From assembly GCF_027913215.1 (NCBI RefSeq), contig NZ_CP115784.1, positions 496,001 to 560,000 on the forward strand: 64,000 bases of DNA. Direction: 5' to 3'. Positions within the stretch are counted from its first letter, which is position 1; each line of letters starts with the position of its first letter. This document shows positions 1 to 64,000 of the stretch, piece by piece. A program made the position numbers and the translations under genes. The notes beneath the pieces were generated by a model, which had not been told where the DNA came from, made no database searches, and saw only the letters and a list, made by a program, of their open reading frames with translations. This stretch comes from Paracoccus aerodenitrificans. GTDB lineage: Bacteria > Pseudomonadota > Alphaproteobacteria > Rhodobacterales > Rhodobacteraceae.

Positions 1-1437
1 GGGCGGCAGGTTGACCTGACCTTCCTCGGGCGCCTTCACGAACTCGACCTTCGGCCCGAAGGTCATGTCCATCGCGTTCGGCCCGAAAGTCCCGGCATGC
101 AGCGGGCCCGAGACGAATTCCCAGAACGGTTCGAATTCCTGGAATTGCGCTCGGTCCGGGCTGTAGTGGTTCGCCGCCGTGTAATGCACATCCGCCGTCA
201 GCCAGACGGTATTCGCGATGTTCTCGTCACGGATGAAGCGCAGCAGATCGGCGAATTCCAGCTCGCGCCCCTTGGCTGCGCCGTCATCGCCATTGGCGAT
301 GGCCTCGACCCCTGCGGCTTCGGCGAAATTATCCCAGACGATGATGCTGATCGGCATGTCGCAGGCGATCACTTTCCACGTCGCGGTCGAGGCTTTCAGC
401 GCCTCTTTGATCCAGGCAAGCTGGCGCTGACCCAGCACGATGGCTTCGGGTGTGATGCTGTCCTGCATGCCGTCATTATTGGCCGGGCGGTAGCTGCGCA
501 GATCGAGGAAGAAGATATCCAGCGAGGGGCCGTAGGACATCTTGCGGAAGACGCGGCCCGGTTCCGCCGGGGTGTAGGAGATCGGCGTCATCTCGTGGAA
601 GGCCCGCCCGCCGCGTGCGGAAAGAAGCGCGATGGATTTCTCGGTATAGCGGTCATCGCCGGACAGGTCCTTGCCGGGGGACCAGTTATTCGTCACCTCA
701 TGGTCGTCCCACTGGTAATAGACCGGGGTCATGGCGTTGAAGGCGCGGAGATGTTCGTCCAGCATGTTGTATTTGTAGCGCCCGCGATATTCGTCCAGCG
801 TTTCCGCGACCTTGCGGACTTCATCGGTCAGGACAGCGTTCTTCCAGACCCCGCCCTCGAATTCCTGCTCCTCGGCCATCGGCCCGTCGGCATAGATCGT
901 GTCGCCGGAATGGATCATGAAATCGGGTTCGTGCTGGGACATGGTGGCATAGCTGCGCATGCCGTCCTCATTGATCCCGTAACCCTGACCGGCAGTGTCG
1001 CCCGACCAGACGAAGCAGATATTGCGCTTCTCGGAAGGGGCGGTGCGGAACTGGCCGATCACCGGCTCGGAGACGCTGTTGATATCGCTCAGATCGGCGG
1101 CGGTGAAGCGATAGAAGATGCGCTGATCGGCGGGCAGATCGGTCAGCAGGGCCTTTATGGCGAAATCGCTGTCGGGAAGTGCGTCCAGCGAGGCGATCTG
1201 ACGGGCATTTTCGAAGCTTTCGGTCGTCGCGACCTCAAGCATCACGCGCGAGGCGCGGTCGGGGCGTGTCCAGACCATGCCGGTGGTGGCGGTCGGGTCG
1301 CCCGACTGGACGCCGTGGCCGAAAACCGGGCGGCTTTGTGCGCGGGAGATGGCGGGCATCGCCAGCGAGGTGGCGAAGGCGGCCCCGGTGCCAAGAACGG
1401 CGCGGCGGCTGAGGCGGGGGAAGAGGATACGGGACAT
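1..1437 (-). CDS. phoD: PhoD-type alkaline phosphatase (3' end outside window)
   Basis: Predicted exported phosphodiesterase/alkaline phosphatase that releases phosphate from organic esters in the periplasm. The start at 1437 opens a Tat signal with the twin-arginine motif SRRAVLG at residues 10-16, a hydrophobic stretch and an AxA-like cleavage region near residue 32. The mature part shows PhoD landmarks: QSGDPT early, the metal-site motif SGDTIYADGP, WDDHEVTNNW in the middle and LTADVHYTAAN near the end. 479 codons are visible; the family is usually somewhat over 500 residues, so only the last few dozen are cut off by the window edge. It is transcribed away from lolA. The Tat signal fits a cofactor-loaded enzyme (calcium and iron in characterised PhoD). 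No Pho box was identified upstream. Confidence 0.9.
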   Translation of the reverse strand, partial: MSRILFPRLSRRAVLGTGAAFATSLAMPAISRAQSRPVFGHGVQSGDPTATTGMVWTRPDRASRVMLEVATTESFENARQIASLDALPDSDFAIKALLTDLPADQRIFYRFTAADLSDINSVSEPVIGQFRTAPSEKRNICFVWSGDTAGQGYGINEDGMRSYATMSQHEPDFMIHSGDTIYADGPMAEEQEFEGGVWKNAVLTDEVRKVAETLDEYRGRYKYNMLDEHLRAFNAMTPVYYQWDDHEVTNNWSPGKDLSGDDRYTEKSIALLSARGGRAFHEMTPISYTPAEPGRVFRKMSYGPSLDIFFLDLRSYRPANNDGMQDSITPEAIVLGQRQLAWIKEALKASTATWKVIACDMPISIIVWDNFAEAAGVEAIANGDDGAAKGRELEFADLLRFIRDENIANTVWLTADVHYTAANHYSPDRAQFQEFEPFWEFVSGPLHAGTFGPNAMDMTFGPKVEFVKAPEEGQVNLPP

Positions 1438-1600
1438 CACTGGCTCCTGTGCTGGCGAGGACCCGGGAAGGCTAAGCCCGCCGCGTAAAGCAGGGGTGAC
1501 CGGACCATAACGGAACGGTAACAGCCATGTGTGCGTTCGCCCCGTGACCTTCGCCGCAAGGTGATGTGCAAGTCATTCGAAAGCCATGCATAAAGGACGC

Positions 1601-2200
1601 ATGAAAAAACTCGCCCTCGCAATCGCGCCCGTCATCGCCCTTCTCGTTTCCGCGCCCGCTGCGCTGGCCGAGAGGATTCCGCTTAACACGATCTCGAACT
1701 ATCTGAACGGACTGACCACGCTTCAGTCAGAGTTCACTCAGGTCAACCCGGATGGTACGATCTCGACCGGAACGGTCTATATTCACCGCCCGAACCGGGT
1801 CCGGTTCGAATATGATAACTCGAATCAGCTCATGCTGGCCTCTGCCGGTCAGGTTGCGGTGTTCGACGCCAAGTCAAATCAGGGACCGCAGATCTATCCG
1901 CTGTCGGAAACGCCGCTGTCGATCATCCTTGCGCCCAATGTCAATCTGGCGCGGCAGGGCATGGTGACAGGCCATAGCGAGGTGAAAAACACCACCGTCG
2001 TGACCGCTCAGGACCCCTCGAATCCGCAATACGGGAATATTCAGATGGTCTTCACCTCTCCGACCGAGCTGCGGCAATGGATCGTGACCGATAATGCGGG
2101 CAAGAAAACCACGGTCATTCTGGGTGAGATGCAGAAGGGCGTCAGCTTCCGGGCCTCGACCTTCGTTATCGAGAATGAATTGCAGCGGCGCGGGCAATAG
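1601..2200 (+). CDS. lolA: Outer-membrane lipoprotein carrier protein LolA
   Basis: Periplasmic chaperone that receives lipoproteins from the LolCDE transporter and carries them to the outer membrane. The start at 1601 is preferred over an in-frame ATG at 1586 because AAGGA lies five bases upstream. The product (199 aa) begins with a Sec signal (MKK, hydrophobic core, cleavage after ALA around residue 24). Family features follow: L..LTTLQSEFTQVNPDG near the N-terminus, RPNRVRFEYD, the VAVFDAKSNQGPQIYPLSETPLSIIL stretch in shortened form (YPLSETPLSIIL), and a late region on amphipathic strands. Length matches alphaproteobacterial LolA. A strong terminator follows directly, so it appears monocistronic or the last gene of its unit. 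The usual neighbour ftsK is not visible here. Confidence 0.9.
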   Translation: MKKLALAIAPVIALLVSAPAALAERIPLNTISNYLNGLTTLQSEFTQVNPDGTISTGTVYIHRPNRVRFEYDNSNQLMLASAGQVAVFDAKSNQGPQIYPLSETPLSIILAPNVNLARQGMVTGHSEVKNTTVVTAQDPSNPQYGNIQMVFTSPTELRQWIVTDNAGKKTTVILGEMQKGVSFRASTFVIENELQRRGQ

Positions 2201-2222
2201 ATCCGCTCTCCGCGAAAGAACA

Positions 2223-2251
2223 GGGCCGCCCGGGATGGGCGGCCCTTTTTT
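2223..2251 (+). terminator. Rho-independent terminator after lolA
   Basis: A perfect 9-bp stem (gggccgccc at 2223-2231 with gggcggccc at 2237-2245) with a five-base loop is followed by six T residues at 2246-2251. It lies 23 bases after the lolA stop and before the convergent lipoprotein gene. Confidence 0.9.
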
Positions 2252-2273
2252 GCGAAGGCTGTCCCGGACAGGA

Positions 2274-2849
2274 TTACCGGCAGCTTTGCAGTTGTGCGTG
2301 ATACATCTGGGCGCGGCGCTGGACGTTATTCGACACACCCACCAGCCAGCCTTTCGACCTATAGGACCCCCGCGCAAAGCCCGATCGCCCCTCGTGATAG
2401 GCCAGATATTGCGACCGCGCGTCCCATTTCGAGACACCCAGCCGGCGCGTCGTGCCATCCATATACCAGCCCATGAAATCGGTCGCATCGCGGATATCGT
2501 CACGGCGTGCGCGGCGATTGCCGGTTTCGGCCTGATATTCCTCCCATGTGCCGTCCAGAGCCTGACTGTAGCCATAGGCCGAACTTTGACGCCCGATCGG
2601 GATGATGCCGAGCGCGTATTGATGCGGTGTCCGTGCATCGCCGACGAATTTGGATTCCTGATGGATGGTCGCCATCTGCACGGCAACCGGAACGCCCCAG
2701 CGTCGTTCGGTGCTTTGCATGGCGCGGTAATAGGCCGGACGCTCGCGGATAATGGCACAGGCGTTTTCCAGATCGCGCGGCGCCGAGTAATTGCCCCCGC
2801 CACATGAGGCGACCAGCATAAGGATCGCCAGTTTCAAGAACCTGTTCAT
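2274..2849 (-). CDS. Lysozyme-like (SLT-type) transglycosylase lipoprotein
   Basis: Predicted murein-acting lipoprotein. The N-terminus is a lipoprotein signal with lipobox LVASC, so Cys16 would be acylated. The body resembles single-domain lysozyme-like transglycosylases: WGVPVAVQMATIHQESKF carries the candidate catalytic glutamate in HQES, followed by a G.SQALDGTW-type segment (GYSQALDGTWEEYQ) and a late YLAYHEG motif typical of the fold. 191 aa is short, so there is only the catalytic domain. It is convergent with lolA and separated from it by the lolA terminator. Function as a lytic transglycosylase is inferred from motif order; a structural or inactive relative is possible. Confidence 0.75.
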   Translation of the reverse strand: MNRFLKLAILMLVASCGGGNYSAPRDLENACAIIRERPAYYRAMQSTERRWGVPVAVQMATIHQESKFVGDARTPHQYALGIIPIGRQSSAYGYSQALDGTWEEYQAETGNRRARRDDIRDATDFMGWYMDGTTRRLGVSKWDARSQYLAYHEGRSGFARGSYRSKGWLVGVSNNVQRRAQMYHAQLQSCR

Positions 2850-3049
2850 GTCTGCCTCACATTCTTTGTTTTTTGCTCATTCTAGGGGATTTGCCCGGCA
2901 GGTGAAACATCTTCCGAAAATGCCGGGAAAACCGGCGAAATTCGGAACTTGTCGGACAAGCTACCGTTGATTTGCCGTGATCGGCTTTCAAGCGAGCGCA
3001 TAACGCGCCATTCTTGAAGCTGCTTCAGCAGGTCCGCGGAGGGGAACGA

Positions 3050-4456
3050 ATGTATTATAACGAAATGTTCAACGGCGATCAGGTTCGTGAAGCCTACGCC
3101 CATCTGTCCGGATGGGTGGAACAGATGCCAGCGGATTTCCGACAAATGAAACAGGCCGAGGCCGAGGCGCTGTTCCGGCGTATCGGAATCACCTTCGCGG
3201 TTTACGGCGAAGGGGGCGATCCCGATCGGCTGATCCCGTTCGACATGATGCCGCGCGTCTTTACTCAGTCCGAATGGCGCAGGCTTGAGCGCGGCATCAA
3301 GCAACGCGCCAAGGCGCTGAACGCATTCCTGCATGATGTGTATTCGCGCGGAGAAATCGTCCGTGCCGGGCGCATTCCCGCCCGTCTGGTCTATCAGAAT
3401 GAAGCCTATGAAAAAGCGGTGGTCGGGTTCGTTCCGCCGCGTGGCGTGTACAGCCATATTATCGGGATCGACCTTGTCCGCACCGGGCGCGACGATTTCT
3501 ATGTGCTGGAGGATAATTGCCGCACTCCTTCGGGTGTCAGCTATATGCTGGAGAACCGCGAGATCATGATGAGGATGTTCCCCGAATTGTTCCGCGGCAA
3601 CCGGATCGAGCCGGTGGACGGCTATCCCGACCTTCTCCGCCGCACACTGGAATCGGTGGCTCCGAAGAAATGTCAGGGACGGCCGCGCGTGGTGATCCTG
3701 ACGCCGGGGCATTTCAACAGCGCCTATTACGAGCATAGTTTCCTTGCCAATTTGATGGGAGTCGAACTGGTCGAAGGGCCGGATCTGTTCGTCGAGGGCG
3801 AATTCGTCTTCATGCGCACGACCGAGGGGCCGAAACGTGTCGATGTGATCTATCGCCGGATCGACGATGCCTTCATCGACCCGCTGACCTTCCGCCGCGA
3901 TTCCATGCTGGGCGTGCCGGGGCTGATGGATGTTTACCGCTCGGGCGGGGTGTCGATCTGTTCGGCACCGGGCGCGGGCGTGGCCGACGACAAGGCGATC
4001 TATACATTCGTGCCGGAAATGGTCCGCTTCTATCTGGGCGAAGAGCCGATCCTGAAGAATGTCGAGACCTGGACCCTCTGGAAAGAGGACGATTATAAAT
4101 ATGTGATGGATAATCTCGGCGATCTGGTGGTGAAAGAGGTTCACGGCTCGGGCGGTTACGGGATGCTGGTCGGGCCGCGCTCGACCAAGGCCGAGATCGA
4201 GAAGTTCCGCGGCCTGATCGAAAAGAAGCCGCATAATTACATCGCTCAGCCGACGCTGTCCCTGTCGACCTGCCCGACCTTTGTCGAGGACGGCATCGCG
4301 CCGCGTCATGTCGATCTGCGCCCCTTTTGTCTGTGCGGCGAACGGATCGAGCTGGTGCCGGGCGGGCTGACCCGCGTGGCGCTGAAAGAGGGCAGCCTTG
4401 TCGTGAACTCGTCTCAGGGCGGGGGCGTCAAGGATACCTGGGTCTTGTCGGAATAA
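3050..4456 (+). CDS. Circularly permuted ATP-grasp protein (Anbu operon, gene 1)
   Basis: ATP-grasp ligase-like protein of the circularly permuted type (DUF404/DUF407 family), expected to couple ATP hydrolysis to amide bond formation on an unknown acceptor. The ATG at 3050 follows GGAGGGG and gives 468 aa; an upstream in-frame TTG at 3014 is unlikely. Visible family motifs are RLIPFDMMPR near residue 60, FYVLEDNCRTPSGVSYMLENR near 155-175 (shown here in part: LEDNCRTPSGVSY), VVKEVHGSGGYGMLVGP near 360-375 (VHGSGGYGML) and the ending HVDLRPFCLCGERIELVPGG in short form HVDLRPF. It is first in a tight four-gene unit with an alpha-E protein, a transglutaminase-like protein and Anbu, a conserved gene neighbourhood with no settled physiological role. 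Confidence 0.88.
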   Translation: MYYNEMFNGDQVREAYAHLSGWVEQMPADFRQMKQAEAEALFRRIGITFAVYGEGGDPDRLIPFDMMPRVFTQSEWRRLERGIKQRAKALNAFLHDVYSRGEIVRAGRIPARLVYQNEAYEKAVVGFVPPRGVYSHIIGIDLVRTGRDDFYVLEDNCRTPSGVSYMLENREIMMRMFPELFRGNRIEPVDGYPDLLRRTLESVAPKKCQGRPRVVILTPGHFNSAYYEHSFLANLMGVELVEGPDLFVEGEFVFMRTTEGPKRVDVIYRRIDDAFIDPLTFRRDSMLGVPGLMDVYRSGGVSICSAPGAGVADDKAIYTFVPEMVRFYLGEEPILKNVETWTLWKEDDYKYVMDNLGDLVVKEVHGSGGYGMLVGPRSTKAEIEKFRGLIEKKPHNYIAQPTLSLSTCPTFVEDGIAPRHVDLRPFCLCGERIELVPGGLTRVALKEGSLVVNSSQGGGVKDTWVLSE

Positions 4457-4467
4457 GGGGGTCAACC

Positions 4468-5415
4468 ATGCTCAGCCGTACCGCATCAAACCTTTTCTGG
4501 CTTGGCCGCCATATGGAACGCGCGGAAACCGCTTCGCGCCTGTTCGAGGTGGGCGCACGCATCACCTTGCTGCCGAACACGACCGAGGGCTATCAGAACG
4601 AATGGGAATCGTTGCTGCGCGCCTCGGCGGCGTCGCAGCTGTATCATCAGGCCTATGACGCGCTGACGGAAGAAAACATGGAGAAATTCATGATCTTCGA
4701 CCGAAGCAACCCGTCCTCCGTGGCAAGCTGCATCTATAATGCCCGCGAATCCGGGCGCATTGTCCGCACCGCCCTGACCAGCCGGGTCTGGGACGCGCTG
4801 AACGTCGCCTGGCAGGAGATCCGCGCGATGGAGGCCGGTCAGGAAGACGCCGCCGATCTGGCGGATATGGTTGCGCGGCACGCCTCGACCGTGCAGGGCG
4901 CGATTGACGGCACGCAGCTTCGCAATGACGGTTTCCATTTCATGAAGCTTGGCTATGCGCTTGAGCGGGCGGATTCGACGGCGCGGATTCTGGACGTGAA
5001 ATATTTCGTTCTGCTGCCGCGGGTGGAGTTCGTCGGCTCGGGTCTGGACAGCTATCAGTGGCAGGTGATCCTGCGGGCGCTTTCGGCGCACAGATCCTTC
5101 CACTGGGCCTATGGCGAGGATGTCAGCGCCGGGCGGGTGGCGCATTTCCTGATCCTGAACGGAGAGGCCCCGCGTTCGCTGATCACCTCGGTTCAGGAGG
5201 CGTTGTGGCATCTGGAAACGCTGGTGCGCCGCTATGGGGACATGGTGCCGCATACCGCGCGGGACCGTGCGCAGGCGCTTGCAGATCGCATGAATGCGCT
5301 AAATGTTGACGATATTTTCGACGAGGGGCTGCATGAGTTCCTCACCGACTTCATCATCGAGATCGGTCAGGTCGCAAGCTGCGTTCAGGCCGATTACTTC
5401 CACGGAAGGGGCTGA
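4468..5415 (+). CDS. Alpha-E domain protein (DUF403; Anbu operon, gene 2)
   Basis: All-helical alpha-E protein of 315 aa, the usual partner of circularly permuted ATP-grasp proteins; the two are fused in some bacteria. The start at 4468 lies 11 bases after the ATP-grasp stop and follows a GGGGG stretch. The N-terminus carries the family hallmark MLSRTASNLFWLGRHMERAE, and the middle shows NDGFHFMKLGYALERADSTARILDVKY in shortened form (GYALERADSTARILD). Repeated ERA(E/D) helices characterise the fold. No catalytic residues are known. The tight spacing implies one transcript with the flanking genes and suggests a protein complex. The molecular role is unknown; it may act as scaffold or substrate carrier for the ligase. 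Confidence 0.88.
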   Translation: MLSRTASNLFWLGRHMERAETASRLFEVGARITLLPNTTEGYQNEWESLLRASAASQLYHQAYDALTEENMEKFMIFDRSNPSSVASCIYNARESGRIVRTALTSRVWDALNVAWQEIRAMEAGQEDAADLADMVARHASTVQGAIDGTQLRNDGFHFMKLGYALERADSTARILDVKYFVLLPRVEFVGSGLDSYQWQVILRALSAHRSFHWAYGEDVSAGRVAHFLILNGEAPRSLITSVQEALWHLETLVRRYGDMVPHTARDRAQALADRMNALNVDDIFDEGLHEFLTDFIIEIGQVASCVQADYFHGRG

Positions 5416-5416
5416 T

Positions 5417-6229
5417 ATGCGGCTGAAGATCACGCATCATACCGTTTATAATTACGAACGCCCGGTCAGTTTCGGTGTGCAGAGCCTGCGGGTCATGCCA
5501 TCGGTCTTTCAGGGGCAGAAGGTTATCGAGTGGAATGTCGATATGGGCGAGCACAGCGAGCCGGGCGCGGGGTTTCGCGACGGTGCCGGCGACTGGGTGC
5601 AGCTCTGGACGATTCACGGGCCGGTGCAGCAAGTGCCGGTCCGCACCGAGGGCATCGTCGAGACCTCGGACCTTGCCGGGGTGCTGCGCGGTCATCGCGA
5701 GATGATTCACCCGATGGTCTATCTGCAATCGACCGAAACGACGGCACCTGACGACGCCATTCTCGATATTGCGGCGGGCCCCGGTCAGGATCTTTCGCCG
5801 CTTGATCTGGCGCATGAATTGTCGCGCCTGGTCCATGAAAAAATCGCCTATCGCCAAGGGGTGACCAACGGGATCACCACCGCCGCCGAAGCTCTGGCAT
5901 TGGGCGAGGGCGTCTGTCAGGACCATGCGCATGTGCTGATCGCCCTTGCCCGGCAGCGCGAATTGCCCGCGCGGTATGTCTCGGGCTATCTTCATGCGGA
6001 TGCCGAGGGCAACGCCCATGAAGCCGCGCATGCCTGGGCCGAAATCCATATACAGGGTCTCGGCTGGGTCGGGTTCGATGCGGCCAACCAGACCTGCCCG
6101 AACGAGTTCTATATTCGCACCGGATCGGGACTGGATTCCCGCGATGCCGCGCCCATCCGGGGCGTGACTGCGATGGGCGGTGCAGAGCGGCTTGATGTCA
6201 AGGTTGCGGTTGAGCAAGTCGAGGCGTAG
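5417..6229 (+). CDS. Transglutaminase-like cysteine protease family protein (Anbu operon, gene 3)
   Basis: 270-aa protein with an N-terminal bacterial transglutaminase-associated beta domain (MRLKITHHTVYNYERPV) and a C-terminal papain-like transglutaminase core. The catalytic triad is visible: Cys167 in GEGVCQDHAH, His205 in EAAHAWAEIH and Asp221 in GFDAANQ. The start at 5417 lies one base after the stop of the alpha-E gene and fits the family N-terminus; a longer in-frame ORF reaches back into that gene but is not needed. Bacterial members of this group are predicted proteases or peptide-bond-forming enzymes. In this setting it probably trims or transfers the product made by the ATP-grasp/alpha-E pair. 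The substrate is unknown. Confidence 0.88.
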   Translation: MRLKITHHTVYNYERPVSFGVQSLRVMPSVFQGQKVIEWNVDMGEHSEPGAGFRDGAGDWVQLWTIHGPVQQVPVRTEGIVETSDLAGVLRGHREMIHPMVYLQSTETTAPDDAILDIAAGPGQDLSPLDLAHELSRLVHEKIAYRQGVTNGITTAAEALALGEGVCQDHAHVLIALARQRELPARYVSGYLHADAEGNAHEAAHAWAEIHIQGLGWVGFDAANQTCPNEFYIRTGSGLDSRDAAPIRGVTAMGGAERLDVKVAVEQVEA

Positions 6230-6261
6230 ACAGCCCGCGAAGCGAATCTCTGGGCAGATCT

Positions 6262-6990
6262 ATGACCTATTGCGTCGGACTGAAACTGAATGCCGGGCTG
6301 GTGCTGCTGTCGGATACGCGGACCAATGCCGGGCTGGATAATATCTCGACTTACCGCAAGATGTTCTTCTTCGAGGAACCGGGCGAGCGGGTGATCGCGA
6401 TCATGACCGCGGGCAGCCTGTCGGTGACGCAAACCACGATTGCCCGCCTTCAGGAGGCCATCGATAACAGCGAAGCCAATGAGCGCAATTCGATCATGAA
6501 AGCCACCTCGATGCTGGGTGTAGTCGAGATCATCGGCGATACGCTGGCCAGCACACGGCAGGAAATCGCCTCGCAATATCTGGATCTCAAGCAGAGCCAG
6601 GCCTCGGCCAGCATGATCGTGGCCGGTCAGCGGGCCGGTGGCGAAATGCGGCTGTTCCTTGTCTATCCCGAGGGCAACCATATCGAGGCGACCGAGGACA
6701 CACCCTATCTTCAGATCGGCGAGCATAAATACGGCAAGCCGATCCTCGACCGGGTGGTGACGCCTGCGACCTCGCTGGAGGACGCGCAGAAAGCGGTTCT
6801 TTTGTCGATGGATTCGACGATGAAGTCGAATCTGTCGGTGGGCATGCCGCTGGATCTGGCGATCATCGAAACCGATGCCTGCCGCGTCAGCGCCAAACGT
6901 CGCATCATGCAAAGCGACCCGCAATTCTCGGCAATGTCCGAAGCATGGTCCGAGGCGCTGCGCGAAGCGTTCGTGCAAATGCCGCTTTAG
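6262..6990 (+). CDS. Anbu proteasome-type peptidase (Anbu operon, gene 4)
   Basis: Bacterial proteasome-homologue peptidase (Anbu, ancestral beta subunit), 242 aa, related to HslV and 20S beta subunits. The N-terminus MTYCVGLKLNAGLVLLSDTR is the family signature (short form MTYCVGLKLNAG): removal of Met1 would expose Thr2 as the nucleophile. SDTRTNAGLDNISTYRKMF contains the conserved Asp/Arg region, and the lysine in TYRKM corresponds to the catalytic lysine region. Studied Anbu proteins form helical or open-ring assemblies rather than closed barrels, and their physiological substrate remains uncertain. It follows the transglutaminase gene by 32 bases. No dedicated ATPase partner such as HslU is adjacent. 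Confidence 0.9.
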   Translation: MTYCVGLKLNAGLVLLSDTRTNAGLDNISTYRKMFFFEEPGERVIAIMTAGSLSVTQTTIARLQEAIDNSEANERNSIMKATSMLGVVEIIGDTLASTRQEIASQYLDLKQSQASASMIVAGQRAGGEMRLFLVYPEGNHIEATEDTPYLQIGEHKYGKPILDRVVTPATSLEDAQKAVLLSMDSTMKSNLSVGMPLDLAIIETDACRVSAKRRIMQSDPQFSAMSEAWSEALREAFVQMPL

Positions 6991-7006
6991 AATTGAATAG
7001 AATTGA
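6988..7006. repeat. Tandem 9-bp direct repeat after Anbu
   Basis: TAGAATTGA occurs twice, at 6988-6996 and 6998-7006, with one base between. The first copy contains the Anbu stop codon. The second copy supplies TTGACT, which could serve as a -35 element for the small gene at 7042. No promoter activity is known. Confidence 0.6.
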
Positions 7007-7041
7007 CTTTTACGACCTAGGGGTGAGTAGAGGTTATCGGT

Positions 7042-7242
7042 ATGAGATTGAAGGGTGTATGTGCGTCCTGCGGATGGAAAACCAAGCGGGAGTTCCGAAA
7101 CATGTCTAGGCCTTGCCCAAAGTGTAAGGGCCCTGTCTACGTACATAAGGACGACAAGGATCAGGCGGTGATTATTACAGTCACTTCAGTGGCAGCAATG
7201 GTCGTGATTGCCATTATCTTTGCTGCTCTGGGTGTGGGCTAA
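7042..7242 (+). CDS. Small zinc-ribbon protein with C-terminal membrane helix
   Basis: 66-aa protein of unknown function. Two CxxC knuckles, CASC (from residue 7) and CPKC (from residue 25), form a likely zinc ribbon. The C-terminal third, from about residue 42, is one hydrophobic helix ending GVG, so the protein should be anchored in the inner membrane with the ribbon in the cytoplasm. Codon and base use look AT-richer than the adjacent operon and mutS, suggesting a recently acquired or weakly selected gene. It starts 51 bases after Anbu. Whether it is cotranscribed with the Anbu operon or has its own promoter cannot be told. I recognise no named family. Confidence 0.6.
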   Translation: MRLKGVCASCGWKTKREFRNMSRPCPKCKGPVYVHKDDKDQAVIITVTSVAAMVVIAIIFAALGVG

Positions 7243-7260
7243 TCCTCAAAATTTCTTCAA

Positions 7261-9882
7261 TCACTCAGTTAATCCTTTCAATTCATAGATCAGATCCAGA
7301 GCCTCGCGTGGGGTGAGGCTGTCGGGGTTGATATGCTTCAGCCGCGTTTCGGCGGCGCTTTCCCTGAGCGGAGCGGGGGCAGGGGGAGCGGTTCGGAAAA
7401 GGGGCAGATCGTCGATGATCTCGGCGGGATGGACCGCGCCGTCACGCTCACCCGATTCCAGCAGGTTCAGAATGTCGCGGGCGCGGGTCACGACGGCGTC
7501 GGGAAGCCCCGCCAGCCGTGCCACCTGCACGCCATAGGAACGGTCGGCGGCGCCTTTGCGGACCTCATGCAGGAAGATCACCTCGCCTTCCCATTCGCGA
7601 ACTGCGACGGTGGCGTTTTCGACACCCTCCAGCTTGGCGGCAAGCGCGGTCAGTTCGTGATAATGCGTCGCAAACAGGGCCCGGCAGCGATTGACGGCTT
7701 GCAGGTTTTCCATCACCGCCCAGGCGATGGACAACCCGTCCCATGTCGCCGTGCCGCGCCCGATCTCATCGAGGATCACAAGCGCCCGGTCATCGGCCTG
7801 ATTGAGGATAGCGGCCGTTTCCACCATCTCGACCATGAAGGTAGAGCGGCCGCGTGCCAGGTCATCTGCCGCGCCGACGCGGGAAAAAAGCTGGCTGACA
7901 AGGCCGATATGGGCTTTTGTCGCCGGCACGAAGGACCCCGCCTGAGCCAGCACCGCGATCAGCGCATTCTGGCGCAGGAAGGTCGACTTACCCGCCATGT
8001 TCGGACCGGTCAGCAGCCATATCGCGGGTGTGTCGCCGCCGGTCAGCGCACAGTCATTCGCGACGAAGCTTTCTGCCTTGCGCTTCAGGGCGCGTTCCAC
8101 GACAGGGTGGCGGCCTGCCTCGATCTCGAAGGCGCGGGACTGGTCAAGCTGCGGACGCGTCCAGCCCTCGCCCGCTGCCAGATCGGCGAACGCCGCCGTC
8201 AGGTCTATTTCGGCAAGCGCCCGGGCCGCCTGACCGATGGGACCCGCCGCCGCCAGAACCGCATCGCGGAGGCGGGCGAAAATGGCGCGTTCCATCTCAA
8301 GCGCACGGTCGCGGGCATTGACGATGCGGGTCTCCAGCTCGGAGAGTTCGACCGTGGTGAACCGGATCTGATTGGCGGTGGTCTGACGGTGGATGAAGGT
8401 CTCCGACAGGGGCGGGGCCATCATCTTCTGTGCATGGGTCGCGGTTGTCTCGATGAAATAACCCAGAACGTTGTTATGCTTGATCTTCAGGCTGGAGACG
8501 CCTGCAAGCTCGGCATATTCGCCCTGCATCCGGGCGATGACGCCGCGGCCTTCATCGCGAAGCTGTCGGGTTTCGTCCAGATCGCTGTCGAACCCCGCCG
8601 CGACGAAACCGCCATCGCGGGCCAGCAAGGGCGGCTCGGCGACCAGAGCGTCATCCAAGAGGTCGATCAGGTCGTCATGGCCGGTCAAATCGCGTGCAGC
8701 ATCGGACAGCAAGGTCACGCTGTCATCGCCCAGCATCAAGGCGATCGCGATGGCCTCTGTCAACCCTGTCCGGATCGCGCCCAGATCGCGCGGGCCGCCC
8801 CGGTCCAGCGCCAGCCGTGAAAGTGCTCGGTCGATATCCGGCACCCGCGCCATCGCCTCACGCAGATCGGCGGTCAGGCGGGCATCTTCGGCAAGATGCT
8901 GCACGGCGTCGTGGCGGGTCTGGATGGTCGCCAGATCGCGCGAGGGCGCACTGATCCGTCGTTCCAGAAGCCGCGCACCTGCGGCGGTCGAGGTCCTGTC
9001 GATGGCCCAGAGAAGCGACCCCTCGCGCCCGCCGGACAGCGCCTGTGTCAGTTCCAGATTGCGCCGCGTCGCCGCGTCGATCTGCATTGATCCCGCGATC
9101 TGTTCCCGCTGCGGAGGGCGGATCAGGGGAAGCTGCGATTTCTGCGTCAGGTCGAGATAATCGGCAATCGCGCCCATCGCCGAGAGCTCCGCGCGGGTAA
9201 AACTGCCGAAACCGTCAAGCGTGTCTACTTTGAACAGCGCCGCCAGTCGCCGTGTCGAGGCGGTAGAATCGAAACTGCCCTGCGGAAGCTCCGTCAGCGC
9301 CGCGCCTGCCTCTTCGGCAAGATCCTGCAACTGGCTGCCCTCGGCCACCAGCAACTCCCTGGGGGCGATGCGGGCAAGTTCGGGGGCCAGCCGCGTTTCC
9401 GGGCAGGTCATCACGCGAAGCGCGCCGGTCGAAATATCCACCCATGCCAGTGCGGTTTCGTCGCGTACCCTGGCAAATGCGGTAAGGAAATTGTGCCGCC
9501 GGGCTTCGAGCAGGGTTTCCTCGGTCAGCGTTCCGGGCGTGACCAGCCGGACGACATCGCGGGCAACGACGGATTTCGAACCGCGTTTTTTCGCTTCGGC
9601 AGGATCCTCCATCTGCTCGGCAATGGCGACGCGAAACCCCTTGCGGATCAGCGTCAGAAGGTAGGATTCCGCAGCATGGACGGGCACACCGCACATCGGG
9701 ATCGGTTCACCCTGATGCGTTCCGCGTTTGGTCAGTGCGATGTCGAGTGCGGCGGCCGCCTGCACTGCGTCATCGAAAAACATCTCATAGAAATCGCCCA
9801 TGCGATAGAACAGCAACGCACCCGGATTCGCTTCCCGGATCGCGAGATACTGGGCCATCATCGGAGTGGGCTGATCGGACAT
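7261..9882 (-). CDS. mutS: DNA mismatch repair protein MutS
   Basis: Mismatch-recognition ATPase of 873 aa, the normal length for alphaproteobacterial MutS1. The N-terminal domain carries the mismatch-binding FYRMGDFYEMF, in which the Phe-X-Glu element stacks on the mispaired base. The C-terminal ABC-type ATPase shows Walker A GPNMAGKST at about residue 625, the signature region ARGRSTFMVEM, Walker B VILDEIGRG and the ATHYHE switch histidine. The connector and lever domains are complete, with no frameshift. The start at 9882 fits the family N-terminus; upstream lie 298 bases without a gene. The partner mutL is not in the window. It is convergent with the small zinc-ribbon gene, 18 bases apart. 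Confidence 0.97.
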   Translation of the reverse strand: MSDQPTPMMAQYLAIREANPGALLFYRMGDFYEMFFDDAVQAAAALDIALTKRGTHQGEPIPMCGVPVHAAESYLLTLIRKGFRVAIAEQMEDPAEAKKRGSKSVVARDVVRLVTPGTLTEETLLEARRHNFLTAFARVRDETALAWVDISTGALRVMTCPETRLAPELARIAPRELLVAEGSQLQDLAEEAGAALTELPQGSFDSTASTRRLAALFKVDTLDGFGSFTRAELSAMGAIADYLDLTQKSQLPLIRPPQREQIAGSMQIDAATRRNLELTQALSGGREGSLLWAIDRTSTAAGARLLERRISAPSRDLATIQTRHDAVQHLAEDARLTADLREAMARVPDIDRALSRLALDRGGPRDLGAIRTGLTEAIAIALMLGDDSVTLLSDAARDLTGHDDLIDLLDDALVAEPPLLARDGGFVAAGFDSDLDETRQLRDEGRGVIARMQGEYAELAGVSSLKIKHNNVLGYFIETTATHAQKMMAPPLSETFIHRQTTANQIRFTTVELSELETRIVNARDRALEMERAIFARLRDAVLAAAGPIGQAARALAEIDLTAAFADLAAGEGWTRPQLDQSRAFEIEAGRHPVVERALKRKAESFVANDCALTGGDTPAIWLLTGPNMAGKSTFLRQNALIAVLAQAGSFVPATKAHIGLVSQLFSRVGAADDLARGRSTFMVEMVETAAILNQADDRALVILDEIGRGTATWDGLSIAWAVMENLQAVNRCRALFATHYHELTALAAKLEGVENATVAVREWEGEVIFLHEVRKGAADRSYGVQVARLAGLPDAVVTRARDILNLLESGERDGAVHPAEIIDDLPLFRTAPPAPAPLRESAAETRLKHINPDSLTPREALDLIYELKGLTE

Positions 9883-10135
9883 GGACGCCTCCTTCTGGCG
9901 GGAGGTTCTAACCTATCATGCGCCGAATGCCAGAGCGTCGGGAGTACGAGGGCAGATGTTTAACAAAGAAGAGCGGAGGAGATATTCAGATCAAGTTTCG
10001 CTTCGTTGTGCCCTGCCGCCTGCCGGTCATGATTGGCTTAATGCCGATAGGTACAATGTCAGAACATATAATCTGATGCGCCGCGGCAGCTTTTCGACAA
10101 ACTCCATATTGCTGAAAGATGCGTTCCGTATCGGG

Positions 10136-10169
10136 CAGGCCCCGCCGATCAGCCGCTCGGCGGGGCCTG
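10136..10169 (-). terminator. Perfect 12-bp GC-rich hairpin after the chemoreceptor gene
   Basis: caggccccgccg (10136-10147) pairs perfectly with cggcggggcctg (10158-10169) around a ten-base loop, 12 bases beyond the chemoreceptor stop. No T-tract follows on either strand, so it may stabilise a 3' end or act with Rho rather than as a classical terminator. The rest of the 9883-10180 interval holds only non-convincing ORFs. Confidence 0.5.
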
Positions 10170-10180
10170 AAGCGAGTTGA

Positions 10181-11497
10181 TCAGGCGACCTGCCGCCGTG
10201 ACAGTTCCGGGAAGTCAGCGGTTTCGCTGGTCTCGAATTTTTCCAGCAATTTGGTGAGATCGTTTACCTGTGAAGACAGGGAACTCGCCGCTCCGGCATA
10301 GCTTTCAGACATCGAGAGATTCGCCTGATTGACCCCGTCAAGATGGGCCAGAGCCGAGGACACTTCCTGTACACCGGTTGTCTGCTCGGCGGTGGCATGT
10401 GCGATGCCCGAGATATGGTCCACAACGCCGCGCACGGCAGTTTGAATATCGTTAAGCGCACTGCCTGTCTGGCGGACGAGATCAGCGCCGGATTTCACCT
10501 CTGCTTCGCTTTTGCCGATCAGTTCGGCGATGCTTTGCGATGCCTTGCCCGATTGCTGGGCGAGATTGCGGACCTCTTGCGCGACGACGGCGAAGCCGCG
10601 ACCGACTTCGCCGGCGCGGGCGGCTTCCACTGCGGCGTTGATCGAAAGGAGATTTGTCTGGAAGGCGAAATTCTCAATGACGCTGGTGAACTCGCCCATG
10701 CTTTTGGTGTGCTGTTCGATCCGCTCAATCGCGGCAACTGCATCCGCAACAACGTCATTTCCGTGGTTGACGACTTTTTCGGCATCCTTGGTGGCGGTGT
10801 TCACCTCTTGTGCGGAATTGCTGGTCATCGCGGTATTGCCTGAAATCTGTTCGACTGCCGCCGCAGTCTGCTCCAGAGAGGCCGCCTGGCTTTCGCCGCG
10901 TCGCGCAAGGTCGTCTGCACCCTGCGCGATCTGTTCGGCCTCTTTGTGGATCATGGCCGCACGTTTTCGGATATCGTTGACCATGCTGGAAAAATTATCA
11001 ACAGTCCGGTTATAGCTGTCCCGCACGGCAGCAAATTCCGGCGGCATGTCCTGGGTCAGACGGTGCGTCACGTTGCAGTCGGCAAGTTTGACCAGCCCGT
11101 CGATAATGCTTGAGACCGCCATTTTCTGAGCGGTGATGTCGGTGGCCATTTTCAGCACACCCCTGACTTTTCCCTGATCATCCATCAGGGGCACATAGCT
11201 TCCGCTGATCCAGACCTGAGCGCCGGTTCGATTTAAACGTTCAAACTCTCCGGTGAAGGCTGCGCCCTGACCGAGCTGGCGCCAGAATTCCGAATATTCC
11301 AGCGTATTTGCCTGTTCCGCACGGACGAAGATCCGGTGGTGCCGTCCGACGATATCGTCACGGCGATAGCCCATCAGGCCAAGAAAATTCTCATTCGCTT
11401 CGACAATTGTACCGTCCGGCGTGAATTCGATCATCGCCTGAGCAAGGCTGAGCGCCCTGACGCGGTCATTGTCATTCAATGGTTTCGATTCGGTCAT
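10181..11497 (-). CDS. Soluble PAS-domain methyl-accepting chemotaxis protein
   Basis: Cytoplasmic chemoreceptor of 438 aa. An N-terminal PAS domain (about residues 15-125; FTPDGTIVEANENFLGLMGY, then FRLNRTG-like ERLNRTGAQVW and a PAC segment MATDITAQKMA) precedes a HAMP-like linker and a coiled-coil signalling domain. The hairpin tip is clear: FQTNLLSINAAVEAARAGE followed by GRGFAVVAQEVRNLAQQS, the CheA/CheW contact region. No membrane segment is seen, so the sensor is internal, possibly reading redox state or a small ligand through PAS. The start at 11497 has AGGA five bases upstream, better than the ATG at 11509. The C-terminus lacks an obvious CheR-tethering pentapeptide. No che genes are nearby. 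Confidence 0.88.
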   Translation of the reverse strand: MTESKPLNDNDRVRALSLAQAMIEFTPDGTIVEANENFLGLMGYRRDDIVGRHHRIFVRAEQANTLEYSEFWRQLGQGAAFTGEFERLNRTGAQVWISGSYVPLMDDQGKVRGVLKMATDITAQKMAVSSIIDGLVKLADCNVTHRLTQDMPPEFAAVRDSYNRTVDNFSSMVNDIRKRAAMIHKEAEQIAQGADDLARRGESQAASLEQTAAAVEQISGNTAMTSNSAQEVNTATKDAEKVVNHGNDVVADAVAAIERIEQHTKSMGEFTSVIENFAFQTNLLSINAAVEAARAGEVGRGFAVVAQEVRNLAQQSGKASQSIAELIGKSEAEVKSGADLVRQTGSALNDIQTAVRGVVDHISGIAHATAEQTTGVQEVSSALAHLDGVNQANLSMSESYAGAASSLSSQVNDLTKLLEKFETSETADFPELSRRQVA

Positions 11498-11662
11498 CGC
11501 CGTCCTCATAGCTGGTGCTGCCTGCAGCGATAAACATGGAAGATTAAGAACAGCTTTATCTTCAAGGCCTTCTGCGGGACGTGGTAAACGGGATGGGCAT
11601 TGCGAAGGTGGACTCTGGTCGCGGCAAGCGCGTAACTGGACAAATCCGAAAAGGGGCTTCCG

Positions 11663-12490
11663 ATGCGAATTCTATTCCTTGGTGATGTGATGGGCCGGGC
11701 CGGCAGGGCCGCGATTGCCGGGCAATTGCCGGAGTTGAGGCAGGTTTTGCGGGCGGATTTCTGCGTTGTGAACGGTGAGAACGCATCCGGCGGCATGGGC
11801 CTGACCGGAGGACATGCCCAGCTTCTGCTTGAGGCCGGGGCCGATGTTGTCACGCTTGGCGACCACGCCTTCGATCAGCGGGATATGTTGAGTTTTATCG
11901 AAAAAGAGCCTCGCGTGCTGCGTCCGATGAATTTCGCAAAGGACGCGCCGGGCCGTGGCGCAGGGGTTTTCGAGGCATCCAGGGGGCGCAGGGTCATGGT
12001 TGCTCAGGTATTGGGCAATGTTTTCATGAAACGGGCGTTCGACGACCCGTTTTCAGCGCTGGATGCGGTGCTGAGGGCACATCCGATGGGGGCGATGGCG
12101 AGTGTTCAGGCGGCTCTGGTCGATTTTCATGCCGAGGCGACCTCGGAAAAAATGGCGGCCGGGCATTTTTGTGATGGGCGTGCAAGCCTTGTCGTCGGAA
12201 CGCATACCCATGTTCCGACCGGAGATGCGCAGATCCTGAACCGGGGAACGGCCTATCTGACCGATGCCGGGATGTGCGGAGATTATGACAGCGTCATCGG
12301 GATGGAAAAAACCGAGCCGCTGCGCCGTTTCGTGACCGGGATGAGCCGCGAGCGGTTCTCTCCCGCACAGCAGGACGCCACGTTGTGCGGCGTTCTGGTC
12401 GAGACCGATGACCGCACCGGTCTGGCGCAGCATGTCTGGCCGATCCGGCATGGAGGCCGACTTTCGCCTGCGATGCCTGCCGGGGCGTGA
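11663..12490 (+). CDS. YmdB-family metallophosphoesterase (cyclic-nucleotide phosphodiesterase)
   Basis: Calcineurin-like metallophosphoesterase of the TIGR00282/YmdB family, 275 aa. Bacillus YmdB hydrolyses 2',3'-cyclic nucleotides and affects the switch between motility and biofilm. Metal-binding motifs are visible in order: MRILFLGDVMGRAG at the N-terminus, VVNGENASGG near residue 38, VVTLGDHAFDQ near 68, the VDFHAEATSEK segment near 153 and GTHTHVPTGD near 178. AAGGGG precedes the start. It is divergent from the chemoreceptor gene; whether the two are functionally linked is unknown. It is often next to yebC-like or 5-formyltetrahydrofolate genes in relatives; here a permease follows after 90 bases. 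Confidence 0.85.
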   Translation: MRILFLGDVMGRAGRAAIAGQLPELRQVLRADFCVVNGENASGGMGLTGGHAQLLLEAGADVVTLGDHAFDQRDMLSFIEKEPRVLRPMNFAKDAPGRGAGVFEASRGRRVMVAQVLGNVFMKRAFDDPFSALDAVLRAHPMGAMASVQAALVDFHAEATSEKMAAGHFCDGRASLVVGTHTHVPTGDAQILNRGTAYLTDAGMCGDYDSVIGMEKTEPLRRFVTGMSRERFSPAQQDATLCGVLVETDDRTGLAQHVWPIRHGGRLSPAMPAGA

Positions 12491-12580
12491 CGTTGCTGCA
12501 GGTCCCTTGCGCAGCCTGCCCCTATACGACAAAGATGCGCCGATTGGCTGGCCGTTGCCGGTCGTGAGCTTGGGGATGCC

Positions 12581-14359
12581 ATGTTCGGCTTCGAATTGAC
12601 CGGAAACGCCTCTGCCATTGCGACGATCCTGATTATCGTTGGCATGCTGACATTGTTTGTCCGGGAAACCTATCCTCCCGAGGTAACGGCCATTCTGGGT
12701 GCTGTCGTCTTGCTGTCGCTTGGCATCCTGCCCGCCGGGAAGGTGACGGAGGTGCTGGCGAATCCGGCTCCGTGGACCATTGCGTTCATGTTCATCATTG
12801 TCGGAGGGCTGGTCAGGACCGGGGCGCTTGACTGGATCGGGCAGCATGCGGCGCGTCATGCGAAACAGCATCCGTTTCTGACGCTGGCCGGGCTGTCGGT
12901 GACGGTTCTGGCGATGTCGGCTTTCGTGAATAACACCCCTCTGGTCGTGGTGATGATGCCGATCTTCATCCAGCTTGCACGAGAGCTTGAAAAAGCGCCG
13001 TCGAAGCTGCTGATGCCGCTGTCCTATCTGTCGATCCTTGGCGGGACGGTGACGATGATCGGGACCTCGACCAACCTGCTGGTCGATGGTGTCGCCCGGC
13101 AGGCGGGGCAGCCTGCGTTCGGCATTTTCGAAATCACCCCGGTCGGTTTGGCGATGGCTGCTGTCGGGCTGACATATCTTCTGTTCGTCGCGCCTCGGCT
13201 GCTGCCCGAGCGCAGCTCGATGTCGTCGCTTGTGTCGAGCCGTTCCAAGATGAAATTCTTCACCGAAGTTGCGATCCCCGAGGGAAGCTCGCTGGTTGAT
13301 CGCAAGCTGGAAGATATCGATATTTTCAACCGTGAGAATGCCCGCGTGATCGACGTGCTGCGCGGAGATGCCTCGCTGCGGCGGGATCTGGCGGCGGTGA
13401 CGCTGGAGCCCGGGGACCGCGTGGTTCTGCGCACGCCCATGTCCGAGGTTCTCGGCCTTCAGGGCAACAAGGATCTGCGCATGGTCGATAAGCTCAGCTC
13501 GGTGCAGACCTCGACGGTCGAGGTGCTGATCACGCCGGGTTGCCACATGGTCGGGCGCTCGCTTGGGTCGATGCGTCTGCGGCGGCGCTATGGGGTCTAT
13601 GTGCTGGCGGCGCATCGCAAGAACCAGAATATCGGGCGGCAGCTTGACGATCTGGTGGTGCGTGTCGGCGATACGCTGCTTCTGGAGGGCGCTCCGGCGG
13701 ATATTCAGCGTCTCGCCGCCGATATGGAGATGGTCGAGGTCACCGCGCCCTCGGATCGTGCGTTCCGCCGGAAACATGCGCCTATTGTGGTGGCGGTTCT
13801 GGCCGGGGTTGTCATTCTGTCGGCTTTCGATATTGCGCCGATCCTGCTTTTGGCGTTTTGCGGCGTGGCAATCGTGCTGGGAACGCGCTGTATCGACGCG
13901 GATGAGGCGCTGAGCTTTGTCGATGGCCGGTTGCTGGCGCTGATCTTCGCGATGCTTGCGGTGGGGGCCGGGCTGGATAACTCCGGCGCGGTCGAGATGA
14001 TCGTGTCATGGGTGTCTCCGACGCTGGCGACGCTGCCGCATTGGGGGCTGGTGCTGGCTGTCTATCTGCTGGCGACGACGCTGACCGAGACGGTGACGAA
14101 TAATGCCGTCGCGGTGATCGTGACGCCGGTTGCGATCAGTCTGGGTCTGTCTCTGGATGTCGATCCGAGGCCGCTGATTATCGCGGTCATGATGGGCGCC
14201 TCGGCCAGTTTCGCAACCCCGATCGGATATCAGACGAATACGCTGGTCTATGGTCCCGGCGGGTATCGTTTCAGCGATTTCATCCGGGTCGGCCTGCCGC
14301 TGAATCTGCTGATGGCGTTGACGGCGTCGCTGGTTATTCCCATTTTCTGGCCATTATAA
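12581..14359 (+). CDS. SLC13-family permease with TrkA-C domains (copy 1)
   Basis: Inner-membrane transporter of 592 aa of the divalent anion:sodium symporter superfamily. The layout is typical of bacterial SAC1/YbiR-like members: an N-terminal membrane half (residues about 10-205) with the signature TPLVVVMMPIF and the hairpin GTVTMIGTSTNLLVDG, two cytoplasmic TrkA-C (RCK_C) domains in the middle (about 220-390, e.g. EGSSLVDRKLEDIDIF and TPGCHMVGRSLG), then a second membrane half with the paired hairpin ATPIGYQTNTLVYGPGGYRF. Known relatives carry sulfate, phosphate or dicarboxylates; the substrate here is not predictable. The TrkA-C domains suggest ligand or ion control. A lipoprotein gene follows after 13 bases and may be cotranscribed. 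Confidence 0.85.
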   Translation: MFGFELTGNASAIATILIIVGMLTLFVRETYPPEVTAILGAVVLLSLGILPAGKVTEVLANPAPWTIAFMFIIVGGLVRTGALDWIGQHAARHAKQHPFLTLAGLSVTVLAMSAFVNNTPLVVVMMPIFIQLARELEKAPSKLLMPLSYLSILGGTVTMIGTSTNLLVDGVARQAGQPAFGIFEITPVGLAMAAVGLTYLLFVAPRLLPERSSMSSLVSSRSKMKFFTEVAIPEGSSLVDRKLEDIDIFNRENARVIDVLRGDASLRRDLAAVTLEPGDRVVLRTPMSEVLGLQGNKDLRMVDKLSSVQTSTVEVLITPGCHMVGRSLGSMRLRRRYGVYVLAAHRKNQNIGRQLDDLVVRVGDTLLLEGAPADIQRLAADMEMVEVTAPSDRAFRRKHAPIVVAVLAGVVILSAFDIAPILLLAFCGVAIVLGTRCIDADEALSFVDGRLLALIFAMLAVGAGLDNSGAVEMIVSWVSPTLATLPHWGLVLAVYLLATTLTETVTNNAVAVIVTPVAISLGLSLDVDPRPLIIAVMMGASASFATPIGYQTNTLVYGPGGYRFSDFIRVGLPLNLLMALTASLVIPIFWPL

Positions 14360-14372
14360 GGGGGCGAGAACC

Positions 14373-14732
14373 ATGCGTGTTAAGCCGATCATGATCGCTG
14401 CCGCGACTGCGTCGCTTGCGGCCTGTGCGATCCCGGATGACCGGGCCAATCCCGATGATGTCATCTTGCTGAGCGACCGTCTGACCGTGATTTTCAGCAA
14501 CGGAGAGCAATGCCATGTCGAGGAGGTCTCGAAACGGTTGATCGGCGATTTTCCGAGCTGTCCGGTCAATGCACGATATGAGATCAGCTTCATCGCGCCG
14601 GATTATTTCGGCAACCGCTATACCGAGCCTTATGCGGATGTGACCATCACCACAGCGGATGGGCGCGAGACCCTTTTCAAGACCCCGCATTCGCGCGATC
14701 CGGACTATATGAAAGCCACGAATTTCGACTGA
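14373..14732 (+). CDS. Small predicted lipoprotein
   Basis: 119-aa protein with a lipoprotein signal (MRVKPIM, alanine-rich core, lipobox LAAC) giving acylated Cys18. The mature part contains an additional cysteine pair (CHVEEVSKR... and SCPVN) that could form a disulfide in the periplasm, then a strand-rich tail with YEISFIAPDYFGNRY and FKTPHSRDPDYM. No named domain is recognised. It sits 13 bases after the SLC13 permease, preceded by GGGGCGAG, so it probably shares that transcript. A role tied to the permease is only a guess from position. Confidence 0.7.
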   Translation: MRVKPIMIAAATASLAACAIPDDRANPDDVILLSDRLTVIFSNGEQCHVEEVSKRLIGDFPSCPVNARYEISFIAPDYFGNRYTEPYADVTITTADGRETLFKTPHSRDPDYMKATNFD

Positions 14733-14774
14733 GGCGGCCTTCCCGGCACTGTGTAAGCTGCGGTTGGTGTGCTT

Positions 14775-16562
14775 CTACAGCGGCCAGACGATCAGCAGCA
14801 CCGGGACCGAAACCAGCATGACGATGATCTCAAGCGGCAATCCCATGCGCCAGTAATCCCCGAAGCGATAATCGCCCGGCCCCATGATCAGCGTGTTGTT
14901 CTGATGGCCGATAGGGGTCAGAAATGCGCAGGCCGCCGACACGGCGACGCCCATCAGAAACGCGTCCGGGTTGACGCCAAGCTGCTCGGCCAGCCTTATG
15001 CCGACGGGCGCGGCGATGATTGTCGTGGCATTATTGTTCAGGATATCCGACATGAACATGGTCGTGACCATCAGCAAGGACAGCGCCACCCATGCCGGAA
15101 AGCCCTCCGTCATCCGCGCCAGCCCGCCTGCAATCAGCGCCGATCCTCCGGTCGAATCCAGCGCCAGACCCAGAGGGATCATCGCCCCCAGAAGAACCAC
15201 GACGGACCAGTCGATATAATCGTATATCTCGGTGATCGAGAGCACCCCGAACAGCACATAGGCCACCACCACGCAGCCAAGCGCTATCGGCATGGTGATC
15301 AGCCCGAAGCTGGTCAGCAGCACTGCCCCGACAAACAGCCCGAGCGTCAGCAGCATCTGCCTTTCGCGGATGACCGAATGGCCGGTACCCTCCAGCGGCA
15401 GGATCCCCAGCCGACCCGCAAGGTTTTCAAGATTGCCCTCGGGGACAAGCAGCAACAGCAGATCGCCCGCCTCAATCGGTTCGCCCTGAAGCTTGCCAGT
15501 GATGATGCGCCCGCGGCGGCGCAGCCCCATCAGAACCGAGTCGTGACGATTGACCAGCCCCGCGCTTCGCGCTGTCCGCCCGACAATATCCGAGCCAATC
15601 GGGACGAGGCATTCGACAAGGCTCTCATGCTCCTCACGCCGGGGGCGCGGTCGGGGTTCGGCGCGACCGTCAGGATAGCTGAGCTTGCGGGCCGAGCGGA
15701 ACTCGTCAAGCGTCTCGGGCTCGGCGCGAATGGTCAGGACATCGCCGGGCGAGATGGTGATCTGATCGGGCTCGCCCTCGACCGGGTGATGATGATGGGA
15801 GACGCGGACAAGGCTCGCTCCGGCGGATTTCGCGGTTTCCTGCCATTCGGCAAGGGTCTCACCCTCGGATTGTCTGGTTTCCTCGGTCACGACAAGCTGC
15901 GTCTGATAGCGTCTTGTACGGTATCTGCTGTCCGGGCTTTCCTCATCGTCCCGGCGCACGGGGATCAGCCGCCAGCCGATCAGCGCGATGAAGGCGATCC
16001 CGGCAGTGGCGACGGCTGCACCGACCGGCAGGAATGAGAACATGCGGTAAGGCTCACCCAACACGTCCTGACGGAAGCCCGAAACGATCAGGTTCGGCGG
16101 CGTTCCGATCAGTGTCAGCATGCCGCCGAGGATGGTCGCGAAAGCAATCGGCATCAGGGTCAGCGCGGCGCTGCGCCCGGCCTTGCGGGCAACCTGCATA
16201 TCTATCGGCATCAGGATCGCGAGGGCGGCGATATTGTTCATGAAACCCGACAGAAACCCGCCAATCGCGGACATCACGGCGATATGGGCGGGCAAAGGCC
16301 TGCCTTCCCGGACCAGATACCGGGCCAGCATCGCGACCGCGCCCGAGCGCATCAGCCCTGCCGTGACGATCAGGATCAGCGCCACCACCATCGTGGCGGG
16401 GTGGCCGAACCCGCTGAAGGCCTGATCTCCCGGCACGACGCCAAGCAGGACACCCGCCATCAATCCGGCAAAGGCGACAAGATCATGTCGCCATTTGCCG
16501 ATGAACATAAGGATCATCACCGCGCCGAAAATCGAGAAGAGCGCAATCTGTGGAAAGGTCAT
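14775..16562 (-). CDS. SLC13-family permease with TrkA-C domains (copy 2)
   Basis: Second permease of the same architecture, 595 aa from the ATG at 16562 (MTFPQIALFS); an in-frame extension to 16757 would add an implausible hydrophilic leader. The membrane half has NNIAALAILMPIDMQVA and GGMLTLIGTPPNLIVSG, and the C-terminal half TPIGHQNNTLIMGPGDYRFGDYWRMGLPL (short forms TPIGHQNNTL, GPGDYRFGDY). The central part holds TrkA-C domains and a histidine cluster (SHHHHP) that could bind metal. It ends LLIVWPL, closely matching the end of the convergent copy 1 (IPIFWPL). The pair look like diverged paralogues that may have different substrates. It is convergent with the lipoprotein gene, 42 bases apart. 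Confidence 0.85.
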   Translation of the reverse strand: MTFPQIALFSIFGAVMILMFIGKWRHDLVAFAGLMAGVLLGVVPGDQAFSGFGHPATMVVALILIVTAGLMRSGAVAMLARYLVREGRPLPAHIAVMSAIGGFLSGFMNNIAALAILMPIDMQVARKAGRSAALTLMPIAFATILGGMLTLIGTPPNLIVSGFRQDVLGEPYRMFSFLPVGAAVATAGIAFIALIGWRLIPVRRDDEESPDSRYRTRRYQTQLVVTEETRQSEGETLAEWQETAKSAGASLVRVSHHHHPVEGEPDQITISPGDVLTIRAEPETLDEFRSARKLSYPDGRAEPRPRPRREEHESLVECLVPIGSDIVGRTARSAGLVNRHDSVLMGLRRRGRIITGKLQGEPIEAGDLLLLLVPEGNLENLAGRLGILPLEGTGHSVIRERQMLLTLGLFVGAVLLTSFGLITMPIALGCVVVAYVLFGVLSITEIYDYIDWSVVVLLGAMIPLGLALDSTGGSALIAGGLARMTEGFPAWVALSLLMVTTMFMSDILNNNATTIIAAPVGIRLAEQLGVNPDAFLMGVAVSAACAFLTPIGHQNNTLIMGPGDYRFGDYWRMGLPLEIIVMLVSVPVLLIVWPL

Positions 16563-16716
16563 TCGCGCGCCTGAAATGTCATAAATCTTATCGAGCATAG
16601 CGGCTGGATGCGGATCTGCAATTCGCGGATTGCGCACTGTCCCTTGCAGATCGGGTGCCCGCTGGATTAAAAGCGCCCGAAATCCGATCAATGCTGAATT
16701 CGAAGGATCACCGATC

Positions 16717-17460
16717 ATGGCAGGCCACTCAAAATGGGCGAATATCCAGCACCGCAAGGGTCGTCAGGACGCTATCCGCTCGAAACTGTTTTCCAAGCTT
16801 TCGAAGGAAATCACCGTCGCGGCGAAAATGGGCGATCCCGATCCTGAGAAGAATCCCCGTCTGCGTCTGGCGGTGAAAGAGGCGAAGTCGAACTCGGTGC
16901 CGAAGGATGTCATCGACCGCGCGATCAAGAAATCGCAGGGCGGCGATGCGGAAAGCTATGATGAGATCCGCTATGAGGGCTATGGCCCCAACGGCATCGC
17001 GATCATTGTCGAGGCTATGACGGATAACCGCAACCGCACCGCCTCGAATGTGCGTTCGACCTTCACCAAGAATGGCGGCGATCTGGGGCAGACCGGCAGT
17101 GTCAGCTTCATGTTCGACCGTGTGGGCGAGATCAAGTATCCGGTGGATGCGGGCGACGCCGATTCCGTCATGATGGCCGCGATTGAGGCCGGTGCCGACG
17201 ATGTCGAATCCGATGAGGACGGACACTGGATCTATTGCGCCGATACCGATCTGAACGATGTGTCCACCGCTCTGGAGGCCAGTCTGGGCGAATCCGAAAC
17301 CGCCAAGCTGATCTGGAAGCCTCAGGCCCCCACCGAGGTCACCGATATGGAGACCGCGCAGAAGCTGATGAAGCTGATCGAGACGCTGGAAGATGACGAT
17401 GACGTGCAGAACGTTACCGGCAATTTCGATCTCTCGGATGAGGTCGCCAGCCAGCTTTGA
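16717..17460 (+). CDS. YebC/PmpR-family protein
   Basis: 247-aa YebC/PmpR/TACO1-family protein. The start at 16717 gives the invariant family opening [19 protein letters not shown]. Other hallmarks are [49 protein letters not shown] and [14 protein letters not shown]. Family members were first described as DNA-binding regulators and more recently as ribosome-associated factors easing translation of proline-rich stretches; which role applies here cannot be read from sequence. It is often linked to ruvC-ruvA-ruvB, which are absent here. The stop abuts the convergent LysR gene with no gap. Confidence 0.95.
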
Positions 17461-18333
17461 TCAGGGCTGCACCAGTGTCGCCTGTGCTGATCGTCTGATC
17501 GCGCGGGTCAGCGGCAGTAGCGCAGGGGCCATGATCCGCGTGACCTGCCAGTAAAGCGGCACCAGAAGCTCTGCATCCGGCAGCAGAGGCATCAGCCTGC
17601 CGCTCCTTAGATCGTCCCTGATCAGCAGATCCGGGTTCATGCCCCACCCCATGCCCAGCCTGACCGCCTGTGCGAATGGCTCGGTCGCGGGGATCAGATG
17701 GGTGGGAAAGACGACCGGCCTGCCGATCCGGCTGCGCACCCAGCCGGATTGCAGCCCGTCCTTGCTGTTGAAGGTCACCGCCGGGGCGCGGCCAAGCGCG
17801 TCAGCCGTGACGCCGTTTGGGAAATGCCGGGCCATGAAGTCTGGCGTGGCACAGGCGATATAGCGCATCGCCCCAAGCGCATGGCTGTCGCACCCGGCAA
17901 CAGGACCGCGCTGCGACGTGATCGCCGCGCTGACCAGCCCCGAGCGCAACCATGTTTCGGCATGTTCCTGATCGTCAATCACCAGATCCAACAATCCGGG
18001 CGCTTGCGGCAGCGCCTCAATGGCCCAGCTTGCGAGGCTGTCCGCATTCACCGCAATCCGGATCGTCGCCGGATCGGCGGCGCTGACAAGATCCGTTCTG
18101 ACCGCCTGTTCAAGCAGCCGCACCTGATCGAAATGCGCGACCAGCCTCAGCCCGGCCTGCGTCGCCGAGACCGGAGGCCCCCGGTCCAGCAGAACCTGAC
18201 CCGTCCGGCTTTCCAGCGTCTTGATCCGCTGGGATATCGCAGGCTGGGTCACGCCCAGAGCACTGGCTGCGGCGTCGAAGGAACCGCGGCGGATGATCTC
18301 TGCCAAAGCGGCAAGGGCGGGATAGTCGATCAT
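17461..18333 (-). CDS. ArgP-like LysR-family regulator
   Basis: 290-aa LysR-type regulator. The N-terminal winged helix reads DYPALAALAEIIRRGSFDAAASALGVTQPAISQRIKTLE (key parts GSFDAAASALGVTQPAISQR), close to ArgP/IciA, which control amino-acid export. The C-terminal effector domain follows, with conserved family spacing. It is divergent from a LysE-type exporter 89 bases away, the classic argP-argO (lysG-lysE) arrangement, so it probably activates the exporter in response to lysine, arginine or an analogue. The ATG at 18333 is used rather than an in-frame TTG at 18339. A palindrome with T-N11-A form overlaps the start codon and could mediate autoregulation. Confidence 0.85.
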   Translation of the reverse strand: MIDYPALAALAEIIRRGSFDAAASALGVTQPAISQRIKTLESRTGQVLLDRGPPVSATQAGLRLVAHFDQVRLLEQAVRTDLVSAADPATIRIAVNADSLASWAIEALPQAPGLLDLVIDDQEHAETWLRSGLVSAAITSQRGPVAGCDSHALGAMRYIACATPDFMARHFPNGVTADALGRAPAVTFNSKDGLQSGWVRSRIGRPVVFPTHLIPATEPFAQAVRLGMGWGMNPDLLIRDDLRSGRLMPLLPDAELLVPLYWQVTRIMAPALLPLTRAIRRSAQATLVQP

Positions 18334-18346
18334 AAACAAAATTTAT
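18332..18346. promoter_or_regulatory. Candidate LysR-type operator between argP-like and lysE genes
   Basis: ATAAACAAAATTTAT at 18332-18346 is an inverted repeat (ATAAA and TTTAT around five bases) containing a T-N11-A core at 18333-18345. It overlaps the start codon of the LysR gene and lies about 77 bases before the exporter start. The surrounding 18334-18422 interval is strikingly AT-rich for this window, as expected for a divergent promoter. Confidence 0.4.
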
Positions 18347-18422
18347 CTGCTAGAAGTATTATCAATTTTCATTATTTCCCGGCGGCAGACAAGAACAATG
18401 CCAGAGAAATATGAGGAAACGG

Positions 18423-19016
18423 ATGCACAGCTATCTTGCCGGTCTTGGAACGGGTCTTTCGCTGATCGTGGCAATCGGAGCGCAGAACGCCCTCGTTCTG
18501 CGGCAGGGTCTGCTGCGCAGCCATGTATTTGCGGTGTGCCTGTTCTGCGCTGTCTCGGACGCCATCCTCGTCTCGGTCGGCGTTTTCGGGGCGGGGCTGC
18601 TGTCGCGTATGGCTCCGTGGTTCACCGAGGTCATGCGTTGGGGCGGCGCGGTTTTTCTGTTGGTTTATGGACTTCGCGCGGCTCTCTCGGCTTTTCGCGG
18701 TGGAGATGCCTTGCGCGCCAGCGGACAGGCTCAGCTTTTCTGGCCGACAATGGCGACAGTGGCGGCAATGACCTGGGCGAATCCGCATGTTTATCTGGAT
18801 ACGGTGGTGCTTCTGGGTGCCGTTTCGGCCGATTTCACCGACAAGACCGCCTTTGCCGCCGGTGCCGTGACCGGATCGTTCCTTTTCTTCTTCGCCCTTG
18901 GCTATGGGGCGCGGCTTCTGGCCCCGGTCTTCGCCCGTCCCCGCGCCTGGCAGGTACTGGATCTGGGCATCGCCGCGATTATGTGGTCTATCGCTGTCAG
19001 GCTGATCAAAGGTTGA
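18423..19016 (+). CDS. LysE/ArgO-family amino acid exporter
   Basis: Inner-membrane exporter of the LysE family, 197 aa, with about five or six hydrophobic helices. The family opening GLSLIVAIGAQNALVLRQGLL (short form AIGAQNALVLRQG) is clear, as is AMTWANPHVYLDTVVLLG, the second conserved hairpin. Basic amino acids such as lysine and arginine are the usual substrates. The start at 18423 has GAGGA six bases upstream and is preferred over 18411. It is divergent from its likely regulator and four bases ahead of an EamA transporter gene that may share its transcript. Length fits ArgO/LysE. Confidence 0.88.
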   Translation: MHSYLAGLGTGLSLIVAIGAQNALVLRQGLLRSHVFAVCLFCAVSDAILVSVGVFGAGLLSRMAPWFTEVMRWGGAVFLLVYGLRAALSAFRGGDALRASGQAQLFWPTMATVAAMTWANPHVYLDTVVLLGAVSADFTDKTAFAAGAVTGSFLFFFALGYGARLLAPVFARPRAWQVLDLGIAAIMWSIAVRLIKG

Positions 19017-19020
19017 CGAC

Positions 19021-19914
19021 GTGACCGAGACAATACGCAACGACCTTGCCGGGGTTTTCTGGATGGTCGTGACGGGGCTGTGTTTTGTTGCCGTTAACGG
19101 ATTGGTCAAATATTTCGGGCAGGGTCTTCCTCCGGCCCAATCGGCTTTTATCCGCTTCCTGTTCGGGCTGGTGCTTCTTGCGCCGATCCTTGTGAAGATC
19201 GCCCGACAAGGCATTCCGAAAGATCTGTACGGGCCGTTCATCCTTCGCGGAGCGCTCCATACCCTTGCCGTCATCCTGTGGTTCTATGCGATGACGCAGA
19301 TCCCCATCGCCGAGGTGACCGCAATCGGCTTTCTCAATCCGATCATCGCGACGCTCGGCGCGGCGATCCTGCTGGGAGAGGCGCTGTCATGGCGTCGCGG
19401 CATGGCGATTCTGGTCGCTCTGGGCGGGGCGCTTGTTGTGTTGAGGCCGGGGATGAGAGTGCTGGAGCTGGGGCATCTGGCTCAGATTTCAGCGGCAGTG
19501 CTGTTCGGGCTGTCATATCTGGTCGCCCGCAGGGTGGCGCAGCGCGTCCCTGCCGAGATCGTCGTGGCGATGTTGTCCGTCACGGTGCCGATAGGGCTTT
19601 TTCCCCTTGCCCTGATCGGCTGGGTCACGCCCGATCCCGGCCAGCTTCTTGGTCTGGCGCTTGTCGCGGTCTTTGCCACGGCTGGCCATTATACGATGAC
19701 CCGCGCTTTTGCTGTCGCGCCGATGGCCGTGACCCAGCCAGTCACTTTTCTGCAATTGATCTGGGCCGGTTTGCTGGGCATGGCCCTGTTCGCCGAGCCG
19801 TTTGACCCGATGGTCATGCTCGGCGGCGGGATCATGATTGCGGCGATCAGCTATATTACCTGGCGCGAAGCGAGACTCCGCGCCAGTGAGGACAGTCAGC
19901 GGAATTCCGAATAG
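19021..19914 (+). CDS. EamA-family (DMT) transporter
   Basis: Ten-helix drug/metabolite transporter superfamily protein of 297 aa built from two EamA repeats. The first half contains FIRFLFGLVLLAPIL and the repeat motif AIGFLNPIIATLGAAILLGE; the second half ends TFLQLIWAGLLGMALFAEP followed by GGGIMIAAISYITWRE. Many such proteins export amino acids or purines, but the substrate is unknown. The GTG at 19021 lies four bases after the lysE stop, implying cotranscription; an internal ATG at 19063 is a weaker alternative. Its position next to a LysE exporter suggests an export role. Confidence 0.85.
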   Translation: MTETIRNDLAGVFWMVVTGLCFVAVNGLVKYFGQGLPPAQSAFIRFLFGLVLLAPILVKIARQGIPKDLYGPFILRGALHTLAVILWFYAMTQIPIAEVTAIGFLNPIIATLGAAILLGEALSWRRGMAILVALGGALVVLRPGMRVLELGHLAQISAAVLFGLSYLVARRVAQRVPAEIVVAMLSVTVPIGLFPLALIGWVTPDPGQLLGLALVAVFATAGHYTMTRAFAVAPMAVTQPVTFLQLIWAGLLGMALFAEPFDPMVMLGGGIMIAAISYITWREARLRASEDSQRNSE

Positions 19915-19928
19915 TATATGGGGCTGTA

Positions 19929-20927
19929 TCAGCGGCCCGAAAGCCGTGCGAGAACATCACGCCGGTGAACGACGCCGCCACCTTCAAGGGGGCGCGATTC
20001 GGCGTCGGACAATGCGGCAAGCAGCTCGCGCAGGGGCATTGAGGGCGGGATTGGTGGTCCCTCGGCGCTGCCCTCAACCGCCAGATCCTCGGCGGTCAGC
20101 ACGTCCAGCGGGTTCATATGGGCGACGAAATCAGCCACATACGCGCTTGCCGGGGAGGCGATGATTTCGCGGGGTGTGCCGGTCTGCACGATCCTGCCGC
20201 CCTCCATCAATGCGATGCGGTTGCCCAGTTTGAACGCCTCATCGAGGTCGTGACTGACGAACAGGATGCTGCGGCGGGTTCTGGCCTGAAGTTCCAGAAG
20301 CTCATCCTGCAGGCGGGTGCGGATCAGGGGGTCGAGCGCACTGAAAGGCTCATCCATGAGCAGGATCGGGGCCTCGGTCGCGAAGGCGCGGGCCAGACCG
20401 ACGCGCTGCTGCATGCCGCCGGACAACTCTCCGACCGGGCGGTCCGCCCAGTCACCAAGGCCGACCGTGGCAAGCTGATCCGTGACGCGTAATCGCCGCT
20501 GCGCTTTCGGCATTCCGGCAAGTTCCAGTCCAAGCCCGACATTATCCGCGACGCTGCGCCACGGCAGAAGGCCGAATTGCTGAAACACCATCGAGACATG
20601 GTTCAGCCGCAACTGCCGCAAGGTGGCTTTGTCGGCATCGCGCACAGAAATCATCCGATCGCCCATGCGGACCCGCACATCCCCGCGGATCACAGGGTTA
20701 AGCCCGTTCACCGCACGCAGCAGCGAGGATTTCCCCGACCCTGACAGCCCCATCAGGACTACGATCTCTCCGTCCTCGACCGTCAGGGTCGCATCATGGA
20801 CGCCGAGCACGTCGCCGGTAGCTTCCTCAATGGCGCTGCGGTCCAGCCCCTCATCGGCAAGGCTCAGCGCCTGACGGGGCGCATCGCCAAACACGAAAGA
20901 GCACGCGTCGAATTCAATTGCCGTCAC
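19929..20927 (-). CDS. choV: Choline ABC transporter ATP-binding protein ChoV
   Basis: ATPase of a quaternary-amine importer of the ProV/OpuA class, 332 aa. Walker A GLSGSGKS (60-67), Q-loop around Gln116 (FQQFGLLPWR), signature LSGGMQQR (168-175) and Walker B LLMDEP (189-194) are all intact. The long segment before Walker A (DRSAIEEATGDVLGVHDATL) is typical of ChoV/ProV. The C-terminal tail after residue 270 has only a partial regulatory region rather than two clear CBS domains. The GTG start overlaps the choW stop by four bases (GTGA). It is the last gene of choX-choW-choV; imported choline would feed glycine betaine synthesis, though betA/betB are not in the window. Confidence 0.9.
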   Translation of the reverse strand: MTAIEFDACSFVFGDAPRQALSLADEGLDRSAIEEATGDVLGVHDATLTVEDGEIVVLMGLSGSGKSSLLRAVNGLNPVIRGDVRVRMGDRMISVRDADKATLRQLRLNHVSMVFQQFGLLPWRSVADNVGLGLELAGMPKAQRRLRVTDQLATVGLGDWADRPVGELSGGMQQRVGLARAFATEAPILLMDEPFSALDPLIRTRLQDELLELQARTRRSILFVSHDLDEAFKLGNRIALMEGGRIVQTGTPREIIASPASAYVADFVAHMNPLDVLTAEDLAVEGSAEGPPIPPSMPLRELLAALSDAESRPLEGGGVVHRRDVLARLSGR

Positions 20928-21772
20928 GATTTTCTCCGGAAGCGCAGAAGCCGGTCCAGCATGATGGCGACCACGACGATGACCAGACCGGATTCGAAGC
21001 CAAGCGAGGTATTGACGCTGTTCAGCGCCCGCACCACTGGCACGCCAAGCCCCGACGCTCCGACAAGGGCGGCGATCACGACCATCGAGAGGGACAGCAT
21101 GATCGTCTGGTTCAGGCCGGCCATGATCTGCGGCAGGGCGCTTGGGATCTCGACCTTCCAGAGAAGCTGGCGCCCGGTTGCACCGAATGCGGTTCCGGCC
21201 TCACGCAGGGCGGCGGGCGTCGAGGAAATCCCAAGCTGGGTCAGCCGGATCGGCGCGGGCAGAACGAAGATCACCGTCGCGATCAGCCCTGGCACCATGC
21301 CGATTCCGAAAAACACGATGGCCGGGATCAGATAGACGAAAGTCGGCAGGGTCTGCATCAGGTCGAGAAGCGGTCTGACCCATGCATACAGCCTTGGCCG
21401 GTGGGCGAGGCCGATGCCGACCGGGACACCCACGCCCATGCAGACCACGCAGGATGCCAGCACCAGCGTCAGAGACTGCATCGTCTCATCCCAGTAATCC
21501 TGATTGAGGATGAACAGGAATCCCAGCCCGATCCCTGCCGAAACCAGAACCCGGCGCTGCAGCGCATAGGCAAGCAGCATGAACACCGCGATGAGGGCGA
21601 AGGGATGCGGCTCGGTCAGTGCGAACATGATCGCGTCGATCATGGATTGCAGGACCGTGGCAAGCAGGTCGAACACCGCGCGGGCATGGGTGGTCAGCCA
21701 GTCGAAGATCCATTCGGCGGCATCGCCGACAGGGATCTTCCGTTCGATGACCAGCTCTGTCAGTCGTTCCAA
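20924..21772 (-). CDS. choW: Choline ABC transporter permease ChoW
   Basis: Membrane permease of the ProW/ChoW type, 282 aa. The N-terminal soluble segment (KIPVGDAAEWIFDWLTTHAR) matches ChoW proteins, followed by about six helices. The binding-protein-dependent transport motif is in the region TFVYLIPAIVFFGIGMVPG...TQLGISSTPAALREAGTAFGA, with the EAA-loop like element PAALREAGTAFGATGRQLLW (short form ALREAGTAFGAT). It starts with TTG seven bases after the choX stop; no better ATG agrees with the family N-terminus. It overlaps choV by four bases. Confidence 0.9.
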   Translation of the reverse strand: MERLTELVIERKIPVGDAAEWIFDWLTTHARAVFDLLATVLQSMIDAIMFALTEPHPFALIAVFMLLAYALQRRVLVSAGIGLGFLFILNQDYWDETMQSLTLVLASCVVCMGVGVPVGIGLAHRPRLYAWVRPLLDLMQTLPTFVYLIPAIVFFGIGMVPGLIATVIFVLPAPIRLTQLGISSTPAALREAGTAFGATGRQLLWKVEIPSALPQIMAGLNQTIMLSLSMVVIAALVGASGLGVPVVRALNSVNTSLGFESGLVIVVVAIMLDRLLRFRRKS

Positions 21773-21779
21773 AAGAGGC

Positions 21780-22712
21780 TCAGCCTTCCAGCGCCGCAGT
21801 CAGCACCTCGACCGCGTCGCGACCGTCCTGCGCCGTCACGCCCTCCAGCCAGATGCTGGCCGCGTCAGGGTTTTCCTTCAGCCAGGAAGTCGCCGCATCC
21901 TCGGGCCTTTCCCCGTCATTCAGGATTGCGCCCATGATCTCGTTTTCCATCTCAAGCGAGAATTCGAGATTTTGCAGGAATTTTCCGACATTCGGGCAGT
22001 CCGCGACAAAGCCTGCGCGCGTGGTCGTGCGGACCTCTGCGCCGCCCAGGTTGGGGCCGAACACGTCATCGCCACCTTCCAGATAGGTCAGCTCGAACTG
22101 GCTGTTCATCGGATGCGGTTCCCAGCCGAGGAAGACGATCGGATTGCCGCTGCCGGTTTCGCGGGCGACCTGCGCCAGCATGCCCTGCTCCGAGGATTCC
22201 ACCACCTCGAACGTGCCCAGACCGAACTGGTTTTCGGCCACCATTTCGATCAGCAGGCGGTTGCCGTCATTGCCCGGCTCGATCCCGTAGATCTTTCCGT
22301 CCAGCTCACCCTGATGTTCGGCAATGGCAGAGAAATCCGTGATGCCCAAATCCGCCCCTGCCTTGTTGGTGGCCAGCGTATATTTCGCGCCGGTCAGATT
22401 GACGCGTATCATCTCGATCGTGCCGGCTTCGCGATAGGGGGCGATATCGGCTTCCATTGTCGGCATCCACAGACCGAGGAAGACATCGACATCATTGGTG
22501 GACATGGCCGTAAATGTGACCGGCAGCGAGAGAACCCTGATCTCGGTCTCATAGCCGAGCGCATCAAGGATCGTCGTCGCAACAGCCGTGGTTGCGGTGA
22601 TATCGGTCCAGCCCACATCCGAGAAACTGACCTGCTGGCAGGATTCCGGTTCCTGCGCGAAGGCGGGCAGGGCGAATGCTGAAGTCAGCAGCAAAGCGGC
22701 GAAGCGGGTCAT
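21780..22712 (-). CDS. choX: Choline-binding periplasmic protein ChoX
   Basis: Substrate-binding protein of the choline importer, 310 aa. The start at 22712 follows AGGAG and opens a Sec signal (MTRFAALLLTSAFALPAFA) with cleavage after residue 19. The mature protein begins with a cysteine-containing segment ESCQQVSFSDVGWTDI, typical of ChoX/OpuAC proteins, and contains LGLWMPTME and WEPHPMN, which contribute aromatic residues to a quaternary-ammonium cage in this family. The C-terminal part LKENPDAASIWLEGV closes the fold. It is first in the operon, behind a palindrome expected to bind a TetR/BetI-type regulator. Choline is preferred over glycine betaine by overall resemblance to ChoX, not by test. 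Confidence 0.9.
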   Translation of the reverse strand: MTRFAALLLTSAFALPAFAQEPESCQQVSFSDVGWTDITATTAVATTILDALGYETEIRVLSLPVTFTAMSTNDVDVFLGLWMPTMEADIAPYREAGTIEMIRVNLTGAKYTLATNKAGADLGITDFSAIAEHQGELDGKIYGIEPGNDGNRLLIEMVAENQFGLGTFEVVESSEQGMLAQVARETGSGNPIVFLGWEPHPMNSQFELTYLEGGDDVFGPNLGGAEVRTTTRAGFVADCPNVGKFLQNLEFSLEMENEIMGAILNDGERPEDAATSWLKENPDAASIWLEGVTAQDGRDAVEVLTAALEG

Positions 22713-22733
22713 GTCGTCTCCTCGAATATTGTC

Positions 22734-22749
22734 GATTGACCAGTCAATC
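22734..22749. promoter_or_regulatory. Candidate TetR/BetI-type operator upstream of choX
   Basis: gattgac (22734-22740) and gtcaatc (22743-22749) form a perfect inverted repeat around two bases, 22 bases upstream of the choX start. Size, symmetry and position fit a TetR-family operator, and BetI is the known choline-responsive member in related bacteria. No betI gene is in the window. Confidence 0.5.
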
Positions 22750-23090
22750 AGTCCAGCCTCTCCGGGCATCTGCCGGCCGCGCGATGCGCGGATACGAAGC
22801 CGTGCGCGGGAGACTAGCGGAAAGACCGAATTAATCAACGTCGCAATCCGGATGATTGTCCGTATGTGATGCGCCGCGTTGCGGTAAGTTGCCGGATGGT
22901 AATTTCTTTGTGCTGATTGGGCATCAAAGGGTTAGGAGGGTGGCTGAATACCAGTCCGTTCCGTTTGATTAGGTAAACCGTGTTCAATGGCAGAAGCTGG
23001 GGAAACAGCATGTGTTGGCAGATTTGCGGGACATTGCTGTAGGTTGGTCTTGCTGCGAAATTGGTTTAATCGTGTTTTAAGGAAACGTCC
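22750..23090. other. Intergenic region, no gene seen
   Basis: Between the choX operator and the GTG at 23091 only short, overlapping, low-quality ORFs occur. The sequence becomes AT-richer towards 23090 and ends with AAGGAA before the next start. No convincing hairpin or repeat was found; it should contain the choX promoter on one side and that of the 23091 gene on the other. Confidence 0.5.
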
Positions 23091-23546
23091 GTGATTAATG
23101 AAGTTGATGAATACAAGCGGGTTTTGCTCGCGATTCTTCGTGCCCATACAAGCACTGCTCTATCCATGTTGCAGTCGATAAACCGCTGTCTACCAGAGAA
23201 AACACGCAGTGTTCGGATCATGGTCCACGTGCCTCAAGACGCAGAGGGGATGTTTTCTGTCGTGGTACATCTCGATGGACCTGACCTATTTGTTCTCAAT
23301 AAGGCCATCGGCGACTTTCGATATCTTTTTGATGTGCGGGTTGTTAACGGGGCAATCACGCCTGATGTCCCCCTATTCGATCCGTTTGATCAACCTTTCA
23401 GTGTGAACGACGCCATCGTGGATATCGCCATGGTTTGGGTGAAAGAATTGTGGGCAACCTTCGGCGGGATGAAGGTTCACCTGCCCGTCACCATAGAGGG
23501 AGAAGATGGTTTTGGAAGCACTCCAACAATTTCCCTCACCGTTTGA
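23091..23546 (+). CDS. Hypothetical protein, orphan gene of AT-richer composition
   Basis: 151-aa soluble protein that I do not firmly recognise. The N-terminus is helical (INEVDEYKRVLLAILRAHT), followed by a segment VRIMVHVPQDAEGMFSVVVHLDGPDLFVLNKAI that looks like alternating strands, and a C-terminus ending GFGSTPTISLTV. No signal or membrane segment is present. The GTG start is preceded by AAGGAA. Codon use is less GC-biased than in dnaE or the choline operon, and it stands alone between non-coding stretches of more than 300 bases, features common in recently gained genes such as orphan immunity proteins. That role is speculation. Confidence 0.65.
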   Translation: MINEVDEYKRVLLAILRAHTSTALSMLQSINRCLPEKTRSVRIMVHVPQDAEGMFSVVVHLDGPDLFVLNKAIGDFRYLFDVRVVNGAITPDVPLFDPFDQPFSVNDAIVDIAMVWVKELWATFGGMKVHLPVTIEGEDGFGSTPTISLTV

Positions 23547-23882
23547 GCGAAGGCAATGGAACACGAAGCAGGCTCAGCTATGACGGTCACGAACGGCAGC
23601 TTTTGAAATCACAATCTTCTCAGTCTTTTTGTCGCACAGCATAATCGTAGAAACATGAGAGAAATGTTGCCGCAATGCACGGACACAGGGAAAGCACGCA
23701 TGTTACGTCCGCTGCCGGTCTTGCTGCCAAAGGGTGGTCCCGGTCGCCCCGACAGACAAAAAGCCGTGGTTTCCGGCTGACCTGCCGCCCGGCCCGGTTA
23801 CTGCCCCTCATGACGCCCCTTGCTGCGGATTCTCACGCCTCCGGGAATTGCGCTTTCCGGCATCAGGCCATAGCTTCGCGTC
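23547..23882. other. Intergenic region before dnaE, no gene supported
   Basis: About 336 bases without a convincing gene. A 41-codon ORF from 23655 contains a short LLPKGGPGRP segment vaguely like the start of some IS5-type transposases, but nothing extends the match. The dnaE promoter should lie here. No hairpin or repeat stands out. Confidence 0.4.
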
Positions 23883-26800
23883 ATGCCAGAAAGTCAGCCG
23901 CGATTCATTCATCTCCGTACGCATTCCGAGCACTCGCTTCTGGAAGGGGCGGTTCCGGTCAAGAAGCTTGTTGAACTGACGAAGGCAGCGGGAATGCCCG
24001 CAGTGGCGCTGACCGATACGAACGCCATGTTCGCCGGGCTGGAGTTCAGCGTGAAGGCGATGGATTCGGGGATCCAGCCGATTATCGGCTGCCAGTGGAC
24101 GCTGCTTGTAGGGGATGTTTATGGACCCGTCGTCGCGCTTGCGCAGAACCGGCAGGGCTGGCTGAACCTGATGGCGCTGTCCTCGGCGATGTATCTGCGG
24201 CAGGGCGGCGATCCGTGGCATATCACCGAGGAGGATCTGACCTCGCGTTCAGAAGGGCTGATCCTGCTGACCGGCGGGGCTGACGGTGCGGTGGGCAGAC
24301 TGCTTCAGGCGGGCCATGCGGCGGGGGTAGAGGCGCTGCTGCGCCGTCTGAAAGACGCTTTCGGCGATAGGCTTTATGTCGAGCTGACCCGCCACAAGGA
24401 CGAATCCGGCCGGATCATGGCGACCGAGGCGGCGACCGAGGACAGTTTCATCCGGCTGGCCTATATGCTGGAACTGCCTCTGGTGGCGACGAATGATGTC
24501 TATTTCCCCAAACCCGAGATGTATGAGGCGCATGACGCGCTGATCTGCATTTCGGAACGTGCCTATGTGGATCAGTCCCAGCCCCGCCGCCGCCTGACCC
24601 CGAACCATGATTTCAAATCGCCCGAGGAAATGGCGCTTCTGTTCGCCGATCTTCCCGAGGCCGTCGACAACACCGTCGAAATCGCCCGCCGCTGCGCTTT
24701 TGCCGTCAGCCGCCATAAGCCGATCCTGCCTCGCTTCGCCGATGACGAGGTTGAGGAATTGCGCCGTCAGGCCAAGCAGGGGCTTGAAGAGCGGCTGAAG
24801 GTCATCCCCCACGCCGTCAGCGTCGAGGATTACCACAAGCGGCTGGATTTCGAACTTGGCATTATCGAGCAGATGGGTTTCCCCGGCTATTTCCTGATCG
24901 TTGCCGATTTCATCAAATGGGCCAAGGATCACGATATTCCGGTCGGACCGGGCAGGGGGTCCGGCGCGGGGTCTTTGGTGGCCTATGCTCTGACGATCAC
25001 CGATCTGGACCCGCTGCGCTATTCCCTGCTGTTCGAGCGGTTCCTGAACCCGGAACGGGTCAGCATGCCCGACTTCGACATCGATTTCTGCATGGATCGC
25101 CGGGAAGAGGTGATCCGCTATGTGCAGGATAAATACGGCGCTGAAAAAGTCGGCCAGATCATTACTTTCGGTGCGCTGCTGTCCAAGGCCGCTGTGCGCG
25201 ATGTGGGCCGGGTGCTGCAACTGCCCTTCGGTCAGGTGGACCGGCTGTCGAAGATGATCCCGGTCGAAGGCGTGAAGCCGGTCAGCGTCACCAAGGCCAT
25301 CGCCGAGGAACCCCGCCTGCGCGAGATCCGCGACAAGGAAGAGGTCGTCGCGCGGCTTCTGGACTATGCCGCCAAGGTGGAAGGGCTGTACCGCAACGCC
25401 TCGACCCATGCTGCGGGGGTGGTGATCGGCGACCGTCCTCTGGATCAGCTTGTGCCGCTGTATCGTGATCCGGCCTCGGAAATGCCCGCGACGCAATTCA
25501 ATATGAAATGGGTCGAACAGGCCGGGTTGGTGAAGTTCGACTTTCTGGGTCTGAAAACCCTGACGGTCATCCAGAACGCGGTGGATCTGATCAATGGCGG
25601 CGGGCGGCCCCTGCATATCGCCGCCGATGGACGCAAGCTTTACGACCCGCCCGAGGGCGCGGAAAACCAGATCAACGCCATCCCGCTGGATGACAAGGCC
25701 AGCTATGAGCTGTTCGCTTCAGCGCGCACCGTGGCCGTGTTCCAGGTGGAAAGCTCGGGCATGATGGACGCGCTGCGGCGCATGAAGCCGACCTGTATCG
25801 AGGATATCGTGGCACTTGTGGCGCTGTATCGTCCCGGCCCGATGGAGAACATCCCGACCTATTGCGAGGTCAAGAACGGGCAGCGCGATCTGGAACCGCT
25901 GCATCCATCCATCGACCATATCCTTGAGGAAACGCAGGGCATCATCGTCTATCAGGAACAGGTGATGCAGATCGCGCAGGTCATGGCGGGTTACAGCCTT
26001 GGCGGCGCCGACCTGCTGCGCCGCGCGATGGGCAAGAAAATCGCCGAGGAAATGGCGAAGGAACGCCCGAAATTCATCAAGGGCAGCGTTGAAAATGGCG
26101 TGGATGAGAAGAAGGCAGGCGAAGTCTTTGACCTGCTGGAAAAATTCGCGAATTACGGCTTCAACAAATCCCACGCGGCGGCTTATGCCGTCGTGTCCTA
26201 TCAGACCGCATGGCTGAAGGCGAACCACCCGGTCGAGTTCATGGCAGGCGTCATGAATTGCGATATCCACCTGACCGAGAAGCTGAGCGTCTATAAACGC
26301 GAACTCGACCGCATGGAAATCGAGGTCGTGCCGCCCTGCGTCAACCGCTCGGGCGCGACCTTCACGGTCAAGGAGGGGCGCATCCATTACGCGCTCGGTG
26401 CGCTGAAAGGCGTCGGGGTTGAGGCGATGCGGGCCATTGAGACCGTGCGCGGCGATCAGCCCTTCGCCGATATGGTCGATTTCGCCCGCCGCGTCGATCT
26501 GCGCCGCGTCGGCAAGCGGGCGCTTGAGATGATGGCGCGGGCAGGGGCGTTTGATCTGCTGGACGATAATCGCGCTCGGGTCATGGCCTCGCTTGACGGG
26601 CTGGTGGCGTTTTCCGGGGCCAGCCACGATCAGGCGGCGTCGAACCAGTCATCCCTGTTTGGCGGGGGCGAGGATCTGCCGCCGCCGCGCCCGGTTCTGG
26701 CGCAGATCTGGCTGCCATCCGAAAGGCTGGGGCAGGAGCATCAGGCGATCGGGTTCTATCTGTCGGGCCATCCCATCGACGATTATCTGCCCGCGCTGCG

Positions 26801-27347
26801 CCGGATCGAGGTCAACACACTTGCCGAAATCCGCGCAGCCGCCGCGGCGGGGCCGCTGGTGACCTATATCGCGGGCACGGTGTCCTCACGGCAGGAAAAG
26901 AAATCCGCCAAGGGCAATCGTTTTGCCTTTATCGGGGCGTCTGATCCGACCGGGCTATATGAGGCCGTGGTGTTCTCCGACGTGCTGGAAGCCAGCCGGG
27001 AACATCTGGAACCCGGCAGCAATGTCGTCATGCAGGTGCAGGTCGAGCCGCAGGGCGATGAGGTCAAGATGCTGGCGCGTTCCGTCGTCCCGCTGGAACA
27101 GGCGATTGCCAATGTCGGCCCGGCAGAGCTTGTGCTTCAGATCGGCGAAAGCGTCGATTTTCCGGTGTTGCAGGATACTCTGGTCGGTCTGGATGAGGAT
27201 CGCGGCAGGCGCGGAAAGCTGATCCTGCGCATCCATGAGGGCGATGAGGTCTATGATATCGAGGTTACGGACCGCGCCCCTGTCGGCCCCAGCGCACGGC
27301 AGCGATATCGCGTGGTGCCGGGCGTTCTGGACGTGGTAGAGCAATAG
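23883..27347 (+). CDS. dnaE: DNA polymerase III alpha subunit
   Basis: Replicative polymerase of 1154 aa, type-1 DnaE. An N-terminal PHP domain begins FIHLRTHSEHSLLEGA. The polymerase core carries the catalytic acidic motif MPDFDIDFCMDRR at about residue 395, preceded by VGPGRGSGAGSLVAY, and ALYRPGPM with the fingers region AAAYAVVSYQTAWLKANHP further on. A helix-hairpin-helix region (GALKGVGVEAMRAI) and a C-terminal OB fold (about 990-1070, VTYIAGTVSSRQEKKSAKG) follow. Length and order are complete. It ends two bases before the convergent MATE gene. As an essential gene it anchors this part of the window as core chromosome. Confidence 0.97.
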   Translation: MPESQPRFIHLRTHSEHSLLEGAVPVKKLVELTKAAGMPAVALTDTNAMFAGLEFSVKAMDSGIQPIIGCQWTLLVGDVYGPVVALAQNRQGWLNLMALSSAMYLRQGGDPWHITEEDLTSRSEGLILLTGGADGAVGRLLQAGHAAGVEALLRRLKDAFGDRLYVELTRHKDESGRIMATEAATEDSFIRLAYMLELPLVATNDVYFPKPEMYEAHDALICISERAYVDQSQPRRRLTPNHDFKSPEEMALLFADLPEAVDNTVEIARRCAFAVSRHKPILPRFADDEVEELRRQAKQGLEERLKVIPHAVSVEDYHKRLDFELGIIEQMGFPGYFLIVADFIKWAKDHDIPVGPGRGSGAGSLVAYALTITDLDPLRYSLLFERFLNPERVSMPDFDIDFCMDRREEVIRYVQDKYGAEKVGQIITFGALLSKAAVRDVGRVLQLPFGQVDRLSKMIPVEGVKPVSVTKAIAEEPRLREIRDKEEVVARLLDYAAKVEGLYRNASTHAAGVVIGDRPLDQLVPLYRDPASEMPATQFNMKWVEQAGLVKFDFLGLKTLTVIQNAVDLINGGGRPLHIAADGRKLYDPPEGAENQINAIPLDDKASYELFASARTVAVFQVESSGMMDALRRMKPTCIEDIVALVALYRPGPMENIPTYCEVKNGQRDLEPLHPSIDHILEETQGIIVYQEQVMQIAQVMAGYSLGGADLLRRAMGKKIAEEMAKERPKFIKGSVENGVDEKKAGEVFDLLEKFANYGFNKSHAAAYAVVSYQTAWLKANHPVEFMAGVMNCDIHLTEKLSVYKRELDRMEIEVVPPCVNRSGATFTVKEGRIHYALGALKGVGVEAMRAIETVRGDQPFADMVDFARRVDLRRVGKRALEMMARAGAFDLLDDNRARVMASLDGLVAFSGASHDQAASNQSSLFGGGEDLPPPRPVLAQIWLPSERLGQEHQAIGFYLSGHPIDDYLPALRRIEVNTLAEIRAAAAAGPLVTYIAGTVSSRQEKKSAKGNRFAFIGASDPTGLYEAVVFSDVLEASREHLEPGSNVVMQVQVEPQGDEVKMLARSVVPLEQAIANVGPAELVLQIGESVDFPVLQDTLVGLDEDRGRRGKLILRIHEGDEVYDIEVTDRAPVGPSARQRYRVVPGVLDVVEQ

Positions 27348-27349
27348 GC

Positions 27350-28834
27350 TCAGCCTCGCGCAGGCTCATCATGATGCAGGCAGCGCCCGCCGGTCGGTGT
27401 GCCGGGCGGCCCTGCCTCGGTGTAGAATGCGGCGGCTGAGGGCTGTGCCTCGGGCGGCGGTGCGGCCTCGACCTGCATATCGTTCGCCTGCCGCCAGTTC
27501 CCGAAGCGATACAGCAGCACCGCCATGATCAGCGTGGCGACCATGCCCGCCGGAAAACTCAGCCAGATCGCATCCGCGCCAAGCATGCCCTGCAATCCGT
27601 AGGCAAAGCCAAGCCGCACCGGGAACATCGAGATGAACAGGATCATCAGCGGCCAGATCACCTGACCATTCGCGCGGATCGTGGCGAACAGCACCATCGT
27701 CACGCCGAAGGGAATGAACCCCCATGTCGCCAGCAGCGCGATATGCCGCCCGATTTCCACCGCGGGCGAGTCCGAACCAAGAAATACCTGCATCGCCAAC
27801 CGGTCCCCGGCGACCAGAAGCGCGACCAGCCCTCCGGTCAGGATAATATTATAAATGATCCCGATCCGGGTGATCCTGCCCACCCGGTCCCATCGTCCCG
27901 CACCGATATTCTGCGCCGCCATTGCACTGACCGCAGCCCCAAGCGCCATCGCCGGCATCTGCACATAGGTCCAGAGCTGCTGCGTCGCCCCGAACGCCGC
28001 CGTCGTGTCCACCCCCTGCCGGTTCACCAGACGCATCACCGCCAGCATGGAGCCGGACACCACAACCATCTGAATCCCCATCGGCAGCCCCTTGCGCAGC
28101 ATCAGCGCGAGGATGGACAGGTCGGGTTTCAGATAGGACAGCTCTGCCCCCCGCAGCCGCAGGGGCAGATCGCGGGCATAGATATAAAACAGCATCGCCC
28201 CAAGCGCGATATAATTGGAAATCGCCATCGCGAAGGCCGAGCCGCCGATTCCCATCTCTGGCGCGGGGCCGAGGCCAAGGATGAAGACCGGGTTCAGCAC
28301 TATGTCCAGCACCACCGCAATGATCATGAAGATCAGCGGCGTGACCGCATCGCCGCTGCCACGCAACGTCATCATCAGCATGGTCATCATCAGAATCGCG
28401 GGCAGGGCAAGGAATGTGACCCTCAGAAAATCCCGCGCCAGCGATGTGATGGCCGCATCCGTCCCCAGCAGAGACAGTACCGAGGGCGCAAGAAACCAGC
28501 CCAGAACGGCCAGGGTCAGCGCGACCGGCGCGAATGTACCGATAGCGGTTCCGACGACGCGCCTTGCCGCGTTGATATCTCCGCGCCCGAAGGACTGCCC
28601 GACAAGGATCGTAGAGGCCATGCCGAAGCCGAACACGAATGCCGTCATCAGGAACATGACCAGATTGCCGTTCGTCGTCGCGGCCACCGCATTCGGCCCG
28701 ATCAGCTGCCCCACCCAGACCGTCGCCAGCGACCCATTCGCCGATTGCAGCATCGACGATGCCAGTGTCGGCAGCGCAAAGGTCAGAAGCGTCGCAGCTA
28801 TGGGCGCTGTGGTGAGGTTGTTCCGAGCAGTCAT
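27350..28834 (-). CDS. MATE-family efflux transporter
   Basis: Inner-membrane multidrug/toxin extrusion protein of 494 aa with about twelve helices in two MatE repeats. Family signatures include LTFALPTLASSMLQ, GFGMASTILVGQSFGRGDINAARRVV (short form VGQSFGRGD) in the first half and MPAMALGAAVSAMAAQNIGAGRWDRVGR (short form AAQNIGAGR) in the second. Such pumps exchange sodium or protons for cationic compounds. The C-terminal 40 residues form a hydrophilic, proline-rich tail (EAAPPPEAQPSAAAF) longer than usual. Substrate unknown. It shares a very short convergent junction with dnaE. Confidence 0.92.
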   Translation of the reverse strand: MTARNNLTTAPIAATLLTFALPTLASSMLQSANGSLATVWVGQLIGPNAVAATTNGNLVMFLMTAFVFGFGMASTILVGQSFGRGDINAARRVVGTAIGTFAPVALTLAVLGWFLAPSVLSLLGTDAAITSLARDFLRVTFLALPAILMMTMLMMTLRGSGDAVTPLIFMIIAVVLDIVLNPVFILGLGPAPEMGIGGSAFAMAISNYIALGAMLFYIYARDLPLRLRGAELSYLKPDLSILALMLRKGLPMGIQMVVVSGSMLAVMRLVNRQGVDTTAAFGATQQLWTYVQMPAMALGAAVSAMAAQNIGAGRWDRVGRITRIGIIYNIILTGGLVALLVAGDRLAMQVFLGSDSPAVEIGRHIALLATWGFIPFGVTMVLFATIRANGQVIWPLMILFISMFPVRLGFAYGLQGMLGADAIWLSFPAGMVATLIMAVLLYRFGNWRQANDMQVEAAPPPEAQPSAAAFYTEAGPPGTPTGGRCLHHDEPARG

Positions 28835-29006
28835 GATCTGATCCGCGACTTGTTAAGGGTGGCACGGCCGCTGACGGCGCGGGGGTCCGCCTCCGGGCCT
28901 AATCCAGTTTCTGCGGCTTGTCAGCGTCTCTTTTTCCGGCTGAGGTTGAAACCTGCCGCCTGGGCGCTCAGTTTGAGGCAAGGCTAACGACATCGCAGGA
29001 TAGACC

Positions 29007-29879
29007 ATGAGTGACGAATACACCCCGCCGGACGTCTGGAAATGGGAACCGGGCAATGGCGGCAAATTTGCCAGCACCAACCGGCCCACCGCCGGCGCAA
29101 CCCATGACAAGGAAAGCCCGGTCGGCAAGCACCCGATCCAGCTTTATTCGCTGGCCACGCCCAACGGGCAGAAGGTCACGATCATGCTGGAAGAGCTGCT
29201 GGCCAAGGGTCACGCAGGCGCGGAATACGATGCCTGGCTGATCGATATCGGCGCGGGCGACCAGTTCGGCAGCGGCTTCGTTTCCGTGAACCCGAACTCG
29301 AAGATCCCGGCGATGATGGATCATTCCGTCAACCCGCCGCAGCGCGTCTTCGAATCCGGCTCGATCCTGCTGTATCTGGCCGAGAAATTCGATGAGTTCC
29401 TGCCCGAAGGTCCCTCCGCGCGGACCGAGGCGCTGAACTGGCTGTTCTGGCAGATGGGCTCTGCCCCCTTCGTGGGCGGCGGGTTCGGGCATTTTTACCA
29501 TTATGCGCCGGAAAAGATCAAATACGCCATCGACCGCTATACGATGGAAACCAAGCGCCAGCTTGATGTGCTGGACCAGCATCTTGCCGATAACCGCTTC
29601 ATGGCGGGTGAGGAATATTCCATCGCCGATATGGCGATCTTCCCGTGGTATGGCCGCCTGACGACCGGCGGCGTCTATGGCGAGGCTGTAACCTTCCTTG
29701 AGGGCAAGAGCTACAAGAACGTTCTCCGCTGGAATGACGAAATCGCCGCGCGTCCCGCCGTGCAGCGCGGCCTGATGGTCAACCGCACCTCCGGCGATGC
29801 GGCGGGGCAGTTGCATGAGCGTCACGATGCGTCGGATTTCGACACGAAGACGCAGGATAAGGTCGGGGCAGCGGAGTGA
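29007..29879 (+). CDS. yghU: YghU-like glutathione-dependent disulfide-bond oxidoreductase
   Basis: Glutathione transferase-family protein of 290 aa in the YghU/YfcG (nu-class) group, which reduce disulfides using two bound glutathione molecules. The N-terminal extension PPDVWKWEPGNGGKFASTNRPTAG (short form PPDVWKWEPGNGG) is specific to YghU. The thioredoxin fold contains LYSLATPNGQKVTIMLEEL, with Thr/Asn rather than catalytic Cys, and NPNSKIPAM with the cis-proline; FESGSILLYLAEK binds glutathione. The helical C-terminal domain includes QMGSAPFVGGGFGHFYHYAPE. It is preceded by a GAC spacer and followed by a clear terminator, so it is likely monocistronic. Confidence 0.93.
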   Translation: MSDEYTPPDVWKWEPGNGGKFASTNRPTAGATHDKESPVGKHPIQLYSLATPNGQKVTIMLEELLAKGHAGAEYDAWLIDIGAGDQFGSGFVSVNPNSKIPAMMDHSVNPPQRVFESGSILLYLAEKFDEFLPEGPSARTEALNWLFWQMGSAPFVGGGFGHFYHYAPEKIKYAIDRYTMETKRQLDVLDQHLADNRFMAGEEYSIADMAIFPWYGRLTTGGVYGEAVTFLEGKSYKNVLRWNDEIAARPAVQRGLMVNRTSGDAAGQLHERHDASDFDTKTQDKVGAAE

Positions 29880-29883
29880 AACA

Positions 29884-29919
29884 GGAACCGCCCGGATGAC
29901 AACTCCGGGCGCTTCCTTT
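29884..29919 (+). terminator. Rho-independent terminator after yghU
   Basis: Twelve of thirteen positions pair between 29884-29896 and 29904-29916 around a seven-base loop, followed by TTT. It lies four bases beyond the yghU stop. Confidence 0.75.
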
Positions 29920-30026
29920 CTGCAGCAACAGAGGGCAGGCACTTGTCCGGCAGTGCGATGCGCTTCCTAACGGGCTGAACGCTGTTGGCAGGTTTTTCTG
30001 AAAAGATGTTTCTGATATACGATCAT

Positions 30027-30824
30027 CTATCCAGAAGCTTGAGCTATGCTGCTTGCCACTGCAAGGGCGTCCGCCGGTTCGGGTACAAGTTCCAGCAAGT
30101 CGGTTCTGGCAGCCTCCAGAAAGCCGGCCGCGGCTGTGGACGAGATAGATAGCAGCATTGGGGGCTGGAAAGGCAAGAGTGACAACCCCGCGAGACGTAA
30201 GCGTTCATCTGCGAATGTTCCTGGCCTATACGAAGCGCCGATACTCTCAGCTAGCTCAGGCAGAGAAAAAGCCTTGCAGCCAGCCAGTTCGTAGCTGCGT
30301 CCGGCATGTAAAGAAGGGTTAGCGAGTATTCTGACTGCCGCAAGAGCTAAGTCGTGTCGTGCCACCGCAGAAATTCGACCTTGTCCGAAAGGTGTAATGA
30401 TCCTTCCGCCTTGAGGTGTTGCAAGCGCTCCGATCAGTTCGGCATAGAGACCGTTGCGCATTATTGTCCAACTCATTCCGCTGGCTTTGATTTCGCGTTC
30501 GGTCCAGCGGTGTGCCAAAGCGAAGACGAGGTGATCACTCGCTTCACTGAGACTCGTGTAGATCACATGCCTGACACCTTGCTTTCGCGCGGCTTCCAGT
30601 ACCGCACCGTGCCGACGCATGACAACGTCATCCTCTGCGTAGCCTGCAGATGTAAGAAACAGGACATCAATCCCGTCGAAGTCGAGTGTTGTCGGGTCAT
30701 CGAAATCCATGACGCGATCTGCTGCTGGCGATCGGCTTGCGGTGAGAACAGGTAGGTTGAGCTGCCTAGAAAGCACCACAATCTGGGAAGCGAGCTGGCC
30801 TGAAGCGCCGGTCACAAGGATCAT
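30027..30824 (-). CDS. NmrA-type NAD(P)-binding oxidoreductase
   Basis: 265-aa Rossmann-fold protein of the NmrA/atypical SDR group, similar in layout to the quinone oxidoreductase YtfG (QOR2). The nucleotide-binding glycine motif MILVTGASGQLASQIV is at the N-terminus; VRHVIYTSLSEA and WTIMRNGLYAELIG follow at typical spacing. The Tyr-X3-Lys of classical SDRs is missing, as expected in this group. It is divergent from an HxlR regulator 72 bases away, a pairing seen for quinone- or aldehyde-inducible reductases. Base composition is less GC-rich than the surroundings, suggesting that the pair moved together. Substrate unknown; quinones are the best guess. Confidence 0.8.
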   Translation of the reverse strand: MILVTGASGQLASQIVVLSRQLNLPVLTASRSPAADRVMDFDDPTTLDFDGIDVLFLTSAGYAEDDVVMRRHGAVLEAARKQGVRHVIYTSLSEASDHLVFALAHRWTEREIKASGMSWTIMRNGLYAELIGALATPQGGRIITPFGQGRISAVARHDLALAAVRILANPSLHAGRSYELAGCKAFSLPELAESIGASYRPGTFADERLRLAGLSLLPFQPPMLLSISSTAAAGFLEAARTDLLELVPEPADALAVASSIAQASG

Positions 30825-30896
30825 GTCGTTTCCTTTTTGAAATTACTGTCCCACCCATCTAGTCTCACTAAATATGCTGCGTAAGGAGGCACAAAT

Positions 30897-31310
30897 TTGT
30901 ATGAAACGAACACGGATGTGCGCTCTTCCTCATCGCTTGAGCCGTGTGGTTCCGACGATCATGACGACTGTGGAATCCGTCTCATTCTGGATCGTCTGGG
31001 TGAGCGGTGGACCGTCATGGCGCTGGCGGAACTGTCGGTGGGGCCGCGACGCTATAGAGAGTTGGAGCGGGCGTTGGAAGGAATTTCACAGCGAATGATG
31101 ACGTTGACTTTGAGGAGAATGGAACGTGATGGCTACGTCCTTCGCCATGTCGAGAAAACGATACCGCCCAAGGTGACTTACGAATTGTCGGAGCTTGGTC
31201 GCTCGTTCGCTGCTCAAGTCGCCATGCTTGTTGGTTGGACCAGGCAGAACAAAAGCGTCATCGAAAGGGCGCAAGTCAATTTTGATGCCCAGTTAGAAAA
31301 GAAAGAATAA
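30897..31310 (+). CDS. HxlR-family transcriptional regulator
   Basis: 137-aa winged-helix regulator. The TTG at 30897 is chosen because AGGAGG ends seven bases upstream, an excellent Shine-Dalgarno. The HTH region reads LDRLGERWTVMALAELSVGPRRYRELERALEGISQRMMTLTLRRMERDG (key part SQRMMTLTLRRMERDGYV), the HxlR hallmark. Two N-terminal cysteines (EPCGSDD and DDCGIR) precede it; in HxlR sensors such as YodB and QorR a cysteine here senses quinones or electrophiles. It should repress or activate the divergent NmrA-type oxidoreductase and itself. A weak AAAACC/GGTTTT hairpin lies after the stop. Confidence 0.85.
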   Translation: MYETNTDVRSSSSLEPCGSDDHDDCGIRLILDRLGERWTVMALAELSVGPRRYRELERALEGISQRMMTLTLRRMERDGYVLRHVEKTIPPKVTYELSELGRSFAAQVAMLVGWTRQNKSVIERAQVNFDAQLEKKE

Positions 31311-31394
31311 AACCAATAAAACCCTTGTCGGTTTTTGCCCTCTTCTTTGTCTTGGTTTTGATGCAGGGCTGGCTTTCTAAATTTGCGGCGATTG

Positions 31395-31422
31395 AAAAAG
31401 CCCGGGACATCGCGCCCCGGGC
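31395..31422 (-). terminator. Rho-independent terminator after ilvC
   Basis: Read on the minus strand, gcccggg (31422-31416) pairs with cccgggc (31406-31400) and is followed by a run of five T residues (31399-31395). It is 25 bases past the ilvC stop. Confidence 0.8.
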
Positions 31423-31446
31423 CTTCTCATTCCATAAACCGAAACC

Positions 31447-32602
<1,156 letters not shown>

Positions 32603-33058
32603 ATGCCCGATACGACGGATCGCCGCATTCTCCGCCAGCTTCTGGCCGATCCCGATCAGCCTCCGGCATTGCTGGCGGAACGTGCCGGGGTGACGTCGGC
32701 TACGCTCTGGCGGCGGATCGAGAAGATGCGTGCAACAGGGATCATTGCCGGGCAGGAAGCGCGGATCGACTGGCGCAAGCTGGGTTATGAGGTTGAGGTC
32801 AGTCTGAGATTCACGCTGGATAAAACCAACCCCCGCGCCTTCGACGAATTCACCGCCGCCGCGCGGGAGGTGCCCGAGGTGATCGAGATCCAGACCTTTC
32901 TCGGCAGCGTCGATTTCCGCCTGTCGGTGATTGCGCGTGACATGGCGCATTGGCAGGAAATCTATCGCGAACGCATCCTGACCCTGCCGCATGTCGAGGC
33001 TAGCGATGCGTTGATGCTGGTTTCAACCATCAAGAACAGTGCGGAGTTGCCGCTGTGA
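32603..33058 (+). CDS. Lrp/AsnC-family regulator (first of two)
   Basis: 151-aa Lrp/AsnC regulator. The N-terminal HTH (TDRRILRQLLADPDQPPALLAERAGVTSATLWRRIEKM, key part AERAGVTSATLWRRIEKM) is followed by GIIAGQEARIDWRKLGY and the alpha-beta RAM effector domain with EVIEIQTFLGSVDFRLSVIARD. Lrp proteins form octamers that sense amino acids. It overlaps the second regulator by four bases and is divergent from ilvC, so a role in branched-chain amino-acid control is likely. No clear Shine-Dalgarno is seen before the ATG. Confidence 0.9.
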   Translation: MPDTTDRRILRQLLADPDQPPALLAERAGVTSATLWRRIEKMRATGIIAGQEARIDWRKLGYEVEVSLRFTLDKTNPRAFDEFTAAAREVPEVIEIQTFLGSVDFRLSVIARDMAHWQEIYRERILTLPHVEASDALMLVSTIKNSAELPL

Positions 33059-33513
33059 CGCCTGACGCGACAGATCTGAAGATCCTGAGGCTTTTGTCGC
33101 GGGACGCCACGCTTGGCGCGGCCGAGTTGGGGCGAAGCCTTGGCATGACTCAGCCCGCGACATGGCGGCGGATCAGGCGGCTTCGCGATGAAGGGATCAT
33201 CTCGGGGCAGCATGTGGTGCTGGACAATGCGGCGCTTGGTTTCGGGGTGACGGTGTTTCTGGGCATTCGGCTGGCGACGAAGGGGCGGACCAGTCTTGAG
33301 GAATTCGAACGCGCCGTGACTGCCATCCCCGAGGTGCAGCTTGTACAGCATGTGCTGGGGCAGTTTGATTATCGCCTGAGGATCGTGGCCCGTGACATCG
33401 CCGATTTCGAACGCATCCTGCGCCGCCGCATCATGACCCTTCCGGGGCTTGGGCAGGTCGAAGCGAATGTGATGCTGTCGGAAGAGCGCAGGCCGGGGCC
33501 GCTGGCAGGGTAG
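33055..33513 (+). CDS. Lrp/AsnC-family regulator (second of two)
   Basis: 152-aa Lrp/AsnC regulator starting with GTG overlapping the previous stop (GTGA). HTH: DLKILRLLSRDATLGAAELGRSLGMTQPATWRRIRRL (key part GRSLGMTQPATWRRIRRL), then EGIISGQHVVLDNAALGF and the RAM domain with VQLVQHVLGQFDYRLRIVARDIADFE. It is a clear paralogue of its upstream neighbour. Translational coupling suggests equal expression and possible hetero-oligomers. The gene ends the two-gene unit; the convergent radical SAM gene follows after 51 bases. Confidence 0.9.
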   Translation: MTPDATDLKILRLLSRDATLGAAELGRSLGMTQPATWRRIRRLRDEGIISGQHVVLDNAALGFGVTVFLGIRLATKGRTSLEEFERAVTAIPEVQLVQHVLGQFDYRLRIVARDIADFERILRRRIMTLPGLGQVEANVMLSEERRPGPLAG

Positions 33514-33564
33514 GGCAGAGGTTTCGGGGATATGTGTTGCAGGAGCCGGGTGCATTGCCGGGCT

Positions 33565-34644
33565 TCAGAACAGCGTCAACTGATCCCCTTTGCGGGGTGG
33601 AGGCCCGAAGCGTGAGCGATCCAGCGGCGGCGTGGTTTCGGCATATCCCAGCCGTTTCCGCGCAAGAAGGAAGCGTTTCATCATCAGTTCCGCCTCGATC
33701 CCTTCGCCGCGCATCCGGCTGCCGAAGCGCGGATCGTTATCGCGCCCGCCGCGCATCGCATTCACCCGATTCATGACATGCCGCGCCGCATCGGGGTGAT
33801 GACGGTCCAGCCAGTCCCGGAACAGCGGCGCGACTTCATATGGCAGGCGCAGGGGAATCATGCTGGCATTCGTCGCGCCGGCTTCTCGCGCGGCGTCAAG
33901 GATGCGCTCTATTTCCGGCTCGGTCAGGACGGGGATGACGGGGGCGACCATGACGCGGATCTGGATACCTGCCGCCGCCATTTCGCGGATCATCCTGAGG
34001 CGGGTGGCCGGAGTCGGGGCGCGTGGCTCCATATTGCGGGCGAGGGTGGCGTCAAGCGTTGTGATCGACACGCCCACATGGACAAGTTGCCGCTTCGCCA
34101 TTTCCGCCAGCAAGGGCAGGTCTCTCAGCACGGTCTGGCCGCGTGTGACAAGGCTGGCCGGGTGATTCCAGTCCAGAAGGACGCGCCAGAGATCAGGCAT
34201 GATGCGCCGCTTTGCCTCAACAGGCTGATACGGGTCGGTATTGGTGCCGAAGGCAATCGGAGCGACGCGATAGCCGGGCCGCGCCAGCTCTGCCTCAAGC
34301 AGCTTCGCGGCGGTTGGTTTTGCCGTGATCCGGGTTTCAAAATCCAGACCCGGAGACAGCCCCCAATAGGCATGGCTTGGACGCGCGAAACAATAGATGC
34401 ACCCATGTTCGCATCCGCGATAGGGGTTGATCGAGCGGTCGAAGGGCACATCCGGAGACTGGTTGCGGGTGATGATGCTGCGCGGATATTCGTCCGTCAC
34501 CTCGGTCCTCAGAAGCCGCGTTTCCTCGACCAGATCCCAGCCGTCATGTTCGCGCTCCGGGTGCAGCCGGTCGAATCGATTCGCCGGGCGCGTATCCGCA
34601 CCACGGGCTTTCAGCGTTTCGTCGGGATTGCGAGGCGGCAACAT
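33565..34644 (-). CDS. PA0069-family radical SAM protein
   Basis: 359-aa radical SAM protein of the SplB-related PA0069 family. The cluster motif is CEHGCIYC with Cys78, Cys82 and Cys85, a CxxxCxxC that binds the [4Fe-4S] cluster used for S-adenosylmethionine cleavage. Preceding it, FDRSINPYRG is a family hallmark, and VTRGQTVLRDL, VHVGVSITTLD and MVAPVIPVLTEPEIE follow in the TIM barrel. The C-terminus is basic with a short KGDQLTLF end. Members of this family have unknown reactions; relation to spore photoproduct lyase is distant. It is convergent with the Lrp pair. Confidence 0.88.
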   Translation of the reverse strand: MLPPRNPDETLKARGADTRPANRFDRLHPEREHDGWDLVEETRLLRTEVTDEYPRSIITRNQSPDVPFDRSINPYRGCEHGCIYCFARPSHAYWGLSPGLDFETRITAKPTAAKLLEAELARPGYRVAPIAFGTNTDPYQPVEAKRRIMPDLWRVLLDWNHPASLVTRGQTVLRDLPLLAEMAKRQLVHVGVSITTLDATLARNMEPRAPTPATRLRMIREMAAAGIQIRVMVAPVIPVLTEPEIERILDAAREAGATNASMIPLRLPYEVAPLFRDWLDRHHPDAARHVMNRVNAMRGGRDNDPRFGSRMRGEGIEAELMMKRFLLARKRLGYAETTPPLDRSRFGPPPRKGDQLTLF

Positions 34645-34756
34645 GTGATTTGTCTAGAACAAAATAAGAACATTGTCCAGCCAATCAAGGTTTTGGGGTG
34701 CGGTTCTTCCCATTCTCCCGCCGGTTGCCCATATTAACGACGAAGGGAGATTTGAG

Positions 34757-34921
34757 ATGCCACTGCCACAATTTCTTCTGATGATCGTTGCCGTCGTTCT
34801 TGCCGCTGCTGCAACGCTTTGGTTCAGCCTAGCGAATGGCGTGCCGGTTGTCGGACTGGCCCTGGCGGCTCTGATCGCGGCGGCGGTCCTTCGTTTCACC
34901 CGCGACGATCACCGGCTGTAA
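34757..34921 (+). CDS. Small two-helix membrane protein
   Basis: 54-aa protein, nearly all hydrophobic: two membrane helices (about residues 4-24 and 30-46) joined by FSLANGVP, ending in a charged tail RFTRDDHRL. The ATG at 34757 follows GGGAG at suitable distance; a longer in-frame reading from 34673 begins with an unlikely hydrophilic stretch. No family recognised. It is convergent with the HNH nuclease gene. Confidence 0.6.
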   Translation: MPLPQFLLMIVAVVLAAAATLWFSLANGVPVVGLALAALIAAAVLRFTRDDHRL

Positions 34922-34924
34922 AGC

Positions 34925-35524
34925 TCAGCTTTCCAGCTCGGCATCCCAGTAAAGGAAATCCATCCAGGTTTCATGCAGATGGTTCGGCGGAAAGCGGCGG
35001 CCCATTTTATGCATGTCCTCGGAACTTGGCTGCTGAGGCGGGCGACGCAGATTCAGCCCGCAATGCCGCAGCGAGCGGTTCGCCTTGCGCAGATTGCAGG
35101 GTGAGCAGGCGGCGACCACGTTTTCCCAGCTCGTGACGCCCCCACGGGACCGTGGAACGACGTGATCGAAGGTCAGATCGCCTTTCGATCCGCAATACTG
35201 ACACTCGAAACCGTCCCTCAGAAAAAGATTGAAGCGCGTGAATGCCACGCGCTTCTGCGGTTTGATATAATCTTTCAGGACAACGACCGACGGTATTCGG
35301 AAAGCCTGTCTCTGGCTGTGAACGAATTCATCATATTCGGCGATAATCGACACACGATCCAGAAACACGGCCTTGATCGCTTCCTGCCAGGGCCAAAGCG
35401 ACAACGGATAATAGCTGAGAGGTCGATAATCCGCGTTAAGAACAAGTGCCGGAAAATGACGCAGCGCGACGGGTTCGCGCACAAACTGCGTCCTGAAATC
35501 TGCGTGTTGGTGGTCGTCGAGCAT
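34925..35524 (-). CDS. HNH endonuclease family protein
   Basis: HNH-fold protein of 199 aa. The HNH module is FECQYCGSKGDLTFDHVVPRSRGGVTSWENVVAACSPCNLRKANRS; key parts are CQYC, the catalytic DHVVPRSRGG, the Asn in SWENVVAAC and CSPC, giving zinc-binding CxxC pairs. The N-terminal half (NADYRPLSYYPLSLWPWQEAIKAV) is a conserved extension in alphaproteobacterial housekeeping HNH proteins. The start at 35524 fits relatives I recall (LDDHQHADFRTQF); an ATG at 35548 is possible. This is a widely conserved, non-mobile HNH protein rather than an intron or phage nuclease; the role is unknown, perhaps nucleic-acid repair or processing. Confidence 0.85.
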   Translation of the reverse strand: MLDDHQHADFRTQFVREPVALRHFPALVLNADYRPLSYYPLSLWPWQEAIKAVFLDRVSIIAEYDEFVHSQRQAFRIPSVVVLKDYIKPQKRVAFTRFNLFLRDGFECQYCGSKGDLTFDHVVPRSRGGVTSWENVVAACSPCNLRKANRSLRHCGLNLRRPPQQPSSEDMHKMGRRFPPNHLHETWMDFLYWDAELES

Positions 35525-35782
35525 CCGTAGCCCCGCTTTGCAGGTCATTCACCATATCGCCTGAGCCTGACTATATCTCGGGGTAAAGATCAGACAAGCC
35601 CCTGAATGTTGTCGAAGTAATATCCTCCGCTCGTGACGCCAATGTGACACGGAACCGGTTCTATGCAGGAAAATGACGCCTATCCTGTCGCGCGATGTAT
35701 CACGGGCAATGCGCTGAGTCTTCCGGATTTTCGCGGTGGCGGAAATTCCGGCGTCGGGGTGTCCGACCGGGCGTATCCGCTT

Positions 35783-36439
35783 CTATTCCGGCAGATGTTC
35801 CCGAAGAAATTCCAGTGCCGCCTGAAGCCCATCCTGAGAGATGCCGTGGGGCGTTCCCCGCATGACATGGGTCGAGACTCCGAACCCCGCCGCCGCAAGC
35901 CCGTCTGCGGCCTTGGCCAGATCGGTGAACGGCACCACCGGGTCCTGATCTCCGTGCAGAAGCAGAACCGGCGGTTTGACCTTGGCCTCGGCGGAAAGAA
36001 GTTCCGGGGCCAGAAGCCTGCCGGAAAATCCGATGACGCAGGCAATCTGCTGCGACCTGCGCGGCACCACATGCAGGGCCATCATGGTTCCCTGCGAAAA
36101 ACCGATCACCGCAAGACGGTCCGCGCCGATCCCTTCGGCCTTTAGAACCGTATCAAGAAATGCATTCACATCCTGCACGGCCTCACCCATCGAGGCGCGG
36201 GCCTGTTCCTCGGTCGAGCCGTCCATCCACGGGATCGGAAACCACTGGCGCCCGAACGGGTTTACCGTGCTGCGCTCGGCGGCGTCGGGGGCATAGAAGG
36301 CCGTTCCCGGCAGATGCGGACCCAGTACATCAGCGAGGCTCAGAAGATCGGCCCCGTCGGCACCATAGCCGTGCAGGAACACGACGGCACGGGTGGCGTT
36401 TTCGGGACCCTTGCGTTCGGATTGCAGTTCGCGCGGCAT
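35783..36439 (-). CDS. Carboxylesterase/phospholipase-type alpha/beta hydrolase
   Basis: 218-aa serine hydrolase of the dienelactone hydrolase/YpfH-like carboxylesterase group. The oxyanion element is VVFLHGYGADGADL, the nucleophile elbow IGFSQGTMMAL (Ser in GFSQG), the acid Asp in LHGDQDPVVPF and the histidine in GTPHGIS near the C-terminus. No signal peptide is visible, so it is cytoplasmic. The start at 36439 gives a family-like N-terminus. It is convergent with nothing close on the downstream side, where about 230 bases lack a clear gene, and divergent from the zinc-ribbon gene. The natural ester is unknown. Confidence 0.88.
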   Translation of the reverse strand: MPRELQSERKGPENATRAVVFLHGYGADGADLLSLADVLGPHLPGTAFYAPDAAERSTVNPFGRQWFPIPWMDGSTEEQARASMGEAVQDVNAFLDTVLKAEGIGADRLAVIGFSQGTMMALHVVPRRSQQIACVIGFSGRLLAPELLSAEAKVKPPVLLLHGDQDPVVPFTDLAKAADGLAAAGFGVSTHVMRGTPHGISQDGLQAALEFLREHLPE

Positions 36440-36597
36440 GATGGTTCCTTCTTGGGGAATGCTGCAAAAGACTTACGCCGGGCCTTGGTTGCCTTCAACC
36501 GCAGCGGAACCGATATTTACCAACTCGTCCAGCAGATCTTGCAAGCCGCGTATCGGACCCCATTTCCCTATTGAGCCAATATGAGGAATTTTTGCCG

Positions 36598-37029
36598 ATG
36601 AAATGTCCGGTTGATGACGAAACCCTGCTGATGACCACGCGTAACGGAGTCGAGATCGACTATTGCCCGAAATGCCGCGGCGTCTGGCTGGACAGGGGAG
36701 AGCTGGACAAGATCATCGAAAGAAGCGCCTCCGAGGCGACACCGCCGGTGACCTTGCGCGAACCGATCCGGGAAGAACAGGCAGCGTTCGGCCATGCCGC
36801 AGAGCCGCGCCGCGATATTCCTGAAACGACCCCGCGCAATGAGATGGGCTATCGCGACCGGCTCGACCGGTTTCTGGCCGATGAGCAGCGCCGGGGCGGG
36901 CAGGATTCGTTCTATGACCGGGGCATGCACGGACGCGACCATGACGATGATGACGATTATCGCGACGGCTATAAGCGCAAGCACAAGAAGAAGCGTGACA
37001 GCTTCCTGAAGGATCTTTTCGACTTCTGA
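36598..37029 (+). CDS. TFIIB-type zinc-ribbon protein (YjdM/zf-TFIIB family)
   Basis: 143-aa protein. The first 40 residues form a zinc ribbon: MKCPVDDETLLM... then CPKCRGVWLDRGELDKI, the defining pattern of bacterial zf-TFIIB proteins. The middle is a charged, probably disordered linker, and the end is highly charged: an aspartate run (DHDDDDDY) followed by a lysine/arginine run (KRKHKKKRDS) and a short hydrophobic end FLKDLFDF. GAGGA lies ten bases before the ATG at 36598; a TTG at 36571 is a poorer alternative. The function of these proteins is unknown. It is convergent with purS. Confidence 0.85.
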   Translation: MKCPVDDETLLMTTRNGVEIDYCPKCRGVWLDRGELDKIIERSASEATPPVTLREPIREEQAAFGHAAEPRRDIPETTPRNEMGYRDRLDRFLADEQRRGGQDSFYDRGMHGRDHDDDDDYRDGYKRKHKKKRDSFLKDLFDF

Positions 37030-37068
37030 GGCAAGCCGGATCGGGCAGCGACCGCCTGAGACGCGGAG

Positions 37069-37093
37069 GCCGCCCGAATCGGAGCCGGGCGGC
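37069..37093 (-). terminator. Hairpin directly after purS
   Basis: gccgcccg (37069-37076) pairs perfectly with cgggcggc (37086-37093) immediately beyond the purS stop on the minus strand. There is no T-tract on either strand, so termination strength is uncertain. It could also serve the convergent zinc-ribbon gene. Confidence 0.45.
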
Positions 37094-37333
37094 TCAGCCG
37101 ATCTCCACCGAGTATTTCTCGATCACCGTGTTCGCCAGAAGTCCCTCGCACATGCGGGTGACCTCTGTGCGGGCGGTTTCGGGGTCGGTCTCGTCAAGCT
37201 CAAGCTCGATGATCTTGCCCTGACGGACCCCGTTCACGCCCTGATGGCCCAGACTGCCAAGCGCATGTCGGATCGCCTCGCCCTGCGGGTCGAGAACGCC
37301 GTCTTTCAGCATGATGGTCACGCGGGCTTTCAT
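37094..37333 (-). CDS. purS: Phosphoribosylformylglycinamidine synthase subunit PurS
   Basis: 79-aa PurS, the small bridging subunit of the PurLQS complex of purine synthesis. The sequence KARVTIMLKDGVLDPQGEAIRHALGSLGHQGVNGVRQGKIIELEL contains the family markers LKDGVLDPQG and VRQGKIIELE, ending in an acidic EKYSVEIG tail. It starts nine bases after the purC stop, a typical operon spacing. purQ, which normally follows in relatives, is absent; a hairpin and a convergent gene come next instead. Confidence 0.93.
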   Translation of the reverse strand: MKARVTIMLKDGVLDPQGEAIRHALGSLGHQGVNGVRQGKIIELELDETDPETARTEVTRMCEGLLANTVIEKYSVEIG

Positions 37334-37342
37334 GGGTAATCC

Positions 37343-38107
37343 TCAGTTGATCAGAGTGGGCTTGTTCATGGGCGTGGCATTGGCGGGCATCAGGCCCAAC
37401 CGGCGCGCGACCTCTGTATAGGCATCGGTCAGATTGCCCAGATCGCGGCGGAAGACATCCTTGTCCAGCTTCTGCCCGGTTTTCACGTCCCAGAGACGGC
37501 AGGAATCGGGGCTGATCTCATCGGCCACGATCAGCCGCATGAAATCGCCGTCCCAAATCCGGCCGATCTCGATCTTGAAGTCGATCAGCTTGATGCCGAC
37601 GCCGAAGAACACACCCGACAGGAAATCGTTCACCCTCAGGGCGAGGCTGACAATATCGTCCAGATCCTGCTGAGACGCCCAACCGAATGCGATGACATAT
37701 TCCTCGGACACCATCGGATCGCCGAGTTCATCATTCTTGAAGCTGTATTCCACGATGGGGCGGGGAAGCTGCGTGCCTTCCTCAAGCCCCAGACGCTTGG
37801 ACAGCGAGCCGGCGGCGAAATTGCGCACGATCACTTCAAGCGGAATGATTTCCACCTGCCGGATCAGTTGCTCGCGCATATTGATGCGGCGTATGAAGTG
37901 GTTCGGCACGCCGATATTGGTCAGGCCGGACATGAAGAACTCGGACAGGCGGTTATTCAGCACGCCCTTGCCTTCGATGGTCGCCTTTTTCTGCGCGTTG
38001 AAGGCGGTGGCGTCGTCCTTGAAATACTGCACCAGCGTACCCGGCTCGGTGCCTTCATACAGGATTTTCGCCTTGCCTTCATAGATCTTCTTGCGCCTTG
38101 GTGCCAT
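37343..38107 (-). CDS. purC: SAICAR synthetase PurC
   Basis: Phosphoribosylaminoimidazole-succinocarboxamide synthase of 254 aa, step eight of de novo purine synthesis. Opening [19 protein letters not shown] and the ATP-binding DDATAFN are present, as is [21 protein letters not shown] (short form [14 protein letters not shown]), IDFKIEIGR and [10 protein letters not shown] near the end. It is the first gene of purC-purS, divergent from the F1-ATPase inhibitor gene. Confidence 0.97.
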
Positions 38108-38261
38108 ATGCGGGGCGTCCTTTCAGGGCGGAGTGGGAGTCCGTCATGGCTATAGGCGCAAACAGCGGTGGCGGCAATACTGGGACAGGGCGCATCGTGA
38201 TACGGGGTTGTGATATAAGGGCTCTATGAGCATATGGGATATGGATGTTTAGGAGACATGT

Positions 38262-38576
38262 ATGACCACCTTTGACGACCGCGAACGCTCATATGAGGCG
38301 AAGTTTGCCCGCGATGCCGATCTGCAGTTCAAGGCAGAGGCGCGCCGTAACCGGCTTCTGGGCGAATGGGCCGCTGAGCAGCTTGGAAAGACCGGAGAGG
38401 ATGCCAAAGCCTATGCTCTGAGCGTCGTGACCTCGGATTTCGAGGAACCGGGCGATGAAGATGTCTTCCGCAAGGTCTCTGCCGATCTGGAAGGCAAGGC
38501 GGATGAGGCGCAGATCCGGGCCAAGATGGCCGAGCTGGTCGGTGTGGCACGTCAGCAGATCATCAACGAAAGCTGA
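38262..38576 (+). CDS. Zeta-type F1FO-ATPase inhibitor (DUF1476)
   Basis: 104-aa helical protein of the DUF1476 family. In Paracoccus denitrificans this family is the zeta subunit that binds the F1 motor and blocks ATP hydrolysis while permitting synthesis. The inhibitory N-terminal segment (TTFDDRERSYEAKFARDADL) is intact in form TFDDRERSYEAKFARD, followed by FKAEARRNRLLGEWAAEQLGK and the bulk segment LSVVTSDFEEPGDEDVFRKV, strongly matching the Paracoccus protein as I recall it. No signal peptide, as expected. It is divergent from purC and ends in a strong terminator. ATP synthase genes are not in the window. Confidence 0.92.
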   Translation: MTTFDDRERSYEAKFARDADLQFKAEARRNRLLGEWAAEQLGKTGEDAKAYALSVVTSDFEEPGDEDVFRKVSADLEGKADEAQIRAKMAELVGVARQQIINES

Positions 38577-38597
38577 GCCCACGCATCTATGCGGTTC

Positions 38598-38628
38598 AAT
38601 GGTCCGGCAAGACTGCCGGGCCATTTTT
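38598..38628 (+). terminator. Rho-independent terminator after the zeta inhibitor gene
   Basis: A 12-bp stem with one G-T pair (38598-38609 with 38614-38625), a four-base loop and a T run at 38624-38628, 21 bases beyond the stop. It could also act against readthrough into the convergent hydroxylase gene. Confidence 0.88.
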
Positions 38629-38639
38629 GCGGCGATTGC

Positions 38640-39854
38640 CTAGCTTTCCGTCGAACGGCCCTGGCTGACGCCTAACCCTGCTTTCATCATCAGCCGCCTG
38701 ACCGGCGGGATGCCGTAAATCGCACCAAGCCCGGCTGCTCTGAGATCGCGCAGTGGTCTTGCCCCGATCATGCTGGCCCGGTTCAGCAGGTCAATCCCTC
38801 CGATGCGCAGCCGCGCCTCCAGCCAGCGGCGGCGCTGGAACTCATCAAGGCTTTCGCGGCTGCCCGGATCGCTCTGCGACAGATCAAGCAGCAATTGCAG
38901 ATCGGCGAGGCTCATATTCAGCCCCTGTGCGCCGATTGGCGGCAGGACATGCGCCGCTTCGGCGATCAGCGCGGTTCTGGGGCCGGTAAAACGCTCGGCG
39001 ATCTGGCTGATGATCGGCCATGAGGTCAGCCGGGTCGCCTGCGTCAGATGGCCCAGAATGCCGGTTGATCTTGTATTAAGTTCGGTCTCGAAAAGCTCGG
39101 GCGGCAGCGCCATCAGCCGGGCGATTTCGGGGCCGCGTTCCATCCAGACCACGGCAGAGTAAGGTTTGCCGTCACGATCCGGCAACGGGACAAGCGTGAA
39201 CGGCCCGCCAGAGCGGTGAATTTCAGTCGATACATTCTCATGCGGGATCTCATGGGTCACCGCGAAGGCCAGTGCCCTCTGACCATATCGCGTGGTGCGC
39301 ACGCCGATCTTCAGCGCGTTGCGGATTGCCGAGTCGCGGCCATCCGCGCCCACGACCAAGCGTGCCGAGACATATGCGCCATCCGACAGGGCGACAATGG
39401 CGCTGTCTTCGCGGGTGGTCATTCCTGTCGTCGCGGTGCCCGGACGAAAATCGACATTGGGCATCTCGGCCAGATGCGCGGTGATTTCCCGGCGCAGAAG
39501 CCAGTTTGGCAGGTTCCATCCGAAGGGCGCGTCAGAAATATCCGAGGCGTTGAAGTCTCGCACCAGCCGCGCAGTGGGCTCGGTTCCTCCGGCGTCGATA
39601 ATCCGCATGATCTGAAGCGGCGTCGCATGAGGGGCAAGCCGTTCCCACACCCCCGCCCGCTTCAGCAGGCGGACGGATGGCTGAAGAAAGGCGGTCGTGC
39701 GAAGATCCGATCCGCTGCCGCTTTCATCCGTCACAGGGGGTGCGGGATCGACGCAGATCACGCGATGACCGTCCGCGCCGAACGCGGCGGCGGCTGTCAG
39801 CCCGGCAATGCCGCCGCCTGAAACGAGGATGTCGGTACGCGGCGTAGCGGTCAA
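38640..39854 (-). CDS. UbiH/COQ6-family FAD-dependent hydroxylase
   Basis: 404-aa flavin monooxygenase of the UbiH/UbiF/VisC/COQ6 group, which hydroxylates the ring of ubiquinone precursors at the membrane. FAD-binding GGGIAGLTAAAAFGADGH is at the N-terminus, the DG motif is VGADGRDSAIRNAL, and the second FAD motif is LIAEAAHVLPPIGAQGLNMSLADLQLL. In most relatives this last motif begins GDAAH; here it is AEAAH, an aspartate-to-glutamate change. The TTG at 39854 is the only suitable start; it lies two bases inside the gap after the upstream small membrane gene stop at 39857, implying coupling. Other ubi genes are not in the window, so which ring position is hydroxylated is unknown. Confidence 0.87.
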   Translation of the reverse strand: MTATPRTDILVSGGGIAGLTAAAAFGADGHRVICVDPAPPVTDESGSGSDLRTTAFLQPSVRLLKRAGVWERLAPHATPLQIMRIIDAGGTEPTARLVRDFNASDISDAPFGWNLPNWLLRREITAHLAEMPNVDFRPGTATTGMTTREDSAIVALSDGAYVSARLVVGADGRDSAIRNALKIGVRTTRYGQRALAFAVTHEIPHENVSTEIHRSGGPFTLVPLPDRDGKPYSAVVWMERGPEIARLMALPPELFETELNTRSTGILGHLTQATRLTSWPIISQIAERFTGPRTALIAEAAHVLPPIGAQGLNMSLADLQLLLDLSQSDPGSRESLDEFQRRRWLEARLRIGGIDLLNRASMIGARPLRDLRAAGLGAIYGIPPVRRLMMKAGLGVSQGRSTES

Positions 39855-39856
39855 AA

Positions 39857-40063
39857 TCAGTTCCCGATCATGAACATCAGCAACAGCGCGAAACAGGCGA
39901 CCGTTCCCAGCAGCCCCAAAATCCCCAATGCGGGAAGGCCGAACACGGCGACCGCAACAATGGCGATAATCAGGACAGCGGCGGTCAGCAGCAGAATGCG
40001 GCCGGCAAGTGCATTTTCGCTGATGCCGTCAGCACTCTTGGTTTCCAGAACCTCTTCGGACAT
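39857..40063 (-). CDS. Small membrane protein upstream of the UbiH-type gene
   Basis: 68-aa protein with a hydrophilic N-terminus (MSEEVLETKSADG) and two membrane helices (about residues 22-41 and 45-66) ending in MIGN. The ATG at 40063 follows AAGGAG seven bases upstream; a longer reading to 40123 lacks support. The stop lies two bases before the UbiH-type start, so the two are probably translated together. No family is recognised; a membrane role for the hydroxylase is only suggested by position. Confidence 0.7.
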   Translation of the reverse strand: MSEEVLETKSADGISENALAGRILLLTAAVLIIAIVAVAVFGLPALGILGLLGTVACFALLLMFMIGN

Positions 40064-40115
40064 CGTTTTCTCCTTGGGTATGACGCTGGCGCAAATCCTG
40101 CCAGACCGGCGCTGC

Positions 40116-40790
40116 TCAGACAAGCGAGCGGAGGAACGCCGTCAGGTCGTGGGTGCGGTGCTGAATGTGATCTCCGGCGGGTGTGCCGACTGTCATCGCA
40201 TCGGGTCCCAGGCGCCCTTCACCCACAAGAATCGTGCGCATTCCCAGCCTTGCGGGCTGTGACAGATTGCGGGGATCGTCTTCGAACATGGCGGCTTTTG
40301 ACGGATCGAATCCCTCTGCCGTCATGACTGCGGCATAAGAGCGCGGATCGGGCTTCGGGTGGAAACCCACCTCTTCGATGCCGTGAATCGCCTCGATTCC
40401 ACGCAGTCCGAGATGGTCGAGCACACGGTCTGCATAGGTGGAATCGGCATTTGTGTGGATGATCTTGCGTCCGGGCAGAGCTGCGATGGCGCGGTCCAGA
40501 TCCGGCGCAGGCCTGAGAACCGAAAAATCGATGTCGTGAACGTCCAGAAGATAGGCGTTGGGATCGATATCATGCTCGGCCATCAGCCCGGCGAGGGTCG
40601 TGCCATAATCCCGCCAGTAATGCATCCGAAGCTGGTCAGCCTCGGCCTTTTCCACTCCCAGCATGTTCTGAAGATGCGCTGTCATCTTTTTTTCGATCTG
40701 ACCGAATAGATTGGATTCGGGCGGGTAGAGCGTGTTGTCCAGATCGAAGATCCAGGTGGTGATGTCTGAGAAATCCATGACCCGGCTCAT
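40116..40790 (-). CDS. HAD-family pyrimidine 5'-nucleotidase
   Basis: Haloacid dehalogenase phosphatase of about 224 aa, similar to the SDT1/PHM8 pyrimidine 5'-nucleotidase group. The nucleophile motif is WIFDLDNTLYPPESNLF, with the two catalytic aspartates in DLDNT; motif II is IIHTNAD, and motif III-IV is HPKPDPRSYAAVM with AAMFEDDPRNL. These match TIGR01993-type proteins. The ATG at 40790 (MSRVMDF) is used; 40778 is equally possible and neither has a strong Shine-Dalgarno. It should release phosphate from pyrimidine monophosphates. It is followed by the small membrane gene and UbiH-type gene on the same strand. Confidence 0.87.
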   Translation of the reverse strand: MSRVMDFSDITTWIFDLDNTLYPPESNLFGQIEKKMTAHLQNMLGVEKAEADQLRMHYWRDYGTTLAGLMAEHDIDPNAYLLDVHDIDFSVLRPAPDLDRAIAALPGRKIIHTNADSTYADRVLDHLGLRGIEAIHGIEEVGFHPKPDPRSYAAVMTAEGFDPSKAAMFEDDPRNLSQPARLGMRTILVGEGRLGPDAMTVGTPAGDHIQHRTHDLTAFLRSLV

Positions 40791-41047
40791 AAGAGGACAT
40801 GCCGTCTTTCGCAATATGGCCGCGCGCGCAGGGCGGTATATGCCGCAAGCTTTAGCCGTGACTAACAAAAGATATGGGAACGATGATCCGGGTCACGAAC
40901 TTGTTAGGACGGGTCACCGTGTCGGCAAGAACATGCCGAACTCTGCCTGCCGATACCGGTGCATCTTGCGGGCAGACAGCCTGCTTCGGGGGTTGGCGCG
41001 GTCGTTGAAATGGCTGCGCACCAGTTCAAAACGGGAAGGAATAATTT

Positions 41048-42634
41048 ATGTCCAGTAAGCACTCGCTTCGTACGCTGATGCTTGGCACAGCGATGACGCT
41101 GTCGCTGTCGACGGTTGCATTTGCTCAGCAACTCGACGTCAATGTTGACGCACTCAGCGGAAAAAGCGCGGAATGCCAGGCTCTTGGCCGGTGGCTCGCC
41201 GAACAGGAAGGCGATATCGGTGCCATTGCAGGTCTGGAGCCTCAGGCCATTGCGGCGGCGATCAATAACGACGTTTCTGCGGAATGTGCCTCGATTGAGG
41301 CGCAGGTTGTGCAACTCGCCTCGGGCGGTGCCGAGGCGGATGCGGCTGCGGCTTCCGGTGAAGCGAATGCCGATATAGCTGCCGAGGAAGATATGAATGC
41401 GCAGGAAGATGCGACCGCGCAGGCAGATGTAACTGCTCAGGAAGATATGACAGCCGAGGCAGAGGCGACTGCTGAAACTGATGCAACCGCTGAAGTCGAT
41501 ACGACCGCTGAGGCCGAAGCAACCGCCGAAGCGGAGGCTGAAGCCGAAGTCACCGAACAGGTGGATGTCTCGCAGAATATCGAGGTTCAGGGCGAGGCCA
41601 TCGTCACCGTCCCGGAACCCAATGTCGATGTACGCGTCCCGCAGCCCGAGGTCACCGTGACCTCGATGCCGCCGCAGGTCTCGGTCAATGAAAAGCCCAC
41701 ACAAATCGAGATCGAGCAGCAGCAGCCTGAAATCGCTGTCGAGATCCCGCAGATCGTCGTTCGCGTGAATATCCCGGCTCCGCGCATCTATATGCTGGAA
41801 GGCGATCCCGAGGTCAGCGTCACCGCCGCCGATCCGCAGGTCGATGTGGTTCAGGGTGCGCCCGAAATCACGGTCACGCAGGCCGAGCCGCGTCTTGAGG
41901 TCGATCTTGGTATCGAAGAAGATCCGAATGCGGACACCGAGACCGATAATACGGATGGCACCGCCGTTGCGGGTGGTGACGGTGAGGCTCAGGCTGTCGA
42001 TGGCAATGTTGACGTCGCCGCAGAACAGCCGGTCATTCAGATCGTCCGCGCTGAAGGCGAAGCCGAGGTGACGGTCACTCAGGCAGAGCCTGAGCTTTCC
42101 TTCGTCGATGCCGAGGCGAATGTCTCCGTGACGATGACCGAAGAGCCGACAATCGAGGTCATGATGGGCGGCGAGCCTGAAGTGACATTCGAAACCGCCG
42201 AAGAACGCGAACAGCGCCGTGCCTCTGCGGGCAATGCGAACGCTGCTGCTCCGGCTGCTGCCGAGGGTGAAGCTGCCGCAGATGCGGAAGCGCCTGCCGA
42301 GGATGTTCAGGCGGCCTCTGATGCGACCGATGCCGCTGCCGTCACGGTTGGCGAGGTTCTGGATATGAATGTCGTCGGGGCGGATGGCTCTGATATCGGT
42401 TCCCCGCAGGCGGTGATCGAAATGAATGGAACGCAGCATCTGGTTCTGTCCAGCGGCGGCTTCCTGGGTCTCGGCGATACCGAAGCGCCGGTTCCGGTTG
42501 AGAACGTCACTTTCGACGGCGAAAATCTTGTGCTCGACAATCTCACCGAAGAGCAGATCGAGGCGGCGCGTGATTTCGAATATAACGAAAGCGCGGCACT
42601 TGCCGACGATCAGCCCGTGCGGATCGGTCAGTAA
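41048..42634 (+). CDS. Long acidic secreted protein with repeats and C-terminal PRC-barrel
   Basis: 528-aa exported protein. A Sec signal (residues 1-26, ending TVAFA) leads to a short globular part with two cysteines (Cys43, Cys80). Residues about 104-168 are a low-complexity Glu/Ala/Thr/Asp tract of repeating units such as DATAQADVTAQED and AEATAETDATAEV. Residues about 185-383 form another repeat set of strand-like units with the pattern P-E-V-x-V-T (PEVTVTS, PEVSVTA, PEITVTQAEPRLEV, AEVTVTQAEPELSF, PEVTFET). A second alanine-rich linker (395-432) precedes a PRC-barrel-like domain at about 434-512 (GEVLDMNVVGADGSDIG...VPVENVTFDGENLVLD). The protein is strongly acidic. It is monocistronic and probably periplasmic or surface-linked; function unknown. 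Fast-evolving repeats make homologue counting difficult. Confidence 0.75.
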   Translation: MSSKHSLRTLMLGTAMTLSLSTVAFAQQLDVNVDALSGKSAECQALGRWLAEQEGDIGAIAGLEPQAIAAAINNDVSAECASIEAQVVQLASGGAEADAAAASGEANADIAAEEDMNAQEDATAQADVTAQEDMTAEAEATAETDATAEVDTTAEAEATAEAEAEAEVTEQVDVSQNIEVQGEAIVTVPEPNVDVRVPQPEVTVTSMPPQVSVNEKPTQIEIEQQQPEIAVEIPQIVVRVNIPAPRIYMLEGDPEVSVTAADPQVDVVQGAPEITVTQAEPRLEVDLGIEEDPNADTETDNTDGTAVAGGDGEAQAVDGNVDVAAEQPVIQIVRAEGEAEVTVTQAEPELSFVDAEANVSVTMTEEPTIEVMMGGEPEVTFETAEEREQRRASAGNANAAAPAAAEGEAAADAEAPAEDVQAASDATDAAAVTVGEVLDMNVVGADGSDIGSPQAVIEMNGTQHLVLSSGGFLGLGDTEAPVPVENVTFDGENLVLDNLTEEQIEAARDFEYNESAALADDQPVRIGQ

Positions 42635-42647
42635 GTCGTCGCATATC

Positions 42648-42673
42648 CGGGTTCTGCCTGTTGGTGGAACCCG
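42648..42673 (+). terminator. Weak hairpin after the PRC-barrel protein gene
   Basis: cgggttc (42648-42654) pairs with gaacccg (42667-42673) around a 12-base loop; only a short mixed pyrimidine stretch follows. It is a possible, weak terminator. Confidence 0.4.
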
Positions 42674-42756
42674 CTTTCAGGAATGTCCGGTACCGCCGGG
42701 CATTTCGCTTTTTAAGGGACGTCACCGCAGCTACTTGGCTGAACCACCCCGAAGAA

Positions 42757-43437
42757 ATGAACGCCTGTTCTTCGCGCTTGCATTCGGTGAGGAAATTCCT
42801 GCAACCTTCTGACATGAAAGACGCCTATAGCCTGATTGTCGAAGCGATTGACGCCGGTACCTATAAGCCGGGTGACCGACTTGTCGAATCTGAACTGGCC
42901 GAACGTTTCGGCGTGTCACGTACGCCTGTCCGCGAGGCTTTGCAGCGGCTTGAAACCCAGTCGATGCTGAAACGCGATGGCCGGTCGATGATCGTCGCGA
43001 CGCTGGATCACAACCAGCTTGCCGAGTTATATACCGTACGCACCGAACTGGAGGCGCTTGCCGCACGTCTCGCTGCACGCCACGCCACACCCGAAGAGCT
43101 TCGCGTGCTGCAGGCGATGATCGATGACGATCTGAAAATGCTGCATGATGCCGAGGCTCTGGCGCGGTCCAACCGCCGCTTCCATCATCAGATTCATCTG
43201 GCTTCGCATAACCGCTATCTGGTTCAGCAACTGGATATCGTTCATCGCAACATGGCCCTGATGGCCCGCACCTCTCTGGCGGTCGAGGGGCGGGGCAAAG
43301 CTGCGCTTTCAGAGCATCAGGAGATTGTGGATGCGCTCGAATCCGGCAATGCGGCGGCGGCGGAAACCGCGCTGCGGTCGCATATCTCGAAAGCGTTCGA
43401 GACACGACTGCGCGAAGATGCACGGCGCGACCGATGA
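42757..43437 (+). CDS. GntR-family regulator with FCD domain
   Basis: 226-aa GntR/FadR-type regulator. Winged-helix DNA-binding region: AIDAGTYKPGDRLVESELAERFGVSRTPVREALQRLETQ (key part ESELAERFGVSRTPVREAL). The C-terminal all-helical FCD domain contains RTELEALAARLAARHAT, FHHQIHLASHN and HQEIVDALESGNAAAAE, with metal-binding histidines typical of the group. Ligands are usually organic acids. The start at 42757 keeps an N-terminal helix in line with the family; 42814 (MKDAYSL) is an alternative and neither has a strong ribosome site. It overlaps the AlkA-type gene by four bases, a coupling that looks conserved but whose logic is unclear. Confidence 0.88.
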   Translation: MNACSSRLHSVRKFLQPSDMKDAYSLIVEAIDAGTYKPGDRLVESELAERFGVSRTPVREALQRLETQSMLKRDGRSMIVATLDHNQLAELYTVRTELEALAARLAARHATPEELRVLQAMIDDDLKMLHDAEALARSNRRFHHQIHLASHNRYLVQQLDIVHRNMALMARTSLAVEGRGKAALSEHQEIVDALESGNAAAAETALRSHISKAFETRLREDARRDR

Positions 43438-44057
43438 GGCTGATCGAAACCGATGCCGATCTGGCCGAGGGGGCGGCGCATCTTTCCTCTGTCTGCCCGG
43501 TCTGGGCCGGAGTGCTTCCCGAACTGACCCTGCCGCTGCGCCGCCGGTCTGACGGGTTCGCGGCGATTCTCGACGCGGTGATCGGTCAGCAGATCTCTGT
43601 CGCGGCGGCTGGCGCGATCATGGCGAGGCTGAAGGAGGCGGGGCTGACCGATGCCGCCGCGATCCGCGCCGCAGGACCCGACGCGCTGCGCGAATGCGGT
43701 GTGTCGCGTCCGAAAATCCGCTATCTGACCGGGATCGTGGAGAATGAGCCTGACTGGCTCGCCCTGCGCTCTGCATCTGACGATGAGGTCGCGGCAACGT
43801 TGGTCGCGCTTCCCGGAATCGGGCAATGGACCGCAGAGATCTATCTGGCGTTTGCCCTCGGCCGCAGCGATGCCTTCCCGGCAGGAGATCTGGCGCTGCA
43901 AGAATCCGCACGTCTGCTTTACGGGCTGGAGACCCGGCCCGGCCCGAAGCAGCTTTTGAAAATGGCAGAGCCCTGGCAACCCTGGCGGGCAATCGCGGCA
44001 CGCGGACTATGGGCCTATTATCGCGTCGCAAAGGGACGAGAAGGCGTGCGCAGCTAG
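43434..44057 (+). CDS. DNA-3-methyladenine glycosylase II family (AlkA-like)
   Basis: 207-aa base-excision glycosylase of the HhH-GPD superfamily. The helix-hairpin-helix LPGIGQWTAEI at residues 126-136 and the catalytic Asp152 in FPAGDLALQ are intact; GQQISVAAAG at 51-60 is typical of AlkA. It lacks the N-terminal TBP-like domain of E. coli AlkA, as do many alphaproteobacterial members, and has no C-terminal iron-sulfur cysteines. It removes alkylated purines such as 3-methyladenine. The ATG overlaps the GntR stop (ATGA). It is convergent with queH, six bases apart. Confidence 0.9.
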   Translation: MRLIETDADLAEGAAHLSSVCPVWAGVLPELTLPLRRRSDGFAAILDAVIGQQISVAAAGAIMARLKEAGLTDAAAIRAAGPDALRECGVSRPKIRYLTGIVENEPDWLALRSASDDEVAATLVALPGIGQWTAEIYLAFALGRSDAFPAGDLALQESARLLYGLETRPGPKQLLKMAEPWQPWRAIAARGLWAYYRVAKGREGVRS

Positions 44058-44063
44058 GCGGTT

Positions 44064-44729
44064 TCAGCCCTTGGCGTCGTCATTGCTGTAGAACATCTTC
44101 CCGATCTCGATCGGCGCGCGCCCGACCTCGCGCCGGTGCCGGTTCGTGTCGCGTAGGGAATAGACGCAGCCGCAATATTCCTGCATGTAGAATTCCTCAC
44201 GCTTGGAAATCTCGATCATGCGGTTCGCCCCGCCGCCCTTGCGCCAGTTGAAATCCCAGTATTCGAGCCCCTCATACGGCTTCACCGCCCGCTCTCCGCA
44301 GCCATTGATCTGCTTCATATCCTTCCAGCGCGAAATCCCGAGACTGGAGGTCATGACCGGAAACCCGTGCTCATGCGCATAAAGCGCGGTGCGTTCAAAG
44401 CGCATATCGAAACACATCGTGCAGCGTATGCCCCGCTCAGGCTCCCACTCCATCCCCCTGGCGCGGGAGAACCAGTTATCGCTGTCGTAATCCGCATCGA
44501 TAAACGGGACATCATGCTGCTCGGCAAAGCGGATGTTTTCATCCTTGCGCAGCAGATATTCCTTATGTGGGTGAATGTTCGGATTATAGAAAAAGATCGT
44601 ATAATCGATCCCCGAAGCCGTCATCGCCTCCATCACCTCACCCGAACAGGGAGCGCAGCAGCTATGCAGCAGCACCTTCTTTTCTCCATTGGGCGGAGTC
44701 AGGACGGGGCGGTCGATATCGGTGGTCAT
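44064..44729 (-). CDS. queH: Epoxyqueuosine reductase QueH
   Basis: 221-aa QueH (DUF208), the non-orthologous replacement of QueG that reduces epoxyqueuosine to queuosine in tRNA. Conserved cysteines are seen: Cys24, Cys25 and Cys28 in [15 protein letters not shown] in the middle ([12 protein letters not shown]) and the C-terminal CGC in EYCGCVYSL. These bind a [4Fe-4S] cluster and adjacent metal in studied QueH. The [12 protein letters not shown] and DYDSDNWF segments match the family. Other queuosine genes are not in the window. It starts with ATG at 44729 following a weak ribosome site. Confidence 0.92.
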
Positions 44730-44859
44730 AGCGTTACCTTGCGGAGGCGCGGGGCAAATATGGTATGTAGCGGAAAACGGCGGGAGGAGAAAGGCCGCAG
44801 GTCACGGTCCTTAAAGCATCACCTATGATACTTAGATTAGTCGAAATCAAAGGAAGATA

Positions 44860-45303
44860 ATGTCCTGGAAATTCAGCGGACCTGACCATTCGGACGTTGC
44901 TTCGTTTGTTCGAAGTTTTTGTATTGATTACAAATCTTGGAACGATACGGCTATGAAGATCAGCGATGGTTTACAGCATAGTGAAAAACTAGCGGCGCAG
45001 CGCGAAGCGCAAGATGCTTATTCCCGCTTTCTTGCACCATTCTTGGCTGATTCTGTACGGCTTCAGCTTATCTCATTCGGTACGGAGGCTAGCTTTGATC
45101 CTGAGCGCTTCAGGCTCACGGCTATTACCGAAAAGGCAAACGGCTGGAATGTGGAGTTTTCTATCTTGCATTCACATCTGAATTTCGCCGATGACTATAT
45201 AGCCGAGATTGAAAACGCATCGGACGGTAAGTTCCTGTTGAGACAAGTCTGGTATGTTGACCCCTTCCCTGAAGCGGGGACTACATACTTAGCGTATCTC
45301 TAG
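44860..45303 (+). CDS. Hypothetical protein, orphan AT-richer gene
   Basis: 147-aa soluble protein without recognised family. The N-terminus (SGPDHSDVASFVRSFCIDYKSWN) is helical, followed by KLAAQREAQDAYSRFLAPF and a strand-rich C-terminal half (WNVEFSILHSHLNFADDYIAE, LLRQVWYVDP). The helix-then-curved-sheet order recalls NTF2-like folds, which include some toxin-immunity proteins, but this is an impression only. AGGA lies six bases before the ATG. Composition is AT-richer than neighbours, no toxin gene is adjacent, and a very strong terminator follows. Likely recently gained. Confidence 0.6.
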   Translation: MSWKFSGPDHSDVASFVRSFCIDYKSWNDTAMKISDGLQHSEKLAAQREAQDAYSRFLAPFLADSVRLQLISFGTEASFDPERFRLTAITEKANGWNVEFSILHSHLNFADDYIAEIENASDGKFLLRQVWYVDPFPEAGTTYLAYL

Positions 45304-45373
45304 TTTGCCAGCTGCACTGAAGGATAAGCGTGGTGGTCGCGATCAGGCTGTAAGAAAGCATTCAGAGTCGTGC

Positions 45374-45402
45374 AAAAGGCGAGCTAAGCGCTCGCCTTTT
45401 TT
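45374..45402. terminator. Strong bidirectional terminator
   Basis: aaaaggcgagc (45374-45384) pairs perfectly with gctcgcctttt (45390-45400) around a five-base loop, with T runs on both strands (45397-45402, and A residues at 45374-45377). It serves the orphan gene at 44860 and the convergent gene at 45419. Confidence 0.95.
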
Positions 45403-45418
45403 ATAAACAGGGCGGGTT

Positions 45419-45667
45419 TCATCCCTTCGCGTCGTCCTCAGCCTTGTCGCCGGTGCCGCGAATCGTGGGGACGATCTGGTCGCCCCATGCGCCCGCGCCG
45501 TTGTGGAAGCGGGAGACGCGGATCAGTTCCACCGATACGCCTTCGTTCACGGCACGCTGTACGGCCTCGTTGACGCGGTGGACGGCCTCGGCCACGCGGT
45601 GGATGGCGCGGGTTTCGCGGTCGGCCTCGGGAAGATCGACGCGTTGGAATTCGGTGTCAGCGGGCAT
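45419..45667 (-). CDS. Small hypothetical protein downstream of aceA
   Basis: 82-aa soluble protein. The start at 45667 follows GGAGG; the longer reading to 45700 is unlikely. The middle is a helix with a heptad-like pattern (RVAEAVHRVNEAVQRAV), then VELIRVSRFHNGAGAWGDQIVPTIRG, and a charged tail. It ends just before a strong terminator and sits about 95 bases after aceA on the same strand, so it may be at the end of the aceA transcript. No family recognised. Confidence 0.7.
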   Translation of the reverse strand: MPADTEFQRVDLPEADRETRAIHRVAEAVHRVNEAVQRAVNEGVSVELIRVSRFHNGAGAWGDQIVPTIRGTGDKAEDDAKG

Positions 45668-45724
45668 GTCTCGCTCCTCCAGTTTCGGAATCCCCGCCAC
45701 ATTAGCGGTGGGGATCAGGAGATT

Positions 45725-45748
45725 ACAGGGGCATTCTTCCGCCCCTGT
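45725..45748 (-). terminator. Hairpin after aceA
   Basis: acaggggc (45725-45732) pairs with gcccctgt (45741-45748), 13 bases beyond the aceA stop. No T-tract follows; it may be a processing or attenuation structure between aceA and the small downstream gene. Confidence 0.45.
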
Positions 45749-45761
45749 CAGTTCGGGGCCT

Positions 45762-47372
45762 TTATTCGGCCGCGAACTGGTTCATCGTGTTGGCGTGGCC
45801 GCCCGCTTTCAGCGCACGGTCGCCGCCGACCATTTCCTTGAACGTGTCGCCCAGATCCGAGCCGACCTCGTGCTGGTGCTTCACCGCGCTGATGCCGCGA
45901 CGGATTTCCTCGCGCTGAACGGTCTTGACATAGGCCAGCATCTTGTCCTCGCCGAAGTAACCACGCGACAGCTCATCCATCGACTTGGCGGTCAGGTGGA
46001 AGGTCGGCAGGGTGATGAGGTTGTGGAACACGCCCGCACGGGTCGAGATGTCATGCTGGAAGTTCTGCAGACGTGCATCGGCTTCTTGACCCAGCTCGGT
46101 ATCGTCGAATTCCGGCTTCATCAGCTCATTGCCTTCCGGATAGTCACCGGCCTGGATCTTGCCTTCGCTGATCCACTGGTCGCGGACCTGTTTGCGTAGG
46201 TTCAGCGTCCAGTTGAAGCTGGGCGAGTTGTTATAGGTCAGCTTGGCGTTCGGCACGACTTCGCGGACCGCGTTCACCATCCCGGCGATTTCGTCCACAT
46301 TCGGCGTGTCGGTTTCGATCCAGACCATATCGGCGCCGCCTTCGGTCAGATTGACGATGCAATCCTCGATGACGCGATCGCGGCCCGAGCCTTCCTTGAA
46401 CGGGAAGAGACCGTTCGGCAGGCGCACCGGTTTGACGAATTCGCCATCGCGGAACAGGGCCAGTTCGCCGTCGCGGATCGGGTTTGCGTCGGTGATCGGC
46501 TCGGTTTTCAGCCATTTGATATATTGCGAGGCAAGATCGCCTTCTTTCTGGCTGACCGGAACCTTCTGGGTCAGACCCGCGCCGAGGCTGTCGGTCCGTG
46601 CGACGATCACGCCGTCATCGACGCCAAGCTCCTCGAAGGCCAGACGGCAGGCGCGCAGCTTCTCGATGAAGTCTTCGCGCGGCACCGTGACCTTGCCGTC
46701 CTGGTGGCCGCATTGCTTGGCGTCGGAGACCTGGTTTTCGATCTGCAGGCAGCAGGCACCGGCCTGGATCAGCTCTTTCGCCAGAAGATATGTGGCGTGT
46801 TCGTTGCCGAAGCCCGCGTCGATATCGGCGATGATCGGAACGACGTGAGATTCGAAATTGTCGATCTTTTCGATGACCGCCTTGCGCTCATCCTCGCTGC
46901 CAGCGGCTTTGAGTTCCTTGAACAGATCGTTGATCGCGACCTCATCGGCCTGACGCAGCGAGACATAGATCTCGCGGATCAGATCAGCGACGGCGGTCTT
47001 TTCATGCATCGACTGGTCGGGCAGGTGGCCCCAGGTGTTGCGCAGACCGGCAACCATCCAGCCGGACAGATAGACATAGGCGCGTTTCGTCGTGCCACGC
47101 AGGCGCTTGACGGATTTGATCATCTGTTGGGCGTGGAAGCCCGACCAGCAGCCAAGCGACTGGGTGGACAGGGTCGGGTCCTGATCATAGGCGGCCATGT
47201 CCTCGCGCATGACACGTGCCATGTCACGGGCGACATCCAGATGCGTGTCATAGGTGTTTTGGAGCTTGAGCTGGATGATGTCATCCACGGAAACGCCGCC
47301 AGCGGCCTGGCCCTCGGGGTAACGTTTTTCCAGCTCGGTACGCAGCTCGGCGTAGGTTTTGCGCTTGGTCAT
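45762..47372 (-). CDS. aceA: Isocitrate lyase
   Basis: Glyoxylate-shunt enzyme splitting isocitrate to glyoxylate and succinate, allowing growth on acetate and fatty acids. 536 aa from the ATG at 47372, which has AAGGAG upstream. The catalytic loop reads DAKQCGHQDGK, a KQCGH variant of the KKCGH motif common in this longer family form; IADIDAGFGNEHATY, VARTDSLGAG and TYNNSPSFNWTL are conserved substrate or metal-binding segments. It is divergent from a ScfR/RamB-type regulator across a 200-base AT-rich spacer. Malate synthase is not in the window. The isocitrate dehydrogenase gene lies about 9 kb away. Confidence 0.96.
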   Translation of the reverse strand: MTKRKTYAELRTELEKRYPEGQAAGGVSVDDIIQLKLQNTYDTHLDVARDMARVMREDMAAYDQDPTLSTQSLGCWSGFHAQQMIKSVKRLRGTTKRAYVYLSGWMVAGLRNTWGHLPDQSMHEKTAVADLIREIYVSLRQADEVAINDLFKELKAAGSEDERKAVIEKIDNFESHVVPIIADIDAGFGNEHATYLLAKELIQAGACCLQIENQVSDAKQCGHQDGKVTVPREDFIEKLRACRLAFEELGVDDGVIVARTDSLGAGLTQKVPVSQKEGDLASQYIKWLKTEPITDANPIRDGELALFRDGEFVKPVRLPNGLFPFKEGSGRDRVIEDCIVNLTEGGADMVWIETDTPNVDEIAGMVNAVREVVPNAKLTYNNSPSFNWTLNLRKQVRDQWISEGKIQAGDYPEGNELMKPEFDDTELGQEADARLQNFQHDISTRAGVFHNLITLPTFHLTAKSMDELSRGYFGEDKMLAYVKTVQREEIRRGISAVKHQHEVGSDLGDTFKEMVGGDRALKAGGHANTMNQFAAE

Positions 47373-47526
47373 GGTTTCTCCTTTCATGACGAATGCGATG
47401 TTATTCTATTTGCCTTGCGGGGCAGGCCTTGTCTCAGTTCGCGGGTGATTCCGCCTTCTCACATTTGTCACTCTAGTAATGTAATGCTGACTGTACATCA
47501 GCGAATGCAGGCAATAAGGTCATTTT

Positions 47527-47549
47527 GTAACTTTTGTCAGATTAGTTAC
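47527..47549. promoter_or_regulatory. Candidate ScfR/RamB binding region upstream of scfR and aceA
   Basis: GTAAC at 47527-47531 and GTTAC at 47545-47549 form an inverted repeat with a 13-base spacer. Further TGTAA copies occur at 47554-47558 and 47568-47572, just before the scfR start, and AATGTAA near 47479. The cluster in an AT-rich divergent promoter suggests regulator binding. Confidence 0.4.
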
Positions 47550-47572
47550 GTTTGTAATGTAAGGAATGTAAC

Positions 47573-49006
47573 ATGGCGCGAGGCGAAAAGCTGATCATCG
47601 GTCAGCGCCTCAAGGTGCTGCGGACGACTCTGGGTCTTACACAGGCGCAGATGGCCGAGCAGCTTGATGTTTCACCCAGCTATATCACGCTGATCGAGGC
47701 TGATCAGCGCCCGGCTTCGGCGAAGCTGCTGATGCGGCTGGCGCAGGTCTATGATCTGAACGTGGCAGAGCTTGCGCCCGGCACCGATACGCAGCTTGCC
47801 GTCGATTTCGCGGCGGCGCTGAAGGATCCGGCGCTGGAAACGGATGGCGTCAGCCGGGCCGAGATCGAGGCTGTGTTGCAGGCCTCTCCGCGCATTGCCG
47901 GTGCGCTTGTGCGTGTTCAAGGCCGGCTGCGCGATGCGATGATGCAGAGCCAGGCTGAAGAAAGCCCGCTGGCCGACCGGAACAAGGTCGAGGTGCTGGC
48001 CCAGATCGCCAAGCCGGTCGAGCGGGTGCATGACTGGTTCTATGATAACCGCAATTATATGGACGCGCTCGATCATGAGGCAGAGCTTCTGGCCGAAAAG
48101 CACCGCATCCATCGCGATGAATCGGGGCAGGGGCTTCATGGTCTTCTGTCGGCGCATAATATCCGCGTACGCCGTTTGCCCGGATCGGTCATGGGCGGAA
48201 CCTTGCGGCGCTATGATCCCCATCGCAAGGAGTTGCTGCTGTCCGAGCGTCTGGATGCTGCCAGCCGCCGTTTTCAGATCGCCGTTCTGCTTGCCCGGCT
48301 GGAATATGAGGATCTGATCGGCGAGGTGATGCAGGGTGCCGATCTGGAAGGCGAGGCGACGCGCAGCCTCGCGCGGGTCAGCCTTGCGAATTACTTCGCC
48401 GCAGCGCTGCTGATGCCCTATCAGCCCTTCCTCGCCGCCTGCGAATCCGAACGTTACGATCTTGAGGTGATCGGACATCGCTTCGGCACCAGTTTCGAAC
48501 AGACCGCCCATCGCATGACCACGCTTCAGCGCCCCGAGGCGCGGGGCATACCGTTCTTTTTCGTGCGTGTGGACAGGGCAGGAAATGTCTCCAAACGGTT
48601 CAGCGCCGGGCGTTTTCCGTTCTCGCGTTTCGGGGGGACCTGTCCCTTGTGGAATATTCATGCTGTGTTCGAGACGCCAGGCCGGATCCAGACGCAGCTT
48701 ATCAGAATGCCGGAGGGAGCGCGGTATTTCTCGATTGCCAGAACCGTTACACGCTCCGGCGGCAGCGCCTCGGCCCCTGCGCCGCGTCTTGCGGTCGGTC
48801 TGGGATGCGATGTCACCTTTGCACCGCGTCTGATCTATGCCGATGCGATTGATCAGGACAAGGTCGAGCCGACGGATATCGGGCTGAACTGTTTCCTTTG
48901 CGAGCGACAGAATTGCGCGTCACGCGCTCAGGCGCCGATCAATCGTAATCTTTCAGTGAATGAACTGGAACGCAGCGTCGCGCTGTTCAGCTTTGAAGGA
49001 GAATAG
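47573..49006 (+). CDS. ScfR/RamB-type XRE-family regulator of short-chain fatty acid metabolism
   Basis: 477-aa regulator with an N-terminal XRE helix-turn-helix (residues about 8-62; LRTTLGLTQAQMAEQLDVSPSYITLIE), a central IrrE/ImmA-like domain and a C-terminal DUF2083 part with a cysteine cluster (CFLCERQNC). RamB of corynebacteria and its alphaproteobacterial relatives control acetate and glyoxylate genes such as aceA. The divergent arrangement with aceA strongly supports this. The start is set by the XRE N-terminus and the adjacent GGAATGTAAC spacer. The central metalloprotease-like region lacks an obvious HExxH and is probably a sensor fold. Confidence 0.88.
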   Translation: MARGEKLIIGQRLKVLRTTLGLTQAQMAEQLDVSPSYITLIEADQRPASAKLLMRLAQVYDLNVAELAPGTDTQLAVDFAAALKDPALETDGVSRAEIEAVLQASPRIAGALVRVQGRLRDAMMQSQAEESPLADRNKVEVLAQIAKPVERVHDWFYDNRNYMDALDHEAELLAEKHRIHRDESGQGLHGLLSAHNIRVRRLPGSVMGGTLRRYDPHRKELLLSERLDAASRRFQIAVLLARLEYEDLIGEVMQGADLEGEATRSLARVSLANYFAAALLMPYQPFLAACESERYDLEVIGHRFGTSFEQTAHRMTTLQRPEARGIPFFFVRVDRAGNVSKRFSAGRFPFSRFGGTCPLWNIHAVFETPGRIQTQLIRMPEGARYFSIARTVTRSGGSASAPAPRLAVGLGCDVTFAPRLIYADAIDQDKVEPTDIGLNCFLCERQNCASRAQAPINRNLSVNELERSVALFSFEGE

Positions 49007-49051
49007 CAGGATCGCCCGGCTGATGCCGGACGATCCCTTTCCCGTTCGTGA

Positions 49052-51187
49052 TCAGTTTGCCGAGGCAAGCAGATCCGTGATCCGGCGCACCGAGGCGCGG
49101 CGGTTTTCGCGTTCATCCAGCAGGGTGGGGACTTTCAGATATTCCTCACCATAGCCCTGCACGACCAGATTTTCCGGCGGAACGTTGAAATATTCCGACA
49201 GCGCAAGAGCTACCGTCTCGGCGCGGCGATCCGACAGGGCGAGGTTGAAGGTCGCGGCCCCCACAGCATCGGTATGGCCCTCGATCAGGAAGATTTCGCG
49301 CGGATTATTTGCAATGGCCTCTTCCAGCACGGTTCCCAATGTAGCCAGTTGCCGGGCCTGATCGGGATTGATCGCGGCAGAGCCGGTATCGAAGGTGATC
49401 GCGTCGATATCGACAGGTGCAACCAGATTGCGGACCTCGGGTATCGTGCGGACCTGGCTGAGTGAGAACCGGCGGTCGATTGCTGCCTCGCGTGCCAGTG
49501 CTTCGCGCAGGGCTTCTTCGGATGTTGGCGTTGCTGCCGGGCGCGGCGCGGGTGCCTGCGGAAGTTCGGACAGTTCTACCGGCGGCACCTCGACGGATTC
49601 GTCGATCAGCACGGTTTCGGTGCCATCCGATGCGACATGCACCCGGCGCAGCACCGTCAGATCGGCGGAGCGGATGGTGATCACCTGCGATCCGTCGGGC
49701 CGGGTGACCACGCTGCGCGACGAGCCATCCGAGAAATTCTCGGTGCGGACCTCATTGCCGGACTGGCGCAGCAAGGCATTATCGTCCTTCAGCACCTGTT
49801 GCGAGCCATCCTCACGCGTGACGATGACCCTGTCGCCGGTATTCAGTGCAACCTCACGATTGCCGTTCAGCACCTGCCCGACAGCAAGCGCACCCAGACC
49901 GGCAAGCGCGACACGGGCAAGGTCCCGTGCCATGTCGTTATCATCGTCGTCATCGCTTGCAGAGCTTTCCACCTGCTGCGCTGCCGCCGCGCGTTCGATG
50001 GCTTCGGCGATGGTGGTTTCGAAATCCTCATCAGAGCTTCTCGCATCATCGACGGTTTCGCTGACGACCTCGCCTTCAGCGTCCGAACTGAGCGCCTCGG
50101 CGGCCGGTGAGGCGGCTTGTGCAGCTTCTTTTGCCGCTGCCGAGTTGGAACCACGCGCACGAAGCTGTCCGTTATCGCCGAAGACATATTGTTGCTGCGC
50201 AGCAGGAGCCATGATGATCCGGCCATTCTCGGTGACATCTGCGGCGATCCCGGTGGGGCTGGTCAGGGCAATGCCGCCCGCGCAGGGCCGGTCAGAGCCA
50301 TCCGCACAGACCAGATCATCCGCCGTCAGCCCGTTATTCACCTCATTCTGAAGGATCGCGCCCAGTTCAGGCATGTTTTCGACCCGGCGTTGCTGAAGCC
50401 CGTCCGCCTCTGCTTCCGCCACGCGCAGCTCATTGGCAGCGTGGCTGTCGCGGATCGTGGCGCTGTCGGAATTGTCGGCCTCGGGCTCCTGAGCCTGCTC
50501 CAGCATTTTTGCAAGTTCATCCTGACGCTGCTGCGCTTCGTTCGTCGCGGCTTCTGCTGTTTCGCGGCCTTCCTCCAGCATTGCCTCCATCGGGTCCTGC
50601 TGATTGACCTCCTGCGCGATTTCTGCGGCTTCCTCAGGCGAGATGTCGCTGTTTTCCAGCGGGTCTACATTGTCCCCGATCTCCTCCATCATGGCGGTAT
50701 CCGCCGGATTTTGATCCGCTGCTGCGCCTGATGTGGCGGGCATCAGCGGCGGCGGTGAGCCTCCTTCGCGAAGGATCGCCAGATTGGCCTGCGCGGTTTC
50801 AAGCGCCGCCTCTGCAAGCGGGGTCAGCGCATTGTCCCGCACGGTTGTCTGACCGTCCCGCAGCAGATAAGGCTGCATCTCGGGCGCGGCCAGGATCATA
50901 TTGCCGTCTGCGGTGAACTGCACCGAAATACCAAGCGGCGTGACCAGTGGCATATCATCCGCGCAGGGCCGGGCCGTTCCGTCCAGACAGCTGAGATCGT
51001 CGGCTTGCATCCCCGTCTCGACCTCATTCTGAAGCAGCGTCGCAAGCTGCTGCATCTGCTCGGCGCGTATCGGCCCCTGCTCGGCTGCCGCCTCGGCGCT
51101 GATCGTGATTTCGGCTGCTGCGGTCCCGGCAAGGCCCAGTGTCAGCAATGCTGCAATGGCCGTCGAACTTGCGTGGATGTTTCTCAT
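49052..51187 (-). CDS. Large OmpA-family protein with internal duplication
   Basis: 711-aa outer-membrane or periplasmic protein. The ATG at 51187 follows GGAGGAGA and opens a Sec signal (cleavage after TAAA near residue 25). Residues 48-116 and 275-346 are a diverged repeat: each has LQNEV..G..ADDL, a C-x7-C loop (Cys67/Cys75 and Cys294/Cys302) around DG.(A/S)(R/D)RPC, a P.GI segment and a strand pair. Between them is an acidic coiled region. After an aspartate run (SDDDDDND, about 410) come a short hydrophobic stretch and VIVTREDGSQQV/VVTRPDGSQVITI-type strand repeats. Residues 596-705 are an OmpA C-terminal domain with EGHTDAVG and LSDRRAETV, which bind peptidoglycan. Function beyond wall attachment is unknown. 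Confidence 0.85.
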   Translation of the reverse strand: MRNIHASSTAIAALLTLGLAGTAAAEITISAEAAAEQGPIRAEQMQQLATLLQNEVETGMQADDLSCLDGTARPCADDMPLVTPLGISVQFTADGNMILAAPEMQPYLLRDGQTTVRDNALTPLAEAALETAQANLAILREGGSPPPLMPATSGAAADQNPADTAMMEEIGDNVDPLENSDISPEEAAEIAQEVNQQDPMEAMLEEGRETAEAATNEAQQRQDELAKMLEQAQEPEADNSDSATIRDSHAANELRVAEAEADGLQQRRVENMPELGAILQNEVNNGLTADDLVCADGSDRPCAGGIALTSPTGIAADVTENGRIIMAPAAQQQYVFGDNGQLRARGSNSAAAKEAAQAASPAAEALSSDAEGEVVSETVDDARSSDEDFETTIAEAIERAAAAQQVESSASDDDDDNDMARDLARVALAGLGALAVGQVLNGNREVALNTGDRVIVTREDGSQQVLKDDNALLRQSGNEVRTENFSDGSSRSVVTRPDGSQVITIRSADLTVLRRVHVASDGTETVLIDESVEVPPVELSELPQAPAPRPAATPTSEEALREALAREAAIDRRFSLSQVRTIPEVRNLVAPVDIDAITFDTGSAAINPDQARQLATLGTVLEEAIANNPREIFLIEGHTDAVGAATFNLALSDRRAETVALALSEYFNVPPENLVVQGYGEEYLKVPTLLDERENRRASVRRITDLLASAN

Positions 51188-51342
51188 GATCTCCTCCGTG
51201 CGCATCTGTCGGTTGAGACAGAAACCAGCAATATCGCGCATCGTTCCCGGCAGATTGCTGAATTCACTGTGACCGCGCAACGCGTGCTTGTGCAGATATT
51301 TCCCAACGATTATCCCGGGGGCAGGTGGTGAGGAGGCAAGAA

Positions 51343-52551
51343 ATGGCAACCAAGAAGAAGGACTCCCCCGAGCTGGGGCGCTTCGACTGGGAAGATCCGT
51401 TCCGGCTGGACGATCAGCTGACCGAAGATGAGCGGATGCTGCGAGATGCCGCGCACAGCTATGCGCAGGACAAACTGCAGCCGCGCATTATCGATGCCTA
51501 TCGCGATGAGGTGACCGATCCCGGGATTTTCCGGGAAATGGGCGAGATGGGCCTGCTGGGTGTCACGATACCCGAAGAATATGGCGGGATCGGCGCAGGT
51601 TATGTCAGCTATGGCCTTATTGCGCGTGAGGTCGAGCGCGTCGACAGCGGTTACCGCTCGATGATGAGCGTGCAGTCATCGCTGGTGATGTATCCGATCT
51701 ATGCTTACGGCTCCGAGGAGCAGCGGCAGAAATATCTGCCGAAACTGGCAAGTGGCGAATGGATCGGCTGTTTTGGCCTGACTGAACCCGATGCCGGTTC
51801 CGATCCGGCAGGCATGAAGACCCGCGCGCGAAAGACTGAATCGGGCTATGTGCTGAATGGCTCGAAAATGTGGATCTCGAACGCTCCGATCGCGGATGTC
51901 TTCGTCGTCTGGGCAAAATCCGAGGCGCATGGCGGAAAGATCCGCGGCTTCGTTCTGGATAAGGGAATGAAAGGCCTCTCTGCTCCGAAAATCGGCGGCA
52001 AGCTGTCTTTACGTGCCTCCATCACCGGCGAAATCGTGATAGATAATGTCGAGATCGGTGAGGATGCGCTTTTGCCCGATGTCGAGGGGCTGAAAGGTCC
52101 GTTCGGCTGCCTCAACCGCGCCCGCTACGGGATAAGCTGGGGTGCCCTTGGCGCGGCCGAGTTCTGCCTGCATGCTGCCCGCCAATACGGGCTTGACCGG
52201 CAACAATTCGGCAAACCGCTTGCGCAGACCCAGCTTCATCAGCTGAAACTGGCGAATATGATGACCGAGATCGCTCTTGGTCTTCAGGGCTGCCTTCGCG
52301 TTGGCCGGTTGCTGGACGATGCCCGCGCCGCGCCAGAGATGATCTCACTCATCAAGCGGAATAATTGCGGCAAGGCGCTTGAGATTGCCCGGTGGGCGCG
52401 TGACATGCATGGCGGAAACGGGATTTCCGAGGAATTTCAGGTCATGCGCCATATGGCGAACCTCGAAACGGTGAATACCTATGAGGGTACGCATGACGTC
52501 CACGCGCTGATTCTGGGCCGTGCGATTACCGGTCTGCAGGCTTTCTTTTAA
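51343..52551 (+). CDS. gcdH: Glutaryl-CoA dehydrogenase
   Basis: Acyl-CoA dehydrogenase of 402 aa matching glutaryl-CoA dehydrogenase, which oxidises and decarboxylates glutaryl-CoA to crotonyl-CoA in lysine and tryptophan breakdown. GAGGAGG precedes the ATG at 51343. Features: [27 protein letters not shown]-binding [16 protein letters not shown] and [16 protein letters not shown], then the catalytic glutamate in [20 protein letters not shown] near the C-terminus. Overall resemblance, including the N-terminal [13 protein letters not shown], is to GcdH rather than short-chain dehydrogenases. A terminator follows. Confidence 0.92.
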
Positions 52552-52564
52552 GGGAGCCGTTGAA

Positions 52565-52587
52565 GGGGGCTTTCGCCCCCGTCCTTC
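52565..52587 (+). terminator. Terminator after gcdH
   Basis: gggggc (52565-52570) and gccccc (52575-52580) form a hairpin with a TTTC loop, followed by a pyrimidine-rich tract GTCCTTCT. It is 13 bases beyond the gcdH stop. Confidence 0.7.
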
Positions 52588-52590
52588 TGA

Positions 52591-52620
52591 CTCCCCCAAG
52601 GATATTTATGCCAGGATGAA
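52591..52620. repeat. Intergenic motif resembling a recurrent Rhodobacterales element
   Basis: CTCCCCCAAGGATATTTATG at 52591-52610, continuing CCAGGATGAA, resembles a short sequence I recall in many intergenic regions of Rhodobacterales genomes. Only one copy is seen in this window. Confidence 0.4.
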
Positions 52621-52690
52621 GGCCGCGTGTTTTCACCTTGGTCTAAATATCCACTGCTGAACGTCTCAGATGGTCAGGGCTGCTGTTATT

Positions 52691-53740
52691 TCAGGCAGTC
52701 CGCGCAATTGGCTTGCGTTTCCAGATCTTAAGTAAGGGTCGTTCGATCAGCAGGTAGAGGGCATAGCACGCAAAAACACAGATGATGGTCGCTGCCCAGA
52801 CATAGAGCCAAGGATGCGTCCCAGCCTCATCCAATTTGCGCCAGATAATCTTCACGATAGCCAGAACAAACGGATGCGACAGATACAGCGTATAGGAGCT
52901 GTCCCCGCCCCACCTCGCAATCCCGCTGAGCGAACCGCTAAGCCGGGGGGGCAGGAAGAAAATGAATGCGACGGAAAACAGGCTGCTTGCTATTCCCAGC
53001 CGGATGAGACGACTGGATGAAAAGTCCAACAGCCAGCAGGCGACGAAGGCTGCCAGTATCAGAATGGCGAATCCTTGGTGGCTGGGGCGGCTGCCACGTG
53101 ACATATAGATCCGCGCCAGGCAGACCCCGATCAGGAATTCCAGAATGATCGGGCGTCCCCAGAACTGTATCGGTCCGCCGTTGGTGAAGCTCCATATCAG
53201 AACGAAACCGAAGATGAGCGCACACAGCACGGCGAATCCTTGCTTGCGTACGAAGAACAGCGAAATGCCGAACAGCGCGTAGAAGAAGATTTCATAGTTC
53301 AGTGTCCAGCCGAGCGCCAGAACCGGCGTATAGTCCCCCAATGTGTTTGGATAGGGGAAGAACAGGAACGAGGACAGGACCATCAGCGGACTTGTCTCGG
53401 AATTGTTCAGCCTGCCTGGCAGCATAATGATCGCAGCCAACATCGCCAGGGTGTAGAGCCAGTAGAGCGGCACTACTCTCTGGAAGCGCTTCTTCAGGAA
53501 TGTAGGGGGGCCGCCGGATATCCCGAACAGATGTGAGCTCGACAACCACATGACGAAGCCGCTGATGATAAAGAATATATCGACGCCAATGCCGAAATCG
53601 AACTCGATCCGCAGGAAACTTGCGGTGCTTTGAGTGGCTTCCTGCTGAGCATGTTCGAAGACGACGGCGGTGGCGGCTATTGTGCGCAGCAACTGTATGC
53701 TGACCAGATGCGGGGTTCCGCTTTGAGAGTTTGCAGGCAT
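52691..53740 (-). CDS. Acyltransferase 3 (OafA/YrhL-family) membrane protein
   Basis: About 349-aa integral membrane acyltransferase with ten or so helices, of the type that O-acetylates cell-surface sugars. The family opening SIQLLRTIAATAVVFEHAQQE contains the conserved catalytic-site histidine (FEH), and FGIGVDIFFIISGFVMWLSSS is the second hallmark (short form GVDIFFIISGFVMW). WTLNYEIFFYALFG is also typical. The start at 53740 is chosen over 53779 from context. Base composition is somewhat less GC-rich than the flanks and neighbours are unrelated, consistent with surface-modification genes gained by transfer. Substrate unknown. Confidence 0.88.
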   Translation of the reverse strand: MPANSQSGTPHLVSIQLLRTIAATAVVFEHAQQEATQSTASFLRIEFDFGIGVDIFFIISGFVMWLSSSHLFGISGGPPTFLKKRFQRVVPLYWLYTLAMLAAIIMLPGRLNNSETSPLMVLSSFLFFPYPNTLGDYTPVLALGWTLNYEIFFYALFGISLFFVRKQGFAVLCALIFGFVLIWSFTNGGPIQFWGRPIILEFLIGVCLARIYMSRGSRPSHQGFAILILAAFVACWLLDFSSSRLIRLGIASSLFSVAFIFFLPPRLSGSLSGIARWGGDSSYTLYLSHPFVLAIVKIIWRKLDEAGTHPWLYVWAATIICVFACYALYLLIERPLLKIWKRKPIARTA

Positions 53741-53918
53741 TGTTACCCCACAGGAAACATCTGTCCGGGGCCGGATCATGTCAGAGCGGCGCTCTGAATG
53801 TCGTCATAACCCTGGACGAAATCGTTAAATATGCACGCGCGGCTGACTAGCAGCGCGCGCAGGAGATGTTAACCCGAAAGGGATATAGAGTTGAGGCGCT
53901 TCGGCCTTAATCCGCCGA

Positions 53919-54764
53919 TCAGATACCGTCGCCGACGAAGGCTTTTTCGACCACGAATTCCTTGGGCTCGGAATTTGCCCCTTCGCGCAGGCCGAAACCT
54001 TCCAGCACCTCTTTCACGTCCACATTGAAGGCGAGGCTGCCGCAGATCATGGCGCGGTCGTCTTCGGGGTTCAGCTTCGGCAGGCCGAGATCTTCGAAGA
54101 CCTTGCCCGAGGTCATATTGTCGGTAATCCGGCCCATATGCTCGGTCGTTTCCCGCGTCGTGGTCGGGTAATACAGCAGACGATCCGAGAAGCTTTCACC
54201 GTAAAGCTCGGTCAGAAGCGGGTCCTGGCGCAGGTTTTCGACCAGTTCGCGACCGTAATTCAGCTCATCGGCGGTGCGGCAGGTATGCATCATGACGATC
54301 TGATCGAAGCGCTCATAGCTTTCGGGATCGCGCATCAGCGAGGCGAACGGAGCCAGTCCGGTGCCTGTTGCAAGAAACCACAGCCTTTTGCCCGGCAGAA
54401 GCGCATCCAGCACAAGTGTGCCGACAGGCTTCGGGCGCAGGATGATCTGGTCGCCCTCCTTGATGTGCTGCAATTTCGAGGTCAGCGGCCCGTCCGGCAC
54501 CTTGATCGAGTAGAATTCCAGCTCGTCATCCCAGTTGGGAGAGGCGATGGAATAGGCGCGAAGGATCGGTTTGCCGTTATCGCCGGGCAGGCCGATCATC
54601 ACGAATTCACCCGAGCGGAAACGAAGCGATGCCGGACGTGTCACCCGAAAGGAAAACAGCCGGTCCGTCCAGTGTTTGACAGAAGTTACCGTCTGCGCAT
54701 CCGGCATGGTCGGCTTTTCGCGATTCGGGGCGGCGGCTTGGTTCACGGCAATATCCAGTGTCAT
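53919..54764 (-). CDS. fpr: Ferredoxin/flavodoxin-NADP+ reductase
   Basis: 281-aa FAD-dependent ferredoxin-NADP reductase of the bacterial Fpr type. The start at 54764 follows AGGA; extension to 54827 is not supported. FAD-binding motifs RAYSIASPNWDDELEFYSIK (short form RAYSIASPN) and GPLTSKLQHIKEGDQI are present, as is NADP-binding LATGTGLAPFASLMRDPE and MICGSLAFNVDVKEVL. The C-terminus ends EKAFVGDGI, the extended tail form of alphaproteobacterial enzymes, which positions adenosine near FAD. In relatives it responds to oxidative stress. It is followed upstream by an unrelated Rrf2 regulator gene on the same strand. Confidence 0.93.
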   Translation of the reverse strand: MTLDIAVNQAAAPNREKPTMPDAQTVTSVKHWTDRLFSFRVTRPASLRFRSGEFVMIGLPGDNGKPILRAYSIASPNWDDELEFYSIKVPDGPLTSKLQHIKEGDQIILRPKPVGTLVLDALLPGKRLWFLATGTGLAPFASLMRDPESYERFDQIVMMHTCRTADELNYGRELVENLRQDPLLTELYGESFSDRLLYYPTTTRETTEHMGRITDNMTSGKVFEDLGLPKLNPEDDRAMICGSLAFNVDVKEVLEGFGLREGANSEPKEFVVEKAFVGDGI

Positions 54765-54991
54765 CTGTGATCCTGCGGGGTCTCTAGGCCAATATGGCGT
54801 GTCAGTGAAGCCCTGTCCGGGTGTCAAAACGACACGGGGGGCCGGTCTCGCACCTGATCTAGAACATTTTCCGCGTTATTGGCAGGGGTGTGCGTCAGAT
54901 AGGGATGTAAGTTCCCCAACGGGGAAATGGAAAAGAAAGTGTTCCGGTTCCGGCGTATTGCTGCGGTCAGCTTGCCCGCTTGCTGCCGGGA

Positions 54992-55456
54992 TCAGGATTT
55001 ATCGTCCACGATTGACAGAATATCAGGTACGGCGGGGCAGGGCAGCAGCTGATTTCGCGCGACATCCGCCAGAGTCGCATTATGCAGGAAGACATAGACA
55101 TGCGCAGAGAGGCTCTGCCACAGCCGGTTCGACAGGGTTTGCGCCCGCGAGCCGGACACCCCGCCCGAGGCACCTGCGCCCACATGCAAGGCGCTGACGG
55201 TTTCATCGACCGCTGCCAGCACCTCTGAGACGCGAATCTCACTGGCCGGACGCAAAAGCTTGTATCCGCCCCCCGGACCACGCGCGGACTCGACCAGCCC
55301 GGCACGGCGCAGCCGGACGAAAAGCTGTTCGAGATAGGGCAGCGAAATATCCTGACGCTCGGAAATATCGGCCAGCGAGGTCAGTGAGTTCTCGGGTTGC
55401 AGAGCCAGATCGACCAATGCGGTCATGCCGTATCGGCCCTTGGTGGAAAGTTTCAT
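54992..55456 (-). CDS. iscR: Rrf2-family regulator, IscR-like with a single cysteine
   Basis: 154-aa Rrf2 regulator opening MKLSTKGRYGMTALVDLAL, the IscR hallmark, with the HTH region SERQDISLPYLEQLFVRLRRAGLVESARGPGGGY (key part ISLPYLEQLFVRLRRAGLV). Classical IscR has three cysteines binding [2Fe-2S]; here only one remains (LLPCPAVPD) near the C-terminus. A one-cysteine form has been described in Rhodobacter and binds an iron-sulfur cluster by another scheme. It is divergent from an alpha/beta hydrolase gene. In relatives iscS and suf genes follow; here none is in the window, so its targets are elsewhere. The symbol is tentative. Confidence 0.85.
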   Translation of the reverse strand: MKLSTKGRYGMTALVDLALQPENSLTSLADISERQDISLPYLEQLFVRLRRAGLVESARGPGGGYKLLRPASEIRVSEVLAAVDETVSALHVGAGASGGVSGSRAQTLSNRLWQSLSAHVYVFLHNATLADVARNQLLPCPAVPDILSIVDDKS

Positions 55457-55620
55457 ATGCCGCTCCTTGGCGCTGAAATATTGACGAGCGCTTGGGGCTT
55501 GGGCTAACTGCGCCCGTCCTGGCCGCCCTTGTGCAGGCCGGTCCCGGCCCACATCTTCGGGGTTTGGAAATAGTTGTCGCTGTTGTCTGCGTCAAGAAAC
55601 AGGTTTCGTGAAGGACCCCG

Positions 55621-56280
55621 ATGCCCGAACTTATCTTTGCTGGTCCAGATGGCCGACTTGAAGGCCGCTATCATCCCCAGCCCATTCCCGATGCGCCGAT
55701 TGCCATCATCCTGCACCCGCATCCTCAATTCGGCGGAACGATGAATAATCGTGTCGTCTATAATCTCCATTATGCGTTCCACAAGATCGGCTTCTCCGTC
55801 ATGCGGTTCAATTTCCGCGGCGTCGGCCGTTCGCAGGGAGAGTTCGACCAGGGTGTGGGAGAGTTGTCGGATGCGGCAGCCGCACTGGATTATCTTCAAG
55901 CGATGAATCCGAATTCAAAGCATTGCTGGGTTGCAGGGTTCAGCTTCGGTGCCTGGATCGGCATGCAATTGCTGATGCGGCGACCGGAAATCACCGGGTT
56001 CATCTCGGTTTCGCCTCCGGCCAATATGTATGATTTCAGCTTCCTCGCGCCCTGTCCGGCATCGGGGCTGATCATCAACGGTTCCGCTGATCGTGTCGCG
56101 CCGCCGAAAGATACGGAAGGGCTGGTCGGAAAGCTGCGTGAACAGAAGGGCATCACCATCACCCATGAGGTGGTTGACGGTGCGGACCACTTCTTCCGCG
56201 ACGATGAAAAGCACATGGAGCCGATGATTAGCTCGGTTCAGACCTATGTGCGGCGCAGGCTGACTGAAACCACGCGGTAA
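55621..56280 (+). CDS. Alpha/beta hydrolase, often linked to iscR
   Basis: 219-aa alpha/beta hydrolase. The oxyanion region is IILHPHPQFGGTMNNRVV, a known variant seen in this family, then MRFNFRGVGRSQGEFDQG, the nucleophile elbow VAGFSFGAWIGMQL (Ser in GFSFG), Asp in INGSADRVAPP and His in GADHFFRDDEKHMEP. Its placement beside an Rrf2/IscR-type gene is common in Rhodobacteraceae, but the arrangement here is divergent and lacks suf genes. The substrate is unknown. The frame stays open beyond the stop for another 38 sense codons. Confidence 0.88.
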   Translation: MPELIFAGPDGRLEGRYHPQPIPDAPIAIILHPHPQFGGTMNNRVVYNLHYAFHKIGFSVMRFNFRGVGRSQGEFDQGVGELSDAAAALDYLQAMNPNSKHCWVAGFSFGAWIGMQLLMRRPEITGFISVSPPANMYDFSFLAPCPASGLIINGSADRVAPPKDTEGLVGKLREQKGITITHEVVDGADHFFRDDEKHMEPMISSVQTYVRRRLTETTR

Positions 56281-56397
56281 TCGGGCTTTGTCACCTTCAG
56301 CCAGATCGAAATGCGGGTCGGTGCAAAGATCGCCCGTGGCTTGCCTGAGGTCTGGGAGATACTTCGCCCGCAGGCCCGGGCGCTGCTTGATCCATAA
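56281..56397 (+). other. Open frame continuing after the hydrolase stop, possible gene remnant
   Basis: In the hydrolase frame, 38 sense codons follow the TAA before the next stop. The predicted peptide has a natural-looking composition (e.g. MRVGAKIARGLPEVWEIL) and codon use, but no start signal beyond an internal ATG at 56311. It could be the tail of a decayed gene, a readthrough extension or a 28-aa small protein. No other gene is visible before icd at 56575. Confidence 0.3.
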
Positions 56398-56574
56398 ACA
56401 TGGCTTAGTATCGTTTATTCCCCTGAAAAATGCTTGCGTAGCGCTGCGAGTTTGTAAATCTGTCGTCGGTGACAGCAGTGCAGATCATTCGGCATACAAT
56501 AGTGTGCCGCCTTCCTTTCCGCTGCGAGAGCCGCTATACCGCGCGCAAAGCAAAACCTGCCCGAAGGAGCCCCT

Positions 56575-57786
56575 ATGTCGAAGATCAAGGTAGAAAACCC
56601 CGTTGTCGAGCTCGACGGCGACGAGATGACCCGGATCATCTGGGACTTCATCAAGAAGAAGCTGATCCTGCCCTATCTCGACATCGATCTGAAATATTAC
56701 GATCTGGGAATCGAGGAACGTGACCGGACCGATGACCAGATCACCATCGATGCGGCGAATGCGATCAAGGAATACGGGGTTGGTGTCAAATGTGCGACCA
56801 TTACCCCGGATGAGGCACGCGTCGAGGAATTCGGCCTCAAGAAGATGTGGCGCTCGCCCAACGGGACGATCCGCAATATTCTGGGCGGGGTGATCTTCCG
56901 CGAGCCGATCATTGCGCGGAACGTGCCGCGTCTGGTGCCGCACTGGACCAAGCCGATCATTGTCGGCCGCCACGCTTTCGGCGACCAGTATCGTGCCACA
57001 GATTTCCGCTTCCCGGGAAAGGGCACGCTGATCATCAAGTTTGTCGGCGAGGATGGCGAGACCATCGAGCATGAGGTCTTCCAGTCGCCTGATGCCGGCG
57101 TTGCGATGGCGATGTATAATCTCGATCCGTCGATTGTGGATTTCGCCCGCGCCTCGATGAACTACGCGCTTCAGCGTAATTATCCGCTGTATCTCTCGAC
57201 GAAGAATACGATCATGAAAGCCTATGACGGGCGCTTCAAGGATATCTTCCAGCAAGTCTTCGACGAGGAATTCGCCGACAAGTTCAAGAAGGCCGGGATC
57301 ACCTATGAGCACCGTCTGATCGATGACATGGTTGCGTCCTCGCTGAAATGGAATGGCGGTTATGTCTGGGCCTGTAAGAACTACGATGGTGACGTGCAGT
57401 CCGATACCGTCGCTCAGGGCTTCGGTTCTCTGGGTCTGATGACCTCGGTTCTGATGACGCCGGACGGGCAGACGGTCGAAGCCGAGGCCGCCCACGGCAC
57501 CGTGACGCGCCATTACCGTGAGCATCAGAAGGGCAATGAGACTTCGACCAACTCGATTGCGTCGATCTATGCTTGGACGGGCGGGCTGAAGCACCGCGCC
57601 AAGCTGGATGAGAACTCTGAACTGATGAACTTCGCTGAGACGCTGGAAAAAGTCACGGTTCGCGCGGTCGAGGATGGTTTCATGACCAAGGACCTCGCTT
57701 TGCTGGTTGGACCGGATCAGAAGTGGCTCTCCACGATGGGTTACCTAGAGAAAGTGGATGAATATCTGAACAAGGCGCTCAGCTAA
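56575..57786 (+). CDS. icd: NADP-dependent isocitrate dehydrogenase
   Basis: TCA-cycle isocitrate dehydrogenase of 403 aa, of the homodimeric eukaryote-like type II class. [27 protein letters not shown] opens it (short form [16 protein letters not shown]); substrate-binding [12 protein letters not shown], metal-binding [25 protein letters not shown] (short form [13 protein letters not shown]) and NADP-binding [17 protein letters not shown] are all present. A terminator follows. The upstream interval 56398-56574 has no gene. Its product competes with isocitrate lyase (aceA, 9 kb away) for isocitrate. Confidence 0.97.
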
Positions 57787-57804
57787 GCGTTCAGGGATAG
57801 ACGG

Positions 57805-57833
57805 AAGGGCCGGGCGGATTGCCTGGCCTTTTT
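57805..57833 (+). terminator. Rho-independent terminator after icd
   Basis: A stem of up to eleven pairs (57805-57815 with 57821-57831, including two G-T pairs) and a five-base loop is followed by a T-rich run 57829-57838. It is 19 bases past the stop. Confidence 0.88.
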
Positions 57834-58008
57834 CTTTTGCGATCTTTCACAGAAAGCGGTTTCTGGTTCCGATAAGATCAGGAAAATCCCGGTTTTCTGT
57901 CTCGCCGCACGTCTCCAGCAAATTGATATGTGCGGTTCGCCGGTGGGCGATACATCCCCCAAGGCAGGGGCTTGCAGCCATCCGTTGAAGCTTTTACCGT
58001 CAGATCAA

Positions 58009-58091
58009 TCCGTTGGGGTGCCCGATTCGGGGCTGAGAGGCTTGGCCAACCCATCGAACCTGATCCGGGCAATACCGGCGTAGGGAACGGA
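58009..58091 (+). promoter_or_regulatory. TPP riboswitch (THI box)
   Basis: The conserved THI-box blocks are present in order: GGGGTGCCC (58015-58023), CTGAGA (58033-58038), ACCC..CGAACCTGATCCGGG (58049-58069) and AATACCGGCGTAGGGAA (58071-58087). The closing helix P1 pairs tccgtt (58009-58014) with aacgga (58086-58091). It lies 71 bases before thiD and should lower expression of the thi operon when thiamine pyrophosphate is bound, probably by hiding the ribosome site, as no terminator hairpin is evident between it and thiD. Confidence 0.95.
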
Positions 58092-58162
58092 AATCTTCGC
58101 AGACTGCCTTGCCGTGTCTGTTTTCCATTTCTCAGCGCTGTCGTCCGAAGCTGGAGGCGTAG

Positions 58163-58966
58163 TTGGGAAAGGTCGCGAAACTTCTTGTCATAGCCGGGTC
58201 CGACAGCGGGGGCGGCGCGGGTATTCAGGCCGATGTGAAAACCGCCTCGGCGCTTGGTGTCTATGCTGCCACGGCGATTACGGCGATCACGGCGCAGAAT
58301 ACCCGCACGGTTGCAGCGGTAGAGATGCTGTCGCCGCAGATCGTGGCGCAACAGATCGCCACGGTTCTGGAGGATATCCGGATCGATGCGATCAAGATCG
58401 GGATGCTGGGAACAGCCGCGATCACGCAGGCGGTCAGCGACGCATTGCAGGGCTTCAGTGGCCCCGTCGTGCTGGATCCGGTCATGGTGGCGAAATCGGG
58501 CGATGTGTTGTTGCAGGACGATGCGATTGCGGCGCTGCGCGAGCTTCTGCTGCCACGTGCCACCTTGCTGACGCCGAACCTGCCCGAGGCGGCGCAGTTG
58601 CTGGGGACCGAACAGGCGACGGGTTCTGATCAGATCGGGGAGCAGGCGGATGCGCTGCGCGATCTCGGCCCCGAGGCTGTGCTGATGAAGGGCGGCCATG
58701 CCAGCGGGACGTCATGCGTCGATCTTCTGGTTGACCGCGAGAGGGTGACGACGTTTGAACTGCCGCGCCTGAGCACGCGGAACACGCATGGCACGGGTTG
58801 CTCACTGTCATCCGCGATTGCCTCGGAAATGGCGAAGGGAGCTGCCGTGGAAACCGCCGTAAGCCGGGCGCATGGCTGGCTGCATGGTGCCATCGCCGCT
58901 GCGAATTCGCTGCATGTCGGTCATGGTCACGGCCCTGTGCACCATTTCCATGAGGTCTGGTCGTGA
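58163..58966 (+). CDS. thiD: HMP/HMP-phosphate kinase ThiD
   Basis: 267-aa kinase that phosphorylates 4-amino-5-hydroxymethyl-2-methylpyrimidine twice on the pyrimidine branch of thiamine synthesis and salvage. The TTG start is supported by GGAGG seven bases upstream. Ribokinase-fold motifs: IAGSDSGGGAGIQADVKT (N-terminus), VLDPVMVAKSGD, TPNLPEAAQLLG and the anion-hole NTHGTGCSLSSAIAS near residue 210. Tail histidines (HVGHGHGPVHHFHEVW) are typical. First gene of the operon, behind the TPP riboswitch, overlapping thiO by four bases. Confidence 0.95.
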   Translation: MGKVAKLLVIAGSDSGGGAGIQADVKTASALGVYAATAITAITAQNTRTVAAVEMLSPQIVAQQIATVLEDIRIDAIKIGMLGTAAITQAVSDALQGFSGPVVLDPVMVAKSGDVLLQDDAIAALRELLLPRATLLTPNLPEAAQLLGTEQATGSDQIGEQADALRDLGPEAVLMKGGHASGTSCVDLLVDRERVTTFELPRLSTRNTHGTGCSLSSAIASEMAKGAAVETAVSRAHGWLHGAIAAANSLHVGHGHGPVHHFHEVWS

Positions 58967-59931
58967 CCGGCGACATCACCATTCTGGGGGCCGGTGTGGC
59001 CGGGCTTGCCGTCGCGCATGAGCTGCTGCGTCGCGGTGTGCGGCCGGAGATCATCGATCCCGCCGGGGCGCCCGGTCCGCATTGCTGCTCATGGTGGGCG
59101 GGTGGCATGCTGGCTCCGCATTGCGAGGGAGAGACCGCCGAGGAACCGGTGATCCGTCTGGGCGGACTGGCCGCGGGCTGGTGGCGCGATGCCGGGGTCG
59201 AGGTGACGCAATCGGGAACTCTGGTCGTGGCGCTCGACCGGGACCGCAGCGAGACAGAGCGTTTCTCGCGCCGGACAATAGGTCATGACCGTATCGCGGA
59301 AGCCGAGATCGCCGGGCTGGAGCCGGATCTTGCCGGGCGTTTCGACACGGCCCTGCATTTCGCGTCCGAGGCGCATATCAACCCGCGTCAGGCTCTGGAC
59401 AGGCTGTGGGCGGGGCTGAAAAAGGCGGACGTTTCGATTGACTGTGAGGGGCAGCCGAAAGGGATCGTCATTGATTGCCGGGGTCTGGCGGCCCGTGATT
59501 GCCTGCCGAACCTGCGTGGCGTACGCGGCGAAATGGTGTTGCTGCGGGCATCCGAGATCAGCCTGCGTCGCCCGGTACGTCTGCTGCATCCGCGCCACCC
59601 TCTGTATATCGTGCCGCGCGGTGACGGGGTTTTCATGCTTGGCGCGACACAGATCGAAAGCGACGGGCGCGGTCCGGTGACGCTTCGTTCCGCTGTTGAG
59701 TTGCTGAATTCCGCCTATGCGCTGCACCCGGCCTTCGCCGAGGCTGAAATTCTGGAAATCGCGGCGGATGCCCGCCCGGCCTTCCCGGACAACCTCCCGC
59801 GCATCGTCCGCAAGGATGATCGTATATTCGTCAACGGACTGTTCCGGCACGGATTTCTTCTGGCCCCCGCCTTGGCCGGGATGGTCGCCGATCTTGTGCT
59901 GGACGGCAAATTACCGGAGCTGATGCTATGA
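58963..59931 (+). CDS. thiO: Glycine oxidase ThiO
   Basis: 322-aa FAD-dependent amine oxidase that converts glycine to the imine used for the thiazole ring. FAD motif ITILGAGVAGLAVAHELLRRG is at the N-terminus, with SWWAGGMLAPHCEGE typical of ThiO, and later GVFMLGATQIE with a C-terminal FVNGLFRHGFLLAPALAGM. GTG start overlapping the thiD stop (GTGA). Compared with E. coli ThiH this marks an aerobic route. No membrane segment. Confidence 0.92.
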   Translation: MTGDITILGAGVAGLAVAHELLRRGVRPEIIDPAGAPGPHCCSWWAGGMLAPHCEGETAEEPVIRLGGLAAGWWRDAGVEVTQSGTLVVALDRDRSETERFSRRTIGHDRIAEAEIAGLEPDLAGRFDTALHFASEAHINPRQALDRLWAGLKKADVSIDCEGQPKGIVIDCRGLAARDCLPNLRGVRGEMVLLRASEISLRRPVRLLHPRHPLYIVPRGDGVFMLGATQIESDGRGPVTLRSAVELLNSAYALHPAFAEAEILEIAADARPAFPDNLPRIVRKDDRIFVNGLFRHGFLLAPALAGMVADLVLDGKLPELML

Positions 59932-60125
59932 AAATTGTCGTTAACGGCACAGAAGCCGAAATCGGAGCCACCACGCTTCAGGCGGCGCTGAAGGAACTGG
60001 GCTATGGCGAGGCCCGTGTGGCAACCGCTGTCAATGAAGGCTTTATCCCGGCAGCCGCCCGGGCTGAGCGCAGGCTGACAGAGGGCGACCGGCTTGAAAT
60101 CCTCTCTCCGAAGCAGGGAGGCTGA
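59928..60125 (+). CDS. thiS: Sulfur carrier protein ThiS
   Basis: 65-aa ubiquitin-like sulfur carrier. It begins [13 protein letters not shown] and ends SPKQGG, with the C-terminal diglycine that is adenylated by ThiF and thiocarboxylated. ATVAVNEGF-type segment ([14 protein letters not shown]) matches the family. ATG overlaps the thiO stop by four bases; thiG follows one base after the stop. Confidence 0.95.
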
Positions 60126-60126
60126 G

Positions 60127-60897
60127 ATGCCGGAGTTTTACGGCACCCGGATATCCTCGCGGCTGATGCTGGGGACCGCGCAATACCCGTCGCCCCAGGT
60201 GCTTTCGACGGCGTTTCGCCGCTCTGGCGCGGGTGTGGCGACGGTGTCTCTGCGGCGGGAAGCCGCGCGAGGGGATGGTGACGGGTTCTGGCAGGTGATC
60301 CGGGAACTGGGCGTGCCGGTCCTGCCCAATACGGCTGGCTGCCACTCCGTGAAAGAGGCCGTCACAACCGCGCATATGGCGCGTGAACTGTTCGACACGG
60401 ACTGGATCAAGCTTGAGGTGATCGGCCATTCCGACAGTTTGCAGCCCGATCCTTTCGGACTGGTCGAGGCCGCGCGGATTCTCTCGGATGACGGGTTCAA
60501 GGTGTTTCCCTACACGACCGAGGACGGCATCGTCGCCGGAAAGCTGCTGGATGCAGGTTGCCGGGTGCTGATGCCGTGGGGTGCACCTATCGGAACCGGG
60601 CTGGGGCTGAATAACCCCTATGGTCTGAGGGCGTTGCGGGCGCAGTTCCCCGATATCCCGATGGTGATCGATGCCGGGATCGGGCTGCCCTCGCATGCGG
60701 CGCAGGCGATGGAGTTGGGCTTCGATGCGGTTCTTCTGAATACCGCCGTGGCGAAGGCAGGCGATCCTGCCGCGATGGCCGAGGGCTTTGCGCATGCGCT
60801 GGATGCCGGGCGGCTGGCCTATGAGGCCGATCCGATGCCGCCGCGGGATATGGCGCAGCCTTCGACTCCGATTCTTGGTCTGGCGGTGCTGAAATGA
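60127..60897 (+). CDS. thiG: Thiazole synthase ThiG
   Basis: 256-aa TIM-barrel enzyme that assembles the thiazole phosphate from deoxyxylulose phosphate, dehydroglycine and ThiS-thiocarboxylate. The Schiff-base lysine is in [45 protein letters not shown] and [19 protein letters not shown] are family signatures. The N-terminus [19 protein letters not shown] fixes the start at 60127; an in-frame ORF upstream overlaps thiS. It overlaps thiE by four bases. Confidence 0.96.
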
Positions 60898-61490
60898 CGC
60901 TGAGCCGGTTTTATCCGATCTTCGATTCCGCAGACTGGCTGGAACGTGCCTTGCCGTTGGGCGTCGGTCTGGTCCAGCTTCGCATCAAGGATCAGCCTGC
61001 GGGCCTGTTGCGGAATCATATCTCAGCCGCGCGTGACATGTGCCGGAAGGCGGGCGCGACGCTGGTTGTCAACGATCACTGGCGTCTGGCGATTGATTGC
61101 GGCTGCGACTGGATTCATCTGGGGCAAGAAGATCTCGACGATGCGGATATCACGGCGATCCGCCGGGCGGGTCTGCGTCTTGGGATCTCGACCCATGATC
61201 ATGCCGAGCTGGATCGTGCGCTGTCCCTGTCGCCGGATTACGTCGCACTTGGGCCGGTCTGGCCTACCATCCTGAAGAAGATGAAATGGCATCAGCAGGG
61301 TCTGGACCGGGTCCGCGAATGGCGCTCGCTGATCGGCGATCTGCCTCTGGTCGCGATCGGAGGGCTGGCGCCCGCCCGCGCGGTCGAGGCATTCGCCGCC
61401 GGTGCCGATATTGCTTCGGTCGTTACCGATATCACGCTGAATCCCGACCCTGAGGCGCGGATACGCGAATGGATCGAGGTCACAGGGTGA
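60894..61490 (+). CDS. thiE: Thiamine-phosphate synthase ThiE
   Basis: 198-aa TIM-barrel enzyme joining HMP-pyrophosphate and thiazole phosphate to thiamine phosphate. Motifs are [34 protein letters not shown] (short form [17 protein letters not shown]), [23 protein letters not shown] and [24 protein letters not shown]. It is slightly shorter than many ThiE proteins but has all active-site regions. ATG overlaps the thiG stop. Confidence 0.94.
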
Positions 61491-62473
61491 CACGCTATGC
61501 AAGACAACAGGCGGTAGAGGCGTTCGGGGCCAATGGCCAGAAGCGTCTGGCGGCGGCGCGTATTCTCATCGTCGGGGCAGGCGGGCTGGCGGCTCCGGTC
61601 CTGCAATATCTTGGCGGAGCGGGGGTCGGGCATATCCGTCTGGTCGATCCCGATCTGATCGAGGAGAGCAATCTTCACCGGCAGACATTATTCCGCATGT
61701 CCGATATCGGACGCCCCAAGGCTCAGGCTGCGGCTGATGCGGTTGCAGCGCTGAATCCCGGCTGCCATGTCGAGCCGGTGCTGACGGCTGCGGGGCCGGG
61801 AAATATCGCCCGGCTGGCCTCTGGCATGACGCTGGTGCTGGATTGCGCCGATAGTTTCGCGGCCAGCTATGTGCTGTCGGATTTCTGCATGAAGGCGGGG
61901 CTGCCTCTTGTCAGCGCCTCGGTGATCGGGACGGACGGCTATGCGGGCTGTTTTTGCGGCGGTGCTCCGTCGCTTCGGGCGGTCTTTCCCGATCTGCCTC
62001 AGCGCCTTGGAAACTGTTCGGAAGATGGTGTTCTGGGACCGCTTGTCGGCGTGATCGGCAGTGTTCAGGCGCAGATGGCGCTGAGCATTCTTGCGGAGAT
62101 GCCGCCATCTCCACTGGGACGGATCGTCAGCTATGACGGTCTGTCGCATCGCTTCGGAGGGTTTGGCTTTGCGGGGGCACCGGAACCCGACCGGCAGCCT
62201 GTTTTCATGGATCAAGCCGATATCTCGCGCGACGATTTCGTCGTCGATCTGCGTGCGGCCTCGGAAGGCGAGATTGTCCGGCCATATGCGATCAGGCTGA
62301 CGGCAGAGGATTTCGGCGCGGGCGGACCCGTTCCACAGCCCGGGCAGCGCGCGGTTCTGTGCTGCCGTTCGGGCCAACGCGCATGGCACGCCGCCGAGCG
62401 TCTGGCGCGGGAATGGCCGGGCGAAATCACATTGGTCGCGCTTGGTGACCAGATCGGAAAGGAGATCAGATGA
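61487..62473 (+). CDS. thiF: ThiF-type adenylyltransferase fused to a rhodanese domain
   Basis: 328-aa E1-like enzyme activating ThiS. The ATP-binding glycine motif [11 protein letters not shown] is at residues 28-38, [13 protein letters not shown] at about 55-66, and Cys177 in [17 protein letters not shown] is the conserved persulfide or acyl-disulfide cysteine region. The zinc-binding CxxC pairs of MoeB-like enzymes are not evident. Residues about 240-328 form a rhodanese domain with [11 protein letters not shown] and active loop CCRSGQRAW (Cys293), which could deliver sulfur directly to ThiS-adenylate. GTG start overlapping the thiE stop. A role in molybdopterin synthesis too cannot be excluded. 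Confidence 0.9.
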
Positions 62474-63405
62474 AGTATTTTCCTCTTGCGCTTGCTCTCT
62501 GGGCAGCACCGGCACAGGCCGCCGACCAACTGACATTGATGCTGGACTGGTTCGTAAATCCCGATCACGGCCCGATCATCATCGCGCAGGAGAAGGGCTA
62601 TTTCGAGGATCTCGGGCTGGAGGTCGAGATCGTCGCTCCCGCCGATCCGGCAGATCCGCCCAAGATGGCGGCGGCGGGAAAGGCCGATCTGGCGATTTCC
62701 TATCAGCCGCAGCTTCACCTTCAGGTGGCCGAAGGGCTGCCGCTGAAGCGCGTCGGTACTCTGGTCGCGACGCCGCTGAACTGTCTGCTGGTGCTGGAAG
62801 ACGGGCCGGTCGATGAGATCGCCGATCTGAAGGGGCGGAAGATCGGCTTCTCGGTCGCGGGGGTGGAATCCGCATTGCTGAAGGCGATGATCTCACCTGC
62901 GGGGCTGACGCCGGACGATGTTCAGATGGTCGCCGTCAATTGGTCGCTGTCGCCCTCGCTGATGTCCGGGCAGGTGGATGCCGTAATCGGAGGCTTCCGG
63001 AACTTCGAGCTGAACCAGATGGAGCTGGAAGGGGTCGGCGGTCGCTGCTTCTATCCCGAGGAACATGGCGTGCCGTCCTATGATGAGCTGATCTATGTCG
63101 CCAATCCCGATAATATGGACGCCGACAAAGTGACGCGTTTCCTTGAGGCGACGGAACGCGCCGTGCAGTTCATCGTCAATCACCCTCAGGAAAGCTGGGA
63201 GATTTTTTCCGGGACTTCGGCAGAGCTGAAAGATGAGCTGAACGCAAAGGCATGGACCGACACGGTGCCGCGCTTTGCCTTGCGTCCTGCAGCACTCGAC
63301 GAGGGGCGCTATGCCCGGTTCGAAAGCTTTATGCACCGCTCGGGCCTGATCGACGAAATCCGCCCGGTTTCGGATCTTGCCCTCGATCCGGGGCGCACCA
63401 AATGA
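62470..63405 (+). CDS. thiY: Pyrimidine-precursor ABC transporter binding protein ThiY
   Basis: 311-aa periplasmic binding protein of the NMT1/THI5-like family. The Sec signal ends APAQAA near residue 19; the mature start [27 protein letters not shown] matches ThiY, which binds N-formyl-4-amino-5-aminomethyl-2-methylpyrimidine for salvage (key part [14 protein letters not shown]). [17 protein letters not shown] and HPQESWEIF follow. Between the ThiF fusion and TenA, overlapping both by four bases; permease and ATPase genes (thiX, thiZ) presumably lie beyond the right edge. Confidence 0.9.
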
Positions 63406-64000
63406 GCTATGGTGATTGTTTCGGGCTCTGGCGTCAGGCGGCGGGGCAGGATTGGCATGATTATACGCATCATGGCTTTGTCGAGGCGCTGCGCGATGGC
63501 TCGCTTCCGCGTGAATCGTTTCTGCATTATCTGAAGCAGGATTATCTGTTCCTTGTCCATTTCGCCCGCGCATGGGCGCTGGCAGTGACCAAAGCCGGCA
63601 CAATCGGCGAAATGCGGGCCTGCGCGGCAACCTGCTCGGCGCTGATCGACGGTGAGATGCAGTTGCATGTCAAAAGCTGCGCGGCTGAGGGCGTGGATGA
63701 AGCCAGCCTTGCTGCCACGACCGAGAGGGTCGAGAATATCGCCTATACGCGCTATGTGCTGGATGCGGGCCATTCAGGCGATTTCCTTGAGCTTCTGGCG
63801 GCGCTTGCCCCCTGTGTTCTCGGCTATGGCGAGATCGGCACAAGGCTGATGGAAAATGCCGAAAACACACCTTATCGCGACTGGATCGAGACCTATGGCG
63901 GGCCGGATTACCAGAAGAGTTGCGCCAGAGCCGGTGCGCTGATCGACGACGCGGTTCGCCGCCGTCTGGGGGACACACCGGAAAACAGCCCGGGCTGGCA
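63402..64000 (+). CDS. tenA: TenA-family aminopyrimidine aminohydrolase (3' end outside window)
   Basis: First 199 codons of a TenA/thiaminase-II enzyme. The family opening W....WHDYTHHGFVEALRDGSLPRESFLHYLKQDYLFL (short forms HHGFVEALRDG, FLHYLKQDYLF) and LAALAPCVLGYGEIG are clear. The active-site residues expected are the first Asp/Glu near WHDY, Cys in ALAPCVLGYGEIG or nearby, and the Tyr in IAYTRYVLD. It hydrolyses aminomethyl pyrimidine to HMP for ThiD, matching ThiY upstream. Usual length is about 220-230 aa, so only a short tail is missing. ATG overlaps the thiY stop. Confidence 0.92.
   Translation, partial: MSYGDCFGLWRQAAGQDWHDYTHHGFVEALRDGSLPRESFLHYLKQDYLFLVHFARAWALAVTKAGTIGEMRACAATCSALIDGEMQLHVKSCAAEGVDEASLAATTERVENIAYTRYVLDAGHSGDFLELLAALAPCVLGYGEIGTRLMENAENTPYRDWIETYGGPDYQKSCARAGALIDDAVRRRLGDTPENSPGW

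Follow-up and report, generated by a model that had tools for sequence, protein, structure and literature searches.

Anbu is a proteasome-like hydrolase that figures in arguments on the origin of the proteasome; its structures have been solved, yet to our knowledge its substrate is not known. An operon containing it has been described in Yersinia bercovieri and other bacteria, with ATP-grasp, alpha-E, transglutaminase-like and Anbu genes in the order seen here and the same Thr/Asp/Lys set in Anbu (PMC6376114, PMC5666114); those two papers also cite Valas and Bourne 2008 and Iyer et al. 2009 on it. The operon type is thus already published, without a known reaction, and the present locus is essentially no different; what we add are regulatory sites, pairing statistics and the duplication of alpha-E. 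The Rim and Rlo systems of Pseudomonas likewise encode an ATP-grasp with a peptidase, and Rlo also a transglutaminase-fold protein, but they have an aspartic peptidase in place of Anbu and an inactive membrane transglutaminase, and that paper's text never mentions alpha-E (PMC12239564).

Expression data exist for related operons. In Pseudomonas putida, PP_2685-PP_2688 shares with our locus the Anbu, transglutaminase and circularly permuted (CP) ATP-grasp genes, and it is induced by nitrogen limitation (PMC7801951, PMC8050072). On nitrate compared with ammonium, PP_2688 (named as a CP-ATP-grasp) and PP_2685 rose about 16- and 22-fold, the PP_2688 promoter was induced 3.7-fold, and the PP_2685 promoter fragment was indifferent to nitrogen (PMC8050072). 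Under nitrogen limitation PP_2686-2688 were raised 11- to 15-fold; PP_2685 (Anbu) was uninduced in the wild type (1.12-fold), and induction persisted in an rpoN mutant (PMC7801951). In Burkholderia cenocepacia, the common targets of NtrC and σ54 include I35_5080-83, an ATP-grasp, an alpha-E and two transglutaminase-domain proteins, with Anbu not named among them (PMC5491218), and in marine metagenomes these domains correlate with urea metabolism (PMC3597751).

The locus studied here lies at 3050-6990 of the window, by which we mean the whole 64,000-nucleotide stretch of Paracoccus aerodenitrificans DNA that was analysed. Its features are as follows:

2921..2937, no strand assigned: candidate operator, a weak TGCC-N9-GGCA copy with one mismatch, 129 bases 5' of the ATP-grasp start
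3050..4456, + strand: CP-ATP-grasp ligase, 468 aa (PF14403/PF04174; 4.7e-164, 3.3e-145)
4468..5415, + strand: alpha-E, 315 aa, two homologous helical halves (PF04168; 1.6e-83)
5417..6229, + strand: transglutaminase-like cysteine enzyme, 270 aa, Cys167/His205/Asp221 (PF01841+PF08379; 8.2e-21, 1.2e-16)
6262..6990, + strand: Anbu, proteasome-like Ntn hydrolase, 242 aa, Thr2/Asp18/Lys33 (PF00227; 4.8e-9)

All four genes are intact, each with an ATG start and a single terminal stop, and they follow one another in this order on the same strand with gaps of 11, 1 and 32 bases. The preliminary description of this DNA had reported four tightly spaced genes forming an intact operon, and its coordinates and gaps hold, as do the motifs VHGSGGYG in the ATP-grasp and NLFWLGRHMERAE in alpha-E, the positions of the Cys-His-Asp triad expected of an active transglutaminase, and Thr2 of Anbu, which is joined by Asp18 and Lys33 to give the equivalents of the catalytic Thr1, Asp17 and Lys32/33. 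It had also named two observations that would count against its reading, rare adjacency of the genes in related genomes and catalytic residues varying freely across homologues; neither was encountered. Its word "undescribed" was too strong, since the gene set, the gene order and both a tagging and a peptide-synthesis hypothesis are in print (PMC6376114, PMC5666114), and it overlooked the link to nitrogen developed below.

The constant element of these operons is the first gene pair. Across 80 distant loci, all 99 alpha-E copies (70 stand-alone, or split, and 29 fused) are either fused to an ATP-grasp or immediately preceded by one, a count that, like every locus count given here, treats related loci as independent. 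Among 200 Pseudomonadota genomes, alpha-E was found in 112, Anbu in 69 and both in 68; in these genomes and in the 80 distant loci, gene co-occurrence is above chance. Of the 69 Anbu genomes 68 also carry alpha-E, whereas 44 of the 112 genomes with alpha-E lack any Anbu match. The dependence is therefore one-way, of Anbu on the pair: ATP-grasp and alpha-E form an obligate pair, with Anbu as an optional client. The core to study is this pair rather than Anbu. Recurrent neighbours of the 80 distant loci, grouped as ORF clusters and judged by eye only, comprise a large transglutaminase as the most widespread and otherwise generic or antisense-looking frames, among which no urea cluster was recognised.

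The ATP-grasp appears equipped for catalysis. Its candidate catalytic residues (E154, N156, R158, K315, K362, GGYG, D422 and N453) are kept in 70/70 distant split homologues, and phosphate release from ATP has been demonstrated for one such protein (PMC6376114). The full-length PDB sequence relative is 3n6x (E 3e-197), a "putative glutathionylspermidine synthase" in its depositor's naming and the only PDB relative that might link the ATP-grasp to glutathionylspermidine synthetase; when a profile of 28 ATP-grasps was compared with the PDB, no other chain scored convincingly. Alpha-E arose by tandem duplication, its halves (about 1-149 and 150-315) aligning over 140 columns (hhalign E 7.5e-18), and fold comparison of its confident model (pLDDT 91.8) gave no convincing match. 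The cysteine enzyme has a PDB relative in 3isr, and the relatives of the window Anbu (5loy, 5nyj, 5nyf, 5nyw and 5lox) are all Anbu chains with solved structures; a split-ring assembly is expected of this family. Cys167 is kept in 25 of 26 distant split operons with an adjacent Anbu, the 26th row ending at a contig edge, and is replaced in 3 of 16 without one; loss of this cysteine, confined to operons lacking an adjacent Anbu, constitutes a testable dependency.

Upstream of the distant stand-alone operons, a σ54-type -24/-12 element (score cut-off 0.85) precedes 31/70 compared with 11/644 controls. The same search gave 3/70 on the opposite strand, 1/70 at each of four wrong spacers and at most 3/70 with 40 shuffled motifs. 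The element precedes none of the 29 fused ATP-grasp/alpha-E copies, and among lone (9) or divergent (7) Anbu genes of distant genomes none scores at least 0.85. An NtrC-type GCAC-N7-GTGC site is modestly enriched (5/70 against about 1% of the 644 controls). A symmetric TGC-N11-GCA-like site 5' of the σ54 element was rejected and lends no support, because it occurs in 1/27 (L117) compared with 36/644 controls. A published survey of σ54 regulons already lists the proteasome-type protease COG3484 (PMC12316311).

Unlike the P. putida operon, that of the window shows no σ54 promoter upstream (best score 0.69, below the cut-off) and has a palindrome instead. In Rhodobacteraceae, TGCC-N9-GGCA occurs in place of the σ54 site: the exact form precedes 41/80 close operons (a set of 79 close loci and the window, from which the split locus L080 is absent) against 19/881 controls, and in none of the 17/73 close loci with a separated Anbu gene does it precede that gene. 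The strict form, CTGCC-N9-GGCAG, lies upstream of 13/80 operons, 6/30 amtB and 4/26 urtA genes compared with 19/4000 random windows, 0/30 grpE and 0/29 P-II genes, and so also stands 5' of some ammonium and urea transporter genes. Its flanking C/G were demanded after the grpE result, although they were already the consensus flanks in the earlier PWM. The looser palindrome in 680-base windows is not clean, with amtB at 10/30 against grpE at 5/30 (Fisher 0.23), urtA at 9/26 and P-II at 1/29.

These results bear on an alternative in which the regulatory link fails in the window's lineage, the palindrome being the site of another regulator and the nitrogen role being limited to lineages with σ54 promoters. 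The window copy is imperfect, with a PWM score equalled by 4% of the 881 control upstream regions, the P-II promoters lack the strict palindrome, and the regulator taken to bind the site is putative. On the other side, the strict form favours amtB and urtA over grpE, and amtB of the window genome itself carries an exact TGCC-N9-GGCA; we regard this alternative as rather unlikely. Nitrogen limitation is the likely condition of operon use because the enrichment of regulatory sites and the P. putida and B. cenocepacia data point to it.

We propose that the Anbu operon encodes a pathway for nitrogen limitation that has an ATP-dependent amide ligase at its centre and the cysteine enzyme and Anbu acting downstream, a reading whose chances we hold to be about even. 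Under nitrogen scarcity the operon would be switched on by a regulator of the nitrogen response, for which NtrC or a similar protein is the likeliest candidate, acting via a σ54 promoter in many other Pseudomonadota and via TGCC-N9-GGCA in Rhodobacteraceae. The ATP-grasp would convert a carboxylate to an acyl phosphate and join it to an amine, while alpha-E, as its obligate partner, probably holds the substrate or completes the active site within a putative complex. The cysteine enzyme and, where present, Anbu may then process the product by amidase, transamidase or peptidase activity, so that its nitrogen is returned or passed on, in a chemistry and order that we infer. Placing the operon in nitrogen limitation supplies the condition, harmless strains and the gene pair for finding its product.

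In a different account, already in print (PMC6376114, PMC5666114), proteins would be tagged by the ATP-grasp/alpha-E pair together with the transglutaminase, and Anbu would either take the tag off or break down the tagged protein, recycling nitrogen as in the Pup-proteasome system. Anbu is related to the proteasome with its Thr/Asp/Lys conserved, and protein turnover would equally fit nitrogen limitation. However, more than a third of the alpha-E genomes above lack an Anbu match, no AAA+ unfoldase is among the operon's four genes, and the Anbu proteins assayed were inactive on three standard proteasome peptide substrates, with no specific complex found between YbAnbu and the other operon proteins (PMC6376114). 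The proposal in the preliminary description that Anbu degrades a marked target accordingly finds no support, and we consider the tagging account improbable. We favour the cysteine enzyme and Anbu as downstream amidases, tagging for degradation being possible and less supported.

A narrower and tentative form of the nitrogen-limitation pathway, rather unlikely as it stands, would make Anbu an Ntn amidase in an amide cycle that scavenges nitrogen, rather than a protein-degrading machine: the ATP-grasp, completed by the duplicated helical alpha-E, would amidate a nitrogen compound, the cysteine enzyme and Anbu would hydrolyse or transfer the product, and the degenerate fused paralogue would serve the cycle as a pseudoenzyme with a regulatory or carrier role. 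A further reading, in which a small peptide-like metabolite or storage product is itself the purpose of the ligase pair and is trimmed or recycled by the other two enzymes, agrees with the peptide-synthesis system proposed by Iyer et al. (as cited in PMC5666114) and with the name of 3n6x, but inspection by eye of the recurrent neighbours of the 80 distant loci turned up nothing recognisable as an exporter, carrier or precursor gene, and induction by nitrogen scarcity speaks against building a nitrogen store, which leaves this quite unlikely.

In the literature searched, outside which lie Hervas et al. 2009 and Iyer et al. 2009, we found no prior report of the duplication in alpha-E, the degenerate paralogue, σ54 statistics at the level of the operon or the palindrome shared with transporter genes. 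The paralogue resembles the window operon in its homologous ATP-grasp and alpha-E and in having a transglutaminase, in its case a large one, directly 3' of it in 29/29 cases; it differs in being a single protein, in having lost most candidate catalytic ATP-grasp residues and in its missing σ54 site, and it offers a further testable dependency. Pfam matches in the whole window genome number one alpha-E, one CP-ATP-grasp, one PF08379 and two PF00227; of the last, one is Anbu and the other, distant on the same contig, is presumably HslV.

Four genes on the forward strand at 3050-6990 are all intact and are separated by gaps of 11, 1 and 32 bases. They encode the following proteins:

3050-4456, + strand, circularly permuted ATP-grasp protein, 468 aa (PF14403/PF04174)
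4468-5415, + strand, alpha-E protein, 315 aa (PF04168)
5417-6229, + strand, transglutaminase-like protein, 270 aa (PF01841 and PF08379)
6262-6990, + strand, Anbu, a proteasome-like Ntn hydrolase, 242 aa (PF00227)

This operon is of a type known from earlier descriptions, and the sequence motifs that the preliminary description listed for its proteins were all found. The best relatives that bear a name belong to Paracoccus. Within this genome, alpha-E, the circularly permuted ATP-grasp and PF08379 each have one match, and PF00227 has two.

Of 200 Pseudomonadota genomes, 112 have alpha-E and 69 match profile A2 for Anbu; both are present in 68, alpha-E alone in 44, Anbu alone in one (G094) and neither in 87 (Fisher 6e-22, with genomes taken as independent despite kinship). 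A count by hand among the matches listed shows that for at least 60 of the 69 Anbu genes the same contig carries alpha-E no more than 10 kb away. A distant set, 80 regions none longer than 20 kb, picked to cover the genera among the alpha-E matches listed, contains 99 alpha-E copies, 70 encoded separately from ATP-grasp (split) and 29 fused to it, and ATP-grasp is immediately 5' of alpha-E or within the same ORF in all 99. A transglutaminase gene follows within 900 bases in 42/70 split and 29/29 fused copies; a same-strand Anbu gene lies within 3 kb in 27/70 and 0/29, and Anbu occurs anywhere in the locus in 34/70 and 5/29. The close set comprises the 80 best out of 560 matches that were confirmed; in it, ATP-grasp and transglutaminase adjoin alpha-E in 80/80 and a same-strand Anbu lies within 3 kb in 61/80, some loci stopping at a contig end. 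Of the 73 Anbu genes in the close loci (L032-L111), 17 are more than 1 kb from the transglutaminase gene or on the opposite strand (e.g., L039, L058, L069 and L090), and the loci inspected carry an intervening large reverse-strand gene, presumably for a periplasmic nucleotidase. These facts point to ATP-grasp with alpha-E as a ligase core, which Anbu accompanies in some cases and not in others and whose product Anbu uses. Anbu matches were also present in 26 records of a plasmid collection, several of them chromosome-sized; one Anbu gene lies on a 172-kb Klebsiella pneumoniae plasmid (NZ_CP084831.1, 109407-110120; hit H18).

The fused paralogue looks, from its sequence, like a degenerate ATP-grasp, because its candidate catalytic residues are mostly gone. 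Residues E154, N156, R158, K315, K362, G368, G369, Y370, G371, D422 and N453 are each present in 70/70 distant split copies. In an independent alignment of the 29 fused copies, E154, R158 and K315 are each retained once, K362 five times, G368 four, G369 three and G371 twice, and N156, Y370, D422 and N453 never; P160, G162, R170, E228, D245 and D277 are each retained in 29/29. We infer that the missing residues bind ATP or metal. A large transglutaminase protein is usually encoded close to the fused gene (e.g., L123, L126, L132 and L145), and in L145, L147, L149 and L170 Anbu adjoins a large transglutaminase, divergent from the fused gene.

Alpha-E gave no match in a sequence search of the PDB. 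Its predicted model, built from 94 sequences (pLDDT 91.8, pTM 0.91), is all helical, and fold comparison returned no match beyond the stated noise level for helical bundles. Its two halves are homologous (hhalign E 7.5e-18 over 140 columns). Residues conserved in at least 97% of split copies include E17, R18, R24, R93, R100, W108, N112, E166, R167, R173, P235 and R236, and such a conserved Arg, Glu and Asn set in an obligate partner suggests that alpha-E harbours a binding or catalytic site.

Downstream of distant split operons, transglutaminase Cys167 is conserved in 25/26 proteins with an adjacent Anbu, the remaining row being cut by a contig end, and in 13/16 without one, where it is replaced by S, A and G in L138, L142 and L121, respectively. 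No Anbu match was found in any of these three genomes. Cys167 is present in all other distant transglutaminases (29/29 after fused genes, 27/27 large proteins and 3/3 others). This pattern of loss, although the numbers are small, suggests that the cysteine enzyme and Anbu act jointly. Anbu Asp18 and Lys33 are found in 34/34 sequences and Thr2 in 33/34, the exception (L151, 11060-11773) having Ser as the putative nucleophile.

The operon's working condition is likely nitrogen limitation. At a weighted-score cut-off of 0.85, a σ54 -24/-12 element (TGGCACG-N4-TTGCW) stands before 31/70 distant split operons, spanning 17 of 41 families and lying 56-171 bases upstream in 27 of the 31, vs 11/644 other upstream regions (Fisher 9e-26, with loci taken as independent despite kinship). 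Other controls gave 0/29 for fused copies, 3/70 for the opposite strand, 1/70 for each of four wrong spacers and at most 3/70 for 40 shuffled motifs. The element is rare in the close loci (about 6/80), and none was found in the region upstream of the window operon.

Among close relatives, dyad counting yielded TGCC-N9-GGCA upstream of 41 operons out of 80 (the window's and those of 79 close loci) vs 19/881 controls, an enrichment confined to spacing 9. Its outer spacing, TGC-N11-GCA, matches that of the NtrC consensus. The strict form, CTGCC-N9-GGCAG, lies upstream of the operon in 13/80 vs 2/881 controls, and upstream of the ammonium and urea transporter genes amtB in 6/30 and urtA in 4/26; the counts were 0/30 for grpE, 0/29 for P-II and 19/4000 for random windows. 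With the looser form the gene sets separate less cleanly (amtB 10/30, urtA 9/26, grpE 5/30, P-II 1/29); the window genome's amtB carries it exactly. Upstream of the window operon lies one candidate operator:

2921-2937, palindrome copy with one mismatch, its score matched by 4% of controls

These sequence counts therefore support, at the group level, regulation common to the operon and nitrogen transporters, and do so weakly for the window alone.

Published work describes regulation in other bacteria. Burkholderia cenocepacia I35_5080-83, common targets of NtrC and σ54, encode ATP-grasp, alpha-E and two transglutaminase-domain proteins, with no mention of Anbu (PMC5491218). In Pseudomonas putida, nitrate raises PP_2685 and PP_2688, and the PP_2688 promoter responds to nitrogen depletion but that of PP_2685 does not (PMC8050072). 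Nitrogen limitation raises PP_2686-2688 11- to 15-fold (PMC7801951; see also PMC3325844) and PP_2685 just 1.12-fold in the wild type; induction persists in an rpoN mutant, which counts against simple σ54 dependence in this species (PMC7801951). In marine metagenomes, these operon domains were linked with urea metabolism (PMC3597751).

The preliminary description proposed that the ligase pair makes an amide-linked product, that the transglutaminase transfers or trims it, and that Anbu degrades the marked target; this function is borne out in part only. We prefer a small-molecule or peptide amide pathway, which the ATP-grasp/alpha-E core would feed and in which the cysteine enzyme and Anbu may serve as amidases or transamidases. 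Targeted protein degradation fits the data at hand as well, but is less preferred in view of the ligase core that also occurs without Anbu, the likely role of nitrogen limitation, and one study in which an ATP-grasp from an Anbu operon released phosphate from ATP and the tested Anbu proteins left three proteasome substrates uncleaved (PMC6376114). As far as searchable papers show, the operon-level σ54 statistics, the palindrome that the operon has in common with transporter genes, the alpha-E duplication, the degenerate fused paralogue and the cysteine-loss pattern are new.

Two neighboring genes flank the operon. The divergent gene at 2274-2849 (- strand), which shares the intergenic region with it, presumably encodes a lytic-transglycosylase-type lipoprotein. 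Directly 3' of Anbu, a small ORF at 7043-7240 (+ strand) encodes a possible zinc-ribbon membrane protein, which has a hydrophobic tail and whose four cysteines form two CxxC pairs.
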